The translations under genes and the position numbers were made by a program. This document shows, one piece after another, positions 1 to 64,000 of a stretch of 64,000 nucleotides of DNA. The stretch lies in IMG/VR virus record IMGVR_UViG_3300044959_000131, positions 112,946-176,945 of that record; one strand, 5' to 3'. Below the pieces are notes generated by a model. That model did not search any database and was not told where the DNA came from. It saw only the letters and a list, made by a program, of their open reading frames with translations. How positions within the stretch are numbered: position 1 is the stretch's first letter; every line of letters starts with the position of its first letter. This stretch comes from a virus.

Positions 1-1
1 G

Positions 2-304
2 GAAGTAGATAAGAAAACCCTCTTAATGGCATATGACACGCTTCATAGGTATGCTCCAGAATTTACTGCAGATCCGCTTCTCGGTGGAGCTCTCCTAAAG
101 AACATCTCAGAGCTTCCAAACATGAGTCACAAGACCATTGTCGAACTAATTGGTGCGCAGAAGAATATAGCTGATGCCAAGAGCCGATACTTCTCTGAAA
201 TGTCAAAGCTTTCTCCACTTCTCGTCCCAGACAGCGGTCATACAGAAGTAAGATATGAGGGCGGGGTTGAAAAGTCGAGAACGGTTAGACGTCCAGGTGT
301 CTGA
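2..304 (+). CDS. C-terminal part of a virion/head protein (cut by window start)
   Basis: The frame is open from the first bases of the window and ends at a TGA that shares bases with the ATG of the next gene (TGATG). An internal ATG at 26 could start a 92-residue product, but no ribosome binding site precedes it and the frame stays open upstream, so I read this as the tail of a longer gene. The visible piece is helical and polar with a basic end (EKSRTVRRPGV). Its place directly before the head protease-like gene suggests a portal or another head-assembly protein, but no domain can be recognised. Confidence 0.6.
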   Translation, partial: EVDKKTLLMAYDTLHRYAPEFTADPLLGGALLKNISELPNMSHKTIVELIGAQKNIADAKSRYFSEMSKLSPLLVPDSGHTEVRYEGGVEKSRTVRRPGV

Positions 305-3300
305 TGAAGAAACAAGTTCAATTCAGAGGACATACAGAGTTTGGTGTCTTCTGTCGGTCGCTATTTGGAAGTTCAGGAGCGTTTGAGAAGATTGCTGGAG
401 CTCCTCCTTTTGCTGATTGGCCAACAGGAGAAGAGCTTAGAAAGTACATCTCAAAGATTACCAAAGAGGACCGTAAAAAGTACGTATACGTTCTCGTAAA
501 CGCTCTCGGAGCTGGTGAGTACTTCGGTTGCTTCCCAGCAGGCTCCATTGTTCGTTCTAAGCGAGGAGATATCCCTATTGAGCATGTCGTAGTTGGTGAC
601 GAGGTTCTCACTCACAGAAATAGATGGAGAAGGGTCATTGCAACCAACCGCAAGTTTCATGATCTCGGGTTGGTTCATTTGGATGTCACCGGGGTTCCGC
701 ACTTGGCTCCGGCTATCTCAGCGACCCCGAATCATGAGGTTTTTGTCGTTCCTCGTGACGACTTGTTTCGAGCTCGTAGAGATATTCTCTACAAGCGTGG
801 AGAGATGGATTGGAAATCCTCCTACAATGAATTTGTTTCATCTCTGAATCCAGACTGGATGCCGATTGAGTTCATCCGCCCAGGTGACTTTCTGTTTCAG
901 CCATTTCCGATTGAAACTCGGAATTCAGACTTTGCTCAGAAGTGGGGAGATCATGACTTTGCGTACTTGATGGGACTCTTCGCGGCTGAGGGGTGTCTAG
1001 CAGAGAGGTACGGTCGGGATAGGAACAAGGAACGATCGGAGCTGGTTGAGAGGATTGTTTTCGTCATAGGGGATCATGAAGATCACATCGTCAGGAATGT
1101 ACAGCGCATTGTAGAGAAGCATGGGAGATCTGTGACCGTAAAAAGGACCCCAGAGACCAAATCTATTCGCCTTGAACTTTGTTGGAAGGAGTTGGCTCAA
1201 GCTTGTTTGGAGCACATCGGCTGCCATTCAACCGAGAAGAGCTTGTCTTGGGACATTCTCACAATGCCACATGGGTGGCAGGAGGCTTTTCTAGCTCCAT
1301 ATGTTGAGGGTGATGGACACTTTGTAGAGAACTCAAAGTTTGAGCGGTACAACGGCTCAGTGGTTATATCCACCGCATCTAAGAATCTGGCCTTGGACCT
1401 ACGACTTCTCTACGCTCGTCTCGGGATCGTGGTATCTGTTAACGGACGGCATAATACCAAGGCCACTTGGTACAACGGCAACCCAATTTACACCATTCAC
1501 ATAGGAAAAACGTGGGCCAAAGACTGGAATGGCTCGACTAGGGCGTCAAGCTACATCGATAAGGAACGTGGGTTCATCATTTCACCAGTGAGGAGTGTTT
1601 CGCATGAGAAGTGGTCCGGTGAGGTATTTGACCTGACAGTCGAGGAGGACAGTTCCTATGTTGTGAATGGGATTGTCGTCCACAATTCGAATATCAACGC
1701 GGACTACTTTCCTTGGAATGCTCTTGCGCATGAAGGCGACGACTACGGCTACAAAACGTTCCTGAACGCCCATGCATTTCAGCATCACAAGAACAAGGAC
1801 CCGACTAGGGCTTTCGGAGTCCCAGTTCTCTCGGTGCTGAACCACCCGATGAAGCGTGTCGAGCTCATCGTCAGACTCGACAGAGCAAAGGCAAAGGAAG
1901 AGCAGGCTGACGGCATCATCACTCGTATCGAAGCCGGAGAGTTTCCAGATGTCAGCATGGGCTGCGTCCCCAAGTACGCAAAGATATTGAGGAAGGATGG
2001 ACGTATCGTTCACATCGAGGAGATCCGAGAGGGAGACGAGGTCATATCACATCGAGGACGCGCTCAGAGAGTCGTCAGCACGATGGTCCGCCGTCACAAG
2101 GGAACCATCTTTCACATCAAGCCTTATGGTCACAGAGACGCTCTGATTCTGACCGAGGAGCACCCTCTCTGGATCGTTCGTGCTGAGCAGATGGAGTGCC
2201 GTCCATCTTCGAAATCCATAAATCAGGGTCGGAGACAGCATGTATGCACCCCAGACAGCCATCTCACGAAGAAGGGCTGTTCTGGCTGTTTAACGAGGCC
2301 CTCTTTCAAGTTTGAGTGGGTCCGAGCAGATGAGGTTTCCGAGGGAGACTATCTTGCGATGCCTATTCCGACCTTTGAGGCTGAACGAAAGTTCACAGCC
2401 GTCGAGGCAAGGCTTCTCGGATACTATTTGGCAGAGGGCTACGTCCTAAAGAACAACTCTGGCGAGGCAATCGGGGTCGAGTTCTGCACCGGGCTGAATG
2501 AGATCGAAACCCATGACGAACTTCGTAAGCTCGCCACTCTATCTGGCCTCGCAGATAAAGTCGTCGAGCGAGACATCCCTGAGCGCAATGGAAAATACAT
2601 CGCCATCTGGGATCGGAATCTGGCTGATCTTTGCTCCACTCATTGTGGGAGTGGAGCAAAGACGAAGTTTCTGTCCGCCTCATTGATGGGGGCTGACGAA
2701 GAGACTCTACAGCTCTTCATCGGTGCCTACGCGAACGGAGACGGTGGGTGTTACGAGGGTTCCATCTACTTCTCCACTGCATCGGAGCAACTTGCTGACC
2801 AACTTCGAATCTTATTGGCCCGTCTGCGCTGCATCGCAAGCGTAAACGAGATTGTCCACAAGCCGTCGAAGTTGGTTAATACAGAGACCGTAGAGTTTCA
2901 GGTCCGTGTTGGGAAAGACTCGGCTTGGAGACTTACCGGTTCGAGGTTTTCACCCGGTCGGTCAGAGAAGATCTGTAACAAAAGGTTCTTCTACGATTTC
3001 GAGGGAACGACGTATTTGATGACTCCCATCGAGCGTATCGATGAGGTCGAATACGACGACGATGTCTACAACTTTGGAGTCGAGAACGACGACAGTTATC
3101 TGATCGATGGTTTGGCTGTTCACAACTGTAAAGTTCCTTTTGACATTTGTTCGATATGTGGACAGAAATCCAAGACTAGGCTGGATTACTGCTTCCCACC
3201 TGGGACGCCAATTCTGATGGCCGATGGACAGTTCAAGGCCATCGAGGAAGTTCGAGTTGGTGACGAAGTTATCACCCACACTGGATCTACAAAAAGGGTC

Positions 3301-5328
3301 GTTCGTCTACTACCTAGCACGGCTCACGACGGGCTGATCAAGATTACGGCTTATGGATTTGGAGACATATTAGCTACTCCAAATCACCCATTCATGATTG
3401 GAAGGACAAAGACCGGTGTGAAAGGAGGTCGTAAGGCACAGCTCGACGAGTCGCCGCCAGATTGGGTCGCCGCAGAAGACGTTCAGCAATTCGACACTGT
3501 CTTTCTGCCAATTCCAAAAATTGAGCTCTCCAAGGATTCAAAATACAGCAATGCACGCGTCGGGTGGTTACTCGGGCTCTACCTAGCAGAAGGGTCCCCA
3601 AGCTTCTCTCCTGGTGTCGCGCATCCGAAATCAGTCACGTTGTCAGTCAACGTAAGCGAATCCTTTGAGGACCGCGTCAAGGAAGCCGTAACTTTGATGG
3701 GAGGCGACGCCGCAGACGTTAGCGTCTGCGTATCAGAGGAGCGACACAGCAAGAGTATTCGAATCAACAATAGAGAGATTGCTGAGTGGCTTCTACTGAT
3801 GGGTGGGCGTGGTAGTCACACTAAGACGCTCAATCCTGCAGTTTGGCATCTGGGAGAAGAATTTGCTAGGGGTGTTCTTCTCGGTTGGTGTGATGGAGAT
3901 GGTAGCACTGGTGATAACGTAACAAGGATCGCAACTTCGTCTGAATCCCTTGCGAGGCAGATGCAACTTCTTGCTGCATCTTGTGGGATTCTATCAGGTC
4001 TTAAGCTATACTCTCGTGATACCAATTTCTGCCACCAGGATATTTGGTATCTCACGTTCTCGGGAGATGCCTCGGCGGCTCTTCGTGAGCAACGTCCCCA
4101 GGAAGTTTTTGAGAATCAGTCCAAGCTCTTCTTCTGGAAGAATTACCTCTGCTCTACTGTCAGAAGAGTTGAAGAAGTTCCATACCATGGAGACGTCTTC
4201 AACTTTGAAGTCGAGGATGACCACTCATACGTAGCCGGATGCTTTGCGGTTCATAATTGCCATCACATGATGCCTCCTCCAGAGCTGAGGAGTGTATACG
4301 GACCGAACAAGATTCTCCCCGATGGCCGTCGCATCTACGTCATCAACACGATGCCGAAGTTCTTCGACATCAGTTTTGTATTCATTGGTGCAGACAAGAC
4401 GGCGAAGGTGATGGCCAAGGTGGCATCCGTTGGAAACTCGGTTTGCCTTGGAGAAGTGTGCGCAATACCGAGACCGTCAGCCGTTGTTCACGAGCTCACT
4501 TCATCACCACCTTCTGAAGATGGATTCCGGAAGGTCGCTTCTGCAGATTGTTCTTGCGGATGTGGTGGGCCGTGTGATCCAATGTCAAAGCTTGCCGATG
4601 CGTTTGGTGCCACAAAGGTCGGGGAGATCATCAAGACCGTACCAGCTGGAAACTTTGCCAAGAACATCCTTCCAGCAATTGAGGCTTCAGAACCAGACCT
4701 ACCAAAATCTCTTCTCAATGACCTGGCATCTAGGCACACAATTGGGGAGATTACGGGTCGCGCCGCCTCCCTTGGCATTGTGTTGAAGCCTGTTGAGTTC
4801 CAAAGGATTGTACTTGTAAGGATGGGAAATGGAGAACTGGCAGACGAGCTCGACGACGAGTGCAACGTATTCAGACACGTCCAAGCTGTGGACGACTCAG
4901 TCCAACCAGACCCCCTACTTCCTGAAACTGGTCTCCTTCACCTGCTCCGTCGATTTATCTCAACTCGTTCGGGACTGGGGGAGCCACTCCGGATCCGGTC
5001 TGTTAAAGTTATGCTGGGCGTGAAAAAGCCTCTTCCCACCCGGACGCCGATCGAACATCCTCTACTCGACAAAATCAGTGCCGCCTATAATGGGTATAGG
5101 CGGAACCTTCTGAAGAAACTTTCACAGGTCGAAAACGTGATCTACAACGACCCATCGCTAAGAAAAGAGATCTTGGGGAATCGGTTGTCTAGCTTGTTCA
5201 CAAAGACGGCCAACTCCCAAATCTTGTCTCACGATTCGTTGTCGTACATGATGGGCGCGTACTTCACGGATAGAGGCCTGTTGCTCAATACTGGCATTAC
5301 TGATGTAGTGTCAGGTTTAATGGCCTAG
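304..5328 (+). CDS. Head maturation protease-like structural protein with three inteins
   Basis: The 1674-residue precursor carries three inteins (residues 76-461, 554-941, 963-1318); their removal leaves a host protein of about 544 residues. The joined host sequence reads ...GEYFG-SNINADYFPW...LNHPMKRVEL...DVSMG-CKVPFDICSICG...LDY-CHHMM, the pattern of conserved phage prohead-protease/head proteins with an N-x-N-x-D-x-F box and a four-Cys zinc knuckle. The second and third inteins insert exactly before the first and last Cys of that knuckle. An FEKIA peptide lies at residues 27-31, a motif shared with other virion proteins here. The C-terminal half is helical with a second Cys-rich patch (CSCGCGGPC). 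The start overlaps the previous stop. The inteins and overall frame are certain; the protease role is inferred from the family pattern and from the position before the capsid gene. Confidence 0.75.
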   Translation: MKKQVQFRGHTEFGVFCRSLFGSSGAFEKIAGAPPFADWPTGEELRKYISKITKEDRKKYVYVLVNALGAGEYFGCFPAGSIVRSKRGDIPIEHVVVGDEVLTHRNRWRRVIATNRKFHDLGLVHLDVTGVPHLAPAISATPNHEVFVVPRDDLFRARRDILYKRGEMDWKSSYNEFVSSLNPDWMPIEFIRPGDFLFQPFPIETRNSDFAQKWGDHDFAYLMGLFAAEGCLAERYGRDRNKERSELVERIVFVIGDHEDHIVRNVQRIVEKHGRSVTVKRTPETKSIRLELCWKELAQACLEHIGCHSTEKSLSWDILTMPHGWQEAFLAPYVEGDGHFVENSKFERYNGSVVISTASKNLALDLRLLYARLGIVVSVNGRHNTKATWYNGNPIYTIHIGKTWAKDWNGSTRASSYIDKERGFIISPVRSVSHEKWSGEVFDLTVEEDSSYVVNGIVVHNSNINADYFPWNALAHEGDDYGYKTFLNAHAFQHHKNKDPTRAFGVPVLSVLNHPMKRVELIVRLDRAKAKEEQADGIITRIEAGEFPDVSMGCVPKYAKILRKDGRIVHIEEIREGDEVISHRGRAQRVVSTMVRRHKGTIFHIKPYGHRDALILTEEHPLWIVRAEQMECRPSSKSINQGRRQHVCTPDSHLTKKGCSGCLTRPSFKFEWVRADEVSEGDYLAMPIPTFEAERKFTAVEARLLGYYLAEGYVLKNNSGEAIGVEFCTGLNEIETHDELRKLATLSGLADKVVERDIPERNGKYIAIWDRNLADLCSTHCGSGAKTKFLSASLMGADEETLQLFIGAYANGDGGCYEGSIYFSTASEQLADQLRILLARLRCIASVNEIVHKPSKLVNTETVEFQVRVGKDSAWRLTGSRFSPGRSEKICNKRFFYDFEGTTYLMTPIERIDEVEYDDDVYNFGVENDDSYLIDGLAVHNCKVPFDICSICGQKSKTRLDYCFPPGTPILMADGQFKAIEEVRVGDEVITHTGSTKRVVRLLPSTAHDGLIKITAYGFGDILATPNHPFMIGRTKTGVKGGRKAQLDESPPDWVAAEDVQQFDTVFLPIPKIELSKDSKYSNARVGWLLGLYLAEGSPSFSPGVAHPKSVTLSVNVSESFEDRVKEAVTLMGGDAADVSVCVSEERHSKSIRINNREIAEWLLLMGGRGSHTKTLNPAVWHLGEEFARGVLLGWCDGDGSTGDNVTRIATSSESLARQMQLLAASCGILSGLKLYSRDTNFCHQDIWYLTFSGDASAALREQRPQEVFENQSKLFFWKNYLCSTVRRVEEVPYHGDVFNFEVEDDHSYVAGCFAVHNCHHMMPPPELRSVYGPNKILPDGRRIYVINTMPKFFDISFVFIGADKTAKVMAKVASVGNSVCLGEVCAIPRPSAVVHELTSSPPSEDGFRKVASADCSCGCGGPCDPMSKLADAFGATKVGEIIKTVPAGNFAKNILPAIEASEPDLPKSLLNDLASRHTIGEITGRAASLGIVLKPVEFQRIVLVRMGNGELADELDDECNVFRHVQAVDDSVQPDPLLPETGLLHLLRRFISTRSGLGEPLRIRSVKVMLGVKKPLPTRTPIEHPLLDKISAAYNGYRRNLLKKLSQVENVIYNDPSLRKEILGNRLSSLFTKTANSQILSHDSLSYMMGAYFTDRGLLLNTGITDVVSGLMA
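529..1686 (+). mobile_element. Intein 1 with LAGLIDADG endonuclease domain
   Basis: This is a 386-residue in-frame intein. It begins with Cys (CFPAGSIVRSKRGD), has the block B signature ATPNHEVF, and ends in DSSYVVNGIVVHN followed by Ser as the +1 nucleophile. Two LAGLIDADG helices are visible, YLMGLFAAEG and APYVEGDGHF, so the homing endonuclease may be active. It sits immediately before the conserved SNINADYF box of the host protein, which fits the habit of inteins to occupy the most conserved sites. Confidence 0.95.
1963..3126 (+). mobile_element. Intein 2 with LAGLIDADG endonuclease domain
   Basis: This is a 388-residue intein starting CVPKYAKILRKDGR and ending DDSYLIDGLAVHN, with Cys as the +1 residue. 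Block B is LTEEHPLW. The endonuclease helices are LLGYYLAEGY and FIGAYANGDGG. An insertion between the splicing and endonuclease parts carries extra cysteines (CTPDSHLTKKGCSGC), possibly a small zinc-binding loop. It is inserted just before the first Cys of the host zinc knuckle. Confidence 0.95.
3190..4257 (+). mobile_element. Intein 3 with LAGLIDADG endonuclease domain
   Basis: This is a 356-residue intein starting CFPPGTPILMADGQ and ending DHSYVAGCFAVHN, with Cys as the +1 residue. Block B is ATPNHPFM and the endonuclease helices are LLGLYLAEGS and LLGWCDGDGS. Only 21 host residues separate it from intein 2. It is inserted just before the last Cys of the zinc knuckle, so that Cys serves both splicing and probable metal binding. 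Confidence 0.95.
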
Positions 5329-5390
5329 AGGTCCTAACCTCGAAGATGGCAATCGACTCATAACAACCACAACACGGAGAACTAGAAACA

Positions 5391-6059
5391 ATGGATCCAA
5401 GACTTGCAGAAATCTACGGAACCAACGAGGACATCAGCGACACTGAGAAGCTAGCCGCTGCCAAGCTGGCAGAGGAGCTCGCGGACGATGACGAGATCGA
5501 CCTCGACGGAATGTCCGATGAGGAAATCGAAGCCCTCGCTAGAGAAGTCCTAGAGGGTGACGACAGCGACGATGACGACGAGTACGATGATGCCGCTGAG
5601 AAGGTCGCCGAGGCCGACTACCTTGGGCGTGTAATGGCACACGCCTACGTACAGGAACTAAAGAGCATCGAAAAGGCGGCTGCTCCGGAGCCGTCGGCGG
5701 CGACGGCGCTCGCGAAAAGGTCAAGGCTGAGAGAATACTACGGCAAGGGCAAGATGCAGCTCGAGCGGGCATTGAAGGCCATTAAGTCCCATCCGAAGAC
5801 CACAGCAGGAGTCGCCACTGGTCTAGCTGGTCTCGGTGCTGGTGCGTACCTGCTTAGCAGAAAGAAGGGGAAGCGTAAGCACGCCTCGGCCACTCCGGCG
5901 CTCGATGCACTCGCCGAGCAGAGGGCACTTGAGATTCTAGAGGAAAATGGAATCGACGTAAACGATGAGAGCGATTCGAAGTACGATGTTCTCGCTCAGG
6001 CCGTTGAGTTACGTGCTCGGGAGATGCTCGAAGACGCAGGATACGAGTTCGAGGACTAA
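5391..6059 (+). CDS. Acidic head-region protein of unknown function
   Basis: The 222-residue product has a strongly acidic first third (GDDSDDDDEYDD near residues 56-66), a basic middle, and a Gly/Ala-rich hydrophobic segment (TTAGVATGLAGLGAGAYLLS, about residues 137-156) that could insert in a membrane, followed by a basic patch KKGKRKH. Short KLA/KVA/EKAA peptides resemble the recurring KIA motif of this genome. It lies between the protease-like gene and a strong hairpin, so a head component, scaffold-like or internal protein is possible. No family is recognised. Confidence 0.75.
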   Translation: MDPRLAEIYGTNEDISDTEKLAAAKLAEELADDDEIDLDGMSDEEIEALAREVLEGDDSDDDDEYDDAAEKVAEADYLGRVMAHAYVQELKSIEKAAAPEPSAATALAKRSRLREYYGKGKMQLERALKAIKSHPKTTAGVATGLAGLGAGAYLLSRKKGKRKHASATPALDALAEQRALEILEENGIDVNDESDSKYDVLAQAVELRAREMLEDAGYEFED

Positions 6060-6074
6060 TACCAGTTCTGACGG

Positions 6075-6121
6075 TTGGGGATTCCTGGGAATTGGTATTT
6101 CTCAATCCCAGGAATCCCCAA
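6075..6121. terminator. Perfect 16-bp stem-loop after the acidic protein gene
   Basis: The arms 6075-6090 (TTGGGGATTCCTGGGA) and 6106-6121 are perfect inverted repeats around a 15-base loop. The hairpin starts 15 bases after the stop codon and ends just before the next ribosome binding site (GAGAGG at 6124). No T-run follows on either strand, so it may be an mRNA processing or stabilising hairpin or a partial terminator. Confidence 0.6.
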
Positions 6122-6139
6122 TCTGAGAGGTCAACGACA

Positions 6140-6400
6140 ATGCCCAAGTGGCATATCAGTTTGGGTACTGTCTTGGGCTTCTCAGATGAGCTTCAGAAGA
6201 TTGCGATGTCATTTAAACCGACATCTTTTGGAGACGTGAGGAAGGAAGTGTCGTACGCGGGAACAGCACTAGCGAGGCGAAAGCCAAGCTATGCAAAGGT
6301 CAATAAACAGCAGACACTACCGGCATCGTCATCAGAGCTCACTGAGAGCGCAAAGACTGTTCAACCACCCCCTGCGACGATGCCCGGGGGAGATTTGTAG
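6140..6400 (+). CDS. Small head-region protein with FSDELQKIA motif
   Basis: The 86-residue product starts at ATG 6140, preceded by GAGAGG at 6124-6129; an upstream in-frame ATG at 6092 falls inside the hairpin loop and is unlikely. Residues 14-22 are FSDELQKIA, the best-preserved form of a peptide that recurs at N-termini across this phage. The rest is polar with Pro/Ser-rich stretches (TVQPPPATMPGG). It sits among head genes and is probably a minor head or internal protein that uses the motif for targeting. Function unknown. Confidence 0.7.
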   Translation: MPKWHISLGTVLGFSDELQKIAMSFKPTSFGDVRKEVSYAGTALARRKPSYAKVNKQQTLPASSSELTESAKTVQPPPATMPGGDL

Positions 6401-6406
6401 GAGACC

Positions 6407-7414
6407 ATGATGCACACCAAGCTCGCCGGTCACATTCCCCTGCACGAGATGATTGCAAACACCATCAATAGTGCTCGCAACAAGCTCGCTGCCGAAGGTG
6501 CGGAGTCAAAGGAAGAGGCCAAGAAGGTTCTTCCATTCATGAAGAAGAAGGAAGAGAAGAAGGAAGAGAAGGAGAAGGCGTCATCTGCCTTCGACTTCTC
6601 TGACCCAGATGAACTTTTGAAGCTAGCATCTGTTCTTTATGAGCTCGGAGACAAGCTTGCTGACTCGAAATACGTCGGCGGCGAGAAGAGTCAAGGTGGA
6701 GAAGTTCTTCCAACCGCCTCTGCTGTCCCAGGAAAGCAGCAATACACGAAGGACTCTTCAAAGTCTCACAACATTCCAGCCAGCACTCCTGAGAAGTCAA
6801 CGTCTGACAATCCAGGAGCAGCGACCGCAACTGAGACGGATGACAGGCCAGGTAAGCTTCTAAGGTACCTACGAGCCAAATACCCAAATAAGGGTGTGTT
6901 GAGAACGTCTCCAGAAGCTGGTCAGGAGAAAAAGTCTTCAGCTCTAGAATACATCCTCGGTAAGGTAGCTACGTTCGGCGCTCAAGAAAAGAGCATGGGT
7001 GGGGAGACGCTGGACAGCGCCTCAGAGCAGGGTCCAAAGCCTCCTTCTGACTCGAAGGGTGGAAACGATGCTCGGAGCCACATCCGATCGAACAAAGCCG
7101 CCATCGATATGAAGAAGGTGGAAGGCAAAAACCCACAAAAGAGGATGTTATCTGAAGTACTGACGGAGCCAGCCCAATCGAAGGCTCATGACTCAAAGGT
7201 TCACGAGAATCTGCGCAATGCCTCCAAAGGGGGCGTGAAGATCGCAGTAGCAAAGGCCTTCCTTCAGAAGATTGCTGCGGATGAGTGCCATCCGCAGCAT
7301 GAGAAGTTGAAGGAAGCGTTGAAGAAGCGTCTGGAGAAGAAGAGCATGGGTGGTCTTGGAATGGGAGCACCAATGCCGACCACTCCTCCTGCTCCGATGC
7401 CAATGGCTCGGTAA
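6407..7414 (+). CDS. Lys/Glu-rich head-region protein (possible scaffold or core protein)
   Basis: The 335-residue product has a charged KKKEEKKEEKEK stretch (about residues 45-58), four KIA-like peptides (NKLAAEG, LLKLASVLYELGDKLAD, YILGKVATFG, FLQKIAADE) and two related GGE-rich segments (YVGGEKSQGGEVLPTAS and KSMGGETLDSASEQG) that suggest an internal duplication. The end is Met/Pro/Gly-rich (GMGAPMPTTPPAPMPMAR). The high charge, low complexity and position two genes before the capsid-region proteins fit a scaffold or prohead core protein cut by the head protease. That is inference; no family match is visible. Confidence 0.7.
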   Translation: MMHTKLAGHIPLHEMIANTINSARNKLAAEGAESKEEAKKVLPFMKKKEEKKEEKEKASSAFDFSDPDELLKLASVLYELGDKLADSKYVGGEKSQGGEVLPTASAVPGKQQYTKDSSKSHNIPASTPEKSTSDNPGAATATETDDRPGKLLRYLRAKYPNKGVLRTSPEAGQEKKSSALEYILGKVATFGAQEKSMGGETLDSASEQGPKPPSDSKGGNDARSHIRSNKAAIDMKKVEGKNPQKRMLSEVLTEPAQSKAHDSKVHENLRNASKGGVKIAVAKAFLQKIAADECHPQHEKLKEALKKRLEKKSMGGLGMGAPMPTTPPAPMPMAR

Positions 7415-7432
7415 AGAAGAAGGGAGACCGCC

Positions 7433-7807
7433 ATGGGTAAAATCGGAAAAGTTCAGATTGGACAGATGATGAAAGTCGCTGCCCACTCCATCCGGCTCCT
7501 TTCGGAGGAGAACCAGCGTCTCAGAGAGAAGGTCGCTCAATTCGAGCACCGGGCACGTGTCGAGAAGGTGGCCTCGCTCATGGAGGAGAAGGGCCTTCAG
7601 CCCGAGCTCTCCTTCGAAGAGAAGGTCGCAGTACTTTCTCAGAAGGACAACCTGGATGTCATCGAAGAGGCCGTAAATCTCTCGGCGCCACAGTTCAAAC
7701 TTGCCTCCGTCGATGAGGGAGGAAGAGTGACTGTGGAGGGTGGATCGGAAATGGACAGCTCTGCTGCGGAGAACAACTTCGCAGCAGCGCTCGCAGGACT
7801 GGACTGA
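7433..7807 (+). CDS. Small coiled-coil head-region protein
   Basis: The 124-residue product follows GGGAGACC with normal spacing. Residues about 18-50 form a likely coiled coil (SIRLLSEENQRLREKVAQFEHR). It contains the KIA-like peptides MMKVAAHS, VEKVASLMEE and FKLASVDE. The C-terminus is acidic and Ala-rich (SSAAENNFAAALAGLD). It lies between the Lys/Glu-rich protein and the probable head decoration protein and may take part in prohead assembly. Not recognised. Confidence 0.65.
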   Translation: MGKIGKVQIGQMMKVAAHSIRLLSEENQRLREKVAQFEHRARVEKVASLMEEKGLQPELSFEEKVAVLSQKDNLDVIEEAVNLSAPQFKLASVDEGGRVTVEGGSEMDSSAAENNFAAALAGLD

Positions 7808-7852
7808 CCCATCTCACAGGTCTAAACATCAACTTTGAAGGAGATTTGAAAC

Positions 7853-8347
7853 ATGTCAGCACCACTTTTTCAACTTGTGACGGAGCTTCAAACCCTCACA
7901 CGCCGCGATTTTCCTGCGGCTGATGAGACTTCTCTAAACCCACTAAGTGCTCGTCCTCTCGTCGATGGAGAGTGGCTCGAACTTGATTCGAACTACAAGC
8001 TTGCTCGTGGAGGCGACAACAACGCTGCAACGCCGGACGAAGGTTTGTCAATGAACACCTTCGTCGTCCATACAGAGCGTGGCAGATATGACGTACAGGC
8101 AATCAGAAAGGTCAACGTTCTGATGCTTGGAATGTACGAAGCTGAAACTCAGGTTGTGGACACGACTGGACTAGCTCTTGGGGATGCCTTGACCGTTCAA
8201 GACATCTTGATTGGAGGTGTCGTTCGTCGTGGTCTGAAGAAGGCCGGAGCAACTCCGGGTCGTGTAGTTGTAGGATACGTCTCGAAGCTTTACCCCTCGG
8301 GTCCGGCCAAGGTTCGTTTTGTCCACATGGCGAACACCAAGTACTAA
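7853..8347 (+). CDS. Probable capsid-associated (decoration-like) protein
   Basis: The 164-residue product has AAGGAG as its ribosome binding site. The predicted chain is mostly beta (NTFVVHTERGRYDVQAIRKVNVLMLGMYEAETQVVD) with a compact hydrophilic N-terminus. A small beta-rich protein directly before the major capsid gene is the usual position of head decoration or stabilising proteins in tailed phages, and the call rests on this context. There is no diagnostic motif and it lacks the KIA peptide of its neighbours. Confidence 0.55.
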   Translation: MSAPLFQLVTELQTLTRRDFPAADETSLNPLSARPLVDGEWLELDSNYKLARGGDNNAATPDEGLSMNTFVVHTERGRYDVQAIRKVNVLMLGMYEAETQVVDTTGLALGDALTVQDILIGGVVRRGLKKAGATPGRVVVGYVSKLYPSGPAKVRFVHMANTKY

Positions 8348-8389
8348 TAAATCCAGGTGACCATTTAACAAAGTTCAGGAGAAATCAAC

Positions 8390-9508
8390 ATGAGCGCTGT
8401 TCCAGCAAGAGTCCTCAACGACCTGTTCTTCGAAAAGGTCGCCACCACAGATGGCAAGGAGAAGATTGCCGAGTTCGGTGGAACATACATCCGAGACCGC
8501 CTGCGTGAGGTATCATTCGCACGCAAGATCCTTCCTCCTCAGCCGGTTCAACGGACTGAGTGTCAGAGGTCTGTGAACCACGACACCTTGGTCAAGATCG
8601 TCGACATCGAGCCAAACTCGAAGGCCGTCGCCTTGACATTCCGTGGCCAACCGACTGCTCGCTTCATCCGTGCTCCTCGTTTCGAGATTCCGTTCTTCAC
8701 GATCTCGTCCGAGAAGTTCGAGAAGACGGAGCAGGAACTTCTGGCTTACGAGATGCCCATCACCAAGATCATCGAGGAGAACTCGGTGAAGGACATCCAA
8801 GAGATCGAGGACCGTCAATTCCTCATCTACGTCGAGGCGGCTGTTCAGGCTATGCAACTCGATGCCAATGGTGGGGTCCCGGCGCCATTCAATGTCTCAA
8901 ACCTTGGAACAACTGTCGCTTCTTCAGTGGTCAAGGGTGACGGTGCAATTGCAGCCGGTGCAAACAACTTCGTCTCATACCCCATCCTGAAGCCGGACCT
9001 CATCAAGCTGAAGAAGCTACTGCACCGCCGCAAGCTGCGTGCAGAGAGGATGATCATCACCGAGCCTGACTACGATGACATCTCGGCCTGGACCATCCAG
9101 GACGTTGGCATGACCATCGCTGGTGAGACCTCGGTCGAGGGATGGAAGGCGTCGACAGTGGTCGGGTTGAAGATCATCCGCACCATCAAGACCGACATCC
9201 TTCGTGAGGGCAACGTGTACTGCTTCACGGCGCCGGAGTTCTTGGGCCGGTTCTACGTTCTGAACCAGACCAAGTTCTACATCGACAAGATTGCGAACCT
9301 CATCACCTGGCAGTCGTGGGAGGACATCGCAATTGGCATCGGTAACATCGCGTCCGTTGTCAAGCTTGAGCTCTACGGAGGATCGGTCACGCCAGGAGCG
9401 ACCGACCCAGGCTACACCTCCAAGCTGCCTGTCGATGAGAGCGACCTCGGTGCAGTGAACAACAGAGCTGATGCAGGACTAACGGTACCAGCAGTAGACC
9501 AGTTCTGA
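8390..9508 (+). CDS. Major capsid protein
   Basis: The 372-residue product has a strong AGGAGA ribosome binding site and is followed by a clear terminator, consistent with very high expression. The sequence has the character of HK97-fold capsid proteins: an N-terminal arm, a charged helix (EKFEKTEQELLAYEMP), a long helix with IQEIEDRQFLIYVEAAVQAM, then a beta-rich C-terminal domain (ETSVEGWKASTVVGLKIIRT, SVVKLELYGG). FFEKVA at residues 13-18 is a KIA-type peptide and could mark the segment removed or bound by the prohead protease. Position after protease, scaffold-like and decoration-like genes supports the call. Confidence 0.85.
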   Translation: MSAVPARVLNDLFFEKVATTDGKEKIAEFGGTYIRDRLREVSFARKILPPQPVQRTECQRSVNHDTLVKIVDIEPNSKAVALTFRGQPTARFIRAPRFEIPFFTISSEKFEKTEQELLAYEMPITKIIEENSVKDIQEIEDRQFLIYVEAAVQAMQLDANGGVPAPFNVSNLGTTVASSVVKGDGAIAAGANNFVSYPILKPDLIKLKKLLHRRKLRAERMIITEPDYDDISAWTIQDVGMTIAGETSVEGWKASTVVGLKIIRTIKTDILREGNVYCFTAPEFLGRFYVLNQTKFYIDKIANLITWQSWEDIAIGIGNIASVVKLELYGGSVTPGATDPGYTSKLPVDESDLGAVNNRADAGLTVPAVDQF

Positions 9509-9532
9509 AATCGATAGTATGGTCTAACATTG

Positions 9533-9562
9533 GGGAGGGAGAGAAACCTCCCTCCCTTTCTT
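9533..9562 (+). terminator. Rho-independent terminator after the major capsid gene
   Basis: The arms GGGAGGGAG (9533-9541) and CTCCCTCCC (9548-9556) enclose a 6-base loop and are followed by TTTCTT. It starts 24 bases past the capsid stop codon and would reduce transcription into the less-needed downstream genes. Confidence 0.85.
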
Positions 9563-9601
9563 GACTAAACCTGTCTGAAACAACAAGAGGAGACCTTACA
9601 A

Positions 9602-9961
9602 ATGTCAGTCGAGAAGATTGCATCGTATCTTGATGTCGACCCTGAAGACCTTGAGATCATGGCACAGGAAGTTCTTGAGAAGGTCTCGAGTTCTGGACTC
9701 GGTCGCTATGCAGAGCTATTGGCGGGTGGAAAGAAAATGACCTTTTTGGCCCGCTCGAAAACGCCGGAGATGCTGACAGACACCCGTCCAGGTAACGTCC
9801 TTAGAGCCTTGCTACCTGGAAATCGTGTGACTCTAAAAGCTAAGCGTGAGGCACTCAAGTCTTTGGCAGCAAGACTTGGAACTGGTGGAGCTGTTGCTGC
9901 GGGCGCATACGGATTGAAGAAGCTTCGCGACAGGTACAAGAAGTCCAAGTCCAAGAGGTAA
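9602..9961 (+). CDS. Small protein with N-terminal VEKIA motif and membrane-like segment
   Basis: The 119-residue product has AGGAGA upstream. It opens MSVEKIASYL, another KIA-type N-terminus, then an acidic helix, and a Gly/Ala-rich hydrophobic stretch near residues 93-105 (GTGGAVAAGAYGL) before a very basic tail (RDRYKKSKSKR). The combination of KIA peptide, Gly/Ala helix and basic tail is shared with other proteins here (5391-6059, 11493-12269, 24081-24428, 56330-56860), so this may be a family of packaged or ejected membrane-active proteins. That idea is inference. Confidence 0.65.
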   Translation: MSVEKIASYLDVDPEDLEIMAQEVLEKVSSSGLGRYAELLAGGKKMTFLARSKTPEMLTDTRPGNVLRALLPGNRVTLKAKREALKSLAARLGTGGAVAAGAYGLKKLRDRYKKSKSKR

Positions 9962-9969
9962 TTATTGAC

Positions 9970-10434
9970 ATGTACTATGAGATCACTCGCGGCCTACGAG
10001 TCGGTAAGAGTCTCACTCCCGCACAGCGTACTTCATCACTATTCGCTGAGGAGCCTGTAGTACTTGGTCGGGTTTTGAGGCGTGGAGCCGGTCCAATCCG
10101 TATCAGTCCAGAAGATTTCGAGCGCAACAAGGTTCAGCTCCTACGACTTGAACGAGCCGGGTCAATAATCATCAAACCTCCACAAGACAAACCACAGGAC
10201 AAAGACGTCTCGATCACAGAATCTGTTGGTTTGGAGTCTCCAAAAATCACACAGGCTGATAATTCTTCTACAGGTACAGAACCTACAGCTGATGAGACAA
10301 TGAAGGCCACTGAAATACAACAGACCGAGTCCATCATCTCTGAAGAGCCACCTGCTACGACTGCTGTGGAAGACACCAAACCTGATACTACGTCGGTAGA
10401 CGAACAGCCTCGAAAGAAGAAGCGGAAGGAATGA
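9970..10434 (+). CDS. Unknown neck-region protein with disordered tail
   Basis: The 154-residue product has a compact N-terminal half (YYEITRGLRVGKSLTPAQ..., residues 1-70) and a Thr/Glu-rich disordered C-terminal half ending in the basic PRKKKRKE. The stop codon overlaps the next start (ATGA at 10431-10434), indicating translational coupling with the following gene, which has the same plan of a compact head and an acidic or basic tail. Probably a head-tail joining or head-surface protein; not recognised. Confidence 0.6.
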   Translation: MYYEITRGLRVGKSLTPAQRTSSLFAEEPVVLGRVLRRGAGPIRISPEDFERNKVQLLRLERAGSIIIKPPQDKPQDKDVSITESVGLESPKITQADNSSTGTEPTADETMKATEIQQTESIISEEPPATTAVEDTKPDTTSVDEQPRKKKRKE

Positions 10435-10796
10435 TGATGAAGGTTTTCAATCTCACCGACCAAATAGTGGACTACCGTGGGAAGGTGATTCCGCCATACG
10501 GGTCGGAAGAGTACGACATCACATTCATCCCGGACCGCGACAGAGCATTGGAGAAGAACGGCATCCTCTCATTTGGCGCCCTTCCAAAATGGTGGAGAAA
10601 GCCAGAACAGCATTCGCCTGTTAATACTGAACCATCGAACCAGATGGAAGTCAGTAAGGAAATACACAGTTCGACACAAGAGACAAACGAGGAAGTAAAA
10701 GAAGCTAGACTCGAAGTTATTGACGAAGTGAAGGTCGTGGAAAAGTCGTCAATTTCAAACGATGAAAAGAGCGCCTACAAAAAGAAGCGATTCTAA
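10431..10796 (+). CDS. Unknown neck-region protein, coupled to the previous gene
   Basis: The 121-residue product starts inside the stop of its neighbour (ATGATGATGA, so one of three consecutive Met codons may be the true start). Residues 1-60 look folded (VFNLTDQIVDYRGKVIPPYGS) and the rest is Glu/Lys-rich and disordered, ending KKKRF. The first part resembles the short beta-rich segments of small phage head-completion proteins, but this is only a resemblance. Confidence 0.6.
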   Translation: MMMKVFNLTDQIVDYRGKVIPPYGSEEYDITFIPDRDRALEKNGILSFGALPKWWRKPEQHSPVNTEPSNQMEVSKEIHSSTQETNEEVKEARLEVIDEVKVVEKSSISNDEKSAYKKKRF

Positions 10797-10809
10797 CGAG
10801 AGATAGTCC

Positions 10810-11304
10810 ATGGCTGTCGATGTCAACGCATCCAATCTTCCGAATGCGGACCTCGAACTGAATGCCATGGTTGCCCAGGTTCGGGCGTTTCTCAGAGACT
10901 ACGCCGAGCTCAACCGTCTCATCGCTGGAGTCGAGAACTCAAACAGACAGATTGTGTGGGCCATCTTTGACGCTCTAGACGATTTCAACACGACTCCACC
11001 GTTCACGTTCTTCGGAATTTCGAACTTCCCATCCAAGAGTCTTCTCGTACGTGGAACGGTTATCAGTCTCCTTGAGTCTGTCGGCCTCTTACAAACTAGA
11101 AATCACCTCTCGTTCTCTGATGGTGGTCTACAGGTCGGCGTCAGCGATAAGACACCATTCATCCAGTCCTGGATTCAGCTCTTCAGGAACTCATACGAAG
11201 AGAAGAAGCTGCGGTTGAAGGTGGCCTACAATATTGAATCGGCTTGGGGTGGTGGGATTCACTCAGAGTACCGGTTCGTCAACAACTTCTACGGTGAGTG
11301 GTGA
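10810..11304 (+). CDS. Probable head-tail connector/neck protein
   Basis: The 164-residue product is mixed alpha/beta: an N-terminal helix (MVAQVRAFLRDYAELNRLI), a central NSNRQIVWAIFDALDDFNTTPPF segment and a beta-rich C-terminus ending YRFVNNFYGEW. Size and gene position after the capsid and before the tail genes fit a head completion or neck protein. Proteins that open with this alternation of helix and 'A..D.L.DFN..PP' are common in that slot, but I cannot name a family. Confidence 0.55.
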   Translation: MAVDVNASNLPNADLELNAMVAQVRAFLRDYAELNRLIAGVENSNRQIVWAIFDALDDFNTTPPFTFFGISNFPSKSLLVRGTVISLLESVGLLQTRNHLSFSDGGLQVGVSDKTPFIQSWIQLFRNSYEEKKLRLKVAYNIESAWGGGIHSEYRFVNNFYGEW

Positions 11305-11307
11305 TAC

Positions 11308-11454
11308 ATGGCTGTTGCACTCAAAGTTCGCTCCTTTAAGAGCTACAACGACCTCACGTCCTTCGCTGCTGACCCCGCAAATAACGTCAATACGATCGTA
11401 TCGATTCAGCACGACGCGGTGAGTGGAGAATGGGTTCTGTTCTTCCTGAGCTAG
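11308..11454 (+). CDS. 48-residue microprotein
   Basis: The frame runs from ATG 11308 to TAG 11452-11454 and encodes 48 residues (MAVALKVRSFKSYNDLTSFA...EWVLFFLS). It begins four bases after the previous stop in the compact plus-strand operon and fills an otherwise unexplained gap. The sequence is beta-like with conserved-looking hydrophobic alternation (NTIVSIQHDAVSGEWVLFFL). Function unknown. Confidence 0.65.
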   Translation: MAVALKVRSFKSYNDLTSFAADPANNVNTIVSIQHDAVSGEWVLFFLS

Positions 11455-11492
11455 TTCCGACACACAACATCTTCAGTTACTATTGGTGATGG

Positions 11493-12269
11493 ATGACCTA
11501 CTATCTTTCAAAGAATGCCTCTGTTAGTAAGCCTATGTCAGAGGCAGCGAAGCGAGTTGCTGAGTGGGTCAAGAAGAATCCACATCAGATTGCTGGTGCT
11601 GGTATTGGAGCAGCTCTCGCGGCACTTGGGACATATATCGTAAGTAGACCTGGTAAATCCGGCCGATCGATTGACCAAGGCGAGTCGAGCAAGCTCAAGC
11701 GACCAAAGAAGGACGAGACATTTGCCGAAGGTCTTGCTCGCATTTTTCACAATACGAGAACAGAAATAGCAGATCTTGCTGCTAAGCATCCAGTGTCTAT
11801 GGCTCTCGCGTCTGTTCCAACCGGAGCGGCCCTTGGACGCGCTATTGCAACTAAGCTCAAAACTGGGTCTGCCATGTACAAGCTCGCATCTCCAGAAATC
11901 ATTGAACTTGTCAAGGAGTGGGGACGTGAGAGAGCAAGAAGGGAAACCTATACGCTGAACAGGATGTACGAGGCCACCGAGAAGTTGGCATTTGGAACGG
12001 ACATCGGTCATGCCATCGGTTCCCTCGGGAGGCACATTATTAGGACACCATCTGCTACAAGGGCCATTATCGGTGCAGGGATAGGAGCCGCAAAACACTA
12101 CTTGGTCGGTAATAATCAGGGTACGGCATCGCTTTTGGGTGATATGGCCCTTGGAGCAGGGGCTGGTCTAGGAGCACCACACGCCATAGGCTTGTTGAGT
12201 CGTATGAAGGGTGAAGGTTTTGGTGGCGCGATTGGCGAAGGTGTCCGTCGTGGTCTCGCTGGAAAGTAA
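11493..12269 (+). CDS. Gly/Ala-rich membrane-active virion protein candidate
   Basis: The 258-residue product has at least three Gly/Ala-rich hydrophobic stretches: about residues 33-51 (IAGAGIGAALAALGTYIVS), about 100-120 (ALASVPTGAALGRAI) and about 190-225 (RAIIGAGIGAAKHYLVG, MALGAGAGLGAPHAIGLL). KIA-type peptides occur at MYKLASPE and EKLAFGT. Such amphipathic glycine-zipper helices are typical of ejected or membrane-penetrating phage proteins, so a role in DNA delivery is plausible. No catalytic motif is seen. Confidence 0.6.
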   Translation: MTYYLSKNASVSKPMSEAAKRVAEWVKKNPHQIAGAGIGAALAALGTYIVSRPGKSGRSIDQGESSKLKRPKKDETFAEGLARIFHNTRTEIADLAAKHPVSMALASVPTGAALGRAIATKLKTGSAMYKLASPEIIELVKEWGRERARRETYTLNRMYEATEKLAFGTDIGHAIGSLGRHIIRTPSATRAIIGAGIGAAKHYLVGNNQGTASLLGDMALGAGAGLGAPHAIGLLSRMKGEGFGGAIGEGVRRGLAGK

Positions 12270-12296
12270 TGAGCTCGCGCTACCTGTGGATTATCA

Positions 12297-14057
12297 ATGT
12301 CCAGGCGCCTGCCGATCGATGCACACCTCATCGGTTACTGGGGCTTCGACGAGGCCCTGGAGACAGATACTGCAATCGATGGAACAGGCAACTCACTCGA
12401 TCTGACAGTCAACGCTTCGAGTGGTACAGCTCCAGGTCGCGTTGGAAACTCTAGACTGTTTGATGGCGCATCATCGTATGCGTCAATCTCCAGCGCACTA
12501 CTCAGGTTGACTGGTGACCTGACGTTGATGGTATGGGCAAAGCTCAATTCCTACAACCCGTCAGGTACACAGCTTCGAGCACTCATATCATGTGGCGGTC
12601 CAACGACGGGTGATAATCTACTGTACGGTGTTGCAGTAACTCTCTCTGGGCAACTGACATACCGTCACACATCAGCGTCCGGAGAAGTCGTCGTCTCAAC
12701 GCCTCCGGGCACCATCAGGACGAATCAGTTCTATTTCATTGTGATTCGTCGAATCGCAAATGGACCGAACCAAGACATCGAAATCTACGTCGACAACGTT
12801 CTGAAGTCGACGACGGTTACTGTTGGTGGCTCACCGTCGTCGATGCCAGTTCCTCCACCGTTGCCAAATCCTTCGGCCATCTTCAGCGTTGGTCGTTCAC
12901 AGAGAGAACCAGATTTCGCATTTTGGCATGGGGCTGTCGACGAACTCTCCGTCCATGACGTTGCCCGCCCATACCATGCATACCTGATCGAGGCATACTA
13001 TCGAGCATCTATTCGATCAGAGACTACTAAGCTGACAACTACGAACACAGTCGTCGCTGTGTCTAGTTACGACATGGGAGCTGGAGTCAGGTGGTGGTGT
13101 ATCGAGAGAGACCAAGACCTCTACGTAGTCAAAGAGTCTCCATTCGGAAACTTTGGACCAGAGACCAGGCTCACGACGGTCGGTGGAGGCAACTCATCTC
13201 TCACTGGGTCTCCAGAGCTCATTTATGACGCTGCCAACGACACACTCTACGTATTCTTTGTATCTGGGAACCGAATCTACAAGCTGACGGCAAATTCGAC
13301 CGACGATCCGGCCACCGTCAACATGCCGTATACGGCAGACACCGGTAGCATCATCAAATCAGTCGATAATATCGATGGAGGTCGGTTAGGAGACTCGTCT
13401 ACTGGACAGAGAACTCCATTGGAGTCAGACTTTATCTACGTCAACAGGACTCCAATCAAACTCAGCCTAGCCGAGGCTGGAAACCTAGGAGACTCGAGCA
13501 CAGGAGGTTCCTATTCTTCAGTTGTTCAGGGGACTCCGAACGCACCGAATATCGAAATCATGACCTTGCCGACATATGGTCTTGGTCTGGTGATTGGTCC
13601 AAGAGACTCCGAGACCGGCGGCTATATGGCGTACCGTCTCGAAGGCGGAGTAGCAACAGCTCTCCCAAGTCCAATTCTGTTGCCCGATCATTCCAATAGG
13701 TACTTTGTCCCTTTGTCATCTCGACCGTACGGAATGGCCTATTACGCAGAGGCCCTAACCGTAGAAGGGAGACCGAGCGGAGTTTTCACCCCAGTCATCG
13801 TCGATTTTTTCAACGAGACCTTCGAATCTCCAACTGGAGTCATTCAGTACGGTCGAAACGGCTCTGGAACGGATAACGGAAGCCTTGGCGACTCGTCAAT
13901 TGGTGCTCGAGATATTCTCGTATCTGACTTCTCGTACGTAAACCGAGCTCCCCTCAAACTATCGACCCAAGACCCGAGCGTGGATCTTCTTGGCGATTCT
14001 TCGACCGGTCAAACGGCGATTGTGAATCAGGGCTCCATCACCGTGGTGGCACAATGA
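12297..14057 (+). CDS. Virion adhesin-like protein with LamG/concanavalin-like domain
   Basis: The 586-residue product starts with a jelly-roll domain (about residues 8-230) with the hallmark order of LamG/concanavalin A-like domains: HLIGYWGFDE, SRLFDGASSYASI, DLTLMVWAKLN, FYFIVIRR, DIEIYVDNVLKST and FWHGAVDELSVHDVAR. A beta-rich region follows, with four copies of an LGDSSTG motif at about residues 363, 397, 528 and 564, two of them leading into a matching DFxYVNRxPxKLS segment. The domain type binds sugars or proteins, so a role in host attachment is likely. The upstream ribosome site is weak. The gene overlaps the next start by four bases. Confidence 0.75.
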   Translation: MSRRLPIDAHLIGYWGFDEALETDTAIDGTGNSLDLTVNASSGTAPGRVGNSRLFDGASSYASISSALLRLTGDLTLMVWAKLNSYNPSGTQLRALISCGGPTTGDNLLYGVAVTLSGQLTYRHTSASGEVVVSTPPGTIRTNQFYFIVIRRIANGPNQDIEIYVDNVLKSTTVTVGGSPSSMPVPPPLPNPSAIFSVGRSQREPDFAFWHGAVDELSVHDVARPYHAYLIEAYYRASIRSETTKLTTTNTVVAVSSYDMGAGVRWWCIERDQDLYVVKESPFGNFGPETRLTTVGGGNSSLTGSPELIYDAANDTLYVFFVSGNRIYKLTANSTDDPATVNMPYTADTGSIIKSVDNIDGGRLGDSSTGQRTPLESDFIYVNRTPIKLSLAEAGNLGDSSTGGSYSSVVQGTPNAPNIEIMTLPTYGLGLVIGPRDSETGGYMAYRLEGGVATALPSPILLPDHSNRYFVPLSSRPYGMAYYAEALTVEGRPSGVFTPVIVDFFNETFESPTGVIQYGRNGSGTDNGSLGDSSIGARDILVSDFSYVNRAPLKLSTQDPSVDLLGDSSTGQTAIVNQGSITVVAQ

Positions 14058-14644
14058 ATCCATACAGAGTCGAACTTCTATCAGAAGAAGAGACCGAGAG
14101 ATTTCTGAAGATGATGGAAGGTCTTACCATATTTGGTAAGCATGTTCCGGATAAGCACCGTCGCATGCTGACAGCGGATGGATTCGAGCTCAAGGGTCAG
14201 TTCGAGCTCATCGCTCGTAATGTTGACTCTGGAGAAGTCGAGTGGCATCACAGCCAAGATAATCTCGTCACAGACCTCGGACGACACGCCTTCTGGGTCT
14301 CTGGATTCACAAACAACGCCATCGGTTTTCTCCCATCCAAAGAGACACCAGTACCGACAAGGCTGTCAATTTCTACGGACGCTTCGCAGAGCTTCTTGTC
14401 AGGAAGCCTGGGAAGTGGGTCGGTCACTCCGTCGACATATACAAAACAGTTTTCCACGACGTTCGGCGCTCCGACCGCGAACAGAACACTTGGCACGATT
14501 TACATCGCTGCACCAGGTACTCACGATCCCAACCTTGGGGCTTGGAGCATCAGGGCGTATGCTCTTCTGACGCCTCCAAAAACTCAAACGACGACCCAGA
14601 CACTTGAGGTCGTCTACAAAATTTCGATGAACCCGATCTACTGA
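14054..14644 (+). CDS. Tail/fibre-associated protein of unknown function
   Basis: The 196-residue product is translationally coupled to the LamG protein (ATGA overlap). An N-terminal helical part (SEEETERFLKMMEGL) is followed by a beta-rich body (GFELKGQFELIARNVDSGEVEWHHSQDNLVTDLGRHAFW) of the kind seen in tail spike or fibre connector proteins. It may link the adhesin to the virion. No motif gives a firm assignment. Confidence 0.6.
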   Translation: MNPYRVELLSEEETERFLKMMEGLTIFGKHVPDKHRRMLTADGFELKGQFELIARNVDSGEVEWHHSQDNLVTDLGRHAFWVSGFTNNAIGFLPSKETPVPTRLSISTDASQSFLSGSLGSGSVTPSTYTKQFSTTFGAPTANRTLGTIYIAAPGTHDPNLGAWSIRAYALLTPPKTQTTTQTLEVVYKISMNPIY

Positions 14645-14655
14645 GGGATTCTCTC

Positions 14656-17600
14656 ATGGCAATCAAAGACGTCATCGGCATTTTGACACTCAGAACACAG
14701 AATGGAGATGTTCTGCAAGATAGCAATCTCTCTTTTCGGATGCCTGCACTTTACAGGACCATCTATCGATGGAACAACAACTACGCTGGCGATGAGCCGT
14801 ATATTTATACGCAGCCATTCAAACAAGCCTATCTTCTTGAAGATGACGACATCACAGTCGGGCATGGTACTTTCGCTGGAACGAACTACCCCGTCTTCTT
14901 CACCAGCTCGATGTCGGCGTCTCAGATGACGACCTACGATCATCCACGATTCCGGAACACAAGGACTCTCGGAACCGTCCCGGCATCAGACATTCCAAGA
15001 GTCATCGGTTCCGTATCTGCGGCAAGTCGATATCCAGGTCAGGTAGGTGGGTGGGGAGCAGGAGATGAGACATTGTCAATCGTCGACATTCCAATCGATT
15101 ACACACAGATTGGCAATGTCTATATTCACCCTGCCTACCAAACAACAGATACCGTTTCTACAACTCTTGGTGCTAACTACGTCACCTACACGAACGGACA
15201 ATTTTGGGATGGAATCGCGGTTAGACCAGGCGGCTTCAACCTGGTCCGTATTGAAACGGGTGCGGACGCCGGTTTCTACTTCATTCAGCACAATGACCGG
15301 ACGAATAACAGGCTCTACCTTCGTTGTTTAGACGGTCGTAAGTTTTCCGCTCTCGCGACTGCATCCGGTCTGACGATGACTGCTTGCAGCGGACGTCGTG
15401 CCTGGTTCAACGAAACCAACATCATTCCTCTCTCGGTTGGAACGGTAGAAGCGGGTGGCAGATTCAATCCTCGAAAGGACGATGTAAACAATCGAAATAG
15501 TTTCATCCTGCGTGTGACCTTCGACAAAACAGGCTCGACTGAAGCGGCCGCAGGTACGGAACAGCAGGGGAGCTATTTTATCTCTCTCAGGCCATTTACT
15601 CACGGAAGTGGTAGTCTTCTAGATACACAGGCCAACAGAGATGAAGGGGGACCATCCAACAATTACCTTGTCGGGTTTAATCAAAACGATCCGAATCCAC
15701 AGTGGTTTACTCACTTTACCGGAGGGGTAAATGGCATAGACATCGACTGGGACAACCAGAGGGTTTGGTTCGGTTATACGGACGCTTCCAATCAATCAAG
15801 CATCGCCTTCTGGAGATACAAGACTTGCGAAGGTTTCCGTCATATCGCGTGCTATTTGGGGAACGCTAAGCAAGCGAACTTCGTAAACCCGCCAATCGTT
15901 CTTGGTCCGGGAGATGTCATTACGAATGTCGAGATGGGTAGCCGAACGGGTTCGGCCAAGAACTGGTGCTACATCACCATCTACCATGCGTCTGGTGGAA
16001 ACGCAGGCGTCGTCATCATCAAAGAGGGCCTGACGACTCTTCAGTATAGGGTTGCTGATGGCGTTCCGGCTTCGAAGCTAGCCGGTTCGGTAGTCGACAA
16101 AAGCCGAGCCCGTGAGTTCTCCAACATCACGACCACCGCCTCGACTAATGTCATTGTCGACAACGAAGGAGCTACGTTCACAGCAGCCGATATAGGAAGA
16201 GTCATCAAAATACACAGTGGTATCGACGCCGGTACTTACAAGATTGCAACCATCGTAAATTCAAACACAGTAACAGTCCAGACTCTGTCTGGCGGTACAG
16301 TGTCATTCAACGGCAGTTCTGGTGCGATGGCCGAAATCGGTGATCGTCTGTATCTGTTCTTCAACGATAACACGACCGGCGCCGGTAAGATTAACTACAT
16401 GGAGTCGATGGCTCCTGGGACGTTCTTGACCAGAACTGTCTCGATGACTAACGGTGCCAACATCAATACAAGAACAGCTGGTGGTGCTGGACTTCGCTAC
16501 GGACAGAAGAACTTGTGCTCAATCGATCGCGCGACAGGAGACGTGTACTGGCTCTCAAACGACGTACAACAACAAATCAACAAGTACGACGTCGCATCGA
16601 ACACACACTCGTTCTTGACGATTTCAGATATCCAAGCTCCGGCTGGAGGTAGCCCTGCAAATCCTGCTACGCCGACCATCTTCACAGCAATTCACGTCAA
16701 CACCAAGTTTGACCACATCTGGGTCGGTACGGATCAAGGACACGTTCGTCTTCTCAAGTCAAATTTTTCAGGAGCTACCGCAAAACGGTACTTCGGTAAC
16801 GATGCGACGACATACGAAAATCCAGTCGGTTTCAAACGAAGTGCTGGGTGGGAGACGTCAGGCGTCAACAACTACGTTCGCTCATATTGGGAACATGCCG
16901 ATGGAAGAATGAGTGCTGGTCTTTCAGCTCCAAACTCAGGTTTGTTTGACAAAGCTTGGTACTCACAAGAAGCAGATAACTGGTTTTTCAAAGGCGACTT
17001 CAGGGGTAATAGCACCAACGAAGTTCCAGCCGAGGTACATGATCCGTACGGTAATTTCTTGTATATCACACCACCCTTTATTAGCGGAGTTGGATCTCCA
17101 CGAGTAATGCTTGGGCAATACGAAGTTCAATACCAGTGGGACAACGCAAACTCGAAATGGATTCCTCGCGAAGTCATTCAAAAAGGCCTTCCAAACAAAT
17201 CTGTCTCAGATACTACAAATCCAGGCTGCCTAACGAGACCGATTCACTCAACCTTCGAGGATGTAGTTTTTGGAGTGAAGCTCCGTTTCAACCGTCAAGG
17301 AGGAGCAACTCCACCAAACAACGAGTTTCTTGGCAGGGCCGGACAAAGCAGAACAACGACATCTGACGGTTCAACAACAGCCTCGTCGGCTACGTTCGGA
17401 GGATCTGGATTCGTCATCGGCGACGTTGGAAAACTTCTCAGGATCGAGACTGGGGCAGATGCTGGTGTGTATCGAATCAGCGGATACACCTCATCCACCT
17501 CTGTAACACTTGTAAACCTCGATGGTTCTGCTTTTTCGGCGACGGCGTCTGCTTCTGGTCTGACTTATACCGTATGGGATCTCGGTACGCCCGGTTCGAA

Positions 17601-19947
17601 CGCAGGACCAGAGGACGTGACAATCCTACTTGCTGATGGGATCAGTAAGGACAATACACAAGACATTTCGGGCCTCACGTACGATGCGTTTGGATTCAAG
17701 AGCCGGTCTTACGAGGAGCAAGAAGGTCGTAAGTTCTGCGTCGAGACGCCCTTCCCAGTAGAAGGAACTACACAGGCACCAAAGGTCTACTTCGAGAAGT
17801 ATCCTCGTACTTCCAATCAGTACGAACCAGCGGTAAGCCACCACCGCGCTTTGCCCAGTACTGAGTACCCCAGTGGAGGTCACGTACTCGACTTCATGGT
17901 CGATAAGTTCCTCGACGGGACCGGTGCCAAGGCAACAATGGATTCTGGGGCCGACTGGTATAACTCATCCCCAAATACGACGCTCGGCTGGTCACTGATG
18001 GTCGATTTTGGGAAAGACATAGAGGTTGGTTTCGTACAAATCAGGTGGCGTGGAAGCGGTTCGGCTCCGTTTTCCATTACAAACTACACCTCTACATACC
18101 ATGGTTTGATTGCGAACCTCTACAAGGCAAACAATGCGGGAGGTTCTCCGTCCAACTCAAGCGTCGTCAGAACGAGCGGTTCGAATCTGGCAACAACGTC
18201 TGGATCGACGACTGTCTCCTTGACCTCAGGAGATTTCTTAGGTCCTCTGACCTCTGGACCGTTCACAAATGGTTCGATGGTCGCAGGGCAGAAGACGTTC
18301 TCTGCGCCACCTGGAACATTCTTTCAAAGTGACTTCATGAAAGTTCTGAAAGTCACAGCCGGGGCCGGCTCGGACATCGGTTCGTACAGAATCATTGGTG
18401 TGTCTTTGGACGGTTCTACAGTGACGATTCGGAACCTAGACCAGACTGATAAGCTCTGGGGAACGAGCGCTTCTGGCGTAACCTATGAAGTGCGAGATGC
18501 CGTTCGAGAAGAAGACTTGTTGAACGTTTCGGGTGCTCGGCTTTGTGTCGAGAGGCTTCTCACACCGACATCGGCACAGGTCCGTACGGCCCCATCGTTT
18601 ACAACCTCGAACGCCACGTGGTCAGCCGTCATCCCAACATGGGAGCATGTGAAGAGGCTCTCCTACAGCACCGAGGCCGAGCCTCCTGACGTCAAAAACA
18701 ATGGTACTTGGTCCTCGAATTACGGTCGAAACGATTACAGCCAACCGCGAGATTCGAAATCGTACATGGATCTCACGGACCTGCCACCATCAAGAAGAAC
18801 AGGTCGTTGGTGGAAATTTACTGCCATGCCAAGGTTTAATAGCCAACTTTTAGGCGGTTTATTATTCCACCTATGCTCATTCGAGTTCTATGACACAGCT
18901 GGAAACAAGTTGGGAACGAGCAGGTACGCTATGACAGACCAGGCTCGTACAAATCCCGACTTCTTCTACAGCTACCTGAGCAGAGTAGATTTTATTCAAG
19001 CCGCTCACGACGCTGCCGGTGGACCTTCCGCCGGTGTGAACGGGAACGGGAACCTTGGTGGAGTAAACGGAGATACCTTCACAACAGTAGGATCTCTTCC
19101 ATTCAGAGGATTCGGTGTCAAACGCCCACTATTCACCGACGGCGTTGCGACATCTCCAAATACGTTCTCGTCCGCTACGGCAAATTGGGTCAGCGCGGAT
19201 GTCGGTAGAATGATTCACATCTTGTCCGGCCCAAATGCCGGATACTACCGAATCGCGACGCTAGTATCATCGACAGCTGTTACGGTAACACGAATGTCTG
19301 GTGCACCAGTTTCGTTCACGAACGAATCAAACATCTCCTTCAGCGTGTACGAGGGCATCAATGCCGGGGGTGTGTACCCTGACAAGCTCTACTTCCCTGC
19401 TGATGGGAGGGAGTTCACCATCGCTTCAATCAGCGACGACATGCAGACAATCACGATCGCCGAAACGTTTCAGAAACCACGAACGGGCGTTCAGTGGGAG
19501 ATAAGGAGACCAGCTTACAATACTGCCTCTACGACGACAGATCCGTCCAAGACAGCTCGCCTTACGCTTCCTCAGTCGACGTATCCTGTGCAGAGCGGCG
19601 ATATCTGCCATGACAGCACTGGTCATCACCGATTCTTCTCCGAAGACATCGGTCAGGGATGGAGCCGTTCGACCGGATCGACTCCTGGAGGTTCAACATT
19701 TGTTGGTGGTAGTACCGAACCTGTTTTCCATCCAGACTCAGCAGGAAGGCTTCTGTACATTGATACTGGGCCGAATGTCGGAGTCTATGAGATTGCCTCT
19801 GTCATAGACCAATACACCGTCACGCTGGTGAATCATTACACAGGCGGTTCGGTCTCCTTAACACCAGATGCTGGACCGATCACTTTTCGAGTATATGGAG
19901 AGAGGCGATTCCGAATTACCAGATACGTAACTGGATTGAGGGCATGA
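14656..19947 (+). CDS. Giant virion protein with six copies of a beta-rich repeat
   Basis: The 1763-residue product is almost wholly beta-predicted and Gly/Ser/Thr/Asn-rich. Six degenerate repeats of about 60-70 residues share the core DVGxxLxIxTGxxAGxYxI followed by a VTL/VTV strand: encoded near 15150-15390, 16130-16340, 17360-17580, 18300-18500, 19140-19350 and 19690-19900. Between repeats 1 and 5 lie larger propeller-like stretches. Size, repeats and position among adhesin-like genes suggest a long side fibre or a large receptor-binding structure. No enzyme motif is evident. Confidence 0.75.
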   Translation: MAIKDVIGILTLRTQNGDVLQDSNLSFRMPALYRTIYRWNNNYAGDEPYIYTQPFKQAYLLEDDDITVGHGTFAGTNYPVFFTSSMSASQMTTYDHPRFRNTRTLGTVPASDIPRVIGSVSAASRYPGQVGGWGAGDETLSIVDIPIDYTQIGNVYIHPAYQTTDTVSTTLGANYVTYTNGQFWDGIAVRPGGFNLVRIETGADAGFYFIQHNDRTNNRLYLRCLDGRKFSALATASGLTMTACSGRRAWFNETNIIPLSVGTVEAGGRFNPRKDDVNNRNSFILRVTFDKTGSTEAAAGTEQQGSYFISLRPFTHGSGSLLDTQANRDEGGPSNNYLVGFNQNDPNPQWFTHFTGGVNGIDIDWDNQRVWFGYTDASNQSSIAFWRYKTCEGFRHIACYLGNAKQANFVNPPIVLGPGDVITNVEMGSRTGSAKNWCYITIYHASGGNAGVVIIKEGLTTLQYRVADGVPASKLAGSVVDKSRAREFSNITTTASTNVIVDNEGATFTAADIGRVIKIHSGIDAGTYKIATIVNSNTVTVQTLSGGTVSFNGSSGAMAEIGDRLYLFFNDNTTGAGKINYMESMAPGTFLTRTVSMTNGANINTRTAGGAGLRYGQKNLCSIDRATGDVYWLSNDVQQQINKYDVASNTHSFLTISDIQAPAGGSPANPATPTIFTAIHVNTKFDHIWVGTDQGHVRLLKSNFSGATAKRYFGNDATTYENPVGFKRSAGWETSGVNNYVRSYWEHADGRMSAGLSAPNSGLFDKAWYSQEADNWFFKGDFRGNSTNEVPAEVHDPYGNFLYITPPFISGVGSPRVMLGQYEVQYQWDNANSKWIPREVIQKGLPNKSVSDTTNPGCLTRPIHSTFEDVVFGVKLRFNRQGGATPPNNEFLGRAGQSRTTTSDGSTTASSATFGGSGFVIGDVGKLLRIETGADAGVYRISGYTSSTSVTLVNLDGSAFSATASASGLTYTVWDLGTPGSNAGPEDVTILLADGISKDNTQDISGLTYDAFGFKSRSYEEQEGRKFCVETPFPVEGTTQAPKVYFEKYPRTSNQYEPAVSHHRALPSTEYPSGGHVLDFMVDKFLDGTGAKATMDSGADWYNSSPNTTLGWSLMVDFGKDIEVGFVQIRWRGSGSAPFSITNYTSTYHGLIANLYKANNAGGSPSNSSVVRTSGSNLATTSGSTTVSLTSGDFLGPLTSGPFTNGSMVAGQKTFSAPPGTFFQSDFMKVLKVTAGAGSDIGSYRIIGVSLDGSTVTIRNLDQTDKLWGTSASGVTYEVRDAVREEDLLNVSGARLCVERLLTPTSAQVRTAPSFTTSNATWSAVIPTWEHVKRLSYSTEAEPPDVKNNGTWSSNYGRNDYSQPRDSKSYMDLTDLPPSRRTGRWWKFTAMPRFNSQLLGGLLFHLCSFEFYDTAGNKLGTSRYAMTDQARTNPDFFYSYLSRVDFIQAAHDAAGGPSAGVNGNGNLGGVNGDTFTTVGSLPFRGFGVKRPLFTDGVATSPNTFSSATANWVSADVGRMIHILSGPNAGYYRIATLVSSTAVTVTRMSGAPVSFTNESNISFSVYEGINAGGVYPDKLYFPADGREFTIASISDDMQTITIAETFQKPRTGVQWEIRRPAYNTASTTTDPSKTARLTLPQSTYPVQSGDICHDSTGHHRFFSEDIGQGWSRSTGSTPGGSTFVGGSTEPVFHPDSAGRLLYIDTGPNVGVYEIASVIDQYTVTLVNHYTGGSVSLTPDAGPITFRVYGERRFRITRYVTGLRA

Positions 19948-19950
19948 TTC

Positions 19951-21762
19951 GTGACTGTCTCTGCTATCAGTGGCATCACAATCGAGGGGCAGCCTCAGCA
20001 GCTCTCGAGCTTCATCCGATCCGGGGTCGTATATGTGATGTGGCACACGCCAATCACGAACACCCTGAAGCGTCTGAGCTGGAAGCCGCATGACGCCCCG
20101 AACTTCGCGGAAGTCAGTCCTCAACTCGGAGGCCTGTTCAACAACCTATCGGCTCTATACGATCCTGCCACTGATCACGTAGTCGTCATATGGGACGATG
20201 GAACCTCCATCGACGGTAATCGAGATGGGTATTTGTACTCAGCTCGATTCAATCCAACGACTGGTGCCCTAGTATCCGGTCCTGTATCCCTCTTCCCAGG
20301 CTCAAATCCACGATTGGCGTATCGGCAGGGACAGGTCGGTGACTGGCTTCTCTACTACAGGACGGCACGCAATGGCGGCGTCTATGGAAGAGTCAGCAAG
20401 AATGGAGGTCTGACCTGGGAATCTGGTTACCCATTGCTCAACAACAAGGTCGCCGATACGAAATCCATAGAAGTCGTTTCGTTCTCATCCCAGAATGCGT
20501 CTATTGCTCAGATTGGAACGGAGACACGAAAGCTGAAAGAGGTATTCACTCTTATTCGAACAAGACCTCTCACAAGCATCGTCAAGCATCCAACGCTTCC
20601 TAATCAGTTTTTCCTTGGCGAGCCGTCGAAGTTAAATGACTTGACTCTGACGGACAACCTTAGAGGAGCACTCGTTCTATCAACAGACAACACGAAGCTC
20701 TACCATCTCGATGGGATCCAGCAAGGAACATCCGATGGAATTGGCGCCGTCTCGAAGATGATCGTCACTGGTATCGTCCCGTCCATTGTTGCCTCTGCTG
20801 GTCCAACAGGGAATGGTGACGATGTCAATGAGTATACTCTTACGCCGAGCGCAGGAACGCTGAATGTAGACCTTCCAGGAACATCATGTGCTGTCTCTCT
20901 CGGCGTTTCCGCTTCATATGGATATGTTGCCCAGTACGCAGACAACTCCTCAACGGCGGGTCAGTTTGTTGTCGTTAACCTTTCCACAGGAGCAACTGCA
21001 ACTGCTCTCACTGGCATTCAAGGAGTCAGGGCTATTGCAGTAGCGAACTTCCTATCTCCAGCTCTTATCTTCGTCGCTACGACAGAGGCTGGGGTTGAGA
21101 GACTTCGTGTCTACCAAGAGAATGCTCTTTCTCCAACGCTACTCCTGAATACGAAGCTCAACTCCAGGGCCAACGCCCTTACCGTGGTTATAGATCCAGC
21201 GAACCCAAGTGGCGCACTGATCTACGCTTCACTTACAGACAGGTTCAACATCTACAAATACACGAACCCTTCGAAGCCTCTCATTTTACTCGACACAATT
21301 ACTCTTCCAGGCGGCGGGACCTTCTTTCAGTCTCAAATTGCTTCAAACGGAAACATCGTCGTCGCTTGCGGAAACGCAGGCGTGATGGTGATGGATCCAG
21401 ACGGAAAAATCCTTGCCCAAGTTACGCTTTCCGGAAAGGTCGTCGAGCAGTGGAGGCCTCAAACAGCTTACGCATTGAACGCCCTTGTGCGTCCAAGGGA
21501 CGTTCATCAGTTTTCAAGAAGCCGGTACTACTTCAAGGTCACAACCGCAGGAACTTCTGGAAAGTCTGAACCTCTCTGGGCGGCTAGTGGAACCGTATCT
21601 GACAACACAGTTGCTTGGCAGGCTGTTGGTGTAATGGACGGATATGCCACAGGCCTCGCCATCGATGAAGACACAAAGAGGATATACGCTGTTGGAACCG
21701 CCGGAGGACCATTGGGCACAGACGGCAGAGTGTGGTTGATTACAGCCAGTGGGTTACTCTGA
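19951..21762 (+). CDS. Propeller-like virion protein with Asp-box and C-terminal carbohydrate-binding-like domain
   Basis: The 603-residue product uses a GTG start at 19951, just after the previous stop; a nearby ATG at 19944 is in another frame. About residues 149-157 read SKNGGLTWE, a canonical Asp-box of sialidase/BNR-type propellers, and repeated beta blades surround it (YLYSARFNPTTGAL, LLYYRTARNGGVYGRV). Near residues 500-560 a WRPQTAYALNALVRP...YYFKVTTAGTSG...PLW module resembles small chitin/carbohydrate-binding domains of phage fibres. A role in recognising surface glycans is likely; hydrolytic activity cannot be claimed because a full catalytic set is not visible. Confidence 0.7.
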   Translation: MTVSAISGITIEGQPQQLSSFIRSGVVYVMWHTPITNTLKRLSWKPHDAPNFAEVSPQLGGLFNNLSALYDPATDHVVVIWDDGTSIDGNRDGYLYSARFNPTTGALVSGPVSLFPGSNPRLAYRQGQVGDWLLYYRTARNGGVYGRVSKNGGLTWESGYPLLNNKVADTKSIEVVSFSSQNASIAQIGTETRKLKEVFTLIRTRPLTSIVKHPTLPNQFFLGEPSKLNDLTLTDNLRGALVLSTDNTKLYHLDGIQQGTSDGIGAVSKMIVTGIVPSIVASAGPTGNGDDVNEYTLTPSAGTLNVDLPGTSCAVSLGVSASYGYVAQYADNSSTAGQFVVVNLSTGATATALTGIQGVRAIAVANFLSPALIFVATTEAGVERLRVYQENALSPTLLLNTKLNSRANALTVVIDPANPSGALIYASLTDRFNIYKYTNPSKPLILLDTITLPGGGTFFQSQIASNGNIVVACGNAGVMVMDPDGKILAQVTLSGKVVEQWRPQTAYALNALVRPRDVHQFSRSRYYFKVTTAGTSGKSEPLWAASGTVSDNTVAWQAVGVMDGYATGLAIDEDTKRIYAVGTAGGPLGTDGRVWLITASGLL

Positions 21763-21911
21763 TGGCCGATCTATTCGTAACCATAGTATCTATTGTTCCG
21801 AAACCATCGACCTTCACAGTCGACAAGCCGAAGGACGATAAGGGAAATAGTCTCAGCAACGGGACATTTACCGGTCTGCAACAGGGCCAGCTTCAGACGC
21901 CCGGTAAGTGA
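21762..21911 (+). CDS. 49-residue microprotein in the fibre operon
   Basis: The ATG at 21762-21764 uses the last base of the previous stop codon, and the frame ends with TGA at 21909-21911. The product, MADLFVTIVSIVPKPSTFTV...LQTPGK, has a hydrophobic N-terminus and a polar tail. Coupled translation, exact fit to the gap and a good ribosome binding site (AAAGGAGAG) for the next gene overlapping its end all support a real gene. Function unknown. Confidence 0.6.
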   Translation: MADLFVTIVSIVPKPSTFTVDKPKDDKGNSLSNGTFTGLQQGQLQTPGK

Positions 21912-21923
21912 AAGGAGAGTGCC

Positions 21924-23231
21924 ATGCCATTCCCAGTCACAGCAAGGTACTTCCTGAACTTCAGAAACTCAGATACTGGACTGACTCCGACGTTCATTTT
22001 TTTCAAGCAGGCAGTCGCTCCGTTCAACGACGTGCCACCTCCGACGGTTTTCGAGCGTAGCAACGGCATGTACTGGTTCGACTGGACATGGATGACGCCG
22101 ACGGACGTAGACATCATCTTCGAGGTCGATGGTGGCCCATCAATCCCAACGGAAGAGGTCCGTTACATCAAAGGCGTCATCAGTCCAAGAGACAGATTCC
22201 TAGATGAGCCAATTTCTCAAGTCGTCACAGACGTCTGGACAGACAGTGCATCGTACGCTGCCGGACAAAAGGGAAAGAGAGTCGATGATATCGGATCGTC
22301 AAGCGACACGAGTTCTACTCCATCTCTGTTTGGTAAGGCGCTTCTCTATAAAGAGAACATTCGCGGCGACGCTCCAGGACTGTCCGACGGAAACAGCATC
22401 AAGCAGGTCTACACTCGCATTGGAGCTCCTGTCTCGTCGGACATCTCAACAGACATAGCGAATGTTCAATCAACAGCCAATACGATAAACACCAAACTTG
22501 GCACACCAGCAGGCCCGTCCGTCTCTGCCGATATAGCCAACGTAAAGTCTGACACGGCTGCCATCAAACTGAAAACTGATAACCTTCCAACAGACCCGGC
22601 CAGTCAGTCCGCGACTAATACGAGCATCACGAACGCTGTAGCGAGTATCAAAGGAGCGGATTCGAGAGACTTGACTCAGATTGCAGGAGCTGGAGCGTTC
22701 ATTCCTGGAGTCGACAACCTGCATCAGATCAAGAGCTCGATTTCGCCACCGAGTGCCATTGCCGGGGCCGTATTCGACGAGTTGTTGGCAGGTCACACGA
22801 TCCCAGGAAGCGCTGGAGAGAAGCTAGCTTCGACGGCATCATCAGCTGACGTTTTGTCCGCTCAGGCCTCTATCAAAGGCGCAGGTGATATAGACAACAC
22901 TCAGACCTACAACCGCCTCGGCGCTCCTTCTGGGGCTTCGATTTCCGATGACATTGCATCCATCAAGAGCGACACCTCATCTATTAGCACTGGTACAGCC
23001 TCCATCGCAGCCAAACTGACGAGGGCTCTCGGTCTAATGCACGAAAACTCTGTCCTCGACAATACCGTATTCGACGGCAACAATAACCTGACGAGTGCAC
23101 GTCTTAGAATCTACGATTCGAAGGCGAATGCGCTTATCGCCGGAGCGACTGGTCTTCTTCACACGTACACCATTTCGGCATCATACGTTGGTGAGAACGT
23201 TCAGACGTACACAGTCGTACTTGAACCATGA
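21924..23231 (+). CDS. Fibre protein with heptad/SADIANVKSDT-type repeats
   Basis: The 435-residue product has an N-terminal beta domain (FPVTARYFLNFRNSDTGLTP...EVRYIKGVISPRDRF) and then a long region of repeats such as SxDIANVxS, TRIGAPVSSDIST and GAPSGASISDDIASIKSDTSSI that form coiled-coil-like rods in phage tail fibres. The C-terminal 60 residues form a beta module (ARLRIYDSKANALIAGATG...YTVVLEP). The repeats suggest a trimeric fibre shaft capped by small beta domains. It overlaps the next gene by four bases. Confidence 0.7.
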   Translation: MPFPVTARYFLNFRNSDTGLTPTFIFFKQAVAPFNDVPPPTVFERSNGMYWFDWTWMTPTDVDIIFEVDGGPSIPTEEVRYIKGVISPRDRFLDEPISQVVTDVWTDSASYAAGQKGKRVDDIGSSSDTSSTPSLFGKALLYKENIRGDAPGLSDGNSIKQVYTRIGAPVSSDISTDIANVQSTANTINTKLGTPAGPSVSADIANVKSDTAAIKLKTDNLPTDPASQSATNTSITNAVASIKGADSRDLTQIAGAGAFIPGVDNLHQIKSSISPPSAIAGAVFDELLAGHTIPGSAGEKLASTASSADVLSAQASIKGAGDIDNTQTYNRLGAPSGASISDDIASIKSDTSSISTGTASIAAKLTRALGLMHENSVLDNTVFDGNNNLTSARLRIYDSKANALIAGATGLLHTYTISASYVGENVQTYTVVLEP

Positions 23232-24136
23232 TATCAATCACCAAGCTAGTAGTCAGGTCTTTTACGCTCGACTACTTGGACATCTTCTGGGAGATTTCTC
23301 CATTGGCTGGCCCGACCGTCGAGGGCCAGCCTCACGAAATATTCGATTATGATTTCTACGTACTAAGAGCTGAGGCTCCAGCAGGTCCGTACCAGCAGAT
23401 TGGAGGACCTTTCAGAGATACGTACTCATTTCGAGATTTGAGGATCAATCTTCTCCATAAGTGGAGATCTCTGCACTACAAAATCAAGATTGTTCACAGA
23501 CCGACTGGAGAGACCACAGAGTCCAATCCAGCCAGTAGCAACGATCCGGAGCCAGATCTCATTGCAGAAGAAATTAATCGTCTTGAAGACATCCTCTTCC
23601 GTGAGTTCATTGGCCGCAAATGTTGGCTTTTCCCAGTCCGTACATTCGGACCTCTTTGTACGTGCGTAGACCCTGTCTTGAAGAGGAGAGCCCGGTCGAA
23701 TCACGCGCTCTGCTTTGGAACAGGATGGCTTGGAGGATACCACAATCCGGTCGAGTGTTATGTTCAGTTCGACCCATCCGCGAAGCAGACGATGCCTAAT
23801 TCTCTTCAAGAACAACAACCTAGCAATACCTCGGCGAGACTCATCTCCTTCCCACCTGTCTCTCCACGAGACATACTCGTCGAGTCAGAAAACAGGCGGT
23901 GGCGTGTCGTTTCCGTCACTACGACTCAGAGGTTGAGGTCGTCTCTTCATCAAGAGCTTACTCTGCACGAGATTCCACGTGGAGACATTGAGTACGAATT
24001 ACCGGTGAAGGTGGACGTCAAAGGGCTGGTGCCGTCGGCGGAACGAAACTTCACCAATCCCCATAATGTGGAGCGAGACGGTGACTATCAGGACATTTTC
24101 GCTTTCTTCGGTCACGCTCGAGGCACTCAGCGATGA
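23228..24136 (+). CDS. Virion protein with Cys-rich zinc-like domain
   Basis: The 302-residue product starts in an ATGA overlap. Residues about 25-95 resemble an immunoglobulin/fibronectin-like strand pattern (YDFYVLRAEAPAGPYQQIGGPFRDTYSFRD), followed by a compact Cys cluster (KCWLFP...LCTCVD...HALCFGTGW...VECYV) likely to bind zinc, and a beta-rich C-terminus. This arrangement is seen in structural proteins at the head-tail interface or baseplate. Its place directly before the tail completion-like protein fits a connector. Specific function unknown. Confidence 0.6.
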   Translation: MISITKLVVRSFTLDYLDIFWEISPLAGPTVEGQPHEIFDYDFYVLRAEAPAGPYQQIGGPFRDTYSFRDLRINLLHKWRSLHYKIKIVHRPTGETTESNPASSNDPEPDLIAEEINRLEDILFREFIGRKCWLFPVRTFGPLCTCVDPVLKRRARSNHALCFGTGWLGGYHNPVECYVQFDPSAKQTMPNSLQEQQPSNTSARLISFPPVSPRDILVESENRRWRVVSVTTTQRLRSSLHQELTLHEIPRGDIEYELPVKVDVKGLVPSAERNFTNPHNVERDGDYQDIFAFFGHARGTQR

Positions 24137-24428
24137 GCTGATGAAAATTGCTGCTGCCCAAGAAGCCAAAGAAACCCAACAAAGCCGGAGAGACCGACTA
24201 AAGAAGTATTTGAAATCTACAGCGCTCATCAGTGCCGGTGCTGGTGTTGGATACGGCGCTGGAATGATTGCCGAGAAAGCATTCGAGAAGCTATTCGGTC
24301 CGAAGTGGAACTCACTACCATTGTCTTCAAAATTACGAATTCTTGGAGCTGCGGCAGGTGCGGCCTCTGTTGGTGCATTGGCTGCCCGTGAATGGCTCGC
24401 TCACGAACGTAGCGAGGCGCTAAAATGA
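24081..24428 (+). CDS. Small membrane-active protein with LSDELMKIA motif
   Basis: I chose GTG 24081 because GGAG lies seven bases upstream; ATG 24066 has no ribosome site, and ATG 24141 would cut through the LSDELMKIA motif (residues 16-24 from the GTG). The product of about 115 residues has two Gly/Ala-rich hydrophobic stretches (ALISAGAGVGYGAGMIAEKAF, ILGAAAGAASVGALAAREWL). It overlaps the end of the previous gene by 56 bases and the next start by four. Like the other KIA proteins it could be packaged in the head and act on membranes during entry; this is inference. Confidence 0.6.
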   Translation: MTIRTFSLSSVTLEALSDELMKIAAAQEAKETQQSRRDRLKKYLKSTALISAGAGVGYGAGMIAEKAFEKLFGPKWNSLPLSSKLRILGAAAGAASVGALAAREWLAHERSEALK

Positions 24429-25228
24429 GCATCAAGGTCCCATCAGGACTTCCGCAACCTCAAGGGCCAGGTGAAGACCCCCTCCTACATTACACGAAGG
24501 TATTCGTCAGGTTCCTTCAAGCTGTATTCGCTACATTCGAGAAGGGTGCCTATCGATGGGTGGATGACGAGGCCACCTCTGACATCATCATCACGGACCA
24601 AGCCACCATCGCAAGAGAAGTCGTCGAGAAGAGACCGGCAATCATTCTAACCAGAGGACCGGCCTCTTTCGGCAACATCTCGATGAATCAGTTTGCAGGA
24701 CCAGGTCCTCTCCCCCGAACAAGGGGGGCCGATTTGAAGTACCCAAACCTAGATCCTGAAACAGGCACCAAACGGTACACGGACCTCGTTGCCTGCACGA
24801 TGACCTACAACTGTCTTTCGAAAGAAGGTCTCGAAGCCCAGAGAATCGCTTGGATTTCCATGATGGCGACGAGACGCCTGAAGTCCTCTCTCATGAACTC
24901 CGGTATACACCGGGTGGGTGAGGAGATGCAGGTTGGGTCAGAGTCGTCTCCTGGAGCCATCGTCCAGCCAGAGTCTGACAACGAAATCACAATGGTCTCG
25001 GTCTCGGTTCCGTTCTACTTCCAGGACTTCTGGTCCATTGGACCCAAAGATAAATTGCTTCTCAAACACATCGACCTGGCCTTAACGTCATCCCTAAACT
25101 ACCCGGCTCCAGGAGCCGTGACGATTCGTGAACCAGGGATGAACGGTAAAGTTCTCACGTACGACAAGACACTTTCACTCGTACAGCGGGTCCGTACTCA
25201 AGTTGGCACTCCGAAGCCAAGGAAGTAG
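24425..25228 (+). CDS. Probable tail completion/terminator-like protein
   Basis: The 267-residue product precedes the sheath gene directly, a slot often used for tail terminator or neck proteins in contractile phages. An N-terminal helix (DPLLHYTKVFVRFLQAVFATFE) is followed by beta strands (AIILTRGPASFGNISMNQF, DLVACTMTYNCLSKEGLEAQRIAWISMMATRRLKS) reminiscent of small tail-terminator folds. No signature proves it. It is coupled to the previous gene by ATGA overlap. Confidence 0.5.
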   Translation: MSIKVPSGLPQPQGPGEDPLLHYTKVFVRFLQAVFATFEKGAYRWVDDEATSDIIITDQATIAREVVEKRPAIILTRGPASFGNISMNQFAGPGPLPRTRGADLKYPNLDPETGTKRYTDLVACTMTYNCLSKEGLEAQRIAWISMMATRRLKSSLMNSGIHRVGEEMQVGSESSPGAIVQPESDNEITMVSVSVPFYFQDFWSIGPKDKLLLKHIDLALTSSLNYPAPGAVTIREPGMNGKVLTYDKTLSLVQRVRTQVGTPKPRK

Positions 25229-25253
25229 ATGAAAAGGTAAAAGGAGCGCAAAG

Positions 25254-28200
25254 ATGGCAGAGCTTCTCAGACCAGGCGTAGAGGTCATTCAAACCCTTCG
25301 CAATCAGTCACCGACCTTCATCAGGCCGACATTGGTTCCGTGCATCGTCGGTCCTGCGTTCGAAATCATCAATGTCCTGAACACCGACGGAACTATCAAC
25401 TCCAAGGCGAAGTACGGTGCATATTCTCAAATCGGGAAGACCATCACCCAGAGTGCCTTTCCAGATCATCGCGGTAACATCGATGAGCTTGATATCATCG
25501 AGAGCTCCATTCGACCCTTCATCCTCGCTGGTGGGAGCCTGTCTGAGCTCCTGATGAATCCTGGAGAGTCTTTCCTTGCGACGAGTCATGTATCGTCGAA
25601 GCCAGCTATTCTAACTACTAATTTCAGCGGCCCGGCTGGCCTACCAATCGTTGGTACGGTTCTCGTTATCAGCCTCGACAATCCAGTCCCTGCTGATACT
25701 AGCCGAGACATCACCATCACTTTCAAGGGAACCGGTCCAACCCTCACAGCGGCTCAGTGTGCCGAGCAAATCAACGAAGCTGTTGGACAGGAAATTGCTT
25801 CCGTTGTCGGAAGCGCGCCGAACGATAAGGTTCTATTGACAACCCCTCGTGCTGGTGCGAAGAGCTCTATTACGATTCGTGCCGGAGCATCTGCAAATGG
25901 AATTCTCGGCATTGGTGACTCGGGCGAGGAGCGTGTCGTTGGTTCCGGATACAGAGCTCAAGACGACAATGACAACGATACAACTTCTCCATGGATTGAA
26001 TTCTACCGTGGAGCCTACTTCCTGAACGGTGCTGAGCCACCAGCGTTCCCATCAAAGGCTGGTCTCATAAATGTCGAGACAGGTGTGTTCTCTGTTGGCA
26101 AAGCAGCCGCCATTACCTTCGGCGAATCCGGAACGATTCCGTTGAAGGTTGGCGACTTGATGTTCGGAGACGGCGTCAAGGTCAAGAATGCGGAAGTGAT
26201 GAAGGTAGAGTCGGACCGGTTCCGACTCGGCACTGTCAACACGACACTCTCGACAGCCGACTCCAATGGTCGGTACATCACGAAGGTATACGACCCTGTC
26301 GAAGTCGAAACCCTTTTTGATGACAACCCATTCTCTCCTCAGTATGTCTGGTTCAAGGCGGCAAATCTTTTCCCTTCTGAACTATCTCCCGTAGCTGCGT
26401 CAGTTACTGGAACTAACACCGGCTCGGCGGCAACCAAAGCAGAAGTCAAATCTTCAGCTGCCATCACTGTCCCAGTATCGCTTGCTGGACTTAAGATTCA
26501 CTATGTATCGACTATCAATGGAGTCGATACAGAAGGGGAATTCACATTCACAGGCGGTCCTTTCGGTACAGTTAACGCTATCGCCTCGGCCATCGGGACA
26601 AATATTCCGGGAGTAAGTGCAGTGGAAGGTTCCGGTCCCGACTCTGGAAAGCTTGTTCTCGAGAGCATTCTGACTGGTCGCAACCAGGCCATCAGAATCA
26701 AGGCTGACGGAACCGCAAACGCCGCTTTGAATTTTAGTACTACATCTGACACGGTTGGGACTGGAAAAGATGTAGAGTTTGCAGGTCTGAATGGGAAAAC
26801 ATTGTCGTTCACCCTTGACAAGAACCCTCACGTCTATTCAGTCACATTCTCTTCAGACAGCCTCGACATCGCCGTTGACGAAATCAATTCCGTTGTAGGT
26901 GCTAACGTTGCATCGAAGGCAGGTGCCGGTCTTGACCGCCTCAAGCTGACGTCCACGTTGAAGGGCGCAGCATCTGAGGTAAGAGTCTACCATAGTCCGG
27001 CAGCAGATGCAGATACCGTATTTGGCCTTTCGACGTTGCCTGCTGCTGGTTCCGGCCGTCCGTATCCAGATGCCTATCTCGACGGCGTAAACAACTTGGT
27101 CATTGGCTCACAGATCCTGCGTGACCAGGTTACAGGCTATCCGCTGGACTTCGCGACGAACTCCGGTGACCTCTACATCCAGTTCAAGGGCCTCAGAAAG
27201 GATGTCTCGCCAGCTGCCAAAGTCGCCGGGGTTCTCAGAATCCCAGACCAGGCAACTCTCGCATCTGTTCTCGACCCTCTAACTGAAGAGAACCCACTTG
27301 GTTTGGCTCTCTTCATGTGCCTCATCAATGCCCCTGGCCTGGAGGTCAAAGGACTGGGGGTCGATGAAATCAGTGCGTCGGCTCCTGAAGGAACAGAGGC
27401 CGCATATGCTCGTGCAGCAGGGTTCCTCGAGTCAGAGGAAGTCTACGCAATCGCTCCCCTGACACATAACGAAGTCGTCCACGGTATCTGGTCAACACAC
27501 GTCGTGGCGATGTCCGCCCCTGAACAAGGGGGAGAGCGCATCGTCTTCATCAACAAGAAGATGCCTGTCGAGGCCAATCCTATCGTGGCGGCCTCTGGTA
27601 CGAAGGCTAACAGCACCGCGACGAACAACCAGATGCTGCTTGATGTGAATCCAGCAGCAGGATTGGTGGCAGCAGGAATCAACCCTGCCCTCCCAATTCC
27701 CGTCTCAGCTGGCGTCTTCATGGAGTTCGAGGTCAATGGAGAGTTCCGCAGGTACAATGTGTCCAGCGTTTCAGGCTCGCTGGTCAACCTGAACGTAACG
27801 TTCACCGGTTCCCAGAATACGGACGGCTTCTACACCACAACGGCACTTACCGAGACAGTAGTGAATGCCTCGTGGTCGTTGAAGGTCCGTGGAAAGAGCC
27901 TGATTATTCCTGGCTCAAACCCGCCTCGACTCGATTACAGCCTGGTAGCAGAGACGGTCGCGCAGGCAAACTCCGGTATCAAGAACCGTCGCCTGTACTC
28001 CGTCTTCCCGGACACCATCAAGACGACCATTGGTGGTGTCGAGAAGAGATTGCCGGGCTACTACGCATGCGCAGCCATCGCTGGCATGTGCGCAGGACAG
28101 CCTCCTCAACAGGGCTTCACCAACTTCCCAATCGTTGGACTGACAGGCGTAGTTGGTACAGAGAAGTTCTCCAAGAAGCAGCTAAACAACATGGCAGGAG

Positions 28201-28571
28201 GCGGAACCTACATCCTCATCCAGGATGTCCAAGGAGGTCCCGTTTCGAGCCGCCATCAAGTCTCGACTGACCTCACCAGCATCGAGACTCGTGAGCTTTC
28301 CATCACGAAGGTCGTCGACTTCACAGCAAAGTTCCTACGATCTTCGATCAAGAAGTTCATTGGCGTTCAGACCATCAATGAGCAATTCCTGGACACCGTT
28401 GGAACCACCATTCAGGGAATCCTGAACTTCTTGGTCGAGACCGGCGTGTTGAATGGTGCTGAGCTCAATAACATCCTCCAGGACGAGGAGAACCCGGATA
28501 CAGTACTGGTGGATATCACGCTCGATGTCCCGTACCCGGCCAACTACATCAGGCTGACACTGGTGGTGTAA
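25254..28571 (+). CDS. Tail sheath protein (enlarged)
   Basis: The 1105-residue product has the sheath hallmarks at both ends: MAELLRPGVEVIQ at the N-terminus and, at the C-terminus, a helix-rich segment (VVDFTAKFLRSSIKKFIG...GVLNGAELNN) followed by DITLDVPYPANYIRLTLVV. The conserved C-terminal core begins around residue 890. T4 gp18 is about 660 residues; the extra length comes from three related beta domains near residues 147-240, 410-500 and 514-600, each with a pattern like ITFKGTGPTL...KVLLTTPRAGAKSSITI, probably displayed on the tail surface. It is followed by the tube genes. Confidence 0.85.
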   Translation: MAELLRPGVEVIQTLRNQSPTFIRPTLVPCIVGPAFEIINVLNTDGTINSKAKYGAYSQIGKTITQSAFPDHRGNIDELDIIESSIRPFILAGGSLSELLMNPGESFLATSHVSSKPAILTTNFSGPAGLPIVGTVLVISLDNPVPADTSRDITITFKGTGPTLTAAQCAEQINEAVGQEIASVVGSAPNDKVLLTTPRAGAKSSITIRAGASANGILGIGDSGEERVVGSGYRAQDDNDNDTTSPWIEFYRGAYFLNGAEPPAFPSKAGLINVETGVFSVGKAAAITFGESGTIPLKVGDLMFGDGVKVKNAEVMKVESDRFRLGTVNTTLSTADSNGRYITKVYDPVEVETLFDDNPFSPQYVWFKAANLFPSELSPVAASVTGTNTGSAATKAEVKSSAAITVPVSLAGLKIHYVSTINGVDTEGEFTFTGGPFGTVNAIASAIGTNIPGVSAVEGSGPDSGKLVLESILTGRNQAIRIKADGTANAALNFSTTSDTVGTGKDVEFAGLNGKTLSFTLDKNPHVYSVTFSSDSLDIAVDEINSVVGANVASKAGAGLDRLKLTSTLKGAASEVRVYHSPAADADTVFGLSTLPAAGSGRPYPDAYLDGVNNLVIGSQILRDQVTGYPLDFATNSGDLYIQFKGLRKDVSPAAKVAGVLRIPDQATLASVLDPLTEENPLGLALFMCLINAPGLEVKGLGVDEISASAPEGTEAAYARAAGFLESEEVYAIAPLTHNEVVHGIWSTHVVAMSAPEQGGERIVFINKKMPVEANPIVAASGTKANSTATNNQMLLDVNPAAGLVAAGINPALPIPVSAGVFMEFEVNGEFRRYNVSSVSGSLVNLNVTFTGSQNTDGFYTTTALTETVVNASWSLKVRGKSLIIPGSNPPRLDYSLVAETVAQANSGIKNRRLYSVFPDTIKTTIGGVEKRLPGYYACAAIAGMCAGQPPQQGFTNFPIVGLTGVVGTEKFSKKQLNNMAGGGTYILIQDVQGGPVSSRHQVSTDLTSIETRELSITKVVDFTAKFLRSSIKKFIGVQTINEQFLDTVGTTIQGILNFLVETGVLNGAELNNILQDEENPDTVLVDITLDVPYPANYIRLTLVV

Positions 28572-28601
28572 ACCGATCGAAAGAACTGAGGAGAACGAAT
28601 C

Positions 28602-28988
28602 ATGGCACTCTCTGCAAATATAATGGCGTACCTGAAGCACCTCGCCGCTGCTGGCGACATGATTTCCAAGGCTCTCATCGAAGGCAGCAGCGACCTGAGA
28701 CTCTCGGCTGGTGCCGAGGCGGCGGACGTAATCAAGGTGACTGGTCAGGTTACTGACAAGGCCAGTCAGGTCGTAGTCAAGTCAATTCCGGTTTCGGGGG
28801 AGGGAACAATGACGGATGGAGGGGCTGGAACCGTCGTCGCTGGCTCTGGGAGCAAAGAGGTCTGGGTCCAGCCGGACGCTACTGGAAAGTTCGAGTTGAA
28901 CGTTCTCAACACTGCTGCTGAGAACAACCTCATCATGGCCACGACGAGCAGCGGAGACGTATCGATGCTCGTTCTCACCTTCTCATGA
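28602..28988 (+). CDS. Small tail-region protein
   Basis: The 128-residue product, with a GAGGAGA ribosome site, lies between sheath and tube. An Ala-rich N-terminal helix (MALSANIMAYLKHLAAAGDMISKAL) precedes a beta-rich body (SQVVVKSIPVSGEGTMTDGGAGTVVAGSG). The second half shares the Gly/Ser style of decoration domains in the sheath insertions. It may be a tube-associated or tail-decorating protein. Not recognised. Confidence 0.55.
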   Translation: MALSANIMAYLKHLAAAGDMISKALIEGSSDLRLSAGAEAADVIKVTGQVTDKASQVVVKSIPVSGEGTMTDGGAGTVVAGSGSKEVWVQPDATGKFELNVLNTAAENNLIMATTSSGDVSMLVLTFS

Positions 28989-29028
28989 TGACGGTGTAGA
29001 CTCGTATCGAACCTCTTGGAGGTCTTGA

Positions 29029-29763
29029 ATGGCAACCATCACAAATTGGCAGCCATACACTCAGAAGGTCGATAACTCGGCTCTCAGGGAGGGCCGGTTC
29101 GCTTCTGGTGCGTTTACGATGGTCGCGGCAGGACCCCCACGTCTTGCGGCCATCGGAGGTGTCGCAGCCGCAGGCGTCGATCTCTCACAGGGCTCAAAGA
29201 ACTGGGCAGTGCCGATCGGCGTCGTCCAGAACTTCAACCTGTCCCACAACAGGGCTTTCGCTCGGTTCTGGGAACTCGGATCTGAGAGGTCCTATTTCAT
29301 CTCCGGCAGAACGGTGGCCCAGGCAGCGTTCGGTCGAGTACTCTATCACGGACCATCTCTCTTGCGGGTTCTGTACTCGTTCTACTCCGACCTGCTCCCT
29401 CCGACACTGGTTCCAGCATTCCCGGCGAATGTACTGGACCAGAGCATCCCAGGTAACGTCGCCAACCAGCACGACGTCAAGATTCCTCCCGGGTTCGAGA
29501 ACATTTATCTGAACCTGGCTTCGGACCTCTTCTCACAGCCGTGCGGGCTCCTCGTTTACATGAAGGACTCGAACGAGAACACGCTCGCTGCGGTCTACCT
29601 TGAAGAGACGTACGTTCCGTCGCACACCATCGCAACGGACGCACAGGGCGTCGTCATTCAGGAGCAGGTGGCACTTCAGCCTGAGCGCGTTGTGCCGGTC
29701 GCCGTAGCCGTTCCTCAGTCTGTTAAGCTGAACTCCATCCTTTCAGAGAGTAGCGCAGCCTAG
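29029..29763 (+). CDS. Probable tail tube protein
   Basis: The 244-residue product follows the sheath gene after one small gene, the standard place for the tube in contractile phages. The central part (GVVQNFNLSHNRAFARFWELGSER..., then FISGRTVAQAAFGRVLYHG) fits the pattern of tube proteins, where a strand-loop with 'E.GS...' precedes a long helix. The end is a strand-rich tail (QGVVIQEQVALQPERVVPVAVAVPQSV). The operon closes with a strong terminator 30 bases later. The call rests on position and pattern. Confidence 0.65.
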   Translation: MATITNWQPYTQKVDNSALREGRFASGAFTMVAAGPPRLAAIGGVAAAGVDLSQGSKNWAVPIGVVQNFNLSHNRAFARFWELGSERSYFISGRTVAQAAFGRVLYHGPSLLRVLYSFYSDLLPPTLVPAFPANVLDQSIPGNVANQHDVKIPPGFENIYLNLASDLFSQPCGLLVYMKDSNENTLAAVYLEETYVPSHTIATDAQGVVIQEQVALQPERVVPVAVAVPQSVKLNSILSESSAA

Positions 29764-29793
29764 ATCTCGCTCCTTAGAGGTTGAGGGCTAATA

Positions 29794-29825
29794 AAAAGGG
29801 GAACTCCGTGCGGAGTTCCCCTTTT
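29794..29825. terminator. Bidirectional terminator between tail operon and cold shock gene
   Basis: AAAAGGGGAACTCCG (29794-29808) pairs with CGGAGTTCCCCTTTT (29811-29825), giving a 13-15 bp stem with T-rich exits on both strands. It separates the plus-strand tube gene from the convergent minus-strand cold shock gene. Confidence 0.9.
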
Positions 29826-29844
29826 ATCTTACTTCGCAGCTCTC

Positions 29845-30051
29845 TCAGGCAGCTCGTGTAACCTTAACTGCCTGGAGACCTTTTGGGCCTTGCTCTACCT
29901 CGTACCGAACACGCTCTCCCTCGTCTAGGGTTCGAAATCCGTTCATTATGATGGCGGTGTGATGGACGAATATGTCCTTACCGCCCTCATCCGGAGTGAT
30001 GAACCCAAAGCCCTTTTTGTCGTTGAACCACTTTACTGTGCCTGTTGCCAT
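29845..30051 (-). CDS. csp: Cold shock protein (CspA family)
   Basis: The 68-residue product [22 protein letters not shown] has the RNA-binding motifs RNP1 (KGFGFI) and RNP2 (DIFVHH) of CspA-type OB-fold proteins, which bind single-stranded nucleic acid and melt RNA structure. The start at 30051 is chosen because AGAGGA precedes it and the family begins there. Upstream are an AGGATAAG element (30092-30099) and a small UUCG-loop hairpin in the leader. The gene may modulate translation or antitermination in a genome that appears rich in RNA hairpins; that link is speculative. Confidence 0.95.
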
Positions 30052-30091
30052 CTTTTTTGTCCTCTTGCTGCTAAGTTCCGAAGAACTCAAG

Positions 30092-30099
30092 CTTATCCT
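30092..30099 (-). promoter_or_regulatory. GGNATAAG-type promoter element of the cold shock gene
   Basis: AGGATAAG on the minus strand, about 40 bases before the cold shock start codon, matches the element found before minus-strand cassettes across 41-62 kb. A UUCG-tetraloop hairpin (GAGTTC-TTCG-GAACTT) follows within the leader. Confidence 0.55.
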
Positions 30100-30124
30100 C
30101 TCCTTTCTCAAAAGGTGTGCAAAG

Positions 30125-30153
30125 AAAAAGGGCCAGCTCTTTCGAGCCAGCCC
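30125..30153 (-). terminator. Minus-strand intrinsic terminator after the basic protein gene
   Basis: On the minus strand GGGCTGGCTC, GAAA loop and GAGCTGGCCC form a 10-bp stem (two G-U pairs) followed by five T residues. It ends the transcript of the 30178-30594 gene before the cold shock promoter. Confidence 0.85.
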
Positions 30154-30177
30154 TTCGTCTTCATGACTTGGAGCCGA

Positions 30178-30594
30178 TTACGACTGGGAAACAGCAGTCT
30201 GCGGGATGAATGGCACCGGGGCTGGAATTGCAGTCTGAACTACCTGCTCGGTCCCTTCGACCTTGCCGTTTCTCTTCTTCCTTTCCGACTTGGCCTCCGC
30301 CGTCTTGTCCTCGACCGTCGTATTGGCCTTGTCCCAGGCCTCCTCCAACTTGCCCGCCACCTTCTGGATGAGACCATCGAGGTAATTCAGCCCACCCGCC
30401 GACCGAATGGACACAAGCTCACGGAGCTGGGCCAGGAGATCTGCGGGCAGGGCCTGAACAGCAAACCCCGGGCTACCGCTTGTCGAGCGACGAGTGTACT
30501 TTCTCTTCACCCTCGGCTCGGTTGCTGCGTTCTCAACGGTATTTACATTGTTACGCCTCTTAATCTTGCTGCGGTCGTAAACTCCACGTGGCAT
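30178..30594 (-). CDS. Basic putative DNA-binding protein, MPRGVYDRSK N-terminus
   Basis: The 138-residue product opens MPRGVYDRSKIKRR, a short basic stretch seen at the ends of several phage and nucleoid-associated proteins, followed by KRKYTRRSTSGS, which is also basic and AT-hook-like. The middle (LLAQLRELVSIRSAGGLNYLDGLIQKVAGKLEEAWDKA) is helical and the C-terminus has KSERKKRNGKV and a Pro-rich end. Positive charge and the neighbouring ribbon-helix-helix gene suggest DNA or RNA binding. I cannot assign a family with confidence. Confidence 0.65.
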   Translation of the reverse strand: MPRGVYDRSKIKRRNNVNTVENAATEPRVKRKYTRRSTSGSPGFAVQALPADLLAQLRELVSIRSAGGLNYLDGLIQKVAGKLEEAWDKANTTVEDKTAEAKSERKKRNGKVEGTEQVVQTAIPAPVPFIPQTAVSQS

Positions 30595-30625
30595 TTCTGT
30601 TCTCTCTTTCTTTCGTTGTGGTTCT

Positions 30626-30651
30626 CTTCACGGCGCAAAATCGCCGTGAAG
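30626..30651. promoter_or_regulatory. Perfect 10-bp hairpin between two minus-strand genes
   Basis: CTTCACGGCG (30626-30635) and CGCCGTGAAG (30642-30651) flank a 6-base loop. There is no T-run on either side. It lies in the leader of the basic protein gene and after the ribbon-helix-helix gene, so it could be an operator, an mRNA-end stabiliser or a weak terminator. Confidence 0.5.
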
Positions 30652-30695
30652 AAAGAATACGCAGTTAAACAACAAATGCAAGTAGAAAAGCTGTC

Positions 30696-30887
30696 TCACA
30701 GTCTCTTTTCCTCCTCCACTTCTTTGGCCGGTAGCTTTCCGAGGTAAGAATCGAGTATCGTTGAGACGAGAGTGCTCATGGATACTGACTTTCCTGTTTG
30801 CTCCTTGTACTCTGTGCGGAGCTGCTCCAGTCTTTTCTTAGTCTCTCTGGAAACTTTTACTTCAAGTCGGTAGTTAAGGGCTGGCAT
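30696..30887 (-). CDS. Ribbon-helix-helix regulator-like protein
   Basis: The 63-residue product MPALNYRLEVKVSRETKKRLEQLRTEYKEQ... has the layout of Arc/CopG ribbon-helix-helix proteins: an N-terminal strand (YRLEVKVS) that would sit in the DNA major groove, then helix 1 (RETKKRLEQLRTEYKEQTG) and helix 2 (SMSTLVSTILDSYLGKL). Such proteins bind operators as dimers. It is divergent from the plus-strand gene at 30907, and its promoter element overlaps that gene's start codon, so it could regulate both directions. Confidence 0.7.
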   Translation of the reverse strand: MPALNYRLEVKVSRETKKRLEQLRTEYKEQTGKSVSMSTLVSTILDSYLGKLPAKEVEEEKRL

Positions 30888-30903
30888 CGTTCGTTCCTAG
30901 TTT

Positions 30904-30911
30904 CTTATGAC
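30904..30911 (-). promoter_or_regulatory. GTCATAAG promoter element of the ribbon-helix-helix gene
   Basis: The minus-strand sequence TTCTTCGTCATAAGAA differs by one base from the GGCATAAG form found elsewhere (compare 41570-41577). It lies 17 bases before the start codon of the 30696-30887 gene and overlaps the ATG of the divergent gene at 30907. Confidence 0.5.
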
Positions 30912-31260
30912 GAAGAATTCTTCTGATTCTGCCTCACAGAACGCAGAGAAGGTCGATAGAGAGCTGACGGTCGATAGGCTCGTAAGTGGCGATAGACCTT
31001 CGATATTTTTCCTCGGAATGGTTGGGGCGCACGCAATCCGGAAGGACCGAATGGCAGTATTCATGGTAGATGTCCTGGGTAGGGTTCACCTCATGCCACC
31101 ATCTTCCATCCAAGTCATTCACAAACCAAGGGTCACGGAAGAAGAGCTGGACGCTTTTACGGAGGATGAGGCGATTCAGATTCTCGTACAGCAGGGAGAT
31201 TCTGAAGAAGAGATTCTGAGGTACCTCGCCCGGCGTGGCGCTCAGCACAAGGAGGGGTAA
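30907..31260 (+). CDS. Unknown small protein
   Basis: The 117-residue product is directly followed by the next ATG after an AAGGAGGGG ribosome site. It has a polar N-terminus, a beta-rich centre (PSIFFLGMVGAHAIRKDRMAVFMVDVLGRVHLMPPSSIQVI) and a helical acidic end (TEEELDAFTEDEAIQILVQQGDSEEEILRYLARRG). The centre looks like a small barrel. It opens the second plus-strand operon. Function unknown. Confidence 0.65.
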   Translation: MTKNSSDSASQNAEKVDRELTVDRLVSGDRPSIFFLGMVGAHAIRKDRMAVFMVDVLGRVHLMPPSSIQVIHKPRVTEEELDAFTEDEAIQILVQQGDSEEEILRYLARRGAQHKEG

Positions 31261-31497
31261 ATGTCATTGTCCATATGCGATTACGAGCCCTGCGCCAATA
31301 TGCAGGCGGCTCTCCAAAAGCTCGTAATCATTCCAGAAGGGGCCTCATCTTTTCATCTTGTTGTGATATCCAAAGGACGTCCGCTCCGGACATTCTATGT
31401 GCCCATCCTCTACTGTCCATTTTGTGGTACGAGGATAGAGGAGGAATGGGTGGAAGATTTCATACTCAAGACCTCAAAAAAAGCCAAGGCTAGTTGA
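31261..31497 (+). CDS. Small zinc-ribbon-like protein
   Basis: The 78-residue product has CDYEPC near the N-terminus and CPFCG near residue 52, giving four Cys in a CX4C...CXXC spacing typical of zinc ribbons. It starts directly at the previous stop. Short zinc-ribbon proteins in phages often contact nucleic acid or regulate transcription, but nothing here decides the target. Confidence 0.65.
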   Translation: MSLSICDYEPCANMQAALQKLVIIPEGASSFHLVVISKGRPLRTFYVPILYCPFCGTRIEEEWVEDFILKTSKKAKAS

Positions 31498-31505
31498 GGG
31501 CTTAG

Positions 31506-32327
31506 ATGCCAATCCCGGTCCCAATTCCAGGTGGCCCGCTACCTATTACGGACGCCGATACAGCACGAGCTGAGAGCTTTGTAGCGGTGCTTGCCCAGAT
31601 TCTGAAGCACGGAACAACTGGCGCAACCCTCAACACACCAAATTCAACCGTCCCAGATGGGACTAGTCCTACGGCATTGAAAGCCGTAGAGATGTCAAGT
31701 GCGAAAGAGCAGCTCTTTTTCCGTCAACAGGCGCTGGCAATCGTAAAGAGTCTCATTGCATTTGCTAGTTCATCCGTCATCGGAATCACGAGACTTTCTA
31801 CGGACCCAGCAGTTCCAACTGTCCCGACGGCTCTTAACTCGGAAGAAGTAACGACGGTACCATCTCCAAACAAGGTCCCAAGAGCTCGATCCGACGGCAC
31901 ACTCGACCCGGGGTGGATTACTGGAGTACCTGGCCCTGGGCCATCCATCATTCAAACGTTCACTGGGACGTGCTCTGCGAGTGACGCTGTTGGGGACCTG
32001 ATGTACGTGAGCGGCGGCTCATATGCCGTATCGAAAGTCGACATCACCGACTACTCGAAGATGCCCTCCGTTGGTTGCATCATCTCCAAGCCCAGCGCAA
32101 CATCATGCGTCGTTCAGACCGCTGGAATCGTGAGTGGGGTCTATACAGGTCTGACGCCCGGAAAGATCTACTTCGCCGGTACAGACGGTCGTCCATCTGT
32201 AAATGCACCAATTCCTGGTCCGACGCAAACCTTCTTTCACCAGGCTATTGGAATTGCGCTGGATACAAACGTACTTCTCATTGCTGCAAACCCAAATCTT
32301 ACTCGAGTGAGAGGAGCCAATGTATGA
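31506..32327 (+). CDS. Virion fibre-like protein with capsid/fibre beta module
   Basis: The 273-residue product has a Pro-rich start (MPIPVPIPGGPLPITD), a helical middle (KEQLFFRQQALAIVKSLIAF) and a C-terminal beta module (CSASDAVGDLMYVSGG...VSGVYTGLTPGKIYFAGTDG...HQAIGIALDTNVLLIA). The same 'GD.vyvs.....GvvtG.ltG...FlG.dG.p' plan occurs at the end of the 32836-34320 fibre, so the two share a domain common in phage tail fibres. It begins the fibre operon. Confidence 0.65.
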   Translation: MPIPVPIPGGPLPITDADTARAESFVAVLAQILKHGTTGATLNTPNSTVPDGTSPTALKAVEMSSAKEQLFFRQQALAIVKSLIAFASSSVIGITRLSTDPAVPTVPTALNSEEVTTVPSPNKVPRARSDGTLDPGWITGVPGPGPSIIQTFTGTCSASDAVGDLMYVSGGSYAVSKVDITDYSKMPSVGCIISKPSATSCVVQTAGIVSGVYTGLTPGKIYFAGTDGRPSVNAPIPGPTQTFFHQAIGIALDTNVLLIAANPNLTRVRGANV

Positions 32328-32782
32328 AGACCGAATCCAAGAAGAGTGGTCTTGGTCGTCAGAGAAAGAACTCAGCTCCACCGGTCAAAGAGGTCCAAAC
32401 GGACCCAGTACCTCTGAGACTCGACGAGGTGACTCTTCTGAAGATGGAGAAACTTCAAGCCATTATGAGGGCCGCGGAAAGTGAGAGGATCATGACGTTG
32501 GCGTCGAAGAAGGCGCTCCTGTCGAAGATTGACCCAAACAATCAGATCGAGGCCTTGGACAGAAAGATTCTTTCACTGACACAAGAAAAGGAGGCGGCAG
32601 AGGCAGAGTACCGTCTCATCATTCGCCAAGTCGAAGAGAAGTTCGGTATCGACATCAAGGAATATGCGTACGACGACAAGACCGGGACTCTGAACTACAT
32701 CGGTAAGGCGTCGGAATCCGAGATGAAGTCCTTGTCTAGCATGGAGAGCAAGGAACTTCCCATTGAGGCTGTCAAAACCTAG
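32324..32782 (+). CDS. Coiled-coil protein in fibre operon
   Basis: The 152-residue product starts at ATG 32324 in an ATGA overlap with the previous stop; a longer in-frame reading from 32075 would overlap the preceding gene heavily and is rejected. Residues about 35-110 are a long charged helix (LLKMEKLQAIMRAAESERIM, QIEALDRKILSLTQEKEAAEAEYRLIIRQVEEKFG). It may be a fibre assembly chaperone or a rod-like linker; this is inference from position and helix content. Confidence 0.6.
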   Translation: MKTESKKSGLGRQRKNSAPPVKEVQTDPVPLRLDEVTLLKMEKLQAIMRAAESERIMTLASKKALLSKIDPNNQIEALDRKILSLTQEKEAAEAEYRLIIRQVEEKFGIDIKEYAYDDKTGTLNYIGKASESEMKSLSSMESKELPIEAVKT

Positions 32783-32835
32783 GATCTGATAAGTAATTCA
32801 AGAGATCCAACTCTCCTTCTTGAGGAGGTTCATCC

Positions 32836-34320
32836 GTGGCCCTTCGCAGATTCCTGTTCCAGTCAACAGAAGGATACGCTGACTCAGCGGCTTTGACGGA
32901 CGAGACCCAGCTCGCCAAAATCACACTGAGCGGTATTGCCGGGGTTGCCGTAGACGCCGGGAATCAAAAGATCGTACAGCTGGCGACACCTACCGCCGAT
33001 ACAGACGCTGCAAACAAGAGCTACGTCGACTCTGTCGCGGCTGGTCTCGATTGGAAGGCATCTGTCAAGTACGCAACGGCTGCCCCTCTCCCTTCATACA
33101 CGGCGGCCGGTTCAGGAGTTGGCAAAACACTCACCGGCACGGCAAACGGTGCCTTGATCGTAGACGGTGTTGCCGTCTCCGTTTCGGATCGTATCCTGGT
33201 GAAAGACGAAGGAGGCGGTACCAGCGTACACAACGGTATCTACGTTGTGACAGCGACAGGTGATGCGTCGAACCCATACGTCCTCACGAGAGCGACCGAC
33301 TTCGACGGAACTCCCGGAGGAGAAGTGAGTTCAGGAAATGCGGTGTTCGTAGAGGGAGGAGCTACGAATGCCGACCAAGGTTACGTTCTCATTACGGACG
33401 ACCCCATCACGGTCGACGTGACCGCACTGACGTTCACCCAATTCACGGGCCTCGGCCAGGTAACGGCTGGTTCTGGTCTTGTAAAGACCGGGAACACAAT
33501 CTCGGTGAAGAAGGGCGACGGGATCGAGCTCGTGTCTAACGGCGCAGCCGTAAATGTCGATCTCGACACGAACTCCGGCCTCGCTCTCAATGGAACATCA
33601 CCAAACAAGAAGTTGGCTTGGAATCCGGACACAACGAGGGGACTCAATAAGGACGCTGCTGGTGCATACATCGCCTTGGCCGCCAACCCGGGTCTTCAGT
33701 TCTCGGGCGGATTACTGGAGGTGAAGGTAAATAGCACCACTGGTGCTTTGAACAAAGACGCCAACGGAATCTACGTGATGACTGACGAGACACCGGACAC
33801 ACTCGATATCACTCCGGCTGGTCTCAAAGTTGTCGGCCTTCCGTCCCTGTTCAAGATCAACGGAGTCAGCGTTGGTGCGACTGTCACAGCACCGAACCTC
33901 GACATCCTCACGAACGGCTCGAACGCGGACGCATTACACGTCCACTCCAGTGGATCCTCGAACGAGGTAGCTCAAACCTGGACAGCTTCAGGTAACATCA
34001 CGAAGGGTGATGGCGTATATATTTCTGGAAACAACACAGTCTCGACAGGGGACAGCACGAACGACACCAAGTCGAGAATCATCGGTGTCGCTGATCAAAA
34101 CATCTCCAACACGGCCAGCGGAACCATCAAGATTCTTGGAGTTGTGACCGGAGTACTTACCGGTGCCACAGCTGGAACGAGATACTTCCTGGGAAGCACT
34201 GGCCAGCCCGTATTGATCAGCGCCCTGCCAGGAGGAAGTAGAACTGTGCAACTTGGAATCGCCAAGAATTCGACGGACCTATTCGTCCAAGTCTTTGACT
34301 ATGGTAAGAAGCCGGTGTAA
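32836..34320 (+). CDS. Tail fibre protein
   Basis: The 494-residue product has a GTG start with a strong GAGGAGG site seven bases upstream. DTDAANKSYVDSVAAGLDWK near residue 58 is the characteristic 'ANKxYVD' element of phage tail fibres, here repeated in spirit at 35225-36586. A body of beta repeats follows (SGLVKTGNTISVKKGDGIELVSNGAAVNVDL), with a C-terminal module (NITKGDGVYISGNNTVS...GVLTGATAGTRYFLG). It is probably a distal fibre or an adhesin shaft. Confidence 0.8.
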   Translation: MALRRFLFQSTEGYADSAALTDETQLAKITLSGIAGVAVDAGNQKIVQLATPTADTDAANKSYVDSVAAGLDWKASVKYATAAPLPSYTAAGSGVGKTLTGTANGALIVDGVAVSVSDRILVKDEGGGTSVHNGIYVVTATGDASNPYVLTRATDFDGTPGGEVSSGNAVFVEGGATNADQGYVLITDDPITVDVTALTFTQFTGLGQVTAGSGLVKTGNTISVKKGDGIELVSNGAAVNVDLDTNSGLALNGTSPNKKLAWNPDTTRGLNKDAAGAYIALAANPGLQFSGGLLEVKVNSTTGALNKDANGIYVMTDETPDTLDITPAGLKVVGLPSLFKINGVSVGATVTAPNLDILTNGSNADALHVHSSGSSNEVAQTWTASGNITKGDGVYISGNNTVSTGDSTNDTKSRIIGVADQNISNTASGTIKILGVVTGVLTGATAGTRYFLGSTGQPVLISALPGGSRTVQLGIAKNSTDLFVQVFDYGKKPV

Positions 34321-34338
34321 TTCTTCGTGGTGTGGTAG

Positions 34339-34869
34339 ATGGCAACGAACCTCGTAAAACCACTCAAAGACAGCACCGAGGGTTACGAGGAGCCAATCGA
34401 TCCAGCAGTCGATGGACTGTCTGCTGGAGGATTCTACCCGCAGAACTCAACAAGTAACGACCAAGCCGCAGGTATTGAACGAGATGGTTCCGGTAATCTC
34501 GTCCTCAAGGATGCGATTACCGGAACCAGAACTCTAGCTCAGCTCTCGGGCGGCTCTGGAATCACAGAAGCAACGCACAAAGCGTTGCTTCAATTGATTC
34601 ACTTCATTGACGAAGGTCCGGCTGAGGGATTTGCGTCTGGGGCTACGAAAACGATATCTGGTGGTCCCGTCTTTCCAACTCAGATTCTCTGGCGCCGTGC
34701 AGATTCGACGAAGTTAGTCGAGCAGAACATCACTTGGACAGGACCGAAGCCAACGACTATCGAATGGAAGATTTACGACACGGACGGGGTAACGGTGCTC
34801 GCGACGGTAACTGATACGATCACCTATTCAGGAGTATTCGAAGTGAGTAGGACGAGAACAATCGTATGA
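34339..34869 (+). CDS. Fibre/baseplate-associated protein
   Basis: The 176-residue product has an N-terminal polar part (GFYPQNSTSNDQAAGIERDGSGNLVLKD), a short helix (THKALLQLIHFID) and a C-terminal immunoglobulin-like strand series (PTTIEWKIYDTDGVTVLATVTDTITYSG). The central FASGATKTISGGPVFPTQILWRRADSTKLVEQNITW also suits a beta sandwich. It ends in an ATGA overlap with the next gene. Likely part of the fibre assembly; exact role unknown. Confidence 0.6.
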   Translation: MATNLVKPLKDSTEGYEEPIDPAVDGLSAGGFYPQNSTSNDQAAGIERDGSGNLVLKDAITGTRTLAQLSGGSGITEATHKALLQLIHFIDEGPAEGFASGATKTISGGPVFPTQILWRRADSTKLVEQNITWTGPKPTTIEWKIYDTDGVTVLATVTDTITYSGVFEVSRTRTIV

Positions 34870-35213
34870 GCCTCAGTCCGGCATTTATTGCATATGGCGC
34901 CGATGGTGTCGAGAAGGCGACGGATGCGAATCCATTCGTCGTTAAGGTAATTACTCAGCAGAGCGGATCGAAGGCTGGTGTTGTCGTACCGGGGGACTTT
35001 TCTGGAAACCCCAAGAAGGCGACTGTCGTATTCGCAACCCCGTACACGTCGACAAATTACGCCATTACTCTTGCCCCAATTACTAATGGCTCGAAGACGT
35101 TCTCACCAGCCATCGAGAACAAGACAGTCAACGGATTTGTTGTAAACCTCCACTCCAACAACGTGGCCGGTCTCATCGAAATCGGCTGGCACACACTGCT
35201 GAACGGAAGCTAA
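34866..35213 (+). CDS. Stand-alone fibre-tip beta-sandwich domain
   Basis: The 115-residue product is a single domain with DFSGNPKKATVVFATPYTST, then NYAITLAPITNG and GLIEIGWHTL. The same domain forms the C-terminus of the neighbouring fibre at 35225-36586 (ASFSGNPKKATVTFSTPFAD, then HVNWVAI). It resembles the small H-type lectin-like domains at fibre tips. A free copy next to a fused copy suggests exchange of tip modules or a separate cap protein. Confidence 0.65.
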   Translation: MSLSPAFIAYGADGVEKATDANPFVVKVITQQSGSKAGVVVPGDFSGNPKKATVVFATPYTSTNYAITLAPITNGSKTFSPAIENKTVNGFVVNLHSNNVAGLIEIGWHTLLNGS

Positions 35214-35224
35214 AGGAATAACAC

Positions 35225-36586
35225 ATGGCTCTACAACTCGATGGAATCATCCTCGACGAGCTGACGACAGACCCGAGCAGCCCGGTCGAAGGCCAGATGT
35301 GGTTCAACACCACAACGCATCTCTTCAAGGTGTACCGGAACGGCGCCGTTACAAGCTTTACCGACGCCGACACCTTCGCCGCGCACGTATCCAACACGTC
35401 CAATCCGCACTCCACGACGTTGGAGCAAGCGCGGCAGGCTGGCAACACGCTCGCTGGGCCCATCAACATGGGCGGCTTTGCCATCACCAACGTCGCCGCT
35501 GGCAGTGGGCCGACTGACGTGGCACAGCGCCAGTGGGTTGTTGACCAAATCAACCAGAAGATTGCCGGGTTGGATTGGCAGGAGTCGGTACTGAATCGAC
35601 TCTCGACTCCGCCGGGGACACCAGCACAGGGCGACCGCTACCTCATCATCGCGACGGCGACGGGCGCTTGGACTGGACAGGAGAACAAGATTACGGAGTG
35701 GAATGGCTCCGCTTGGGTCTTCTACACACCAAACGAGGGGTGGGTTACCCGCGTCGAAGCTGAAAACCTTCTCTACTCCTTCGACGGCAGCTCGTGGGGC
35801 AATCTCGGAAGCGCAGTTTCGCACAGCGCACTTCTCAACCTCACCAACGACGACCACCCACAGTACCTGCCGCGCTCTGGCGTGAGGCCAATGACTGGCG
35901 CCCTCGACATGGGCGGCAACAACATCTCCAATGCAGGCACCATCAACGGTGTCTCCATCACTTCCCACGGCTCTCGCCACAACCCCGGCGGGCCGGACGC
36001 CGTTGCCACGGCGACGGCTGTCGGCATTACAGACAACACAAACTCAGAGGGTACGGCGACGTCGCTTGCCCGCAGCGACCACCAGCACGCGCACGGCAAC
36101 CGTGGCGGCGGGACGCTTCACGCTTTGACTTCTCAAGCTGGTGCAGGCTTCTACCCGCAGTCGGCCTTCAACAAGACGACGAATCCGACTGTCAACGACG
36201 ACGGCACGGCGGGGTGGGTTCCGGGCTCTCGGTGGATTAACACCGCCAACAACTCGGAGTGGGTGTGCATCAGCAACGCCACCGGCGCGGCGGTGTGGCA
36301 AAACACGCTCGCAATCAGCGTTGCACTTCCTCACAAGGCCGGTCGGGTGTTGGCGGCAAGCTTTTCTGGCAACCCGAAGAAAGCCACCGTGACTTTCTCC
36401 ACGCCATTTGCTGACGCTGACTACGCCGTGACGTTGACACCTGTCGTCACGGTGAATGGTGCGGGCTACTCTCCGAAGGTGGAGTCACAGGTGGCTGGAA
36501 GCTTCGTCATCAACATGGGCGCCAACAGCATCAGCAGCCTCGTCCACGTCAACTGGGTGGCCATCAAGTCCGGCGAGTCGGCGTAA
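35225..36586 (+). CDS. Tail fibre protein with DUF2793-like module
   Basis: The 453-residue product opens with a short sheet (MALQLDGIILDELTTDPSSPVEGQMWFNTTT), then AAHVSNTSNPHSTTLEQA and DVAQRQWVVDQINQKIAGLDWQ, typical of fibre proteins. Residues about 117-190 (TPPGTPAQGDRYLIIATATG, ITEWNGSAWVFYTPNEGW) match the DUF2793 module. Two HxxH-rich turns follow and the C-terminus is the FSGNPKKA domain seen in the previous gene. From here to 39.7 kb the DNA looks G+C-richer and uses GGC rather than GGA for Gly. Confidence 0.8.
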   Translation: MALQLDGIILDELTTDPSSPVEGQMWFNTTTHLFKVYRNGAVTSFTDADTFAAHVSNTSNPHSTTLEQARQAGNTLAGPINMGGFAITNVAAGSGPTDVAQRQWVVDQINQKIAGLDWQESVLNRLSTPPGTPAQGDRYLIIATATGAWTGQENKITEWNGSAWVFYTPNEGWVTRVEAENLLYSFDGSSWGNLGSAVSHSALLNLTNDDHPQYLPRSGVRPMTGALDMGGNNISNAGTINGVSITSHGSRHNPGGPDAVATATAVGITDNTNSEGTATSLARSDHQHAHGNRGGGTLHALTSQAGAGFYPQSAFNKTTNPTVNDDGTAGWVPGSRWINTANNSEWVCISNATGAAVWQNTLAISVALPHKAGRVLAASFSGNPKKATVTFSTPFADADYAVTLTPVVTVNGAGYSPKVESQVAGSFVINMGANSISSLVHVNWVAIKSGESA

Positions 36587-36598
36587 GGAGGTTGGAGA

Positions 36599-38725
36599 GT
36601 GTCCCTTCGGACGGAAAGCGTTGTCTTCGACGTTCTCACGTCGGACCCGACTTCCCCCGTCGAGGGGCAAGTCTGGTTCAACTCAACGGACAAACTGCTG
36701 AAGATGTACCACGACGGGGCGATTCGCCCCGTGACGACGCTGTGGCCGAGCCGTTTCTCCCCTGCGGCCACAGTCCGCGTCCACCCCACGGACCCGAGCG
36801 CAGATTTCCAGACGATTCAGGCGGCCATCGACGCAACAGGGCCGCAGCCTGTCGTCATCAGCGTTGCGCCCGGAACCTACGCCGAGACGCTGACGATTAC
36901 AGGGCCGCGTCAGGTCAAAATCATTGGTGAGCGTGCATCCGTCCGTGGTGGTGGGCCGATAGGCAATCAAGTTTCGATTTCACTCGGAAGTACGTCTCTG
37001 ACAGACCTTGCTTTGGTGACGCTGGTCGCACCGACGTCCTTCGTTCCAAGGGTGGAGTTTGAAAACATCTCCTTCTCCATCCAAAACACCGCTCCTTCTG
37101 CGGCGCAAATCCACGTCTTTCGGCTCGTGGACAACACTGTCGCCGGGTCTCTGACTTGTGCTCTCACCCTCAAGAACTGCAACATCGGTATTTCGGAGAA
37201 CGGCAATTCTTCAAGCCAAGTCGCCTGCATCAAAAGCGTCCAGTCCACACGTGTTGCCTTCTACGCCTACCTGTCAGACGTGAATGTCCTCATTCAGGGT
37301 ACGGCAACAAACTGCACCGTGTGGGAGCTGAATTCGACTGCTTCCAGAGAAGACCGGCTTCATCTTTATGGCAGCAACCAGTTCAGCATCAGCTCTTCAG
37401 CCAGCACGAAGTCGGTATTCGTTTGCAGCGGGTTCGGAGAGCCCGCCATTTTGAATTGGGGTGTAAACGTATTCAGCCACGGCAATAGCTCCGTCCCGTA
37501 CATTACGATTGGCGGCGTCGGACGCATTTTCAACTACGGCGTCTTCTCCCGCCTCGACTCACTCCAACAGAATCCGCTGTACGACGTTGCTGACAACCCA
37601 ACGGCGCTCGCACGTGCGCCTGCGCTGACGGAAAGCTTCTACCGGACGAGCGGCTCAATCCGCATGTACAAGGCAGCCCTGCGTCCGATTGCTGGCTCTC
37701 CGGGTGCAGACCTCGCTGACGGTGACATCTGGTACGACTCGACGCTTGGCAAGTTCCGCGCACGCGAGAATGGAGTGACAGTCGATGTGCGTGGAGGCGG
37801 AAGCGGCACTCCCGGAGGCAGCAACGGGCAGGTCCAATACAACAACGCTGGCAACTTCGGAGGTGCTGGCAAACTCGCAATCGATGCGGGTGGCTACCCG
37901 ATTCTCGGAGAGGCGAGCACCTCGACGCCTGCTTCACCGTCGGCGGGCTCGACACTCTTCTCCCGCCTGCGTGCAGGGCGTCGGATGGCCGGGCAGGTTG
38001 GGCCGTCTGGAGTGGACTACGCCTTCCAGCCCTTCTTGGCGGCGAACAAGGTGAGTCTGTGGACCGCCAACGGCAACGGCACCACGGTCAGCCTTGTAGG
38101 CTTCAACAACACGGTGACTGGAACAGCCACCGCACGCAACGTGGCGACGACGGATTTCGCATCGTCGCTTCGTCGCGTGGCGTTTGTCAGCGCAACGACA
38201 GCAGGCTCATCCGCAGGTACTCGCCACAACGCCCTTCAGTTCTGGAGAGGAAACGCGGCTGGGCGTGGTGGTTTTCTCTACGTCGCCCGGTTTGTCGTTG
38301 ATACCGTCGTCACCGATATGCGGTGGTTCGTCGGGCTGTCCGGCTCGGCTGCCGTCATCGGAAACGTCAACCCGTCGACTCTCACTAACATCCTCGGATT
38401 CGGCATCGACTCCGGCCAGACGACGGTGCGCTTCTTCAACAACGACGGCACGGGCGCGGCCACGGCAACGGACTTGGGGGCCAGCTTTCCGGCGACGACG
38501 GCCAACGTCGTTTACGAGGCCCGGCTCTTCTGCGCGCCAAACGGTGCAGAGGTTTTCTACTCGCTGGAGCGCCTTGACTCGGCAGCACTCGTCGAAGGCA
38601 GCGTCACGACGGACATCCCTGCCAACACGACGCTCTTGTCTCCGCAGATTTGGGTGAACAACGGTACGACGGCTGCGGCTGTCGCACTGGCCGTCGTCAG
38701 CCAGTACATCGAGACGGACTACTAG
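36599..38725 (+). CDS. Tail fibre/spike protein with beta-helix domain
   Basis: The 708-residue product has a GTG start at 36599 with AAGGAGG ten bases upstream. After a short N-terminal sheet like that of its neighbour (VLTSDPTSPVEGQVWFNSTD), residues about 60-260 read VHPTDPSADFQTIQAAIDAT, VVISVAPGTYAETLTITGPR and VKIIGE, the entry signature of pectin-lyase-type right-handed beta helices. Later parts are fibre-like (GGSNGQVQYNNAGNFGGAG) with a jelly-roll-like C-terminus. Such helices bind or degrade polysaccharide, but no catalytic residues can be asserted here. Confidence 0.75.
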   Translation: MSLRTESVVFDVLTSDPTSPVEGQVWFNSTDKLLKMYHDGAIRPVTTLWPSRFSPAATVRVHPTDPSADFQTIQAAIDATGPQPVVISVAPGTYAETLTITGPRQVKIIGERASVRGGGPIGNQVSISLGSTSLTDLALVTLVAPTSFVPRVEFENISFSIQNTAPSAAQIHVFRLVDNTVAGSLTCALTLKNCNIGISENGNSSSQVACIKSVQSTRVAFYAYLSDVNVLIQGTATNCTVWELNSTASREDRLHLYGSNQFSISSSASTKSVFVCSGFGEPAILNWGVNVFSHGNSSVPYITIGGVGRIFNYGVFSRLDSLQQNPLYDVADNPTALARAPALTESFYRTSGSIRMYKAALRPIAGSPGADLADGDIWYDSTLGKFRARENGVTVDVRGGGSGTPGGSNGQVQYNNAGNFGGAGKLAIDAGGYPILGEASTSTPASPSAGSTLFSRLRAGRRMAGQVGPSGVDYAFQPFLAANKVSLWTANGNGTTVSLVGFNNTVTGTATARNVATTDFASSLRRVAFVSATTAGSSAGTRHNALQFWRGNAAGRGGFLYVARFVVDTVVTDMRWFVGLSGSAAVIGNVNPSTLTNILGFGIDSGQTTVRFFNNDGTGAATATDLGASFPATTANVVYEARLFCAPNGAEVFYSLERLDSAALVEGSVTTDIPANTTLLSPQIWVNNGTTAAAVALAVVSQYIETDY

Positions 38726-38736
38726 GAGATTCGTGA

Positions 38737-39720
38737 ATGAGCACCACGTTTCAATTCACCATCGACGCGGACGGCACCTTCCCCAACCGCAAGGTGGCGC
38801 TCGACAGATTCGAGAAGGAGATTCGCGACAGCACAATTACGGTGGCGTTGGATTCCGTCAAGGTGTCCAATGGAAACTGCATCGTCACCTTCAAGGCGGA
38901 CCTCTCGCCAGCCGAGGTGCTGACGCTGGAGCAGCTCGTCTTCTCGCACTCCGGCGAGCCACTCATTCCCGACATTCAGGCGGTGCAAATCTACACGCAG
39001 ACGGGGACGCCTCAGCCTGTTGCAATGGACGGCAAGCCCTTCGTGCTGCCCAACATCTTCCCCGGAGAGGTGCTGCTCAACTTCACAGGAAGCAGCGACA
39101 GTTTGTCGCCACCGAAGAGGTTTGATGGGCCGCTTTTCGCTCTCCAGCAAACTGGCATTGGTACCGCATCGATGGACCTCGACTTCCTCGACGGAGTTTT
39201 CCTCGCTGGAGGCCACGTCGACTGGACAGGCGGTAGCTGGGGCTCGTACGTATGCATGGGGCTGATTGCGCCAGCCTCGACGGTGAAGGAGCCTGCCACA
39301 CCGGGACACGGCAACTGCAATCTCGTCCCCACCGGACTCGGTTTCAACCTCATCGTCCCTGCGGCTGGCAACGGCTCGAAGGACATCGACGTGGCGGTAC
39401 CAGTCCCAGCCTACGACGACGAGACGAATGTCCAGAATGGCTACTGGAACTACTCCGAGCCTTGGCTGGGAAAGGGCACTGTCTCTCCGAGTCCCGGCAA
39501 CGGGAAGTACAACCTCTTCGACGTGCCATTGGAGCTGGCGCACTTCGCAAAACTTCACCTCCGCCTCGACAAAGGGTCGCGAGACTTGATGGCTCCATCC
39601 ATCAAGCCCAAGTGGATTCTTCCCGAGTGGAAGATGCGCGTGACCATCTACAACAACAGTGGTACAGGCACTCTCAGCGTCAGCTGGGATTTGCTGATTG
39701 CCAGAAGGAAATCAGTATGA
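38737..39720 (+). CDS. Fibre-region virion protein
   Basis: The 327-residue product has AGGAG upstream. It is beta-rich with an N-terminal STTFQFTIDADGTFPNRKVAL segment, a central jelly-roll-like stretch (TASMDLDFLDGVFLAGGHVDWTGGSW) and a C-terminal strand pair (MRVTIYNNSGTGTLSVSWDLLI). G+C-rich codon use matches the two preceding fibre genes, so it probably arrived with them. The end overlaps the following membrane protein start (ATGA). Likely a fibre tip or accessory adhesin. Confidence 0.6.
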   Translation: MSTTFQFTIDADGTFPNRKVALDRFEKEIRDSTITVALDSVKVSNGNCIVTFKADLSPAEVLTLEQLVFSHSGEPLIPDIQAVQIYTQTGTPQPVAMDGKPFVLPNIFPGEVLLNFTGSSDSLSPPKRFDGPLFALQQTGIGTASMDLDFLDGVFLAGGHVDWTGGSWGSYVCMGLIAPASTVKEPATPGHGNCNLVPTGLGFNLIVPAAGNGSKDIDVAVPVPAYDDETNVQNGYWNYSEPWLGKGTVSPSPGNGKYNLFDVPLELAHFAKLHLRLDKGSRDLMAPSIKPKWILPEWKMRVTIYNNSGTGTLSVSWDLLIARRKSV

Positions 39721-40028
39721 GCTGGCTCGTTGGAAAGACAGGCTACTCATTGATTGATGTCTGGTCCCTGGTCCATTTCTGTTTCTGGGTCTTTATCGGC
39801 TCATGTTTCTGGGCCAAGAGAGTTCGAGTCCTCGTTTCACTTTGCATCTGTCTCGGAGTGGCAGCCGGGTGGGAAATTTTTGAGAGGTTCGCAGAGAAGA
39901 AATGGCCAGATACCTGGCTGAACCCGGAGAGCTGGTGGAACTCGTGGATCAGTGACCTGTCGACGGTTCTGCTGGGTGTATTCATGATATGGATTCTTCT
40001 CAATCGGTTTGGAAAGAAGACGTCATGA
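39717..40028 (+). CDS. Small membrane protein with three predicted helices
   Basis: The 103-residue product begins in an ATGA overlap. Hydrophobic segments occur near residues 13-32 (VWSLVHFCFWVFIGSCFWAK), 35-50 (VRVLVSLCICLGVAAG) and 80-96 (DLSTVLLGVFMIWILLN). A WEIFERFAEKKWPDTWLNPES loop with conserved-looking acidic residues sits between helices 2 and 3. It is coupled to the hydrolase-like gene downstream, so it could be a holin-like or inner membrane partner. G+C content returns to the phage average here. Confidence 0.65.
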   Translation: MSWLVGKTGYSLIDVWSLVHFCFWVFIGSCFWAKRVRVLVSLCICLGVAAGWEIFERFAEKKWPDTWLNPESWWNSWISDLSTVLLGVFMIWILLNRFGKKTS

Positions 40029-40573
40029 GCAACGTCGTCAGCATTGGGTTCAGCACACCGAAGAGCTTCAACCCTGTTTCGTGGATTATTCGGAAACTGA
40101 CGAAGTCCAGAGCCAGCCACACTTGGTTTTTGTACTACGACGCAGACTTCGAGATGTGGATGGTCATGGAAGCCCATGAACTCGGCTTCCGTCTCATTCC
40201 GTTCGAGAGGTTCCGCAATAGAAATGAAGTGGTCGCCATCTTTACGACCAAAACGTCGCTGTCGGACGGGTTAAAGTGGGCCGCCAAGTGGCTCGGAACT
40301 GCCTACGACTTCGGTGGATTGATTGGCATGGCGTGGGTCGTCCTCGGCCGCATTTTGAAGAGACGTTGGCGGAATCCGCTACAGAACTCTCACGCCATGT
40401 TCTGCTCAGAGATGGCTCTCACTGTTCTTCAACTCAGCGGAGTCGGGTGGTCAAAGCTAGCTGAGCCACACGAGACATCTCCTCAGGACCTGCTCGATAT
40501 GTTCGAGGATGCGGCAGAGTATGACGGAGATGCAATCATTGTAGACCCGCCTGGAAAGGACTCTGACAGCTAA
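40025..40573 (+). CDS. YiiX/NlpC-P60-like cysteine hydrolase
   Basis: The 182-residue product starts at ATG 40025 (ATGA overlap). It shows the motif order of YiiX/YebB-type permuted papain-fold hydrolases: SHTWFLYYD (conserved His, about residue 32), GTAYDFGGLIG (about 93-103) and NSHAMFCSEMALTVL (candidate catalytic Cys, about residue 128). These enzymes act on peptides, acyl bonds or cell wall. In a phage, next to a small membrane protein at the end of the fibre operon, a role in wall opening or lysis is plausible but unproven. There is no signal peptide. Confidence 0.7.
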   Translation: MSNVVSIGFSTPKSFNPVSWIIRKLTKSRASHTWFLYYDADFEMWMVMEAHELGFRLIPFERFRNRNEVVAIFTTKTSLSDGLKWAAKWLGTAYDFGGLIGMAWVVLGRILKRRWRNPLQNSHAMFCSEMALTVLQLSGVGWSKLAEPHETSPQDLLDMFEDAAEYDGDAIIVDPPGKDSDS

Positions 40574-40580
40574 GCGTAGT

Positions 40581-40601
40581 GCGACCCCCTACGGGGGTCG
40601 C
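40581..40601. terminator. Strong stem-loop between convergent genes
   Basis: GCGACCCCC (40581-40589) pairs with GGGGGTCGC (40593-40601) around a three-base loop. It lies between the plus-strand hydrolase gene and the minus-strand coiled-coil gene. No long T-run follows on either strand, so it may act as a bidirectional but leaky terminator. Confidence 0.6.
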
Positions 40602-40608
40602 TGGAACG

Positions 40609-41067
40609 CTAGGACTTGATAAGATTGTCACCAATCTTTTCGGAGAGCTTGTACGTCAATTTTACTTCCGAGCTCCCCCCTTCTTCCGATGATTCGTTCC
40701 TCCTTTCTTGTGATTGAGGCTGCTTGTTTGCTGGCAGCCTCGGTTTGTGAACCGTACGGCTCAGATTCGACTGTCGAATCTGAGCCGACCTGTACTTTAT
40801 TTGCGCCTCGATCTTCTCCGCTTGCGCTCTGAGCTCACGCGCCTCAAGCTCAAGCGCTTCTACCTTTACCCTCCTTTCTCTGTTTTCGAATTCCTGTTTC
40901 ATGAGGAGCCGTCCACGGTCCAGCTCCTCGTCTGACATGTCCGTCTGACGGTCGAGGATCTCCGCCTCAAGACCAGCTTTCTTGGCCTTGATGGACAACA
41001 ACCGGCTAACGTCCTTCATGATCTGGATAAAAACCTCGACCAACTCACCTGGAATAGCGATTTTCAC
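40609..41067 (-). CDS. Coiled-coil protein of unknown function
   Basis: The 152-residue product uses a GTG start with GGAGAGGGGAAG before it. Residues about 17-95 are one long charged coiled coil (MKDVSRLLSIKAKKAGLEAE, EELDRGRLLMKQEFENRERR, LELEARELRAQAEKIEAQIK) and the end is polar. Two perfect inverted repeats lie inside the coding region (40715-40740 and 40757-40787). The gene stands behind a promoter-like element and an immediate terminator hairpin, which suggests conditional expression. No function can be given. Confidence 0.65.
   Translation of the reverse strand: MKIAIPGELVEVFIQIMKDVSRLLSIKAKKAGLEAEILDRQTDMSDEELDRGRLLMKQEFENRERRVKVEALELEARELRAQAEKIEAQIKYRSAQIRQSNLSRTVHKPRLPANKQPQSQERRNESSEEGGSSEVKLTYKLSEKIGDNLIKS
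40757..40787. repeat. Perfect 14-bp inverted repeat inside a coding region
   Basis: CGGCTCAGATTCGA (40757-40770) and TCGAATCTGAGCCG (40774-40787) flank only three bases. A second 8-bp repeat (GAGGCTGC/GCAGCCTC, 40715-40740) lies nearby. In the minus-strand mRNA they would form two adjacent strong hairpins near the 3' end of the gene. Confidence 0.8.
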
Positions 41068-41102
41068 GTACTTCCCCTCTCCTTGAGAGCTAGCTAATAA
41101 GT

Positions 41103-41137
41103 AAAAAAATGAGGATGATCTGTGGGTATCATCCTCA
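41103..41137 (-). terminator. Minus-strand intrinsic terminator directly after a promoter element
   Basis: On the minus strand TGAGGATGAT and ATCATCCTCA form a 10-bp stem followed by seven T residues. The stem begins within about six bases of the GGCATAAG element at 41143-41150 and precedes the coiled-coil gene at 40609-41067, so it could act as an attenuator. Confidence 0.9.
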
Positions 41138-41142
41138 AACTA

Positions 41143-41150
41143 CTTATGCC
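41143..41150 (-). promoter_or_regulatory. GGCATAAG promoter element
   Basis: The minus-strand context GTTCGGCATAAGTAG matches the shared element. Downstream comes a terminator hairpin, then a ribosome site and the coiled-coil gene. Confidence 0.6.
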
Positions 41151-41186
41151 GAACCACCGGAATCTTTTTCTCAGCACTAAAGTGAC

Positions 41187-41215
41187 TTGCAATCTCCTCA
41201 ATCTGTCCGTATCAT
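41187..41215 (+). promoter_or_regulatory. Sigma70-like promoter of a small RNA
   Basis: TTGCAA (41187-41192) and TATCAT (41210-41215) are separated by exactly 17 bases, a good match to a bacterial housekeeping promoter. Transcription would start near 41222, at the edge of the structured RNA described next. No coding frame follows. Confidence 0.65.
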
Positions 41216-41221
41216 GTAGAC

Positions 41222-41292
41222 AGACCTCGATTGGAGTTTCCCCCTCCGCTCCGATTGAGGCAGGACCCCGGCTCTGGCCGGGGTCCTTTTTT
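41222..41292 (+). ncRNA. Candidate small RNA with C-rich loop and intrinsic terminator
   Basis: This is about 71 nt between a sigma70-like promoter and a T6 tract. The first hairpin pairs CCTCGATTGGAG (41225-41236) with CTCCGATTGAGG (41249-41260): 12 base pairs including two G-U, with a 12-base loop TTTCCCCCTCCG. The second is a terminator, AGGACCCCGGC, TCTG loop, GCCGGGGTCCT, then TTTTTT. The loop is complementary to purine-rich Shine-Dalgarno sequences; the ribosome site of the neighbouring gene at 41067 (GGAGAGGGGAAG, minus strand) could pair with it over ten bases with one bulge. Both strands are otherwise noncoding here. A trans-acting regulatory RNA is the simplest reading; expression is not proven. 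Confidence 0.6.
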
Positions 41293-41301
41293 ATTTCTCA
41301 G

Positions 41302-41541
41302 CTACGCCGTGCCAGGCGGCTGAGGGAACTGAGGAGGCGGTAGCTCCGCGCGCTTCCTACTGTCGCGGAGATATTTTAGGCGGAGTTGCCTGTTCTCTTC
41401 TTCCAACTCGTAAATCCGGTCCTCGTACTCTTGTTTGATTCTTTCACCGCGATCAGTCATCTTCTTCGCGATGAGGTAGATGCCCCAAGCGAAGAGAGCC
41501 ACCTTCAATCCACACAGCCCATATAGGAATAGAACGATCAT
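41302..41541 (-). CDS. Small membrane protein with coiled-coil tail
   Basis: The 79-residue product has one N-terminal membrane helix (MIVLFLYGLCGLKVALFAWGIYLIA, residues 1-25), then a charged coiled coil (MTDRGERIKQEYEDRIYELEEENRQLRLKYLRDS) and a Pro-rich end (PPPQFPQPPGTA). The plan resembles inner-membrane spanins or small septal-type proteins, but a paired outer spanin is not visible nearby. AAGGAGAG precedes the ATG and a GGCATAAG element lies 29 bases upstream of it. Confidence 0.65.
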   Translation of the reverse strand: MIVLFLYGLCGLKVALFAWGIYLIAKKMTDRGERIKQEYEDRIYELEEENRQLRLKYLRDSRKRAELPPPQFPQPPGTA

Positions 41542-41569
41542 GTCTCTCTCCTTTCTATGTTTCTATGTG

Positions 41570-41577
41570 CTTATGCC
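41570..41577 (-). promoter_or_regulatory. GGCATAAG promoter element
   Basis: The minus-strand context TTCTTCGGCATAAGCACATA lies 29 bases before the start codon of the 41302-41541 gene, after the terminator at 41636-41685. No good -35 hexamer is present at the usual distance. Confidence 0.65.
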
Positions 41578-41635
41578 GAAGAATGGAGAGATTTCCTGAA
41601 GAGGCTGCCGACCGATTCAACATCAGCTCTCTGAG

Positions 41636-41685
41636 CTAAAAGGAAATGGGAGGTTCGTCAGGCGCAAGAACGTCCCCCCATTTCC
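41636..41685 (-). terminator. Minus-strand terminator-like hairpin
   Basis: On the minus strand GGAAATGGG (41685-41677) pairs with CCCATTTCC (41650-41642) across a loop of 26 bases that can fold further, followed by TTTTAGC. It marks the end of the possible noncoding transcript that starts at 41.85 kb. Confidence 0.65.
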
Positions 41686-41845
41686 ACCAGTTCGTGCTAG
41701 CTCTCGTCCTGCCATTGATGGCTCGATCTTTTGCACCCCATCTGCCGGGGGAGGGGAGGTGAGAAACAGATAGGGTGCTCCCAAGAGCCTAAACAATGGC
41801 AAAGTACGATGCGGAGGAGGATGAACTTGGCCAAAGCTCCTCCTC
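41686..41845 (-). ncRNA. Candidate noncoding transcript, minus strand
   Basis: The stretch lies between a GGTATAAAG promoter element (41851-41859) and a terminator (41636-41685) and has no convincing gene. The minus-strand RNA would begin with a GAGGAGGA/TCCTCCTC hairpin and later carry a pyrimidine-rich segment (CACCTCCCCTCCCCC) that could pair with Shine-Dalgarno sequences, a property shared with the small RNA at 41222. A 45-codon frame opening with TTG after GGAGGAG is the only coding alternative and looks unlikely. Confidence 0.35.
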
Positions 41846-41850
41846 AAGAT

Positions 41851-41874
41851 CTTTATACCGTCATGTCGACGGTA
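41851..41874 (-). promoter_or_regulatory. GGTATAAAG promoter element overlapped by an inverted repeat
   Basis: GGTATAAAG (41851-41859, minus) is a variant of the shared element. TACCGTC (41856-41862) and GACGGTA (41868-41874) form a 7-bp inverted repeat with a five-base spacer across it, as expected for a repressor operator. Confidence 0.5.
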
Positions 41875-41896
41875 TTTTCTTCCACGAAATAACTCG

Positions 41897-42286
41897 TCAG
41901 ACGTCTTTTATCTCACGATGAGGATACAAAAACATCGACATGGATTCGCCCGGGCCGATATTTTCGAACCCCATTCTCTCTAGCCTCTTCGAGAATCTCT
42001 TCGAGATGACGTTCTCAAGGAGAATCGGCAGGCTCGGATACTTCGCTCTGATTCTCTTGACGAGATTCGTGAAAGTCCCTTTCGATTTTTGTGTGGCTTC
42101 GACGTTCGCAATGTCCAGTACTGGAAGGAAGCGAACGCCGTTGATGGTTCTCATTGATATCCTGACGTACAGCAGCGAGAAACCTGGCTCTCTGAGAAAA
42201 GCCCTTGCTGGGACCCAATGTGCTTTAGGGTCCTCGTAACGAGGTAGCTCCTCAGCGAGAAATTCGTCCAGCGTCTTCGCTGCCAT
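41897..42286 (-). CDS. GNAT-like acetyltransferase-fold protein
   Basis: The 129-residue product has the late-GNAT pattern: a central strand (RFLPVLDIANVEA), then KSKGTFTNLVKRIRAKYPSLPILLENV, where a strand ends before the acetyl-CoA loop and helix, and FSKRLERMGFENIGPGESMSMFLYP at the C-terminus. The usual Q/RxxGxG/A loop is reduced to QKSKGTF, so catalytic activity is uncertain. Similar short GNAT-like proteins are frequent in large phages. It overlaps the upstream gene by 35 bases at the end of a five-gene operon. Confidence 0.6.
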   Translation of the reverse strand: MAAKTLDEFLAEELPRYEDPKAHWVPARAFLREPGFSLLYVRISMRTINGVRFLPVLDIANVEATQKSKGTFTNLVKRIRAKYPSLPILLENVISKRFSKRLERMGFENIGPGESMSMFLYPHREIKDV

Positions 42287-42509
42287 TCTTACTACGACGA
42301 GATTGGTATACCTCTCCCTTTATAGTCTCACCGCCTTCGATTTCAACCTCGAAGTAGTAATGAATGACTTCAGCCGGAGTGAGCTTGACTGCTCCAGCTC
42401 CTGGGAACATACGCCTAAGAGCGTCTGCTGCGTTTTCAGCAGATACTGACTCTTTGACATCCTTATCACCTTTCGAGTACTCGATCTTGAACTTCCGCTG
42501 TGCGGCCAT
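42252..42509 (-). CDS. Unknown small protein in minus-strand operon
   Basis: The 85-residue product starts at ATG 42509 (AAGGGCTC upstream) rather than at a further ATG that lacks a ribosome site. It reads MAAQRKFKIEYSKGDKDVKESVSAENAADALRRMF..., two strands around a short helix, then VIHYYFEVEIEGGETIKGEVYQ, which looks like a small alpha/beta fold. It overlaps genes on both sides, which indicates coupled translation. Function unknown. Confidence 0.6.
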   Translation of the reverse strand: MAAQRKFKIEYSKGDKDVKESVSAENAADALRRMFPGAGAVKLTPAEVIHYYFEVEIEGGETIKGEVYQSRRSKNGSEDAGRISR

Positions 42510-42732
42510 TTTTATGAGCCCTTCTTGTAGAGTGTGGGAGTAGTATCTCCTCCAGAACACAGATGTGCGTTGAGAGCCAGTGATCCTGAGCGCCGAGTTC
42601 GATAAGGCATCGCTTCACGCTCTCTGAACGCTCAGATTCTGGGATACAAGCGTAAGACTGATACGCTTTTCTTATCCTCTCCATCTCACGATGCAGGTAA
42701 TCGACCGCTCTCTTTGACCTTGAGATCGACAT
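42466..42732 (-). CDS. Small helical protein in minus-strand operon
   Basis: The 88-residue product starts at ATG 42732, nine bases after GGAGG; a GTG at 42738 is too close to that site. It is nearly all helix (AVDYLHREMERIRKAYQSYACIPE, ERSESVKRCLIELGAQDHWLSTHICVLEEILL). It overlaps the preceding and following genes by 47 and 44 bases. Possibly a small adaptor; not recognised. Confidence 0.6.
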   Translation of the reverse strand: MSISRSKRAVDYLHREMERIRKAYQSYACIPESERSESVKRCLIELGAQDHWLSTHICVLEEILLPHSTRRAHKNGRTAEVQDRVLER

Positions 42733-43504
42733 TGCCACTCTCCTCCATTTTCATGGATTTCTCGCTGAGGTCACGAGCAACGTCTTCTCGCCAATCACGA
42801 ATGGTAGTGACGCTACGATCTTCTGGGAACACGATGCCCACTGTCTTTTCTGCTGTCTCTACAAACTTATGAAACTCACCGTCGTTCCACGGAGGGCTCC
42901 ACGCCGTGGACTTGGCGATGAAGATTGCAGTCACCTTGACCTTCTCGTCCCACGGCACTTTGTCCGCTCTGAGTTGTGAGACCCTCTTTGAAACCCTGCT
43001 ACCGGACCACGGATTCGGTTCTACTGATGGATCCTTCCACACAGGATAGAAGTGACGGTATTGAAGTTTCTTCAGCTTAGACAGCAGCACATAGGCCCAC
43101 GAACCTGCATCTGCGATACCGCTCTTCGACAACTTGTAGGTGATTGATAGAGCGTTATATCCGAGGTCGTGATGGGCGTCGAAATTCCACAGCTCGTCTG
43201 CAACATCATCGAGGTCGCCGAGTGAGTGGAAGAAGGGCAGTGCTCTGACGTGTGAGTCTGCGACATAGGCAGCAACACACTCCGAGAAGTCCCAGTTCTG
43301 GACGGCTTTTTGCCAGAATTCACTAGCCTTAGGCTCATGCAAGTCTGGATGAGTGATGCCCCTGATGTCTTCCCCAGAGAGAAACGCCCTGCAGACCCAG
43401 ACGTCCTCTTGGAACAGTTTGTTCTCGGCGTGATGCCAGTCCCACTCCAGACGTTCCTCTTGGAAGAAGTCCCAATCAACTGACAGCCAGATCCTCTTCA
43501 GCAT
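42686..43504 (-). CDS. Arginase/UPF0489-like fold protein
   Basis: The 272-residue product starts at ATG 43504 with AAGGAGG seven bases upstream. It shows the metal-site pattern of arginase/UPF0489-like proteins: LSVDWDFFQ near the N-terminus, ADSHVRALPFF (about residue 80), NFDAHHDLGY (about residue 105) and GSWAYVLL (about 130). The DAHHD box would bind divalent metal in the ureohydrolase fold. Substrate unknown; similar proteins are scattered in large phages. It is in an operon between a Cys-rich protein and small proteins. Confidence 0.65.
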   Translation of the reverse strand: MLKRIWLSVDWDFFQEERLEWDWHHAENKLFQEDVWVCRAFLSGEDIRGITHPDLHEPKASEFWQKAVQNWDFSECVAAYVADSHVRALPFFHSLGDLDDVADELWNFDAHHDLGYNALSITYKLSKSGIADAGSWAYVLLSKLKKLQYRHFYPVWKDPSVEPNPWSGSRVSKRVSQLRADKVPWDEKVKVTAIFIAKSTAWSPPWNDGEFHKFVETAEKTVGIVFPEDRSVTTIRDWREDVARDLSEKSMKMEESGNVDLKVKESGRLPAS

Positions 43505-43890
43505 TGGGCCTCCTTCGGCATCCAAAACAACTCCGACTCATTCTCCACACATTTCAGACAGATGATGACGAAGTCTTTGTCCTTCTCATCTTCGAGTGTT
43601 CGCTTCGAGCTCGGAGACAACCATGTCCGTTGCTTACAGAGTTCGCACACCCCATCTGGTGTGGAGTCGGACACCGACTTTGGAAGCGATGCAGGGGTCG
43701 TCAGAAGTGGAACGCCAGATCGTTTGTTGACTTTCTCAAGAATACGAGTGAGCACCTTCTTCAACTCGCTGTTCTGCTCGGCTCGATATTCCAATGCTCT
43801 GTCGAATGGATCTGGAACTGGTTCATGAGTGCTGACTACCGAACACACTGGACATGCGCTCCAATCAGTTTCACCGTGTGGACAGTTCAT
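43498..43890 (-). CDS. Cys-rich zinc-binding protein
   Basis: The 130-residue product has one zinc-binding pair at the N-terminus (CPHGETDWSACPVC) and another at the C-terminal half (CELCKQR...CLKCVENE), separated by a helical linker (EYRAEQNSELKKVLTRILEKVNKRSG). GGAGAAAG lies upstream. It is the first gene of the operon running to 41897. Two treble-clef-like sites suggest nucleic acid or protein binding. Confidence 0.65.
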   Translation of the reverse strand: MNCPHGETDWSACPVCSVVSTHEPVPDPFDRALEYRAEQNSELKKVLTRILEKVNKRSGVPLLTTPASLPKSVSDSTPDGVCELCKQRTWLSPSSKRTLEDEKDKDFVIICLKCVENESELFWMPKEAQC

Positions 43891-44083
43891 TGTGCTTTCT
43901 CCATGTCTTCAACGTTGAGTGAAAAAAAGCTTTCACTGGAAACGTGTTTTCACCGCCTTTCGCAGACCTAAGTGATTCACCGATGGCGATGAAATTACCA
44001 GTTTACTGGTCTTTCCGGAACCTCAACGGTTCTCGTTTTGATGTTGATTCAGAGTGAAAGAGAAGGTTGTTCTCTCTGTTCTT

Positions 44084-44091
44084 CTTATCCC
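44084..44091 (-). promoter_or_regulatory. GGGATAAG promoter element of the five-gene minus operon
   Basis: The minus-strand context TTTCTCGGGATAAGAAGAAC is followed by a short leader hairpin (AGAGAA/TTCTCT). It lies about 190 bases before the 43890 start codon, giving a long untranslated leader with no clear gene. Confidence 0.6.
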
Positions 44092-44112
44092 GAGAAAGCG
44101 ACCGCTCTGAAG

Positions 44113-44143
44113 GCTAAAAAAGCCCTCCCTTTCGGAGAGGGCC
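44113..44143 (-). terminator. Minus-strand terminator after the 46-residue peptide gene
   Basis: On the minus strand GCCCTCTCC, GAAA loop and GGGAGGGC form an 8-bp stem with one bulge, then six T residues and AGCC. Confidence 0.9.
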
Positions 44144-44150
44144 TTTCCTA

Positions 44151-44291
44151 CTACGCGGCGGCCTTCTTCCCCCGGACCAGCTCGGCGGTCTTCTCGACCG
44201 CCGCCGTCGTCGCCATGGCGACGACGGTCGCTCCGGCCACCTTGCCGGCGAACTTCAGTGCGTTGATGAGATGCGGGACGATCTTGTTCAT
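44151..44291 (-). CDS. 46-residue hydrophobic/basic microprotein
   Basis: ATG 44291 to TAG 44151 encodes a single Ala/Val-rich helix (HLINALKFAGKVAGATVVAM) followed by ATTAAVEKTAELVRGKKAAA, basic at its end. AAAGG precedes the start, a GGATAAG element (44343-44349) and a GCCC/GGGC leader hairpin lie upstream, and a strong terminator follows, so it forms a complete single-gene cassette. A membrane-active or membrane-anchored peptide is likely. Confidence 0.7.
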   Translation of the reverse strand: MNKIVPHLINALKFAGKVAGATVVAMATTAAVEKTAELVRGKKAAA

Positions 44292-44342
44292 GTTGCGCCT
44301 TTCTTTCTGCCCACGAGGGGCCTTTTACGAAGAGCGAAATGC

Positions 44343-44350
44343 CTTATCCA
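44343..44350 (-). promoter_or_regulatory. TGGATAAG promoter element of the microprotein gene
   Basis: The minus-strand context ACCATTGGATAAGGCATTT is about 52 bases before the start codon. It also lies immediately after the stop of the 44370-44822 gene. Confidence 0.55.
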
Positions 44351-44369
44351 ATGGTTTTACCAAGAATTG

Positions 44370-44822
44370 CTATTTGTAAGAGAGGTTGATCCAGGCTTTT
44401 AAGGCCAGTGCCTCCCATGCACGTACAAGAGTCTGCTCCAGAGCGTTATAGTTCTCGAAGAAATCACTTGGGCTGAGGTTGTATATCTTCAGATTGGTCC
44501 AAGCTGAGACCACTTTTGCTGGGAACTCGGCAATGATGCTCATCTCAAGGTGGTAACGGTCAGACTCGGCCACTGAATGCCCGCCCGGAAGTCCTGCGCG
44601 GTCGAACAAATCTACGACGATCTGGTCTTTTTCATTCTGGTCTTTTTCTTTCTCAGTGATGGGCCGTTCCGTCTTGATCCTCTTGTAGAAGAGTCCGAGA
44701 TGGAAGTTGTCATCTATCCTCGGCTGCCACTTGAATCCGAGCTCCGTCATTCTCGATTTTATAGTGTCGAATTTCACTGTTTTCACTGTCCCCTCTCTTC
44801 GGCTGCCAATTTTCTTTTTCAT
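44370..44822 (-). CDS. Unknown protein, paralogue of upstream neighbour
   Basis: The 150-residue product starts in an ATGA overlap with the previous gene. It matches the neighbouring product along its length: VKFDTIKSRMTELGFKWQ, FHLGLFYKRIKTERPITE, SVAESDRYHLEMSI and SPSDFFENYNALEQTLVRAW correspond to equivalent segments there. The pair is a tandem duplication. Both contain a beta-rich core and a long C-terminal helix. Function unknown; it may be cotranscribed with the reverse transcriptase operon upstream because no terminator is seen between. Confidence 0.7.
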   Translation of the reverse strand: MKKKIGSRREGTVKTVKFDTIKSRMTELGFKWQPRIDDNFHLGLFYKRIKTERPITEKEKDQNEKDQIVVDLFDRAGLPGGHSVAESDRYHLEMSIIAEFPAKVVSAWTNLKIYNLSPSDFFENYNALEQTLVRAWEALALKAWINLSYK

Positions 44823-45202
44823 CAGGCCAGTGCCTCCCATGCACGTACAAGAGCTTGCTCTAGAATATCGTAGTTCTCGAAGAAGTCACTCGGGCTGAAG
44901 CTGTACGCTTTCAGCTTGGCCCAAGCTGAAATCGCTTTTGATGGGAAGGCGATGTCCACTGGAAACTCGCCAGTGATGTTCACCTCGAATTTGTAGCGGT
45001 CCTCCTCGGACACGGCATTCCCGCCCGGAATGCTTGCGTGGTCGAATACTTCCACGACGAGCTGAGCCTTCCCGTTGGCGGTGCATGGACGCTTCGTCTG
45101 GACACTCTTGTAGAAGAGTCCGACAAAGAAGGTCCCAGTTTTGTGTTCCTGCAACTTGAAACCAAGGTCCGTCATTCTCGACTTTATCTTGTCGAATTTC
45201 AT
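44822..45202 (-). CDS. Unknown protein, first of a tandem duplicated pair
   Basis: The 126-residue product has AGGAGGCA directly upstream. Sequence blocks MKFDKIKSRMTDLGFKLQE, FFVGLFYKSVQTKRPCTANG, VSEEDRYKFEVNITGEFP and SPSDFFENYDILEQALVRAW are shared with the next gene, with about half of the residues identical by eye. It starts 40 bases after the reverse transcriptase stop on the same strand. Its G+C content is that of the phage rather than of the G+C-rich operon, so association with that operon is uncertain. Confidence 0.7.
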   Translation of the reverse strand: MKFDKIKSRMTDLGFKLQEHKTGTFFVGLFYKSVQTKRPCTANGKAQLVVEVFDHASIPGGNAVSEEDRYKFEVNITGEFPVDIAFPSKAISAWAKLKAYSFSPSDFFENYDILEQALVRAWEALA

Positions 45203-45242
45203 TGCCTCCTAGCTCCGTTTGAGAAATCACTGTCGAGTCTAT

Positions 45243-46586
45243 CTACCACTCATCGAGAGCCGCCAATCTACCGATGGCTCCAGCCTGGCGCTCCATCTTC
45301 TCGAGTCGTCTTCTTGTCTTTTTGGCTGCGTACCTCCATACACCGGGCGATACTGCGAACCCACCGCGCTTGTTCTCGTCAAGCCACTTCCCGATCACGT
45401 CGCAAAGGAACAGGCCCAAACGGTATTCACCGAGAAGTTTGCGCTCGACGACGTTTGGTGCTGTTGCCCACACCGGAGATCCGGTACAGACGACCTGCCA
45501 CAGGCGGACGTACGGAATCGGGAAAGGACGCCGACTGAGCCTCATTGGCGCACGGGCCATTGCAAGCCAGAGCCACTCACCACGTGCATATCCAGGCTCC
45601 GCCGCTGGAGGAGCAGGTTGAAGCCAGTGGCGTTTTATTCGAGGTTGCCGAGTGGGAGGAGATTGTGGCGTCTCCACCAGTGTTTGACCAACAGCCGTCT
45701 CCTGTTCGGTCGTCGATTGATCGACATCAACTGGCTGTTGGGCTGACAGATTTGGATATACTCTCACAATAGATGATTGCCCCTTACCTGCCCTCCGTAT
45801 ATACGAAATCCATTCTTCGTGTCCGTCTGCCCTCCATTCTGCACGCCTGTGACGTCCCCTCACGTGGTTCGCTGCACGAGCGCGTCGCAGTGCATTACGT
45901 GTAGGGTGAATGCCGTTTTCGTCTACAGCGACTCCGCATATGATACGCCTTCCGGCCTTCGAGAGATAAACACGAGTCTTTGCAGTATGCAGAGACCAAC
46001 CGAAACGTCGACTCGCGACGTCTTCCAGTACCCGAACAACATCGGTCCACCGTCTTTCGTCACGCAGAGAAACAGCCAGATCGTCGGCGTAGCGCGTGTA
46101 AATGTATTCGAGGCCACGGGGACCAAGTAACGCATCGAGTTTTCGAACTACCTCCGCGTCATACCTCGCACCGACCAGATTGGCCGCGCTCGGAGATGTC
46201 GGAAGTCCCTGAGCCGTAACAGGCTGCTTGTGCCATGATGCTTGGTACGTGACAGCGTCTGCTATCTCCCGTGCATTGTCTGGTGTTTGACCAGAACGAA
46301 CCAACGCACGTAGCACCTGTTCTCTGGTGACGCTGTCAAACCAGGATTTCAGGTCGCACGTCACCGTAGCCGTCCATGGTCCGACATGTTGTAGAGCGGC
46401 GGTGACTGGAGAGCGGCTTTCTACGAATCCGTGGGATACATCAGCGACGCCAAGACGTTGTGCAAGGCGTCTCTCGGAATACATCAGAACCTTAAGAAAC
46501 AGAGATCGAAGATATTCGGCTTCATCTGGATCAGGTGCAACGACACGTCGCAGCTTGACGCCTTTCCTGATTTCTAATTCTTTCAT
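45243..46586 (-). CDS. Reverse transcriptase, retron-like, with long C-terminal extension
   Basis: The 447-residue product starts at ATG 46586 with GGAGGT six bases upstream; a longer reading from 46694 only translates a hairpin region. RT motifs in order: HGF (52-54), VTCDLKSWFDS (75-85, first catalytic Asp), QGLPTSPSAANL (126-137), YTRYADDL (163-170, catalytic YADD), TAKT (201-204) and RRIICGVAVDENG (213-225). The order and spacing resemble retron enzymes: SHGFVESRS matches, NAxxH is degenerate (AALQH, 63-67) and VTG is ICG. About 175 extra residues follow (AEWRADGHEEW...RLAALDEW), longer than typical retron RTs. It is last in a MoxR/vWA operon and directly follows a structured noncoding stretch. 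A UG-type or other RT class remains possible. Confidence 0.85.
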   Translation of the reverse strand: MKELEIRKGVKLRRVVAPDPDEAEYLRSLFLKVLMYSERRLAQRLGVADVSHGFVESRSPVTAALQHVGPWTATVTCDLKSWFDSVTREQVLRALVRSGQTPDNAREIADAVTYQASWHKQPVTAQGLPTSPSAANLVGARYDAEVVRKLDALLGPRGLEYIYTRYADDLAVSLRDERRWTDVVRVLEDVASRRFGWSLHTAKTRVYLSKAGRRIICGVAVDENGIHPTRNALRRARAANHVRGRHRRAEWRADGHEEWISYIRRAGKGQSSIVRVYPNLSAQQPVDVDQSTTEQETAVGQTLVETPQSPPTRQPRIKRHWLQPAPPAAEPGYARGEWLWLAMARAPMRLSRRPFPIPYVRLWQVVCTGSPVWATAPNVVERKLLGEYRLGLFLCDVIGKWLDENKRGGFAVSPGVWRYAAKKTRRRLEKMERQAGAIGRLAALDEW

Positions 46587-46597
46587 CCCAGACCTCC

Positions 46598-46786
46598 CTC
46601 CCCGGCCCGGGCCCGTAGCAGGCCCAGGCCGGGGAGTTTGAAACGCACCACGAAGCGGGGTTGCGCCGGAGTGAGAGACTTGTCCGAGAGTCATCTCTCT
46701 CTCACGTAGGCCTCAACCCCGCGCCTACCCGTCGTGGAGATCTTCAACGGGTGCCCCGACGTTCATCGCCGGGCCCTCCGATCTCC
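46598..46786 (-). ncRNA. Candidate structured RNA upstream of the reverse transcriptase (possible msr-msd)
   Basis: About 190 bases between the 166-residue gene and the RT are packed with inverted repeats: CTCCCCGGCC 46598-46607 with 46627-46636 (plus inner GGGCC/GGCCC); CCACGA/TCGTGG at 46648-46653/46732-46737; GCGGGGTTG/CAACCCCGC at 46655-46663/46714-46722; GTGAGAGA/TCTCTCAC at 46671-46678/46698-46705; and GGAGATC/GATCTCC at 46736-46742/46780-46786. The three middle pairs nest into one long hairpin of about 90 nt, as in an msd stem. Retron RNAs sit in this position, but no a1/a2 repeat or branching G can be assigned. The most proximal hairpin abuts the RT ribosome site and could control translation instead. 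Confidence 0.45.
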
Positions 46787-46812
46787 AAGAGCTGGTGCGG
46801 GTTGTGAAGGGA

Positions 46813-47313
46813 CTAGAGAGACGAGAGTTGATCGATTGCGGCCTTGCCTCTCACGTGTCGAGAGTATGAGGCCTGCTGCCGCTCGATCTCCTTGACGGAC
46901 CTCTCCAGCCCAACGGTCCTGTTGTGGAGCCACACCTCCACCTCGTTCCAGCCGATTATCCAGCTGGCGATGTCGCGGGGGCTTCGCCACAACCTCAGCC
47001 ACTCGTCGGCCACGCTGTGTGGAGACGAGTGGCGTACGTGCTTCTGGTACCTCGTCCACAGGACGTCGCAGTAGCCGTCGTTGGCCACCGACAGGATCAG
47101 CGCCCTTTGATGGACGTTGTATCCAACGTCCTCTCGCTTCCCTTGGACGTGGACCCAGAGGACTTCCCCGCCCGCCCTCCACGGGCTTTGAGGGGGGCGG
47201 ATGTGCAGACGCGGATTGGTCCGAAGTTTCCGTCTCAGCACTTCGGCCGCGTCCGCAGCTCTCTTGACTACGGCCGTCACCTGCTCGATGACGGCCTCGT
47301 CGAGCTTCGACAT
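46813..47313 (-). CDS. Unknown protein of the MoxR-vWA-RT operon
   Basis: The 166-residue product has GGAGGTGA seven bases before its ATG and starts four bases after the vWA stop. It has a helical N-terminus (SKLDEAVIEQVTAVVKRAADAAEVLRRKL), a beta-rich middle (GGEVLWVHVQGKREDVGYNVHQRALILSVANDGYCDVLWTRYQ) and a Trp-rich helical C-terminus (ADEWLRLWRSPRDIASWIIGWNEVEVWLHNRTVGLERS). No family is recognised. As the only unclassified member between the ATPase/vWA pair and the RT it could be the adaptor or effector of the system. Confidence 0.7.
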   Translation of the reverse strand: MSKLDEAVIEQVTAVVKRAADAAEVLRRKLRTNPRLHIRPPQSPWRAGGEVLWVHVQGKREDVGYNVHQRALILSVANDGYCDVLWTRYQKHVRHSSPHSVADEWLRLWRSPRDIASWIIGWNEVEVWLHNRTVGLERSVKEIERQQASYSRHVRGKAAIDQLSSL

Positions 47314-47317
47314 CGAT

Positions 47318-49114
47318 TCACCTCCTTTCTTCTCGATTCACCTCTACGATTCGCGCCCACGGTGGAACGTAGGACCTGTAGCGTCCACCGACGAGCGCGA
47401 CGATCACGGGGATGTGCGGTGGCTCTTCTGGCCATATACCATCGCCGTCAGTGACGACGACGATGACGTCCGCACGCCACCCACGCCGAGGCTCACAAGC
47501 GCGGGCGATTCCCCAGCGGAGGTCTGTGCCCCCGCCACCGCTGTAGAGACCGAGGCGGGACACGTCGCGCGCCGAAGTCACACGCGCATCACCATGGACG
47601 GTTGTATCCACGGAGATCACGCGCACGCCTTCGGATCCACCGCCCACAACGGAGCGGCAGATGGCTGCGACGACGCTCGCCACCTCGCGGCCCGTGTTGC
47701 TCATCGAGCCAGATGTGTCCAGCACGATGGAGACACGAGCCGATGTACGGACACCGCCCGGCACGAGACGGCCAGAGGCGATGGACGGTGCCCATCGTGG
47801 TCTGGAGTAGCTCGGGGATTCTTCGCCCCGGCGGTTCGTCAGCTCGACGCCGAGGTAGGCTCTCAATCGGCGCTCCCACCGATTTGCCTCGGCCGAGCTC
47901 GCCCGCTGACCTTCCTCCCACTGGTCGACCCAAACGAGCCAACCGCCAGGCAGATGACCCCGGCCTTTGGACCCTTTTGGGCCTTTCCCCTTCTCGGCCT
48001 CGCGCACCGCTTTGGCGACCTCCTTGCGGATCTGCTCGGCCTCCGCCTCGGTTCGGCCTTTCTCGGCGTCTTCCGGGCGTTCCCACGGGGCGGGTTTCCC
48101 CGTACAAGCGGACCCCCCCGCGCAGCACCGCTCGCGGGGGGAAGAGGAGACAGGACTACCGGGACCCGAGTGCTGCTCAGACGCAGAGTCACCGTGGTCA
48201 TGCGGGGATCCATTCGATGAGTCTGCGCTGGCCCCAGACGAGGCAGGGTACGAAGACCCCACGCCGCCATGGGATTCGTCCCCGGCGGAGCCGGTCGACC
48301 CATGGCCATCGAGTGTCGTGGCTGGGGTAGCTCCGGAGGGGGCGGTGGGGTCCCCACCCGTAGGACCCTCCGATCTTCCTCCGGTGCCCGGTGTCAACTG
48401 CCCACCGGCGCCTGGTGACTGCCCACCAGACGAACCTTCGCCACCAGGCTCAGGAGACGCGCCTCCTGACCCTGAACCAGCCCCATTCCCACTGGATGGC
48501 GTGGCCACACCGTCCAGTGAGGAGTCCTGTCCCCTCCTCCCGCCGTGAGAGAGAGGACGCTGCAACTGCAGGGCCTTGTAGTACTTCTCGGCCAACAGGC
48601 CGTTTGGGGCCCCGCAGTCGCGTGGGAGAATCGAGCGCACGCACTTGCACTCCGCTGGCCCAGGGCAATTGAGCGGCCATGGGCCGAGTGCAATCTGGCG
48701 CTCGATCGGGACGAGTGCAGCGATTGCCCTGGAGAGGTAGGGCCACCGCTGCACTGCCGCAGCGCGGGCAAGAGACAACGGGGACATACCGAGTCGCTTC
48801 GCCTCTTCCACGACCGATGGTCCCCGCCTCCAACAACCATCTGGTAACAGCTGCGCCAGCTGGTCGTCGTCGTTGATCTCGGCGTCCGCTGCGAGATTCC
48901 ACATTGTCGGAATCGCGCTCAGACGCCGACAACGCGCCGCATGGGCACGAACGACGTGCCCGACTTCATGAGCAAGGACGGCGGCGGCCTCTTCCACCGT
49001 CCATTGCGAGAGCGCCTCGAGCGACCAGTAGAGGCACCAGGCCTCACTGGTCGCAAGTGTCCATGATGTTCCCCCTTCGGGTCCGCGACGAACGGGGATC
49101 GACGACGCGCTCAC
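47318..49114 (-). CDS. DUF2201-type metallopeptidase-like plus vWA domain protein
   Basis: The 598-residue product uses a GTG start overlapping the ATPase stop. The N-terminal domain has HExxH (HEVGH, residues 49-53) and MWNLAADAEINDD, the two signatures of the DUF2201 metallopeptidase-like domain. Residues about 195-345 form a Gly/Ser/Pro-rich disordered linker, then a charged helix. The C-terminal vWA domain has a complete MIDAS: DTSGSMS at 466-472, GGGGTDL near 526-532 and VVVTDGDG at 553-560. MoxR ATPases typically act on vWA partners; this pair probably forms an ATP-driven remodelling complex. DNA is markedly G+C-rich. Confidence 0.85.
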   Translation of the reverse strand: MSASSIPVRRGPEGGTSWTLATSEAWCLYWSLEALSQWTVEEAAAVLAHEVGHVVRAHAARCRRLSAIPTMWNLAADAEINDDDQLAQLLPDGCWRRGPSVVEEAKRLGMSPLSLARAAAVQRWPYLSRAIAALVPIERQIALGPWPLNCPGPAECKCVRSILPRDCGAPNGLLAEKYYKALQLQRPLSHGGRRGQDSSLDGVATPSSGNGAGSGSGGASPEPGGEGSSGGQSPGAGGQLTPGTGGRSEGPTGGDPTAPSGATPATTLDGHGSTGSAGDESHGGVGSSYPASSGASADSSNGSPHDHGDSASEQHSGPGSPVSSSPRERCCAGGSACTGKPAPWERPEDAEKGRTEAEAEQIRKEVAKAVREAEKGKGPKGSKGRGHLPGGWLVWVDQWEEGQRASSAEANRWERRLRAYLGVELTNRRGEESPSYSRPRWAPSIASGRLVPGGVRTSARVSIVLDTSGSMSNTGREVASVVAAICRSVVGGGSEGVRVISVDTTVHGDARVTSARDVSRLGLYSGGGGTDLRWGIARACEPRRGWRADVIVVVTDGDGIWPEEPPHIPVIVALVGGRYRSYVPPWARIVEVNREERR

Positions 49115-50253
49115 CGCTTGTCACCTCCAGTCGCGACTTCTAGGAGGTCGGCGTAGCGGGCCGCCGCCGTCTCAACTTCGGCTGGCATGGGCTTATTACG
49201 CCAGACGGGGTCGGCGGACCTCGCCCTCGCCAGTGTTCTTGCCGCGCCGAGCGAGAGGTCCGCATCGACGCGGGCGATGTACTGCCAGGCGGCAGCCCAT
49301 CTCGATTCTCGCTGTGGGTGATCGGCGCACGCCGCAGCGGCGACGGCCTCACACGCAGCCTGAGCCGCGTCGAGGCGCGTCGGCACAGGCGCGTTGAGAG
49401 GATCGAGAAGGACCCGCTCTGGATCTGGCAGGTCCGAGGCCTGGACCCACGCCAGAAACTCTTCGGCTGCGCCCTCTCCGACGCAGCCCGCAATGGCGGT
49501 GCACGCCGCCATCACGTTCCCACCCGCCGCGGCAAGGAGGCGGGAGGCGTTATCCCACGACCTCGGTGAGGGCCAGGCCTGGCCCTGCTTCGTGGGATCC
49601 TTCGGAAGGACGAGAAGGGGTGGCTTCGAGCCCGGAGCGCCCCCATCCTTCCGGTGGCTGTCCGTGGCGGTCTGCGCCGCCAGGACATATCCCGCGACCA
49701 GCGCCCGCGCTGCGGCGAGCGCAGGCGTCTGCGGTCGGCCCCAACCGCTCTTGGCCCCCTCGGCCCACGCCATGGGGTCCACTTTCCACTGAAAGTGGGC
49801 CCAGCGGTTGGCCGATGAGGGCCCCAGCTCGCCGCAATCCTCGCCCCAATCGGGGGGATTGGCGGCCGCCAAGACGCGGAGACCCTTGAGGTTCAGTCCG
49901 GCAAACCGCTTGGACTGAACCAGGCAGAGAATCTCCGCTCTGGCACCGGAAGGCCAGGCGGTTAGTTCATCCAGGAACAGCCATGCCGGCAGCCCCTGGG
50001 AAAGCGCCTGGTGGAGTTCGAGTGCCCACTCAGGCGCCAGCTTCTTTGCCCGTCCGGCCGACAGGTCCGGGATAATGATCCCGGCCCAGTCCGCCCTCCG
50101 GGCGTCCTCGGCGGAAAGCGTTACGAGCGTTGCTCCCGCCTCTTCGGCAGCCGCCTCCACACAGGCGGTCTTGCCGACCCCCGGTGGTCCCCAGAGGAGC
50201 ACCGGGACATCCGCCTCTACAGCGAGGCGGACGGTCAGTGGTAATGAGTTCAT
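49111..50253 (-). CDS. MoxR-like AAA+ ATPase
   Basis: The 380-residue product starts at ATG 50253 behind GGGAGGAT; a longer frame to 50337 would include the promoter. Walker A is GPPGVGKT (22-29), Walker B is LFLDEL (92-97), sensor 1 lies in AAANPPDWG (129-137) and an arginine follows in SSANRW (about 150). A helical C-terminal part completes the MoxR-type layout. It is translationally coupled to the vWA protein. A GGCATAAG element at 50288-50295 starts the operon, so the phage promoter class controls it. Confidence 0.9.
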   Translation of the reverse strand: MNSLPLTVRLAVEADVPVLLWGPPGVGKTACVEAAAEEAGATLVTLSAEDARRADWAGIIIPDLSAGRAKKLAPEWALELHQALSQGLPAWLFLDELTAWPSGARAEILCLVQSKRFAGLNLKGLRVLAAANPPDWGEDCGELGPSSANRWAHFQWKVDPMAWAEGAKSGWGRPQTPALAAARALVAGYVLAAQTATDSHRKDGGAPGSKPPLLVLPKDPTKQGQAWPSPRSWDNASRLLAAAGGNVMAACTAIAGCVGEGAAEEFLAWVQASDLPDPERVLLDPLNAPVPTRLDAAQAACEAVAAAACADHPQRESRWAAAWQYIARVDADLSLGAARTLARARSADPVWRNKPMPAEVETAAARYADLLEVATGGDKR

Positions 50254-50287
50254 ATCCTCCCTTCTAAGTGGATGTCCGACCAATATT

Positions 50288-50295
50288 CTTATGCC
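50288..50295 (-). promoter_or_regulatory. GGCATAAG promoter element of the MoxR-vWA-RT operon
   Basis: The minus-strand context ATTCATCGGCATAAGAATAT lies 34 bases before the ATPase start codon. It is nearly identical to the elements of small phage cassettes, showing that the operon shares their control. Confidence 0.65.
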
Positions 50296-50337
50296 GATGA
50301 ATGCCCCGTTTTCTGTGGATGGCGCTGCGTTGAACAT

Positions 50338-50896
50338 GGAACCATTCGGTCATCCATGCTCAATGTCCGTTTTTCATGGTCATCTACGGGGTTCATCTAC
50401 GTCCATTAGTAGACAAATGGCCGTAGGACAGTCTGAGGGCTCACGTATCCCATCCCTGAGTGGCCCTCCAATGGGTTCGCTCGTTCGTATTCTAATGGCC
50501 GTAGGCCCCTTCTGAACCCACGAGAATTCCTCACGTGACAGGAGTTCGGCGCCACGAGGGAAATGACGGGTTCATGGTCTCCCAGGTAGACCAGATTCAA
50601 CCCCTGAATCCCCTCTGAAACCCCCCCCTCATCCCTACCCCCATCATTATTCCCATCCCCACCACCATCCCATCCCCCATACTCCCCATCTCTTCACCAT
50701 CCCATCCCTCCCCTCACCACTGTCCCTCATGTCCCTCACCCCCACTCACTCACCCCCCTCACCACTCACCACTGTGTTCCCCACACCACTTCCTCACGCC
50801 AGCCCCCTCCCCTGGCCTGGTTCAGATGCTGGGTTCCAATGAGGGCTAACAAAGAGAGGACCCAACTGGACCCCTCCTTGCGCCCCGACATCCGGT
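50338..50896. other. Noncoding region with G-free/C-rich tract
   Basis: About 560 bases without a supportable gene. The first part holds a direct repeat AATGGCCGTAGG at 50416-50427 and 50494-50505. From 50618 to 50773 only two G residues occur on the plus strand; the minus strand is a purine/G-run tract (GGGGATGGG, GGGGGATGGGATGG and similar) with strong potential for G-quadruplexes or R-loops. It lies between the MoxR operon promoter and the end of the next minus-strand gene. Confidence 0.7.
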
Positions 50897-51202
50897 TCAA
50901 GCCTTGACGCCGGACTGTTGAGTGAGGGTGTGGATGACCCGAGCGAGCTGGTTTTTCATAGCGTCGCTCAGGGTCCTGATCTGGGCACGGTAGATCTCGA
51001 TCTCCAACAGCACGAGACCGAGGGACTCCTCCCTCCCCTCCTTGACGCCCCTGGCAAACTCCTGGATCTGCTTCTCCAGCTGCCGGGCCCTCTCGAGGAC
51101 CCAGCCGTCGATGAGTGGATTATCGGCGGCGACAATGAGGTCCTGAGACGCTCCGAGGAGCTCGTCAGCGACCTGGTTCATGACCATACGAAGTTCATCC
51201 AT
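50897..51202 (-). CDS. Small helical protein
   Basis: The 101-residue product starts at ATG 51202 (GGAGGTAAAACC upstream). It is entirely helical and polar (MDELRMVMNQVADELLGASQ, VLERARQLEKQIQEFARGVK, LVLLEIEIYRAQIRTLSDAM). It follows its upstream neighbour after 45 bases and shares its all-helical style, so the two are probably one operon. Function unknown. Confidence 0.6.
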   Translation of the reverse strand: MDELRMVMNQVADELLGASQDLIVAADNPLIDGWVLERARQLEKQIQEFARGVKEGREESLGLVLLEIEIYRAQIRTLSDAMKNQLARVIHTLTQQSGVKA

Positions 51203-51247
51203 GGTTTTACCTCCCCTGGATTGCAGTGAATTTCCCATCTGGGAGGA

Positions 51248-51679
51248 TCAGCGCTCCTCTTCAGGGCCAGAGGCCCTGTGGAGGAGTTTGGTGATGGTCT
51301 CGATGTCATCGAGACCATCCCTGAGAATCTCGATGACATCGAGGAGATACCCGCTCCCCTCGTGGAGGACATCAATTTCATCACCCTGGACTTGAGAGGC
51401 CGAGACTTGGATCTGGACTGTGGCCTCGTCCTTCAATTCCTCAAGATGGCGGAGCCTCTCCTCTGCCATCCAGAGAATGTTCTGAATCCGGTCTACAGCC
51501 TCTTCCTTCGAGATGCCGCCCTCCATGAGGGCGATTAGGGCGCTTCGAGCCTTCTGGAGCTGATGCTCTCGAATGCCCATCGCCACATCCTTTGCAGTAT
51601 CCCTCAGATACTGCAACCTGTCGACCAAGTACCTTCGAGCTGCTCGTACAACGATTTCTGCGCCGTCAATCTTTTCCAT
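51248..51679 (-). CDS. Helical protein of unknown function
   Basis: The 143-residue product starts at ATG 51679 with TGGAGGCG upstream, behind a GGGGATAAG element at 51732-51740. Long helices dominate (AEIVVRAARRYLVDRLQYLRDT, LQKARSALIALMEGGISKEEAVDRIQNILWMAEERLRHLEELK, DVLHEGSGYLLDVIEILRDG). It looks like a small bundle protein. No motif decides function. Confidence 0.6.
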   Translation of the reverse strand: MEKIDGAEIVVRAARRYLVDRLQYLRDTAKDVAMGIREHQLQKARSALIALMEGGISKEEAVDRIQNILWMAEERLRHLEELKDEATVQIQVSASQVQGDEIDVLHEGSGYLLDVIEILRDGLDDIETITKLLHRASGPEEER

Positions 51680-51731
51680 GCGTGCGCCTCCAGGTGAATT
51701 AATGAAAGATGAAGGTTCTGACTCCATCCTT

Positions 51732-51740
51732 CTTATCCCC
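51732..51740 (-). promoter_or_regulatory. GGGGATAAG promoter element
   Basis: The minus-strand context CTCGTGGGGATAAGAAGGAT is followed by a GAAGG/CCTTC leader hairpin, then the 51248-51679 gene. Confidence 0.6.
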
Positions 51741-51787
51741 ACGAGGCGCAGTCAGATTGAAATGGGAATGAAAGCTAAGAAGTAAGA

Positions 51788-51812
51788 AGAAGAGGCCCAG
51801 TCTGGACCTCTT
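51788..51812 (-). terminator. Minus-strand terminator-like hairpin
   Basis: AAGAGGCCCA (51790-51799) and TGGACCTCTT (51803-51812) form a 10-bp stem with one G-U in the minus-strand RNA, followed by CTTCTTAC. A second perfect hairpin (GAGAACCGGT/ACCGGTTCTC, 51819-51842) overlaps the end of the preceding gene. Confidence 0.65.
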
Positions 51813-51830
51813 CGATGCGAGAACCGGTTC

Positions 51831-52016
51831 TCACCGGTTCTCGCCGTCGCCCTCGTCCTCCTCCTTGCGCATCTCGCGCATCCGGGACCTCCGAGCCCGG
51901 ATGGAGGCCTCGAGAGCTTCGATGCTCGACTCGAAGTCATCCTGGAGTTTCCTGAGCTCACCCCAACGTCCGATGATTTCCTCAACTTCGGGAATGACAT
52001 TCTTGTTGTTCTTCAT
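51831..52016 (-). CDS. 61-residue coiled-coil protein
   Basis: The product MKNNKNVIPEVEEIIGRWGE... is a single charged helix (LRKLQDDFESSIEALEASIR, RRSRMREMRKEEDEGDGENR). TGGAGGCGCAAAT precedes the ATG in the same form as at 51679. The gene has its own GGGATAAG element and a leader hairpin, and its stop codon is embedded in a perfect 10-bp hairpin. Confidence 0.6.
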   Translation of the reverse strand: MKNNKNVIPEVEEIIGRWGELRKLQDDFESSIEALEASIRARRSRMREMRKEEDEGDGENR

Positions 52017-52065
52017 ATTTGCGCCTCCATTGAAGAGAGGGTTTATTCCCCCTCTTGCTATGTGG

Positions 52066-52073
52066 CTTATCCC
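52066..52073 (-). promoter_or_regulatory. GGGATAAG promoter element
   Basis: The minus-strand context ATACTTGGGATAAGCCACAT is followed by an AGAGGG/CCCTCT leader hairpin and the gene at 51831-52016. Confidence 0.65.
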
Positions 52074-52079
52074 AAGTAT

Positions 52080-52400
52080 GGGCGCATATTTTCCAGATGA
52101 GGGTCTTACTCGCCTTTACTCGCTAATCGGTAGGGCTATGAAGAAACGACTAGCCAAGGTTTAGAGGGCCACAGTGGTTACCTTGTCTTGGGGGTATTTT
52201 TGATTTGTGGCCTTGTTGTGGAGAGACAACTCGTCGATGACCTTGCCTTGGGGTACTTGTAATGCCCCTGTCTTGGAGGGCATACCGGAGGGCTAAAAAG
52301 AAGGTTCCGTAGACCCCCCCCACTACCACTGGCTCAATTTTTTCTTGGGGTATTTTGAAGGGGGGGGGTCCTCTCTATGGAATATATTGCCAGGAGGGAT
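52080..52400. other. Noncoding stretch with three CTTGGGG(G)TA repeats
   Basis: No credible gene is seen. A motif CCTTGYCTTGGGG(G)TAYTT recurs at 52181-52200, 52241-52258 and, truncated, at 52342-52356. A run of nine C/G residues and several T-runs are also present. The repeats could be binding sites or remnants of duplicated promoters. Confidence 0.5.
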
Positions 52401-52432
52401 AAAAAGATCCGGGGATTTTTAACACTCCCCGG
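52401..52432 (-). terminator. Minus-strand intrinsic terminator
   Basis: CCGGGGA and TCCCCGG arms (52409-52415 and 52426-52432) with a T5 exit (52401-52405) on the minus strand, directly after the gene at 52444. Confidence 0.85.
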
Positions 52433-52443
52433 AGCCGTTTGGT

Positions 52444-52626
52444 TCAGTTCTTCTTGGAGCGCACCCTTTCGATGGCGCTCCAGACGGAGATGCCGAACCT
52501 ACCGCCTAGGAACATACCGATGAGTCCGCCAACCCAGGACGGGTATCCGGATTCCTCGAACCTCAAGCCGAGTACTATCCCAACCACGATGGCTGGGATT
52601 ACGATGAACGAGAGCTCCTTGTCCAA
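52444..52626 (-). CDS. Small two-helix membrane protein
   Basis: The 60-residue product uses a TTG start with AAGGAGGAGG upstream. Two hydrophobic helices are clear: LSFIVIPAIVVGIVLGLRF (residues 5-23) and WVGGLIGMFLGGRFGISVW (about 31-49), the second glycine-rich. The tail is basic (ERVRSKKN). It could be a holin-like or other small inner membrane protein. No good GGNATAAG element is found upstream, unlike its neighbours. Confidence 0.65.
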   Translation of the reverse strand: MDKELSFIVIPAIVVGIVLGLRFEESGYPSWVGGLIGMFLGGRFGISVWSAIERVRSKKN

Positions 52627-52689
52627 TGGCCCTCCTCCTTTCGAATCTCACCCACTAGGGGCGACAGATTTGTGAACTGAGAAGTAAGA

Positions 52690-52707
52690 AAAGCCCCCGT
52701 GGGGGCT
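52690..52707 (-). terminator. Minus-strand terminator after the 48-residue gene
   Basis: On the minus strand AAGCCCC and GGGGCTT form the stem with a short CACG loop, followed by TTCTTAC. It is preceded by a perfect 13-bp inverted repeat (52711-52723 with 52739-52751) that spans the stop codon. Confidence 0.65.
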
Positions 52708-52724
52708 TGGCGGATCGAGGACCC

Positions 52725-52871
52725 TCACTTCGCGAGCAGGTCCTCGATCCGACGGCCGATCTCGTAGCCGACCCGGTAGCCGATCTTCCTCCCAGCCTTG
52801 TAGCTGGCGAGGCAGATCTTCTTCAGGGTACGGATATACAGACCGACCGCGTCCCTGATGATCTCCTTCAT
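52725..52871 (-). CDS. 48-residue basic helical microprotein
   Basis: The product MKEIIRDAVGLYIRTLKKIC... continues as LASYKAGRKIGYRVGYEIGR, an amphipathic helix with a repeating G-Y-x-x-G pattern, ending RIEDLLAK. GGAGGTG precedes the ATG, GGGATAAG lies at 52900-52907 and a terminator follows, so it is a complete single-gene cassette. Net positive charge suggests membrane or nucleic acid contact. Confidence 0.65.
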   Translation of the reverse strand: MKEIIRDAVGLYIRTLKKICLASYKAGRKIGYRVGYEIGRRIEDLLAK

Positions 52872-52899
52872 AGTATTATTTCACCTCCTTTCCAGAGTC

Positions 52900-52907
52900 C
52901 TTATCCC
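52900..52907 (-). promoter_or_regulatory. GGGATAAG promoter element
   Basis: The minus-strand context TTCTTGGGATAAGGACTC lies 29 bases before the start codon of the 48-residue microprotein. Confidence 0.65.
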
Positions 52908-53004
52908 AAGAAGGAAGTCATTTTTTAACCGGTCGAGAGGGATGTCCAAGAGGTGGGTATGGAGGTGGCTCAAAAAATTCCTGGGTATTCTGTGAATCGG
53001 CTCT

Positions 53005-53125
53005 GAAAACTAAAGAGAGAGGAGATGGCCCATGGCTAGGGTTCTCCTCTCTCGGGTCGCATTGGGTCGTATGGTTTGGAGGAAAGGAGAAACTGCGACC
53101 CACCGGGCTACTTCTTCCCGGCTAC
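53005..53125 (-). ncRNA. Candidate noncoding transcript with pyrimidine-rich loop
   Basis: It lies between a GGTACAAG element (53130-53137) and a terminator whose arms GAGAGAGGAGA/TCTCCTCTCTC (53015-53025/53043-53053) give an 11-bp stem followed by TTTAGTTTTC. The transcript would have a CCGGG/CCCGG leader hairpin and a GGGTCGCA/TGCGACCC stem enclosing a loop with TTTCTCCTTTCCTCC, complementary to ribosome binding sites. Only tiny open frames exist. Noncoding nature is inferred. Confidence 0.4.
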
Positions 53126-53129
53126 TATT

Positions 53130-53137
53130 CTTGTACC
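53130..53137 (-). promoter_or_regulatory. GGTACAAG promoter element
   Basis: The minus-strand context GTTCCTAGGTACAAGAATAG, with an upstream flank (AGCAAAAA) shared with the element at 54026-54033. Confidence 0.5.
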
Positions 53138-53164
53138 TAGGAACAGGACATTTTTGCTTTGAAG

Positions 53165-53380
53165 GCTAAATGAGAGAGGAGCCATACGGGGCTCCTTTCT
53201 CTGGTCCCATGAGCCGGAGCTCAGGACCTGCCATAGGTGGGCACCCGCAGGTGCTCCACGTGGCAACCCAGAAACAAGTTGGTAATTAATTACCCAACCG
53301 TTTCCGTTCCCTCTTCTGTCTGATTTCATCACCCCAGGTCATGGGGGTGGGTCAAGGAGGTACTGCTCTCCCTGACCATA
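53165..53380 (-). ncRNA. Candidate noncoding or micro-peptide transcript
   Basis: It runs from a GGAATAAG element (53384-53391) to a hairpin with GGAGCC/GGCTCC core (53173-53202). The 5' end folds into a 10-bp stem (GGTCAGGGAG with CTCCTTGACC). A perfect 14-bp palindrome GGTAATTAATTACC lies at 53281-53294 and a GCACC/GGTGC hairpin nearby. An 18-codon frame (MTWGDEIRQKRERKRLGN) is the best peptide but has no ribosome site. Function unknown. Confidence 0.35.
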
Positions 53381-53383
53381 ACT

Positions 53384-53391
53384 CTTATTCC
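53384..53391 (-). promoter_or_regulatory. GGAATAAG promoter element
   Basis: The minus-strand context GAATTCGGAATAAGAGTTAT, followed at once by a 10-bp leader hairpin. Confidence 0.55.
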
Positions 53392-53516
53392 GAATTCACG
53401 CCTCTTTTTGAAAAGGAAGACAGAGTCTTAGAGCTAACAACAGGGGCAGGGAGATTCCTGCCCAATGACTTATCACGAAAAACCGAAGGAGTTTTCAGTT
53501 GAGGGGGCTGAGAGGT

Positions 53517-53539
53517 AAAGAAGGGGGGCCGAAGCCCCC
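53517..53539 (-). terminator. Minus-strand terminator
   Basis: GGGGGC-TTCG-GCCCCC on the minus strand (53524-53539) followed by CTTCTTTACC, directly after the stop of the 53547-53960 gene. Confidence 0.75.
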
Positions 53540-53546
53540 GAGCGGT

Positions 53547-53960
53547 TTACACCTCGCTGTACTGCTGCGAGGTGGTCGCCTTCACGTCCTTGAAGAAGCC
53601 CTTTCCCTGCAGGGCCTTCTCCAGGGACTTTGCGACCTTCCGGTCGAACTCCCTCTCCTGCTCTTCCCGAGCCCGCTTCGCGCGGGCGGCGAGGCCCTCG
53701 CGGGCCACCTGGAGAATCTCTTCCCCTTCCACACGCACGCCATCGATTTCGATGGTAGATGTGATATTGCCGTCCCGGTCCAAAAACCCGGGGCCTCTCA
53801 ACAATTTCTTCTTGGCCTCATAGATGAGGCTAGGGATCGCCGGGATGATGAGCGTGGCAAGCCCCAGTGCGATAGTCAGGACGTCAATAGTGGTGGTGGA
53901 TTTCGTCAGCTTCTCAAGCTTCTTGATCTTCTTGTTGATCTTCTTGAGTTTATTGGTCAT
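53547..53960 (-). CDS. Single-pass membrane protein with coiled coil
   Basis: The 137-residue product has a very basic start (TNKLKKINKKIKKLEKLTKS), one membrane helix (IDVLTIALGLATLIIPAIPSL, about residues 25-45), a small beta hairpin (RDGNITSTIEIDGVRVEGEE) and a charged coiled coil (EGLAARAKRAREEQEREFDR). The N-terminal lysines predict a cytoplasmic N-terminus. GGGAGGACAG precedes the ATG next to a CCCATCATGGG palindrome. It could be a membrane-anchored phage factor; not recognised. Confidence 0.65.
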   Translation of the reverse strand: MTNKLKKINKKIKKLEKLTKSTTTIDVLTIALGLATLIIPAIPSLIYEAKKKLLRGPGFLDRDGNITSTIEIDGVRVEGEEILQVAREGLAARAKRAREEQEREFDRKVAKSLEKALQGKGFFKDVKATTSQQYSEV

Positions 53961-53971
53961 ATGTCTGTCCT

Positions 53972-53982
53972 CCCATGATGGG
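53972..53982. promoter_or_regulatory. CCCATGATGGG palindrome next to a ribosome site
   Basis: The inverted repeat touches the GGAGG of the 53547-53960 gene. The same sequence occurs at 56234-56244 next to the ribosome site of the 55724-56221 gene, which suggests a shared translational or transcriptional control site. Confidence 0.5.
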
Positions 53983-54025
53983 AATTGAACGGAGCGAAAT
54001 GCTACCGTTCTCTACTGCTATTCTC

Positions 54026-54033
54026 CTTGTACC
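54026..54033 (-). promoter_or_regulatory. GGTACAAG promoter element
   Basis: The minus-strand context TTTCTTGGTACAAGGAGAAT, followed by a GAACGG/CCGTTC leader hairpin and the gene at 53547-53960. Confidence 0.55.
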
Positions 54034-54109
54034 AAGAAATAGCTCCTTTTTGCTCTTAGGGCTAAAAAGAGGGGGTCTCATGACCACCCTCCCCCGAAGG
54101 TCATCTTCA

Positions 54110-54487
54110 TCAGCGGCAGAACTTGTCGCTGAAGATGACCTTCGTAACCCGGTCCGCAACCCTGCAGACCCGGGCTTTCCCGATGGGAAGCCCGGCGTCC
54201 TTCAGAGCCTGCATGACCGGGAATGGGACGAGGACGATGTCGATGCCCTCGTCCCGCTCCAGCTCAGCGAGAGCGGCCTTCACCGCCTCGCTGAGCCGGA
54301 ACTCAAGCTGGATGTCGGTGGTGCCCTTGATGCCGGGCACTGTCACTTCCACCGACTCCAGCATGAGCTCCTTCGCGCGCTCCGGGGAGCACGCTGGAAG
54401 CGTCTCCCCGGAGTCGAACGTGAACGGGTGCGGGCTGCTGAAATTCGCAACCCGCACGCCACTCTTGAGCTCGATGACAGGAACCAT
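54110..54487 (-). CDS. Conserved-type phage protein of unknown function
   Basis: The 125-residue product starts at ATG 54487 with GGAGGTGA upstream. It opens MVPVIELKSGVRVANFSSPH and contains a helix pair (SERAK-like PERAKELMLESVEVTV, LSEAVKAALAELERDEGIDIVLVPFPVMQALKDAG) ending KVIFSDKFCR. The first 30 residues resemble short proteins carried by several phages. A GGGCATAAG element lies at 54512-54520 and a bulged 14-bp hairpin spans the 3' end. Function unknown. Confidence 0.65.
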   Translation of the reverse strand: MVPVIELKSGVRVANFSSPHPFTFDSGETLPACSPERAKELMLESVEVTVPGIKGTTDIQLEFRLSEAVKAALAELERDEGIDIVLVPFPVMQALKDAGLPIGKARVCRVADRVTKVIFSDKFCR

Positions 54488-54511
54488 TCTATCACCTCCT
54501 TTCTTGGGATT

Positions 54512-54520
54512 CTTATGCCC
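54512..54520 (-). promoter_or_regulatory. GGGCATAAG promoter element
   Basis: The minus-strand context TTTTAATGGGCATAAGAATC lies 25 bases before the start codon of the 54110-54487 gene. Confidence 0.6.
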
Positions 54521-54602
54521 ATTAAAAGGATGCTTCTGCATGTCCCGGAGAGCTAAAAAGAAGAGCTAAGAAAACGGACCCAAACTTCGGGTCCGTCGGT
54601 GG

Positions 54603-55223
54603 TCAGCGGGACGGGGGCCTCACCCGGATGAAGCCCCACCACGCCTCTGGCTCCCGCCACGACAGCTCGGCCAGCCGCTCGTCATCGACTCCCGAGTCGA
54701 TGAACACAGCGAACCAGGACCTGCCCTCCTCGTCGAGGATGTCGAGGGCCGCGCTCAACTTCTCGCGGCCCTCATCAGCCTCCTTCAGAAGGAGGTCGAG
54801 GCTGTGCAGGTCATCGCGCGTGAGCAGCCATCGGCGCGCCATGGCCGTCGCGTGGCTTTCCCGCGCGGCCACCGCTCGCCGCACCTGCTCGAGCTCGTGG
54901 GCGAGCTCGTCGGCGAGGAAGCAGGCGTGCTCGACGAGCGCCGACCGCGTCTTCGCGGGCCGACTGTCCCACTCGTCAAGTGCCTCTGCCCAAGGACCCT
55001 CACCGGGGTCGAGTGAGAACAGCTCGTCGAGCGGGACGTCGGCGAAACGGGCGATGAGGGCGCGCGCGGTGGCGCGCTGCAAGGCCGTGCCCGCCGCTGC
55101 CTCGCGCACCTGGGTCTGAAGCCATGGCGCCGCGTTCCATTTCACCAGGTCTTCATTGAGACCCTTCGGAACTGGCACCTTGAGAGACTTGAACTTGAGA
55201 GACTTGAAATTGATCTTGTCCAT
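54603..55223 (-). CDS. Unknown helical protein with KSLKFKSLKV start
   Basis: The 206-residue product has AGGAGGAGGGG upstream. It begins MDKINFKSLKFKSLKVPVPK, a small duplicated strand, then becomes helical, Ala/Arg/Glu-rich (AAAGTALQRATARALIARFA, LVEHACFLADELAHELEQVR). WGFIRVRPPSR closes it. The coding DNA is G+C-rich compared with the cassettes around it. No family is recognised. Confidence 0.6.
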   Translation of the reverse strand: MDKINFKSLKFKSLKVPVPKGLNEDLVKWNAAPWLQTQVREAAAGTALQRATARALIARFADVPLDELFSLDPGEGPWAEALDEWDSRPAKTRSALVEHACFLADELAHELEQVRRAVAARESHATAMARRWLLTRDDLHSLDLLLKEADEGREKLSAALDILDEEGRSWFAVFIDSGVDDERLAELSWREPEAWWGFIRVRPPSR

Positions 55224-55253
55224 AGTAGTCCCCTCCTCCTAGGGGGTTTGGAG

Positions 55254-55287
55254 AGGCGTTATGCCTCTCGCTTTAATTCCTTCTACC
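55254..55287 (-). promoter_or_regulatory. GGTAGAAG promoter element and leader hairpin
   Basis: The minus-strand TTTTTCGGTAGAAGGAAT (element 55280-55287) is one base off the GGNATAAG form. A GAGAGGC/GCCTCTC hairpin follows near the start of the transcript, then the ribosome site of the 54603-55223 gene. Confidence 0.5.
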
Positions 55288-55460
55288 GAAAAAGTGTCAA
55301 ATTTTGCATTTTAGGGCAAAATGAGCACCTTAATGGGTTCCTAGAGGAGGAGAAACGCCTCAGAAAGAGGTCTGACAGCGAAAAAAGAGGCCTGGTGGAG
55401 GGTCTTCCCAGAGCCACTCAACCCGTGGAACGACGTATTTTGTCCCTTGGAGAGGCCCTC

Positions 55461-55664
55461 ATGAATGGAACTCTGGTCGTCACAATCAAAAAATGCGCTC
55501 GATGCCTTGAGACACACCCGGATTTGACGTTCTCCAGGCTTGATAACCCCATGATTGTAGAGTTCGACATCGATGGGTTGGAGGGAAAAAGGGTGTTTCA
55601 TTACTGGGCGATGTGCCCAATCAAGCAGGAACCGGTTCTTCTTGAGGTCTCCGACGCCGCCTGA
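55461..55664 (+). CDS. Small plus-strand Cys-containing protein
   Basis: The 67-residue product starts at ATG 55461, five bases after GGAGAGG; the longer frame upstream overlaps a minus-strand promoter and looks noncoding. It reads MNGTLVVTIKKCARCLETHP, then DLTFSRLDNPMIVEFDIDGL and KRVFHYWAMCPIKQEPVLL, a compact beta fold with three Cys, two as CxxC. It is one of two plus-strand genes inside the minus-strand region. The opposite-strand frame contains a spurious GSGKT. Function unknown. Confidence 0.5.
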   Translation: MNGTLVVTIKKCARCLETHPDLTFSRLDNPMIVEFDIDGLEGKRVFHYWAMCPIKQEPVLLEVSDAA

Positions 55665-55668
55665 CACC

Positions 55669-55700
55669 TAAAAAGAGGGCCTACCGTGTGGTTGGAGGCC
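55669..55700 (-). terminator. Minus-strand intrinsic terminator
   Basis: GGGCCT and AGGCCC arms around a 13-base loop on the minus strand, then TCTTTTTAGG, directly after the 55724-56221 gene. Confidence 0.75.
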
Positions 55701-55723
55701 CATTTTGGACGGATCTGCTCGAT

Positions 55724-56221
55724 TCAGACCTTCCATGGGACGCCTTTGGAGTGCTTCTGAATGACGTCGTCCCAATATCTTGTGTATTCATTCAACAGTT
55801 TTTCGTCTTTCAGGCCCCCCTGAACGCAGAAAATGTTCTCGCTTGGGTCGAGCGGGAACATTCTTGGCCCATTTTTATCAATACAGACCGGAAGAATGCC
55901 AGGGACCAAGGTTAAACCGTACTTCTTGGCCACCTCTTTGACCGTGTTGAGGTCGCCAATTGGGATTGCGAGAATCACCCAGAGCATAACTCTCCTGGGG
56001 AATTCGCTCACCATGAGCTCGAACAGGGCATTTCGCTCCGTATCTGGCTCGTACATCGTGTACTCGACCTCGGTCGCGAATGGGTGAAACCCAGGCCTGT
56101 CGATCTCGGAGAGGATGAACGCCTGATGGGGGTTCTTCTTCGGCATCGACCGAAGCTCATCCTCTGAGATATGGTCATGAGTGGTGCAACTTTCGTGGTT
56201 GGACCGCGCTCTCGATGTCAT
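55724..56221 (-). CDS. Unknown protein
   Basis: The 165-residue product has TAGGAGGT upstream next to a CCCATCATGGG palindrome. It has a polar start, then strand-helix alternation (NPHQAFILSEIDRPGFHPFATEVEYTMYEPDTERNALFELMVSEFP, RVMLWVILAIPIGDLNTVKEVAKKYGLTLVPGILPVCIDKNGPRMFPLD) that resembles a thioredoxin-like or Rossmann-type small fold. A terminator with GGGCCT/AGGCCC arms (55676-55700) and a T5 exit follows. Function unknown. Confidence 0.6.
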   Translation of the reverse strand: MTSRARSNHESCTTHDHISEDELRSMPKKNPHQAFILSEIDRPGFHPFATEVEYTMYEPDTERNALFELMVSEFPRRVMLWVILAIPIGDLNTVKEVAKKYGLTLVPGILPVCIDKNGPRMFPLDPSENIFCVQGGLKDEKLLNEYTRYWDDVIQKHSKGVPWKV

Positions 56222-56233
56222 CTGTACCTCCTA

Positions 56234-56277
56234 CCCATGATGGGCAAACGATGTTTGACTACTACCTTCTTATCACC
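56234..56277 (-). promoter_or_regulatory. GGTGATAAG promoter element, leader hairpin and palindrome
   Basis: GGTGATAAG at 56269-56277 (minus) is followed by a CAAAC/GTTTG hairpin and by CCCATGATGGG (56234-56244) abutting the ribosome site of the 55724-56221 gene. Confidence 0.55.
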
Positions 56278-56329
56278 TCAAGCAAATAGGACTTTCCACC
56301 TCCTCAAAGATGTGTTTTGATTACTCTTC

Positions 56330-56860
56330 ATGGACATACTCATGCTTAAAAGCTTTGGTTCGGAGCTCGAAAAGATCGCTGTCTCGGAGAGCTACTTCCT
56401 GGCAAAGGCGATGAATGCAATCAGACGCACTCCATCAGCCAAAGTCCCTGCGAAATTTGCATTGGCAATCATGACTGCATCTCGCAAGGGCTTCAAAAAC
56501 GCAAAACAGAGTCTTCTAATGAACTTCACAAAGTGGAAGCAAGGCAAGCCGCTTCCAACATACGATGTTGTGTACAAGAAAAGTATCCCACACACTGCGT
56601 CTAAATCAGTAGCTCACAAAGCTGCTCCACCGCCCAAAGCTGCTCCACCGCCCAAAGCTGTTGCCTCGCACGATTCTGCCTCTTCACAAGTCAGTCATCA
56701 TACCTCCCCAGCAAGTAATGTGTCCACGGATACCGGCAACAAGAAGATGTCACCGATGACAAAGGCACTGATTGCTACAGGAGTTCTAGGACTGCCTGCC
56801 GTAGCCTACGGTGTCCATCGATACAATGAGAGGGTTCGAAAGAAGATGCTTGAGGATTAA
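56330..56860 (+). CDS. Plus-strand protein with FGSELEKIA motif and C-terminal membrane helix
   Basis: The 176-residue product carries FGSELEKIA at residues 9-17, the shared N-terminal peptide of the head-region proteins. A basic helical part follows (MNAIRRTPSAKVPAKFALAI, ASRKGFKNAKQSLLMNFTKW), then a linker with a repeated KAAPPP element, a Ser/His-rich stretch, and a hydrophobic helix near residues 148-163 (ALIATGVLGLPAVAYG) with a basic tail. Strand and motif link it to the virion genes although it lies among minus-strand accessory genes. Possibly an ejected head protein. Confidence 0.65.
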   Translation: MDILMLKSFGSELEKIAVSESYFLAKAMNAIRRTPSAKVPAKFALAIMTASRKGFKNAKQSLLMNFTKWKQGKPLPTYDVVYKKSIPHTASKSVAHKAAPPPKAAPPPKAVASHDSASSQVSHHTSPASNVSTDTGNKKMSPMTKALIATGVLGLPAVAYGVHRYNERVRKKMLED

Positions 56861-56955
56861 GGCTCTAAGTCTATGACTTACAATTTGGTATGAACTTGGA
56901 AACCGTGTGTATGTTCTTGGCCAGATTCTTTAGATGCTGCACAACAGCTTTTCTA

Positions 56956-57459
56956 TTATTTTTGGCGGTTTTTTCGAGAAGTCGAGCATTGCATCTTCCT
57001 CAATTTTAGGACCTTCCGAGAGCCTGCGTATGCCTTCGGATCGTACTTCTTGAACCGTCTCATAAGCTCCTTGTTGAGTCGGATCCAGGTCTCTGGACTG
57101 ATGAGAAGCTCGATGTCCCTATCCGAGCTCATGTAACGGCGTTGGACACCGATCCAAAGTCCTGGCGTCTCCCAAACGCCATCTTTGGAGAAGACAGGGC
57201 CAACTCTAAAGTCGAGCTTTGTACCCGAACCATCGACGAGTTGAATTTCTGCACACCTTAGGCCCTCTGGAAATGAGTCTCCCCAAGGGCCTTTCAGGTT
57301 ATCTGGTAATTCATCATATATCTTTCTGTACTTCGGCTCGTACTTCTTCCAGGACTCGAGTTCCAGAATCTTGAGTTCCTCGGCTTTCTTTCTTGCCTCC
57401 TCCCATTTCTTCTGATTGAGACTAACTTTGGACATCTCCTTTTTGAGATCCCTTGTCAT
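56956..57459 (-). CDS. Unknown protein with PilZ/barrel-like middle
   Basis: The 167-residue product has CGGAGAATAATC before the ATG and overlaps the upstream gene by 38 bases. A charged N-terminal helix (QKKWEEARKKAEELKILELE) precedes a beta-rich segment (CAEIQLVDGSGTKLDFRVGPVFSKDGVWETPGLWIGVQRRYMSSDRDIELLI) and a basic end (KVLKLRKMQCSTSRKNRQK). It is last in a four-gene operon. No firm family. Confidence 0.6.
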   Translation of the reverse strand: MTRDLKKEMSKVSLNQKKWEEARKKAEELKILELESWKKYEPKYRKIYDELPDNLKGPWGDSFPEGLRCAEIQLVDGSGTKLDFRVGPVFSKDGVWETPGLWIGVQRRYMSSDRDIELLISPETWIRLNKELMRRFKKYDPKAYAGSRKVLKLRKMQCSTSRKNRQK

Positions 57460-57847
57460 GATTATTCTCCGGATTGGCTTCTTTCATTGACAGTTCGTAG
57501 GACGCACTGGCCTGCTTGATAGCGTCTTCAATGGCTGCTAGTGCTCCACGAACCTTCTCCCAATCAGCCCGAGTAAGCATCCGCACTGATCCAAAGCACG
57601 GGTAGCCGTTGACCGACATCCTATTGATGCTATTCGCCATTTCCTCGTAGAAGACGACGACATCGTCGTCCTTCATCTTCTGGATTGTCTTTTCGTCGAT
57701 GATTGCCAGCGGCAAGAAGATTTCTTTCAGACTTCTCATCTCACTTTCGCGGATGTAGGTCGAGAGGAAGTACTTGTTTGCGAGTATCCCCTGGGCAAGC
57801 GTCACGACTTCGCTGTCCGGTAGATACCGTACGACCTTCTTCTCCAT
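57422..57847 (-). CDS. Unknown protein in four-gene operon
   Basis: The 141-residue product has TGGAGAGAC upstream. It reads as a compact alpha/beta protein: MEKKVVRYLPDSEVVTLAQG, FLSTYIRESEMRSLKEIFLP, DDVVVFYEEMANSINRM, FGSVRMLTRADWEKVRGALA. The end is polar. It overlaps the next gene by 38 bases. Function unknown. Confidence 0.6.
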   Translation of the reverse strand: MEKKVVRYLPDSEVVTLAQGILANKYFLSTYIRESEMRSLKEIFLPLAIIDEKTIQKMKDDDVVVFYEEMANSINRMSVNGYPCFGSVRMLTRADWEKVRGALAAIEDAIKQASASYELSMKEANPENNHDKGSQKGDVQS

Positions 57848-57868
57848 CTTTGTCTCTCCATTCGAAAA

Positions 57869-58555
57869 TCAGATGTCCATTGAACGACGGATGGGCCGCC
57901 AGTAGACCTGCATCAGCCGCTTTTCTTCCTCCCTCTGCTCTCGTTCCTTTCGGCGCTGCTCTTCGAGAGCCTTCCTAGCCGCCATCTTTTGAGCCCTCTC
58001 CTCTTCCCTTCTTTTCTTCTTTTCGAGCTCTAGTTCCTTCTTGAGGGCCTTGGCTTTGGCGGCTTCCTCTTTCTTCTTCTTGAGAAGTTCTCGCCGTCTA
58101 CGCTTTTTCTCGGCTCTTTCTTGGGCTTTGTACTTTTCTCTGAGCCTCCTCTCCATCTCCAGCATCTTTTGTCGCTTCTTGCGCTCCCTCTCGATGAATT
58201 TCGGATCCTTGCGCTTTCTATCCTCCTCCTCTTTTCTGAGTCGCCAGTTGTAGAGGTTCGCCAGACGGTAGATTGTGTCTACACCACCCTTCAGAAGCTC
58301 CAGCATCGAATCATCCGCGTCTTTGAGTTTGAGCTTCTGAAGGATCGTATGCAGTTCAGTCTGAGGTCGTTCCTCCCTCCGAGACTCCAGCAATGGGATG
58401 CCTGGGTCGACGTTCCTCTCTAATTCTCGTAGCCCCTCTACCAATATCCTGTGCGGTCCAGTTACAGAGGGATAGATGACGATTCTATGAACAGGGTCGT
58501 CTCGTCTGACCCTCCAACGTCCATAGGGTCTTTTCTTACGTGATTGTCCTGTCAT
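57869..58555 (-). CDS. Protein with long charged single helix
   Basis: The 228-residue product has a basic beta-rich start (TGQSRKKRPYGRWRVRRDDPVHRIVIYPS), then from about residue 105 to 215 an unbroken Lys/Arg/Glu-rich helix (RKRKDPKFIERERKKRQKML, KKRRRRELLKKKKEEAAKAK, RAQKMAARKALEEQRRKERE) of the single-alpha-helix type, ending in RPIRRSMDI. Such helices act as rigid spacers. It overlaps the upstream stop by 20 bases. Confidence 0.65.
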   Translation of the reverse strand: MTGQSRKKRPYGRWRVRRDDPVHRIVIYPSVTGPHRILVEGLRELERNVDPGIPLLESRREERPQTELHTILQKLKLKDADDSMLELLKGGVDTIYRLANLYNWRLRKEEEDRKRKDPKFIERERKKRQKMLEMERRLREKYKAQERAEKKRRRRELLKKKKEEAAKAKALKKELELEKKKRREEERAQKMAARKALEEQRRKEREQREEEKRLMQVYWRPIRRSMDI

Positions 58556-58916
58556 TTGGTGCTAGTCCTGGAAGTGTGTCTCCGTCCAGCCTCCTGTAGA
58601 TGTGGAAGCAGTTCGGATGAGCGTTCACGTACTCACCCGGAATGTCCTCTCTTGGAAGAATTTGAATGGCCAATTTGTCCTTGCCCATGAAGAGCGTCTT
58701 CACCGATCTGATGTCGTCCCAGCTCGGCAGTTTGTTCTGGAACGAGAGGCTTACGTGATGCCAGATGGATTTGTCGGGATACGTCTCGACGCTCACCATC
58801 ACCTTTAACCCACTCCTGTGTGAGAAGCTGGCAATTTCGTGACCGTTGAAAAACATCGACTGGTTCTTCGTCCATCCAATCGGCAACACGCGCGGAAGAA
58901 CATCATTGAGTGTCAT
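58536..58916 (-). CDS. Unknown protein heading the four-gene operon
   Basis: The 126-residue product starts at ATG 58916 (AGGTTGAC upstream). A longer frame to 59042 is rejected because it translates the terminator hairpin at 58935-58984. The product is beta-rich (IGWTKNQSMFFNGHEIASFSHRSGLKVMVSVETYPDKSIWHHVSLSFQNKLP) with an EYVNAHPNCFHIYRRLDG end. No promoter element is visible in the short gap, so expression may need read-through of the terminator. Confidence 0.6.
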   Translation of the reverse strand: MTLNDVLPRVLPIGWTKNQSMFFNGHEIASFSHRSGLKVMVSVETYPDKSIWHHVSLSFQNKLPSWDDIRSVKTLFMGKDKLAIQILPREDIPGEYVNAHPNCFHIYRRLDGDTLPGLAPNDRTIT

Positions 58917-58934
58917 GTCAACCTGTTTGGGAGA

Positions 58935-58984
58935 GAAAAACAGAAAAGCCAAGAGTTCAACGACTGAACCCTTGGCTTTTCTGT
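58935..58984 (-). terminator. Very strong minus-strand terminator
   Basis: ACAGAAAAGCCAAG (58940-58953) pairs with CTTGGCTTTTCTGT (58971-58984); in minus-strand RNA the inner AGTTCA/TGAACC also pairs, giving a stem of 20 bp around a five-base loop, followed by five U. It ends the 59005-59256 gene. Confidence 0.9.
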
Positions 58985-59004
58985 GTGGTAGATGTGCGGC
59001 CAGT

Positions 59005-59256
59005 CTAGAGAGGTCCGCCAGGAGTCTCACGACCTTCACCAACTCGATTCGCCGAGCTGATGGGGTTGTATGTCGCGTCGTTCGGAGTAAGACTCTGGAA
59101 CTGCGAAGCCGGTACGTTGTCCTTCGGGCTCACGAACTCTTTGCCCTTTCGAAGGTGCTTTGGGCCGAAGAGCTTCTTGTACTGCTTCGGAGTGAAAGCA
59201 GTGCTTCCAATCTTTGTCAGCTCATCCAGAAAAGCCCTGATTGTTTCAGGCTTCAT
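59005..59256 (-). CDS. Small protein with FLDELTKIG motif
   Basis: The 83-residue product has GGAGCTGT just before the ATG. Residues 9-17 are FLDELTKIG, a variant of the recurring FxxELxKIA peptide, followed by STAFTPKQYKKLFGPKHLRKGKEF, basic, and a polar tail. It is the only minus-strand carrier of the motif noted. If the motif marks virion or head-associated proteins, this gene's product would be packaged too. Function unknown. Confidence 0.6.
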   Translation of the reverse strand: MKPETIRAFLDELTKIGSTAFTPKQYKKLFGPKHLRKGKEFVSPKDNVPASQFQSLTPNDATYNPISSANRVGEGRETPGGPL

Positions 59257-59272
59257 ACAGCTCCAGAGTACC

Positions 59273-59833
59273 TCAATTAACGAACCCTTTGTTCTTGTCT
59301 TCTTCTTTTGGCGGCTTCACCGATAGTACACGACTGTTTGTAATCCCATCGGCCATGCCGACGAGAGTGTCGGTTGTCGAACTCAGTATTTCGTGGGCTT
59401 TTTCCCTTGCCTCCCACGGCTTCAGATCGCTGGCCGCCAGGTTGAGAAGGGATGAGATGGTGTCCGCAACGATGCTCAAGCTTGCATCTGTGAGAGCGAA
59501 CACCACTTCCTTTTCGAGCCTCGCTTTGATGGCGCTCCAGACAACGATATTTTGCGCCCGTAGGAATGCCATAAGACAGTCTCTCCCGCAGGCCCCTTTT
59601 GGGTACCTGAGGCTAGCATCAGACTCCTTTATGGCTTCGATGAGAGCCTCCAGCTGTTTCTCATCCAACTCTCCACGTTCTGCCTTCGACAGAAGTTCGT
59701 TGAACTTCTTAACCGACTCCTCGATGATAGGCTTACGATTTTCCGGCGATTCGAAGAGGCATAACGTCTCAAGGTACTTGTCGTGAGTTTCTTTGAACTC
59801 ATCGATGAGTTCCAAACGACGGCTCTTGCTCAT
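59273..59833 (-). CDS. Helical protein of unknown function
   Basis: The 186-residue product has CGGAGGACTG upstream. Nearly all helix: MSKSRRLELIDEFKETHDKY, RKPIIEESVKKFNELLSKAE, KQLEALIEAIKESDASLR, AQNIVVWSAIKARLEKEV, LSIVADTISSLLNLAA. Two Cys occur near CGRDCLMAFL. A polar Lys/Glu tail ends it. It is followed after 16 bases by the FLDELTKIG protein and likely shares its transcript. Not recognised. Confidence 0.6.
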   Translation of the reverse strand: MSKSRRLELIDEFKETHDKYLETLCLFESPENRKPIIEESVKKFNELLSKAERGELDEKQLEALIEAIKESDASLRYPKGACGRDCLMAFLRAQNIVVWSAIKARLEKEVVFALTDASLSIVADTISSLLNLAASDLKPWEAREKAHEILSSTTDTLVGMADGITNSRVLSVKPPKEEDKNKGFVN

Positions 59834-59954
59834 TCAGTCCTCCGCTCATCAGAACACAGTATACACGAAAATGGTTTGGTAGAAAGAATCTGTCGTGGTT
59901 GAGTGGGATCGTGGCCCACCAACGATAGCCGAGTCCATGAGACTACCGGGCCTA

Positions 59955-60707
59955 TTACGAGGCCCTATCTTCTCTGATGAGACCGAAGAATCGTCCTGTC
60001 AGAAATTGCCCACTATTTCCGTTGTCTTCGAGCACTTTCTTTTTGCCCCATCCAATGATGTCGCCCTTGCCACGTTCGGTTCTGGTGAAGTGCTCTCGGA
60101 TGAAGCGGCTGTAGTTCAGCTTCGTTTCCATGGCACACATCAGTACTTCCTCGGCATCGACGTCGTTCGACAGGTCTGTCGGTATGTCAGATTTGTTATT
60201 CGTTCCTTCCTTGACCCAAGCCTCGCAGACCTGCACGTAGGCGATGGCGTCCGTCTTCTTACAAAGTACTTTCACGAAGGACGCGATGATGTCCTTGGCG
60301 CTCATGCCGGTCACTCTTTTGAACGCTTCGACGATGGCCTCATCGATGCGGAAGTCGTCAAGGCCGAGTGACTTGACCGACTTCCGCACGACGTTCATGT
60401 CATGTTCAATGGCCGTTGGGTCATTGAACATGTACTTGATCATGTGCTGAAGCGTCTTCGCGTCGTTCCAGTCCGAAGAAATCACCAATATGATGAATTC
60501 ACCCGGAGCCTCGTCCATCTTTTCTGGACGCTTCATTGTGGATATATCAAGCACATTCCCCCGCAACCATGGATCGAGCTCCATCTTCCTCGTGAGAACG
60601 AAAAACGTGGGAAGCAAGAACTTGTGTTGAGTGAGGATTTGCTTCCCGAGCTCCATTATCCTGTCCTGAAAGTTTTTCAAATCCTCTACTGTCCATTCGG
60701 TCGCCAT
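59955..60707 (-). CDS. Unknown protein
   Basis: The 250-residue product is mixed alpha/beta (FLLPTFFVLTRKMELDPWLR, EFIILVISSDWNDAKTLQHMIKYMF, FRIDEAIVEAFKRVTGMSAKDIIASFVKVLCKKTDAIAYVQVCEAWVKEG). The pattern of strands and a helix bearing DAIAYVQVCEAW is reminiscent of small deaminase-like or phage-specific regulators, but no active-site residues can be named. The ribosome site is weak. A GGTATAAG element and a terminator-type hairpin lie between it and the upstream gene. Confidence 0.6.
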   Translation of the reverse strand: MATEWTVEDLKNFQDRIMELGKQILTQHKFLLPTFFVLTRKMELDPWLRGNVLDISTMKRPEKMDEAPGEFIILVISSDWNDAKTLQHMIKYMFNDPTAIEHDMNVVRKSVKSLGLDDFRIDEAIVEAFKRVTGMSAKDIIASFVKVLCKKTDAIAYVQVCEAWVKEGTNNKSDIPTDLSNDVDAEEVLMCAMETKLNYSRFIREHFTRTERGKGDIIGWGKKKVLEDNGNSGQFLTGRFFGLIREDRAS

Positions 60708-60731
60708 GATTCACCGTTTCTGTAGGCTATA

Positions 60732-60763
60732 AAAGACGCGCCTCACGAATGAGGCGCGTCTTT
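60732..60763 (-). terminator. Terminator-like hairpin between a promoter element and its gene
   Basis: AAAGACGCGCCTC (60732-60744) and GAGGCGCGTCTTT (60751-60763) make a 13-bp stem with TTTTATAGCC after it on the minus strand. It starts 12 bases past the GGTATAAG element and lies before the 59955-60707 gene. Confidence 0.85.
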
Positions 60764-60775
60764 CGTGTCTGTATC

Positions 60776-60783
60776 CTTATACC
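60776..60783 (-). promoter_or_regulatory. GGTATAAG promoter element
   Basis: The minus-strand context GTCAGAGGTATAAGGATACA lies 20 bases past the stop of the 60804-61100 gene and directly before the hairpin at 60732-60763. Confidence 0.6.
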
Positions 60784-60803
60784 TCTGACAATGTATCTTT
60801 CTT

Positions 60804-61100
60804 CTACTTGCTACCAGCAGCCAGAACGGACTCAGTTGATCTGTACGTGGCTACATTCTGGTAGCCATTGCTTTGGATCTTCGTGTCTTGGAGCGTTTGA
60901 TTGAGATTCCTTCTCACGTCCGACAGAGTTTGTAGGCACTCGACCGAAGTAGAATTCGTACGTTCGACCATCTCAAGCGACTTTTTGGCCACTTGAGAGA
61001 GCTCATCCACCTCTTTTCTGAGGTGCACGCACTCCGTGGTTAGGGCCGCTATGAGCGCGCCGAGGAGCAAATACCATATTCGGAGTATCAGGCTCTTCAT
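60804..61100 (-). CDS. Small membrane-anchored coiled-coil protein (spanin-like plan)
   Basis: The 98-residue product starts at ATG 61100 inside the previous gene; a longer frame to 61253 lacks a ribosome site. One N-terminal membrane helix (LILRIWYLLLGALIAALTTE, residues 4-23) is followed by a coiled coil (CVHLRKEVDELSQVAKKSLEMV, TLSDVRRNLNQTLQDTK) and a Ser/Thr-rich tail. This is the plan of an inner-membrane spanin, but no partner lipoprotein is seen. It overlaps the 61003-61371 gene out of frame by 98 bases. Confidence 0.55.
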   Translation of the reverse strand: MKSLILRIWYLLLGALIAALTTECVHLRKEVDELSQVAKKSLEMVERTNSTSVECLQTLSDVRRNLNQTLQDTKIQSNGYQNVATYRSTESVLAAGSK

Positions 61101-61371
61101 CGTAGACAACCACCTTGTAAACCCGTTCGACGTATTCGGCGCAGTCATTCCATCCCTCTCTGTATCGTTCGGCTTCTTGCTTCTGCAATGCCCTCCACTC
61201 TTCTCCCTTGTGAGCAGGGTCCTCTCGAATGCGTTGAAGAACAGCGTTGGCATCTGTCCTACCGCGATAGACGTGGCGGTTTTGTGTTACCCATTCCTGA
61301 GTGATTGGGTTCTTTTTCTGCAGGACAAATAGGACCTGCTCCAGGTCCAGAATTTGATCTCCTTTCGCCAT
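61003..61371 (-). CDS. Unknown protein overlapping the membrane protein gene
   Basis: The 122-residue product has CAAGGAGAAATG upstream. The N-terminal part (QILDLEQVLFVLQKKNPITQEWVTQNRHVYRGRTDANAVLQRIRED) looks like a small strand-helix fold similar to phage-encoded single-domain proteins and the middle is helical (EEWRALQKQEAERYREGWNDCAEYVERVYKVVVYDE). The last 30 residues overlap the next gene and look unstructured (APRRAHSGPNHGVRAPQKRGG), suggesting late extension through an overlap. Confidence 0.6.
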   Translation of the reverse strand: MAKGDQILDLEQVLFVLQKKNPITQEWVTQNRHVYRGRTDANAVLQRIREDPAHKGEEWRALQKQEAERYREGWNDCAEYVERVYKVVVYDEEPDTPNMVFAPRRAHSGPNHGVRAPQKRGG

Positions 61372-61396
61372 CTTGCATTTCTCCTTGCATAAAGTC

Positions 61397-61481
61397 TAAA
61401 AAGAGGTATAGTAACGACCGACTATGTAGTTCCCCGACCTTGGTGAGCCCTCTTCTTGGGTGATGAAGGTCGGGGAACTAC
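61397..61481 (-). terminator. Minus-strand terminator region with perfect 16-bp stem
   Basis: GTAGTTCCCCGACCTT (61426-61441) and AAGGTCGGGGAACTAC (61466-61481) form a perfect stem with a 24-base loop. Downstream on the minus strand an ATAGT/ACTAT mini-stem and TTTTTAGAC (61397-61401) follow. It ends the 61491-61856 gene. Confidence 0.8.
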
Positions 61482-61490
61482 AGGGTCACC

Positions 61491-61856
61491 TCACTTTCCC
61501 TTACGTTTACTGACGAATTTGTCCTGCTCTTCCTCCACCTTGTTCTTTGGGAAGAACAGTTTCGTCGATCTAGCCGTCACGAATGCCCCACCACCCTCGA
61601 ACTCTCCTCTCGGATCGTCTTCGAAACAGGCCCAAGTGATTGAGAAACTGTCTTCCGGCCTGAATTTCTTCAGGAACTCTCTGGCGAACTCGACAACCTT
61701 TAGCGGGTTGCCGAACTTCGAGTGTATCCACAGCCGATCACCATTGAGTTCCCACAAAAACTCTGAAGCATCGACCGTGCTAAGACGTGTTTTTACCCAC
61801 TCTTTTTCACTTTGGGTGAGACAATCTATGGTCTCACTGAACTGTATGTAGCCCAC
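61491..61856 (-). CDS. Unknown protein
   Basis: The 121-residue product uses a GTG start with GGAGGAGCA right before it. It is beta/alpha (YIQFSETIDCLTQSEKEWVK, FLWELNGDRLWIHSKFGNPLKVVEFAREFLKKF, SFSITWACFEDDPRGEFEGGGAFVTARSTK), resembling small phage proteins of unknown role that contain a 'W.C..D.P....GGGA' loop. A GGTATAAG element (61910-61917) and a GAGTC-GCAA-GACTC leader hairpin lie upstream. Likely an early or middle gene product. Confidence 0.65.
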   Translation of the reverse strand: MGYIQFSETIDCLTQSEKEWVKTRLSTVDASEFLWELNGDRLWIHSKFGNPLKVVEFAREFLKKFRPEDSFSITWACFEDDPRGEFEGGGAFVTARSTKLFFPKNKVEEEQDKFVSKRKGK

Positions 61857-61889
61857 TGCTCCTCCAAAAATCGTAAATCGTGAGGTTAC

Positions 61890-61917
61890 GAGTCTTGCGA
61901 CTCAAAACCCTTATACC
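61890..61917 (-). promoter_or_regulatory. GGTATAAG promoter element with GNRA leader hairpin
   Basis: GGTATAAG (61910-61917, minus) in the context GTACTTAGGTATAAGGGTTT is followed by GAGTC-GCAA-GACTC (61890-61903), then the gene at 61491-61856. A divergent TTGACA box lies at 61934-61939. Confidence 0.6.
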
Positions 61918-61933
61918 TAAGTACACGAATAAC

Positions 61934-61965
61934 TTGACACCTCTCATTTCGTGTGCTCATCTAAT
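61934..61965 (+). promoter_or_regulatory. Candidate promoter of the chaperone-region operon
   Basis: TTGACA at 61934-61939 is a perfect -35 hexamer. Possible -10 hexamers are TCATCT (61957-61962, 17-base spacer) or TCTAAT (61960-61965, 20-base spacer). Transcription would begin around the GTG at 61972. Confidence 0.45.
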
Positions 61966-61971
61966 TTTTTC

Positions 61972-62319
61972 GTGAGAGACGTACCATACGTCAGTGAAGA
62001 AGCAGCAGGGTTTGCCAGGGAGATAGAGAGGCGTTTTCAGTCTCTACCTGCCATGGCAGGAGTTGTTTTCGTCGGTGTCGATGCTATAGCAGCACCTGGA
62101 GGTAAAAACGTCGGATTTCGCGTTCGTCTTGGTATCTCCAAGAGGCTGACAGAAGACGTGGGGTGGGCGCTCATCCAGCAGGTCTTGAAAGATGAGATTG
62201 CCGCCAAAGTCATCGACATTCAGGCTAGCGTCTTCACAGGGTTTGCTGGAGAGTGCCGTGACAAAGGTTTTGAAGACGCTGATTCGGATAAGAAGAAATC
62301 AGCGTATTACCGCATCTGA
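61972..62319 (+). CDS. Unknown protein, possibly leaderless
   Basis: I place the start at GTG 61972, just after the predicted promoter; an upstream in-frame GTG at 61951 lies inside the promoter spacer. No ribosome binding site is seen, so translation may be leaderless. The product of about 115 residues (MRDVPYVSEEAAGFAREIER...) has a conserved-looking strand (GVVFVGVDAIAAPGGKNVGFRVRLGIS) and a helix (TEDVGWALIQQVLKDEIAAK). The end overlaps the XRE gene by 62 bases. Function unknown. Confidence 0.55.
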   Translation: MRDVPYVSEEAAGFAREIERRFQSLPAMAGVVFVGVDAIAAPGGKNVGFRVRLGISKRLTEDVGWALIQQVLKDEIAAKVIDIQASVFTGFAGECRDKGFEDADSDKKKSAYYRI

Positions 62320-62473
62320 ACTGGCTCGAAGAATGGGAGTTTCGAGGCAGCAGATTTACAACATTGAGAGCGGTAGGCAGGGACACCCCTCCATCAAAAC
62401 ACTTGAGAAATATGCCAAGGCCATAGGGGCCAAGATCGTCGTGGTGGATGACGAACATGGACGAGAACGATAG
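62258..62473 (+). CDS. XRE-family (Cro/CI-like) transcription regulator
   Basis: The 71-residue product starts at GTG 62258 with GGAG six bases upstream, inside the previous gene. RRNQRITASELARRMGVSRQQIYNIESGRQGHPSIKTLEKYAKAIGAKI is a textbook helix-turn-helix of the XRE class: recognition helix SRQQIYNIESG. The C-terminal strand (IVVVDDEH) is short, so it is a minimal HTH protein. It is positioned to regulate the divergent minus-strand promoter at 61910 and the operon it sits in. Confidence 0.85.
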   Translation: MTKVLKTLIRIRRNQRITASELARRMGVSRQQIYNIESGRQGHPSIKTLEKYAKAIGAKIVVVDDEHGRER

Positions 62474-62792
62474 GAACCCACTCTTCATACCGACTTCAAA
62501 AGAGCCGGTTCGGATGAGGGGATGCCCGAAATGCAAGGCTGAGAATTACACTGGTCGTAACGTTCAAGGAATGGTTACTTGGAGATGCTTGACGTGCGGA
62601 AACGTTTGGCACGGAGGTCTTCCTCAGGAGCCGCAGGAACCGAACGTCCCAGTTCCTCCAACAGACCCAAGAAACCAGCCCGTCATACAATTCTTCAGGG
62701 GCCCGCATGGTGAGGTGAGGGAACTAATACGACCTGTCAACCTGACACAGGAGTTTCGTAAAGGACTTCCAATTCCAGAAGGAGAAGAATGA
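62448..62792 (+). CDS. Zinc-ribbon protein
   Basis: The 114-residue product has a zinc ribbon CPKCKAENYTGR...WRCLTCGNVW (about residues 26-52), a fold used in transcription factors and primases, then a Pro-rich linker (GGLPQEPQEPNVPVPPTDPR) and a C-terminal part (VIQFFRGPHGEVRELIRPVN). It overlaps the XRE gene by 26 bases. Its ribbon resembles those of small phage DNA-binding proteins. Role unknown, possibly regulatory. Confidence 0.65.
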   Translation: MTNMDENDRNPLFIPTSKEPVRMRGCPKCKAENYTGRNVQGMVTWRCLTCGNVWHGGLPQEPQEPNVPVPPTDPRNQPVIQFFRGPHGEVRELIRPVNLTQEFRKGLPIPEGEE

Positions 62793-63665
62793 ATGACCGA
62801 AGGTAAATCTGCGATTGTTTTTGGTGAGGAAAAACTCACTCCAGAGCAGGAGGCCGAGTACAGAAAGAAGATTGAGAACGCCAGGAATCGTGGCGTGAAT
62901 GCGCTTAAAGGAAACGACCCAGTACGTGGTGATAGGTCATCAATGCCTGACTTCAAGAGACTTCAGGCATTAAGAGACCAAAAGAATGCTGTATCTGGGT
63001 TGTCTGATGATGGAGGTGTCCAGCCAAGGCCTGCAGGTTCTCCAATCCTCAGTCCTCAAACTGAGCAGCAGCTAAAGGAACTAAAGGAAATTGCTGAGGC
63101 GCAAAAGAACGAACCGATACCTCCAGAGGAGCCGAAATCAGAGAAAAAAGAGGAGAAGAAGGAAGAAAGTCCTTTCGACCTACTGGACTTCGACGATCTA
63201 CGAGCTTCGGAAGCTGAGAGGTTGCTCAACAACAAGAAGCGGCGTGAAGAGATCGAGGCTCGATGCGCTCCAATGTCGTTCGAGGACCTACTTTACAAGA
63301 ACGAAGTCCAACAGCGAGTTCCAATCATACCTGGTAAGTTCGAACCAACGTTCCGCTCACTTACACCTGAAGAAAGCCTATTCGTAAAGCGATACATCGC
63401 ACGAGAGCAGAACATCTCTGACCAGTACCTGCTCGAGAAGTACAATCTTTGTCTCCTCACTTGCTCGCTGGTTGCCATCAACGACAGGATGCTCCCGGAT
63501 CATCGCAATCAAGCCGGGGAGCCAGACGAGAAGCTGTTCGAGGCAAAGCTCAAAATCATCCTTAAGAAGAGTGGGTACATCGTTGCCGACATGGGCATCA
63601 ATTACGTCTGGTTCGACTTGCGAGTGCGCAAGCTCATTACGGCGGACGGACTAAAAAATGGCTAG
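62793..63665 (+). CDS. Tail assembly chaperone, short (G-like) product
   Basis: The 290-residue product begins right after the previous stop. A disordered Glu/Lys-rich N-terminal half (SEKKEEKKEESPFDLLDFDD) precedes a compact helical domain (FRSLTPEESLFVKRYIAREQ, YLLEKYNLCLLTCSLVAIND, KLFEAKLKIILKKSGYIVAD, YVWFDLRVRKLITADG). Just before the stop lies A-AAA-AAT (63653-63659), a canonical -1 slippery site, and an open frame without any start codon continues in -1.​ This arrangement is diagnostic for tail assembly chaperones (lambda G/GT and many other phages), which bind the tape measure protein. Confidence 0.75.
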   Translation: MTEGKSAIVFGEEKLTPEQEAEYRKKIENARNRGVNALKGNDPVRGDRSSMPDFKRLQALRDQKNAVSGLSDDGGVQPRPAGSPILSPQTEQQLKELKEIAEAQKNEPIPPEEPKSEKKEEKKEESPFDLLDFDDLRASEAERLLNNKKRREEIEARCAPMSFEDLLYKNEVQQRVPIIPGKFEPTFRSLTPEESLFVKRYIAREQNISDQYLLEKYNLCLLTCSLVAINDRMLPDHRNQAGEPDEKLFEAKLKIILKKSGYIVADMGINYVWFDLRVRKLITADGLKNG

Positions 63666-64000
63666 AGTCCGCTGAAGGTTGGGCCAAGGCGAACCTGCTC
63701 TATGAATTCGCGAAAGCGTCAGGTCGCCTTCCTCCAGAGGGCTCTATCAGAGAGGCAATCTTCATCGGTGTTTGGCTCAGACACCAGGAGATTGAAGCGA
63801 ACAAGATTCGAGTTATCGCACAAGGGTTCTCGGACTTGATCGCCGGAACAAGTTCAAAGGCAACGGCCGAGGCCTTCAAGGCAGTATTGGAGGTTATGTT
63901 CCCATTCATTGGAAAGGCCAAAGACGACGGAGACAGGCAACTCATTGAGAAGATGCAACAGGAAGTTAGAAAGGGTCCGCTCTTCTTCAGCCCAGTTGTT
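63653..64000 (+). CDS. -1 frameshift extension of the tail assembly chaperone (GT-like, cut by window end)
   Basis: After slippage at A-AAA-AAT (63653-63659) the -1 frame continues open to the end of the window: WLESAEGWAKANLLYEFAKA, then REAIFIGVWLRHQEIEANKI and later MQQEVRKGPLFFSPVV. Between the preceding in-frame stop (63563-63565) and 63836 the frame contains no ATG or GTG, and no TTG before 63837, so independent initiation is unlikely. The extension is helical. The tape measure gene would be expected just beyond. The ratio of the two products is normally fixed by slippage efficiency in this family. Confidence 0.7.

Follow-up and report, generated by a model that had tools for sequence, protein, structure and literature searches.

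What does it mean that one phage gene is interrupted by three inteins, the second and third of which are separated by only 63 bases (21 residues) within a cluster of cysteines? Such an arrangement could be a device through which the phage times the maturation of its capsid, or it could be the outcome of mobile elements that have gathered in one gene. We analysed the gene in a stretch of 64 kb, here called the window, which makes up the final part of a virus record in IMG/VR (176,945 bases), and compared it with its relatives. The explanation we favour, with a probability of about 0.92, is that a gp21-like protease gene has independently acquired three class 1 LAGLIDADG inteins, which would be self-excising, selfish and site-specific elements rather than regulatory ones.

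Architecture of the precursor and identity of the host protein

The features of the locus are listed below in window coordinates.

304..5328, plus strand: precursor ORF, 1674 aa, head maturation protease with three inteins (ORF call and PHROG match)
304..528, plus strand: extein 1, spliced residues 1-75 (alignment to intein-free homologues)
529..1686, plus strand: intein a (intein 1), 386 aa, precursor residues 76-461 (splicing and LAGLIDADG motifs)
1687..1962, plus strand: extein 2, spliced residues 76-167, with H109 and S165 (homologue alignment and gp21 fold match)
1786-1788, plus strand: H109, probable catalytic histidine (conservation and analogy)
1954-1956, plus strand: S165, probable catalytic serine (conservation and analogy)
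1963..3126, plus strand: intein b (intein 2), 388 aa, precursor residues 554-941 (motifs, same-site alleles and fold)
2197-2289, plus strand: C79-x15-C95-x10-C106-x2-C109 loop (Cys4 loop), intein b residues 79-109, between splicing block B and the endonuclease
3127..3189, plus strand: extein 3, 21 aa, spliced residues 168-188, with C168, C175 and C178
3190..4257, plus strand: intein c (intein 3), 356 aa, precursor residues 963-1318 (motifs and same-site alleles)
4258..5328, plus strand: extein 4, spliced residues 189-544 and the stop codon, with C189, H191 and D225
4366-4368, plus strand: D225, probable third catalytic residue (conservation and analogy)
8390..9508, plus strand: major head protein gene, downstream of the protease ORF (PHROG 2522, E=2e-12)

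The sequence-only reading had proposed three complete inteins in a head-protease-like gene. The inteins were confirmed at those precursor residues by motifs, by Pfam and NCBIfam and by intein-free homologues, while the nature of the gene was borne out by a PHROG match and a fold match to gp21. Each intein starts with Cys1, carries a TxxH block B (TPNH in a, TEEH in b and TPNH in c), ends in VHN and is followed at position +1 by Ser (a) or Cys (b and c), so that Cys1, block B, the His-Asn end and Cys/Ser at +1, by which class 1 inteins are recognised, are present in all three. Each also has a pair of LAGLIDADG motifs whose acidic residues are intact, namely AAEG/EGDG in a (in full, LMGLFAAEG and VEGDG), LAEG/NGDG in b and LAEG/DGDG in c. 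Pfam identified three LAGLIDADG_3 and three Intein_splicing stretches on the ORF, and the NCBIfam intein_Nterm and intein_Cterm models matched as well. The fold model of intein b (pLDDT 84.5) matched intein structures best (E=7e-17), the closest being TliVMA and PI-SceI; the Hint fold of inteins a and c is taken from Pfam and alignment only. By these motifs, all three are class 1 inteins with a predicted LAGLIDADG homing endonuclease.

Removal of the inteins joins the four extein pieces into a product of 544 residues, which matched the head maturation protease family PHROG 18299 (E=5e-7). Its homologues include proteins of Salmonella phage Arash, Vibrio phages, Bacillus phage G and Gordonia, Rhodococcus, Mycobacterium and Erwinia phages, several of which, in isolated phages, are annotated as prohead or capsid maturation proteases. 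In Arash and in Rhodococcus phage E3 the homologue lies at most a few genes upstream of the annotated major capsid protein, and in the window the major head protein gene downstream places the protease ORF in the head module. The fold of an intein-free relative (L010), modelled at moderate confidence (pLDDT 75), had chains A, C and B of T4 gp21 (5jbl) as its top PDB matches in Foldseek (E 5e-4 to 8e-4, probability 1.00). The link to gp21 comes from this fold search only, as phmmer gave no match for the joined extein in the PDB. The PHROG match and the predicted fold together identify the joined sequence as a head maturation (prohead) serine protease of the T4 gp21 type. When bacterial genome contigs were searched, 8 weak relatives were returned, all on metagenome bins, and no host was found in this way.

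Among 100 distinct homologues in the alignment, H109 and S165 are present in 99-100%; D225 is invariant in 14 aligned close relatives and is replaced by Glu in more distant ones. The triad of the SPN3US protease gp245 is H77/S153/D178 (PMC5694885). By conservation, residue order and analogy with gp245, H109/S165/D225 is likely to be the corresponding triad of the phage protease.

Empty and occupied sites in related phages

The three inteins enter at exact positions. Site a (G|SN; the bar marks the insertion point) lies ahead of an invariant N77-x-N79-x-D81 motif, site b (SMG|C) ahead of C168 and three residues past S165, and site c (DY|C) ahead of C189. Intein-free homologues encode the same three junctions without a gap, as G|SNINxDYF, SMG|CKVPFD and DY|CxHM, hence the pattern of inteins is not due to chance. 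At the DNA level the joined flanks match intein-free relatives base for base at each junction. All three sites are uninterrupted in 105 of the 117 fetched loci (some contigs having been fetched twice), and these include the nearest relatives: the closest (L010), with 86% identity across the first 245 residues, has no gap at any of the three junctions, and the same holds for L011-L013. Arash, Vibrio D181 and others also encode the joined sequence uninterrupted. Thus, the 544-residue product expected from the sequence-only reading stood up to comparison with intein-free homologues, as did the 21-residue extein between inteins b and c. These relatives also provide many natural controls.

At spliced residue 76, which follows site a, about one third of the homologues have A, Q, P, V, D or F. 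Splicing would not be supported with these residues at +1, and alleles that carry them may resist intein a.

The remaining loci carry different subsets. Intein b alone was found in L036, L037, L039, L040 and L074, intein c alone in L060 and L130, intein a alone in L127, and inteins a and b together in L128, while L126 has intein a and its contig ends inside b. Among the matches listed for profiles of each intein in a pattern-based search of viral contigs, only loci with a, b, c or a+b were detected and no second locus with all three; the extein profile scan covered the best 80 of 509 relatives, and rarer combinations of sites could exist. As relatives carry none, one or two of the inteins, these look like independent mobile elements and not like a built-in switch.

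Could the three inteins instead be copies of one intein that was duplicated within the gene? They do resemble one another in being full-length LAGLIDADG inteins of comparable size, and their mutual identity is about 25% (25-28%). On the other hand, they are much closer to alleles occupying the same site in other phages (40-72%): intein a is 40-45% identical to those of L126 (45%), L127 (40%) and L128, intein b is 72% identical to that of L074 and 63% to that of L128, and intein c is 59% identical to that of L060 and 51% to that of L130. In the tree, a, b and c formed separate clades with 99-100% support, and a second site-b lineage (L036 and L040) was recovered. Since the inteins cluster by site and not by genome, they are three independent homing-intein alleles gathered in one gene. 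A recent internal duplication is ruled out by these site-wise clades, and only the ancient common origin that all LAGLIDADG inteins share is left; duplication within the gene is therefore extremely unlikely.

No recent move was seen for any of the window inteins, their closest same-site alleles being only 45-72% identical. An apparent recent gain or loss is seen elsewhere, between L036 and L018, whose exteins are 96% identical while a site-b intein is present in the first and missing from the second. Synonymous sites of the inteins are saturated (pS 0.74-0.85) and pN is low (0.18-0.39), which indicates that the inteins are maintained as proteins by purifying selection.

Site b was also found occupied in a cultured isolate, Eggerthella phage LE2-3 (MW679026), in which the gene LE23_71 is labelled 'tRNA synthetase'. 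Its spliced product matches PHROG 18299 (E=5e-26), and the insertion point of the intein is SMGLN|C, directly ahead of the cysteine preceding CSVC. The label looks wrong, and the gene is an intein-bearing head maturation protease, an example of how easily this protease gene is mis-annotated. With LE2-3 as one of them, at least three intein lineages seem to have entered site b, the placement of the LE2-3 intein being uncertain owing to its long branch.

As the window locus is a single metagenomic copy, known here from sequence alone, the insertions might have lost the ability to splice or the ORF might be an assembly chimera, in which case the gene would be dead or would work as an unspliced fusion. 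This is very unlikely, given one open frame of 5 kb with exact in-frame junctions at three sites, inteins at identical positions in independent phages, intact catalytic residues and purifying selection. Moreover, the head maturation protease is essential in T4-type phages, and before splicing the presumed active-site residues lie on separate extein pieces.

Splicing, the metal site and the case for a switch

Under the favoured reading of three selfish inteins, each endonuclease would probably cut alleles of its own site that lack the intein, within a highly conserved stretch of extein, and repair of the cut would then copy the intein in. After translation, the intact motifs suggest that each intein would excise itself through Cys1 / Asn / Cys-or-Ser+1 chemistry. 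Splicing would assemble the 544-residue protease from the four extein pieces; S165 and D225 would come together again, as would both parts of the metal site. As S165 and D225 are separated by inteins b and c, the protease is probably inactive until splicing is complete. The inteins would persist at a (before NxNxD), b (past the probable catalytic serine) and c (inside the metal site) because imprecise loss at such sites would destroy the enzyme.

The sequence-only reading had described a C-x6-C-x2-C-x9-C cluster forming one zinc knuckle, with inteins b and c inserted at its first and last cysteines. The four cysteines are present, but the last spacing is C-x10-C. Among the 100 distinct homologues, C175, C178 and C189 are conserved in 98-99%, and position 191 is His in 82% and Cys in 13%. 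The putative metal-site motif, metal binding being deduced from the motif itself, is C175-x2-C178-x10-C189-x-H/C191. Intein c indeed splits it, leaving the C175/C178 half on one side and the C189/H191 half on the other, whereas intein b enters before C168, which is not invariant (9 of the 100 have T, A or S there) and lies beside the probable catalytic serine. We rejected a zinc knuckle with C168 as a ligand, since C168 varies and C175, C178 and C189 do not; C168 is a position that is usually Cys, adjoining the probable catalytic serine, and may or may not contact the metal. In the locus carrying intein a only (L127:3797-6649), the protease lacks C175, C178 and C189. All three are gone together, as would be expected of one unit, and the metal site is thus dispensable in some phages.

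A second cysteine-rich element, the Cys4 loop of intein b, is conserved in all three site-b alleles; in the LE2-3 intein a C2H2-like stretch takes its place. The fold model is of low confidence here (pLDDT below 50, residues 80-110). The loop is possibly a zinc-bound DNA-recognition module.

These cysteines bear on the other explanation, a conditional switch in which splicing depends on zinc or redox conditions at the split metal site and, through splicing, so does the timing of protease activation and capsid maturation. Intein c does interrupt a conserved metal-site motif, both b and c combine Cys1 with Cys+1, and the Cys4 loop of intein b is an extra conserved element. Inhibition by zinc or oxidants has been reported for unrelated inteins such as mycobacterial DnaBi1, a cysteine intein inhibited by zinc (PMC7360933, PMC6195587). 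However, cysteine-dependent splicing is in general sensitive to zinc and oxidants, C168 does not qualify as an invariant ligand, and each site is filled independently of the others. Most relatives, the closest included, lack all three inteins, so the protease does not need a zinc or redox gate. The earlier proposal of metal- or redox-responsive splicing tied to capsid maturation found no specific support in the intein-free loci and independently filled sites, and we consider a switch highly improbable. We see an equally slim chance that splicing of the three inteins is a rate-limiting step of infection and is sensitive to zinc or redox state through the split C175/C178/C189/H191 site or the Cys4 loop, which would delay activation of the protease depending on conditions.

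Known systems and other inteins of the phage

Like Sce VMA / PI-SceI, TliVMA and PI-PfuI, the window inteins combine a Hint domain with a two-motif LAGLIDADG endonuclease and occupy conserved, function-critical sites. They differ from these in their host, a phage head maturation protease, in the presence of three alleles in one gene with 21 residues between two of them, and in the extra Cys4 loop of intein b. The inteins of the haloarchaeal MCM gene (PMC10643990) also occupy several nearby sites per gene with site-specific alleles, subsets of which are filled by strain; that host is an archaeal replicative helicase, whereas the window locus encodes a phage head-assembly protease and has all three sites filled. 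The same study argues that adjacent inteins hinder each other's homing (PMC10643990). With all three sites filled and two of them 63 bases apart, the window locus offers a natural test of homing interference and of splicing order.

In the mycobacteriophage intein study (PMC5050341), inteins, mostly of terminase, are likewise phage-borne, patchy and located in active-centre motifs, as are phage ribonucleotide reductase and helicase inteins; a search of that text for 'capsid' and 'protease' found no capsid-protease intein. The gene LE23_71 shares the host protein and the position just ahead of the cysteine before CSVC, but has a single intein that is 28-31% identical to window inteins b and c. 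Multiple neighbouring inteins per gene (PMC10643990) and phage inteins in active-centre motifs (PMC5050341) are thus already known. No report of inteins in a head maturation protease was found in the literature searched, which does not prove that none exists. As far as that literature shows, three points are new, namely the host protein family, the presence of three filled sites, two of which lie only 21 residues apart, and the evidence that this protein is a hot spot for inteins. The head maturation protease appears as such a hot spot in having three exact sites, site-specific alleles and several lineages at one site.

Two more inteins were identified in the same phage genome, outside the window. 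One, of 353 aa, interrupts the terminase large subunit (C1:108212-109270; L158:10213-11271) between GIDWG|C and YQGN|T and is without the usual penultimate His. The other, 305 aa long, lies in a ribonucleotide reductase of the adenosylcobalamin-dependent class II on the minus strand (C1:25559-26473; L159:1560-2474), between MWEN|C and LTCN|C. Together with the three in the protease, this brings the inteins of this phage genome to five.

Follow-up and report, generated by a model that had tools for sequence, protein, structure and literature searches.

The window analysed here, a 64-kb stretch of DNA, is the final part of a 177-kb virus record. Structural genes occupy its plus strand and end at position 40573, beyond which the genes lie mostly on the minus strand. 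Salmonella phage Arash and Vibrio phages encode distant relatives of the sheath and capsid proteins. For the capsid protein, IMG/VR also holds many closer ones, up to 85% identical; a search for a host name through the capsid relatives in genome_contigs returned just three metagenome bins of mixed identity. The record also encodes its own RNA polymerase, a 2109-aa single-chain beta-beta' protein in which Rpb2 domains precede the Rpb1 domains (plus strand, 91246-97575 of the record, equivalent to L006:11246-17575). At about 41 kb of the window, a short plus-strand element with the features of a small RNA gene lies between two minus-strand genes, one divergent from it and one convergent on it (Table 1).

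Table 1. Features of the 41-kb element and its surroundings (positions in the window).
Feature	Position	Strand	Remarks
Gene for a 152-aa coiled-coil-like protein	40609-41067	-	Divergent neighbour, candidate target; relative in L094 (35% over 75 aa), positional counterpart in L092
Ribosome site GGAGAGGGGAA of the 152-aa gene	41072-41082	-	11 pairs with the loop
Hairpin beside the TTCGGCATAAG motif	41110-41137	-	T7 follows on the minus strand
Phage promoter-like motif TTCGGCATAAG, for the 152-aa gene	41143-41153	-	GGNATAAG family
Sigma70-like promoter TTGCAA-17-TATCAT	41187-41215	+	9/12 consensus; rare in the record; correctly spaced before the hairpin
Predicted small RNA, 69-71 nt	about 41222 to 41290-41292	+	Start placed 7 nt past the -10 hexamer; fold z -6.7
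Hairpin 1	41225-41260	+	13 pairs with the closing U-G (12 without it), 3 of them G-U
C-rich loop UUCCCCCUCC, with anti-Shine-Dalgarno core CCUCC	41238-41247	+	
Intrinsic terminator	stem 41262-41287, element to 41292	+	11 pairs (9 G-C), then TTTTTT
Gene for a 79-aa protein	41302-41541	-	Convergent on the small RNA; hydrophobic N-terminal stretch, then charged coiled coil
Phage promoter-like motif TTCGGCATAAG, upstream of the 79-aa gene	41570-41580	-	GGNATAAG family

The first-pass annotation had described a sigma70-like promoter with 17-bp spacing, a 12-bp hairpin, a terminator with T6 and about 71 noncoding bases at this locus, and all of these were recovered at the positions given in Table 1. 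The loop of hairpin 1 has 10 nt (UUCCCCCUCC) if the closing U-G pair forms and 12 nt otherwise, and the loop of the terminator hairpin is UCUG. The plus-strand RNA of 41218-41294 is predicted to fold at -43.8 kcal/mol, compared with -24.8 +/- 2.8 kcal/mol for shuffled sequences (z -6.7); the minus-strand RNA of the same interval folds less well (z -3.1). The G-U pairs in the plus-strand stem would become A-C mismatches in an RNA from the opposite strand, which lends mild support to plus as the working strand. The predicted RNA has no plausible coding frame, since the ATG at its start is followed directly by a stop codon. A frame opening with GTG (41122-41343) runs open across the element and was judged unlikely to be coding since it crosses both hairpins, and a role at the DNA level (for example, as an origin) was set aside because there is no skew switch at 41 kb. 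An inverted repeat, CTGTC-N11-GACAG (41203-41223, plus strand), spans the -10 hexamer of the promoter and is a possible operator.

Could such an arrangement arise by chance? Sigma70-like sites of this quality number 69 in 354 kb of strand (0.19 per kb and strand), and the chance that one of them would have its start site no more than a few bases from this hairpin is about 0.002, a post hoc figure. Two-hairpin modules (a stem with 9 or more pairs, then a terminator with its T tract within a few bases) occur twice in the real record and 0.4 times per shuffled record. The element at 41 kb has the stronger terminator of the two modules; the other (52691-52751, minus strand) forms the 3′ end of the mRNA of a 48-aa gene and overlaps its stop codon. 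Among the strong U-tract hairpins of the 177-kb record, the terminator of the element is the only one on the plus strand that lies outside genes. Because of this terminator, the fold z of -6.7 and the placement of the promoter, this site is likely to harbour a small RNA gene about 70 nt long. As features of sequence, the element has its own promoter, structure, an intrinsic terminator and a non-coding character, as expected of a bacterial-type trans-acting small RNA.

In the main rival explanation the element simply stops read-through: the two hairpins would halt stray plus-strand transcription from the structural operon before it enters the minus-strand genes, with no RNA acting in trans. The operon ends 690 nt upstream, its last gene is followed by just a U-less hairpin (40581-40601), and a terminator that is the only strong one on its strand outside genes would suit this role; that the other two-hairpin module is an mRNA 3′ end counts on the same side. 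However, a 459-bp minus-strand gene intervenes between the operon and the element, and no strong U-tract terminator was found near the end of the plus-strand operon in three relatives (G001, G003 and G006), so the terminator is not simply the conserved end of the structural operon. A read-through stop also leaves unexplained the first hairpin and the promoter positioned exactly before it. On balance this alternative is rather unlikely.

The 79-aa protein matches phrog_26573 (E 6e-6), a family of unknown function, and family searches with the 152-aa and 79-aa proteins found a known function for neither, the 152-aa protein matching no family. No close relatives of the proteins of these adjoining genes were found in IMG/VR or phage records. 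Both genes have a copy of TTCGGCATAAG upstream, a member of the GGNATAAG family of motifs, which lies mainly on the minus strand, frequently upstream of genes, and is presumably the phage's own promoter; the two copies would then drive the 152-aa gene and the 79-aa gene, respectively. The hairpin beside the first copy could as readily form the 5′ leader of the mRNA of the divergent gene as act as a terminator, because it begins right after the motif, a position in which hairpins are also seen at several other members of the family. Strong hairpins of up to 20 pairs directly follow GGNATAAG motifs at 41151 and 60784 in the window and at L002 16798, L005 19451 and L007 10378 (all on the minus strand), and they would form the 5′ ends of transcripts.

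The convergent layout raises a second alternative, that the RNA acts in cis as an antisense RNA on the 79-aa gene, to whose 3′ UTR it would be a perfect complement if the mRNA passes 41300. TxpA/RatA-type arrangements are type I toxin-antitoxin systems of this kind, with an antisense RNA that overlaps the mRNA of a small membrane toxin. About 12 nt separate the 3′ end of the predicted RNA from the stop codon of the 79-aa gene, and the terminator hairpin has no T tract on the minus strand, so the 79-aa mRNA could continue through it; the protein is also small, with a hydrophobic N terminus. Its 79 residues and long charged coiled coil are, however, unlike typical type I toxins, and it matches no toxin family. 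A cis-antisense role is improbable.

It had been proposed that the C-rich loop could pair with the ribosome site of the adjacent gene or with many other sites in host and phage. The loop is complementary to GGAGAGGGGAAG (41071-41082, minus strand), where it would form 11 pairs with a bulge at -18.5 kcal/mol, and by the raw pairing energy of the 12-nt loop the 152-aa neighbour ranks first of 113 trusted starts, in a gene set taken from a crude open-frame call, with the next start 1 kcal/mol behind. When the letters of the loop are shuffled, 4.7% of the shuffles pair equally well with the neighbour's site, 11% still rank the neighbour first and 4.3% match its lead. Opening the neighbour's ribosome site costs 9-10 kcal/mol, and once the opening of targets is charged the neighbour falls to 7th of 111 (-8.2 compared with -13.4 kcal/mol for the best). 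The complementarity to the adjacent site is real, and its advantage is one that 4-5% of shuffled loops equal and that accessibility erodes. The loop shows no general preference for phage ribosome sites, as 45 of 60 shuffled loops had an equal or better mean over the starts. CCTCC is present in 1.1% of the 12-mers of the record. A CTCCG CTCCG tandem sits at the 3′ arm of hairpin 1, and the CUCC of the loop may be owed partly to it. Blocking of a Shine-Dalgarno sequence by the loop is possible on this complementarity, and the 152-aa neighbour is a fair candidate for its target, one of several possible ones.

A third alternative is a titrating RNA, whose loop would mimic the tail of 16S rRNA, or sponge up RNAs or a protein, in place of acting on chosen mRNAs. 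The CCUCC in the loop speaks for it, and the layout weakly resembles RF02278 (22.5 bits, cut-off 50), although that alignment relies on letters upstream of the predicted start. The loop also pairs with phage starts overall no better than its shuffles do, and titration seems very improbable.

No Rfam 15 family reaches its gathering score within the window. The best near-match is RF02353, BjrC68 (31.4 bits, cut-off 39), which like the element has a hairpin with a GC-rich terminator directly after it. The same model also matches 9 of 14 unrelated control genomes and ordinary terminators in relatives; membership was rejected, the score being below the cut-off and the likeness, by the control genomes, a generic one of hairpin plus terminator. 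The RNAs alpha-r14 / NfeR1 and the 'cuckoo' RNA family are characterized by an unpaired C-rich anti-Shine-Dalgarno motif and variable stems, and alpha-r14 has three hairpins with the exact CCUCCUCCC in each (PMC10746234). The element shares the unpaired C-rich anti-Shine-Dalgarno motif, whereas it has two hairpins, of which one has a C-rich loop (CCCCCUCC) and the other the loop UCUG. Because the exact CCUCCUCCC is not in the loop (UUCCCCCUCC) and three motif-bearing hairpins are lacking, it was not assigned to this family; by analogy, it could nonetheless work in the manner of alpha-r14. In Helicobacter pylori, RepG uses a C/U-rich terminator loop that pairs with a G-repeat in a leader and controls expression (PMC8295292). 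Here, too, a C-rich loop faces a G-rich leader sequence in the candidate pairing, but RepG combines its terminator loop with a long G-repeat, whereas the element would use the loop of its first hairpin, with GGGG within a ribosome site as the candidate target. Phage-borne small RNAs that have been reviewed include PreS, VpdS, OOP and PAK_P4as15; PAK_P4as15 is missing from a related phage, and some phage small RNAs are limited to one of two phages (PMC12197685). The element resembles these four in size or in lineage-restricted distribution, though they are backed by transcripts and it is known from sequence alone.

That distribution is narrow. When the element was turned into a covariance model, its own sequence scored 107.8 bits and the best match across 35 related phage records 15.8 bits. 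No counterpart was found in these records, so that the conservation of loop and stem looked for in relatives was not seen, even in two records that keep the neighbouring genes. One of these (G001) has recognisable relatives of the 152-aa neighbour and of three genes beyond it, and the other (G003) has the same order with a positional counterpart; the corresponding gap contains no plus-strand hairpin-terminator in either. A nucleotide search for the element and searches of IMG/VR for loop patterns gave unrelated or chance matches only. By these comparisons the element appears to be confined to this one phage, unless close kin absent from the collections share it. Without a counterpart in the 35 records, conservation of the loop cannot be demonstrated, and the existence of the RNA is not thereby disproved.

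The explanation that best fits these observations is a non-coding RNA of about 70 nt, whose transcription would begin at the sigma70-like promoter and stop at an intrinsic terminator of its own. Its stable first hairpin would present the C-rich CCUCC loop, which probably pairs with purine-rich ribosome sites on phage or host mRNAs and so blocks translation; the divergent 152-aa gene would be the nearest of several candidate targets. Counted in favour are the fold z, the distance of the promoter, the unique terminator, the lack of a similar terminator near the operon end in three relatives, the lack of a coding frame, the top raw match and the phage's own RNA polymerase. Counted against are the lack of a counterpart in any relative, the 4-5% of shuffles that do as well, the accessibility rank of 7 of 111, a promoter with only 9 of 12 consensus positions and the possible origin of part of the loop in the CTCCG tandem. 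The gene and the loop mechanism together are a tentative reading, somewhat short of an even chance.

Since the phage has an RNA polymerase and a promoter motif of its own, transcription of the small RNA may fall to the host enzyme. The first-pass annotation had taken the different promoter class as a sign of host control before the phage programme. To speak of a different promoter class is reasonable given the beta-beta' polymerase and the distinct GGNATAAG motif, and early, host-driven expression would fit both. A broader scenario, in which a phage with its own polymerase keeps a small RNA under a host-type promoter, makes it before its own programme begins and uses an anti-Shine-Dalgarno loop to dampen host or phage translation, has little probability. 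Large phages that encode an RNA polymerase have, to our knowledge, yielded few small RNAs so far. If the host polymerase does make the RNA, a phage of this sort would have an RNA tool at work early on, and loop-based control of translation could readily be tested with it; at present the element is a candidate from one genome.

Other parts of the window have features of their own. A 1674-aa frame at 304-5328 (plus strand) contains three intein splicing domains and LAGLIDADG domains. On the minus strand, a tandem pair of paralogous genes (44370-45202) includes DNA stretches that are 70-86% alike, and a GC-rich stretch encodes a retron-like reverse transcriptase (45243-46694; PADLOC RT_outgroup, E 2.9e-26; Pfam RVT_1). 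Further along the same strand (47318-50337), an AAA ATPase lies beside a metallopeptidase/VWA (DUF2201) protein in DNA with a GC fraction of 0.62-0.68, a region that is possibly an acquired island.
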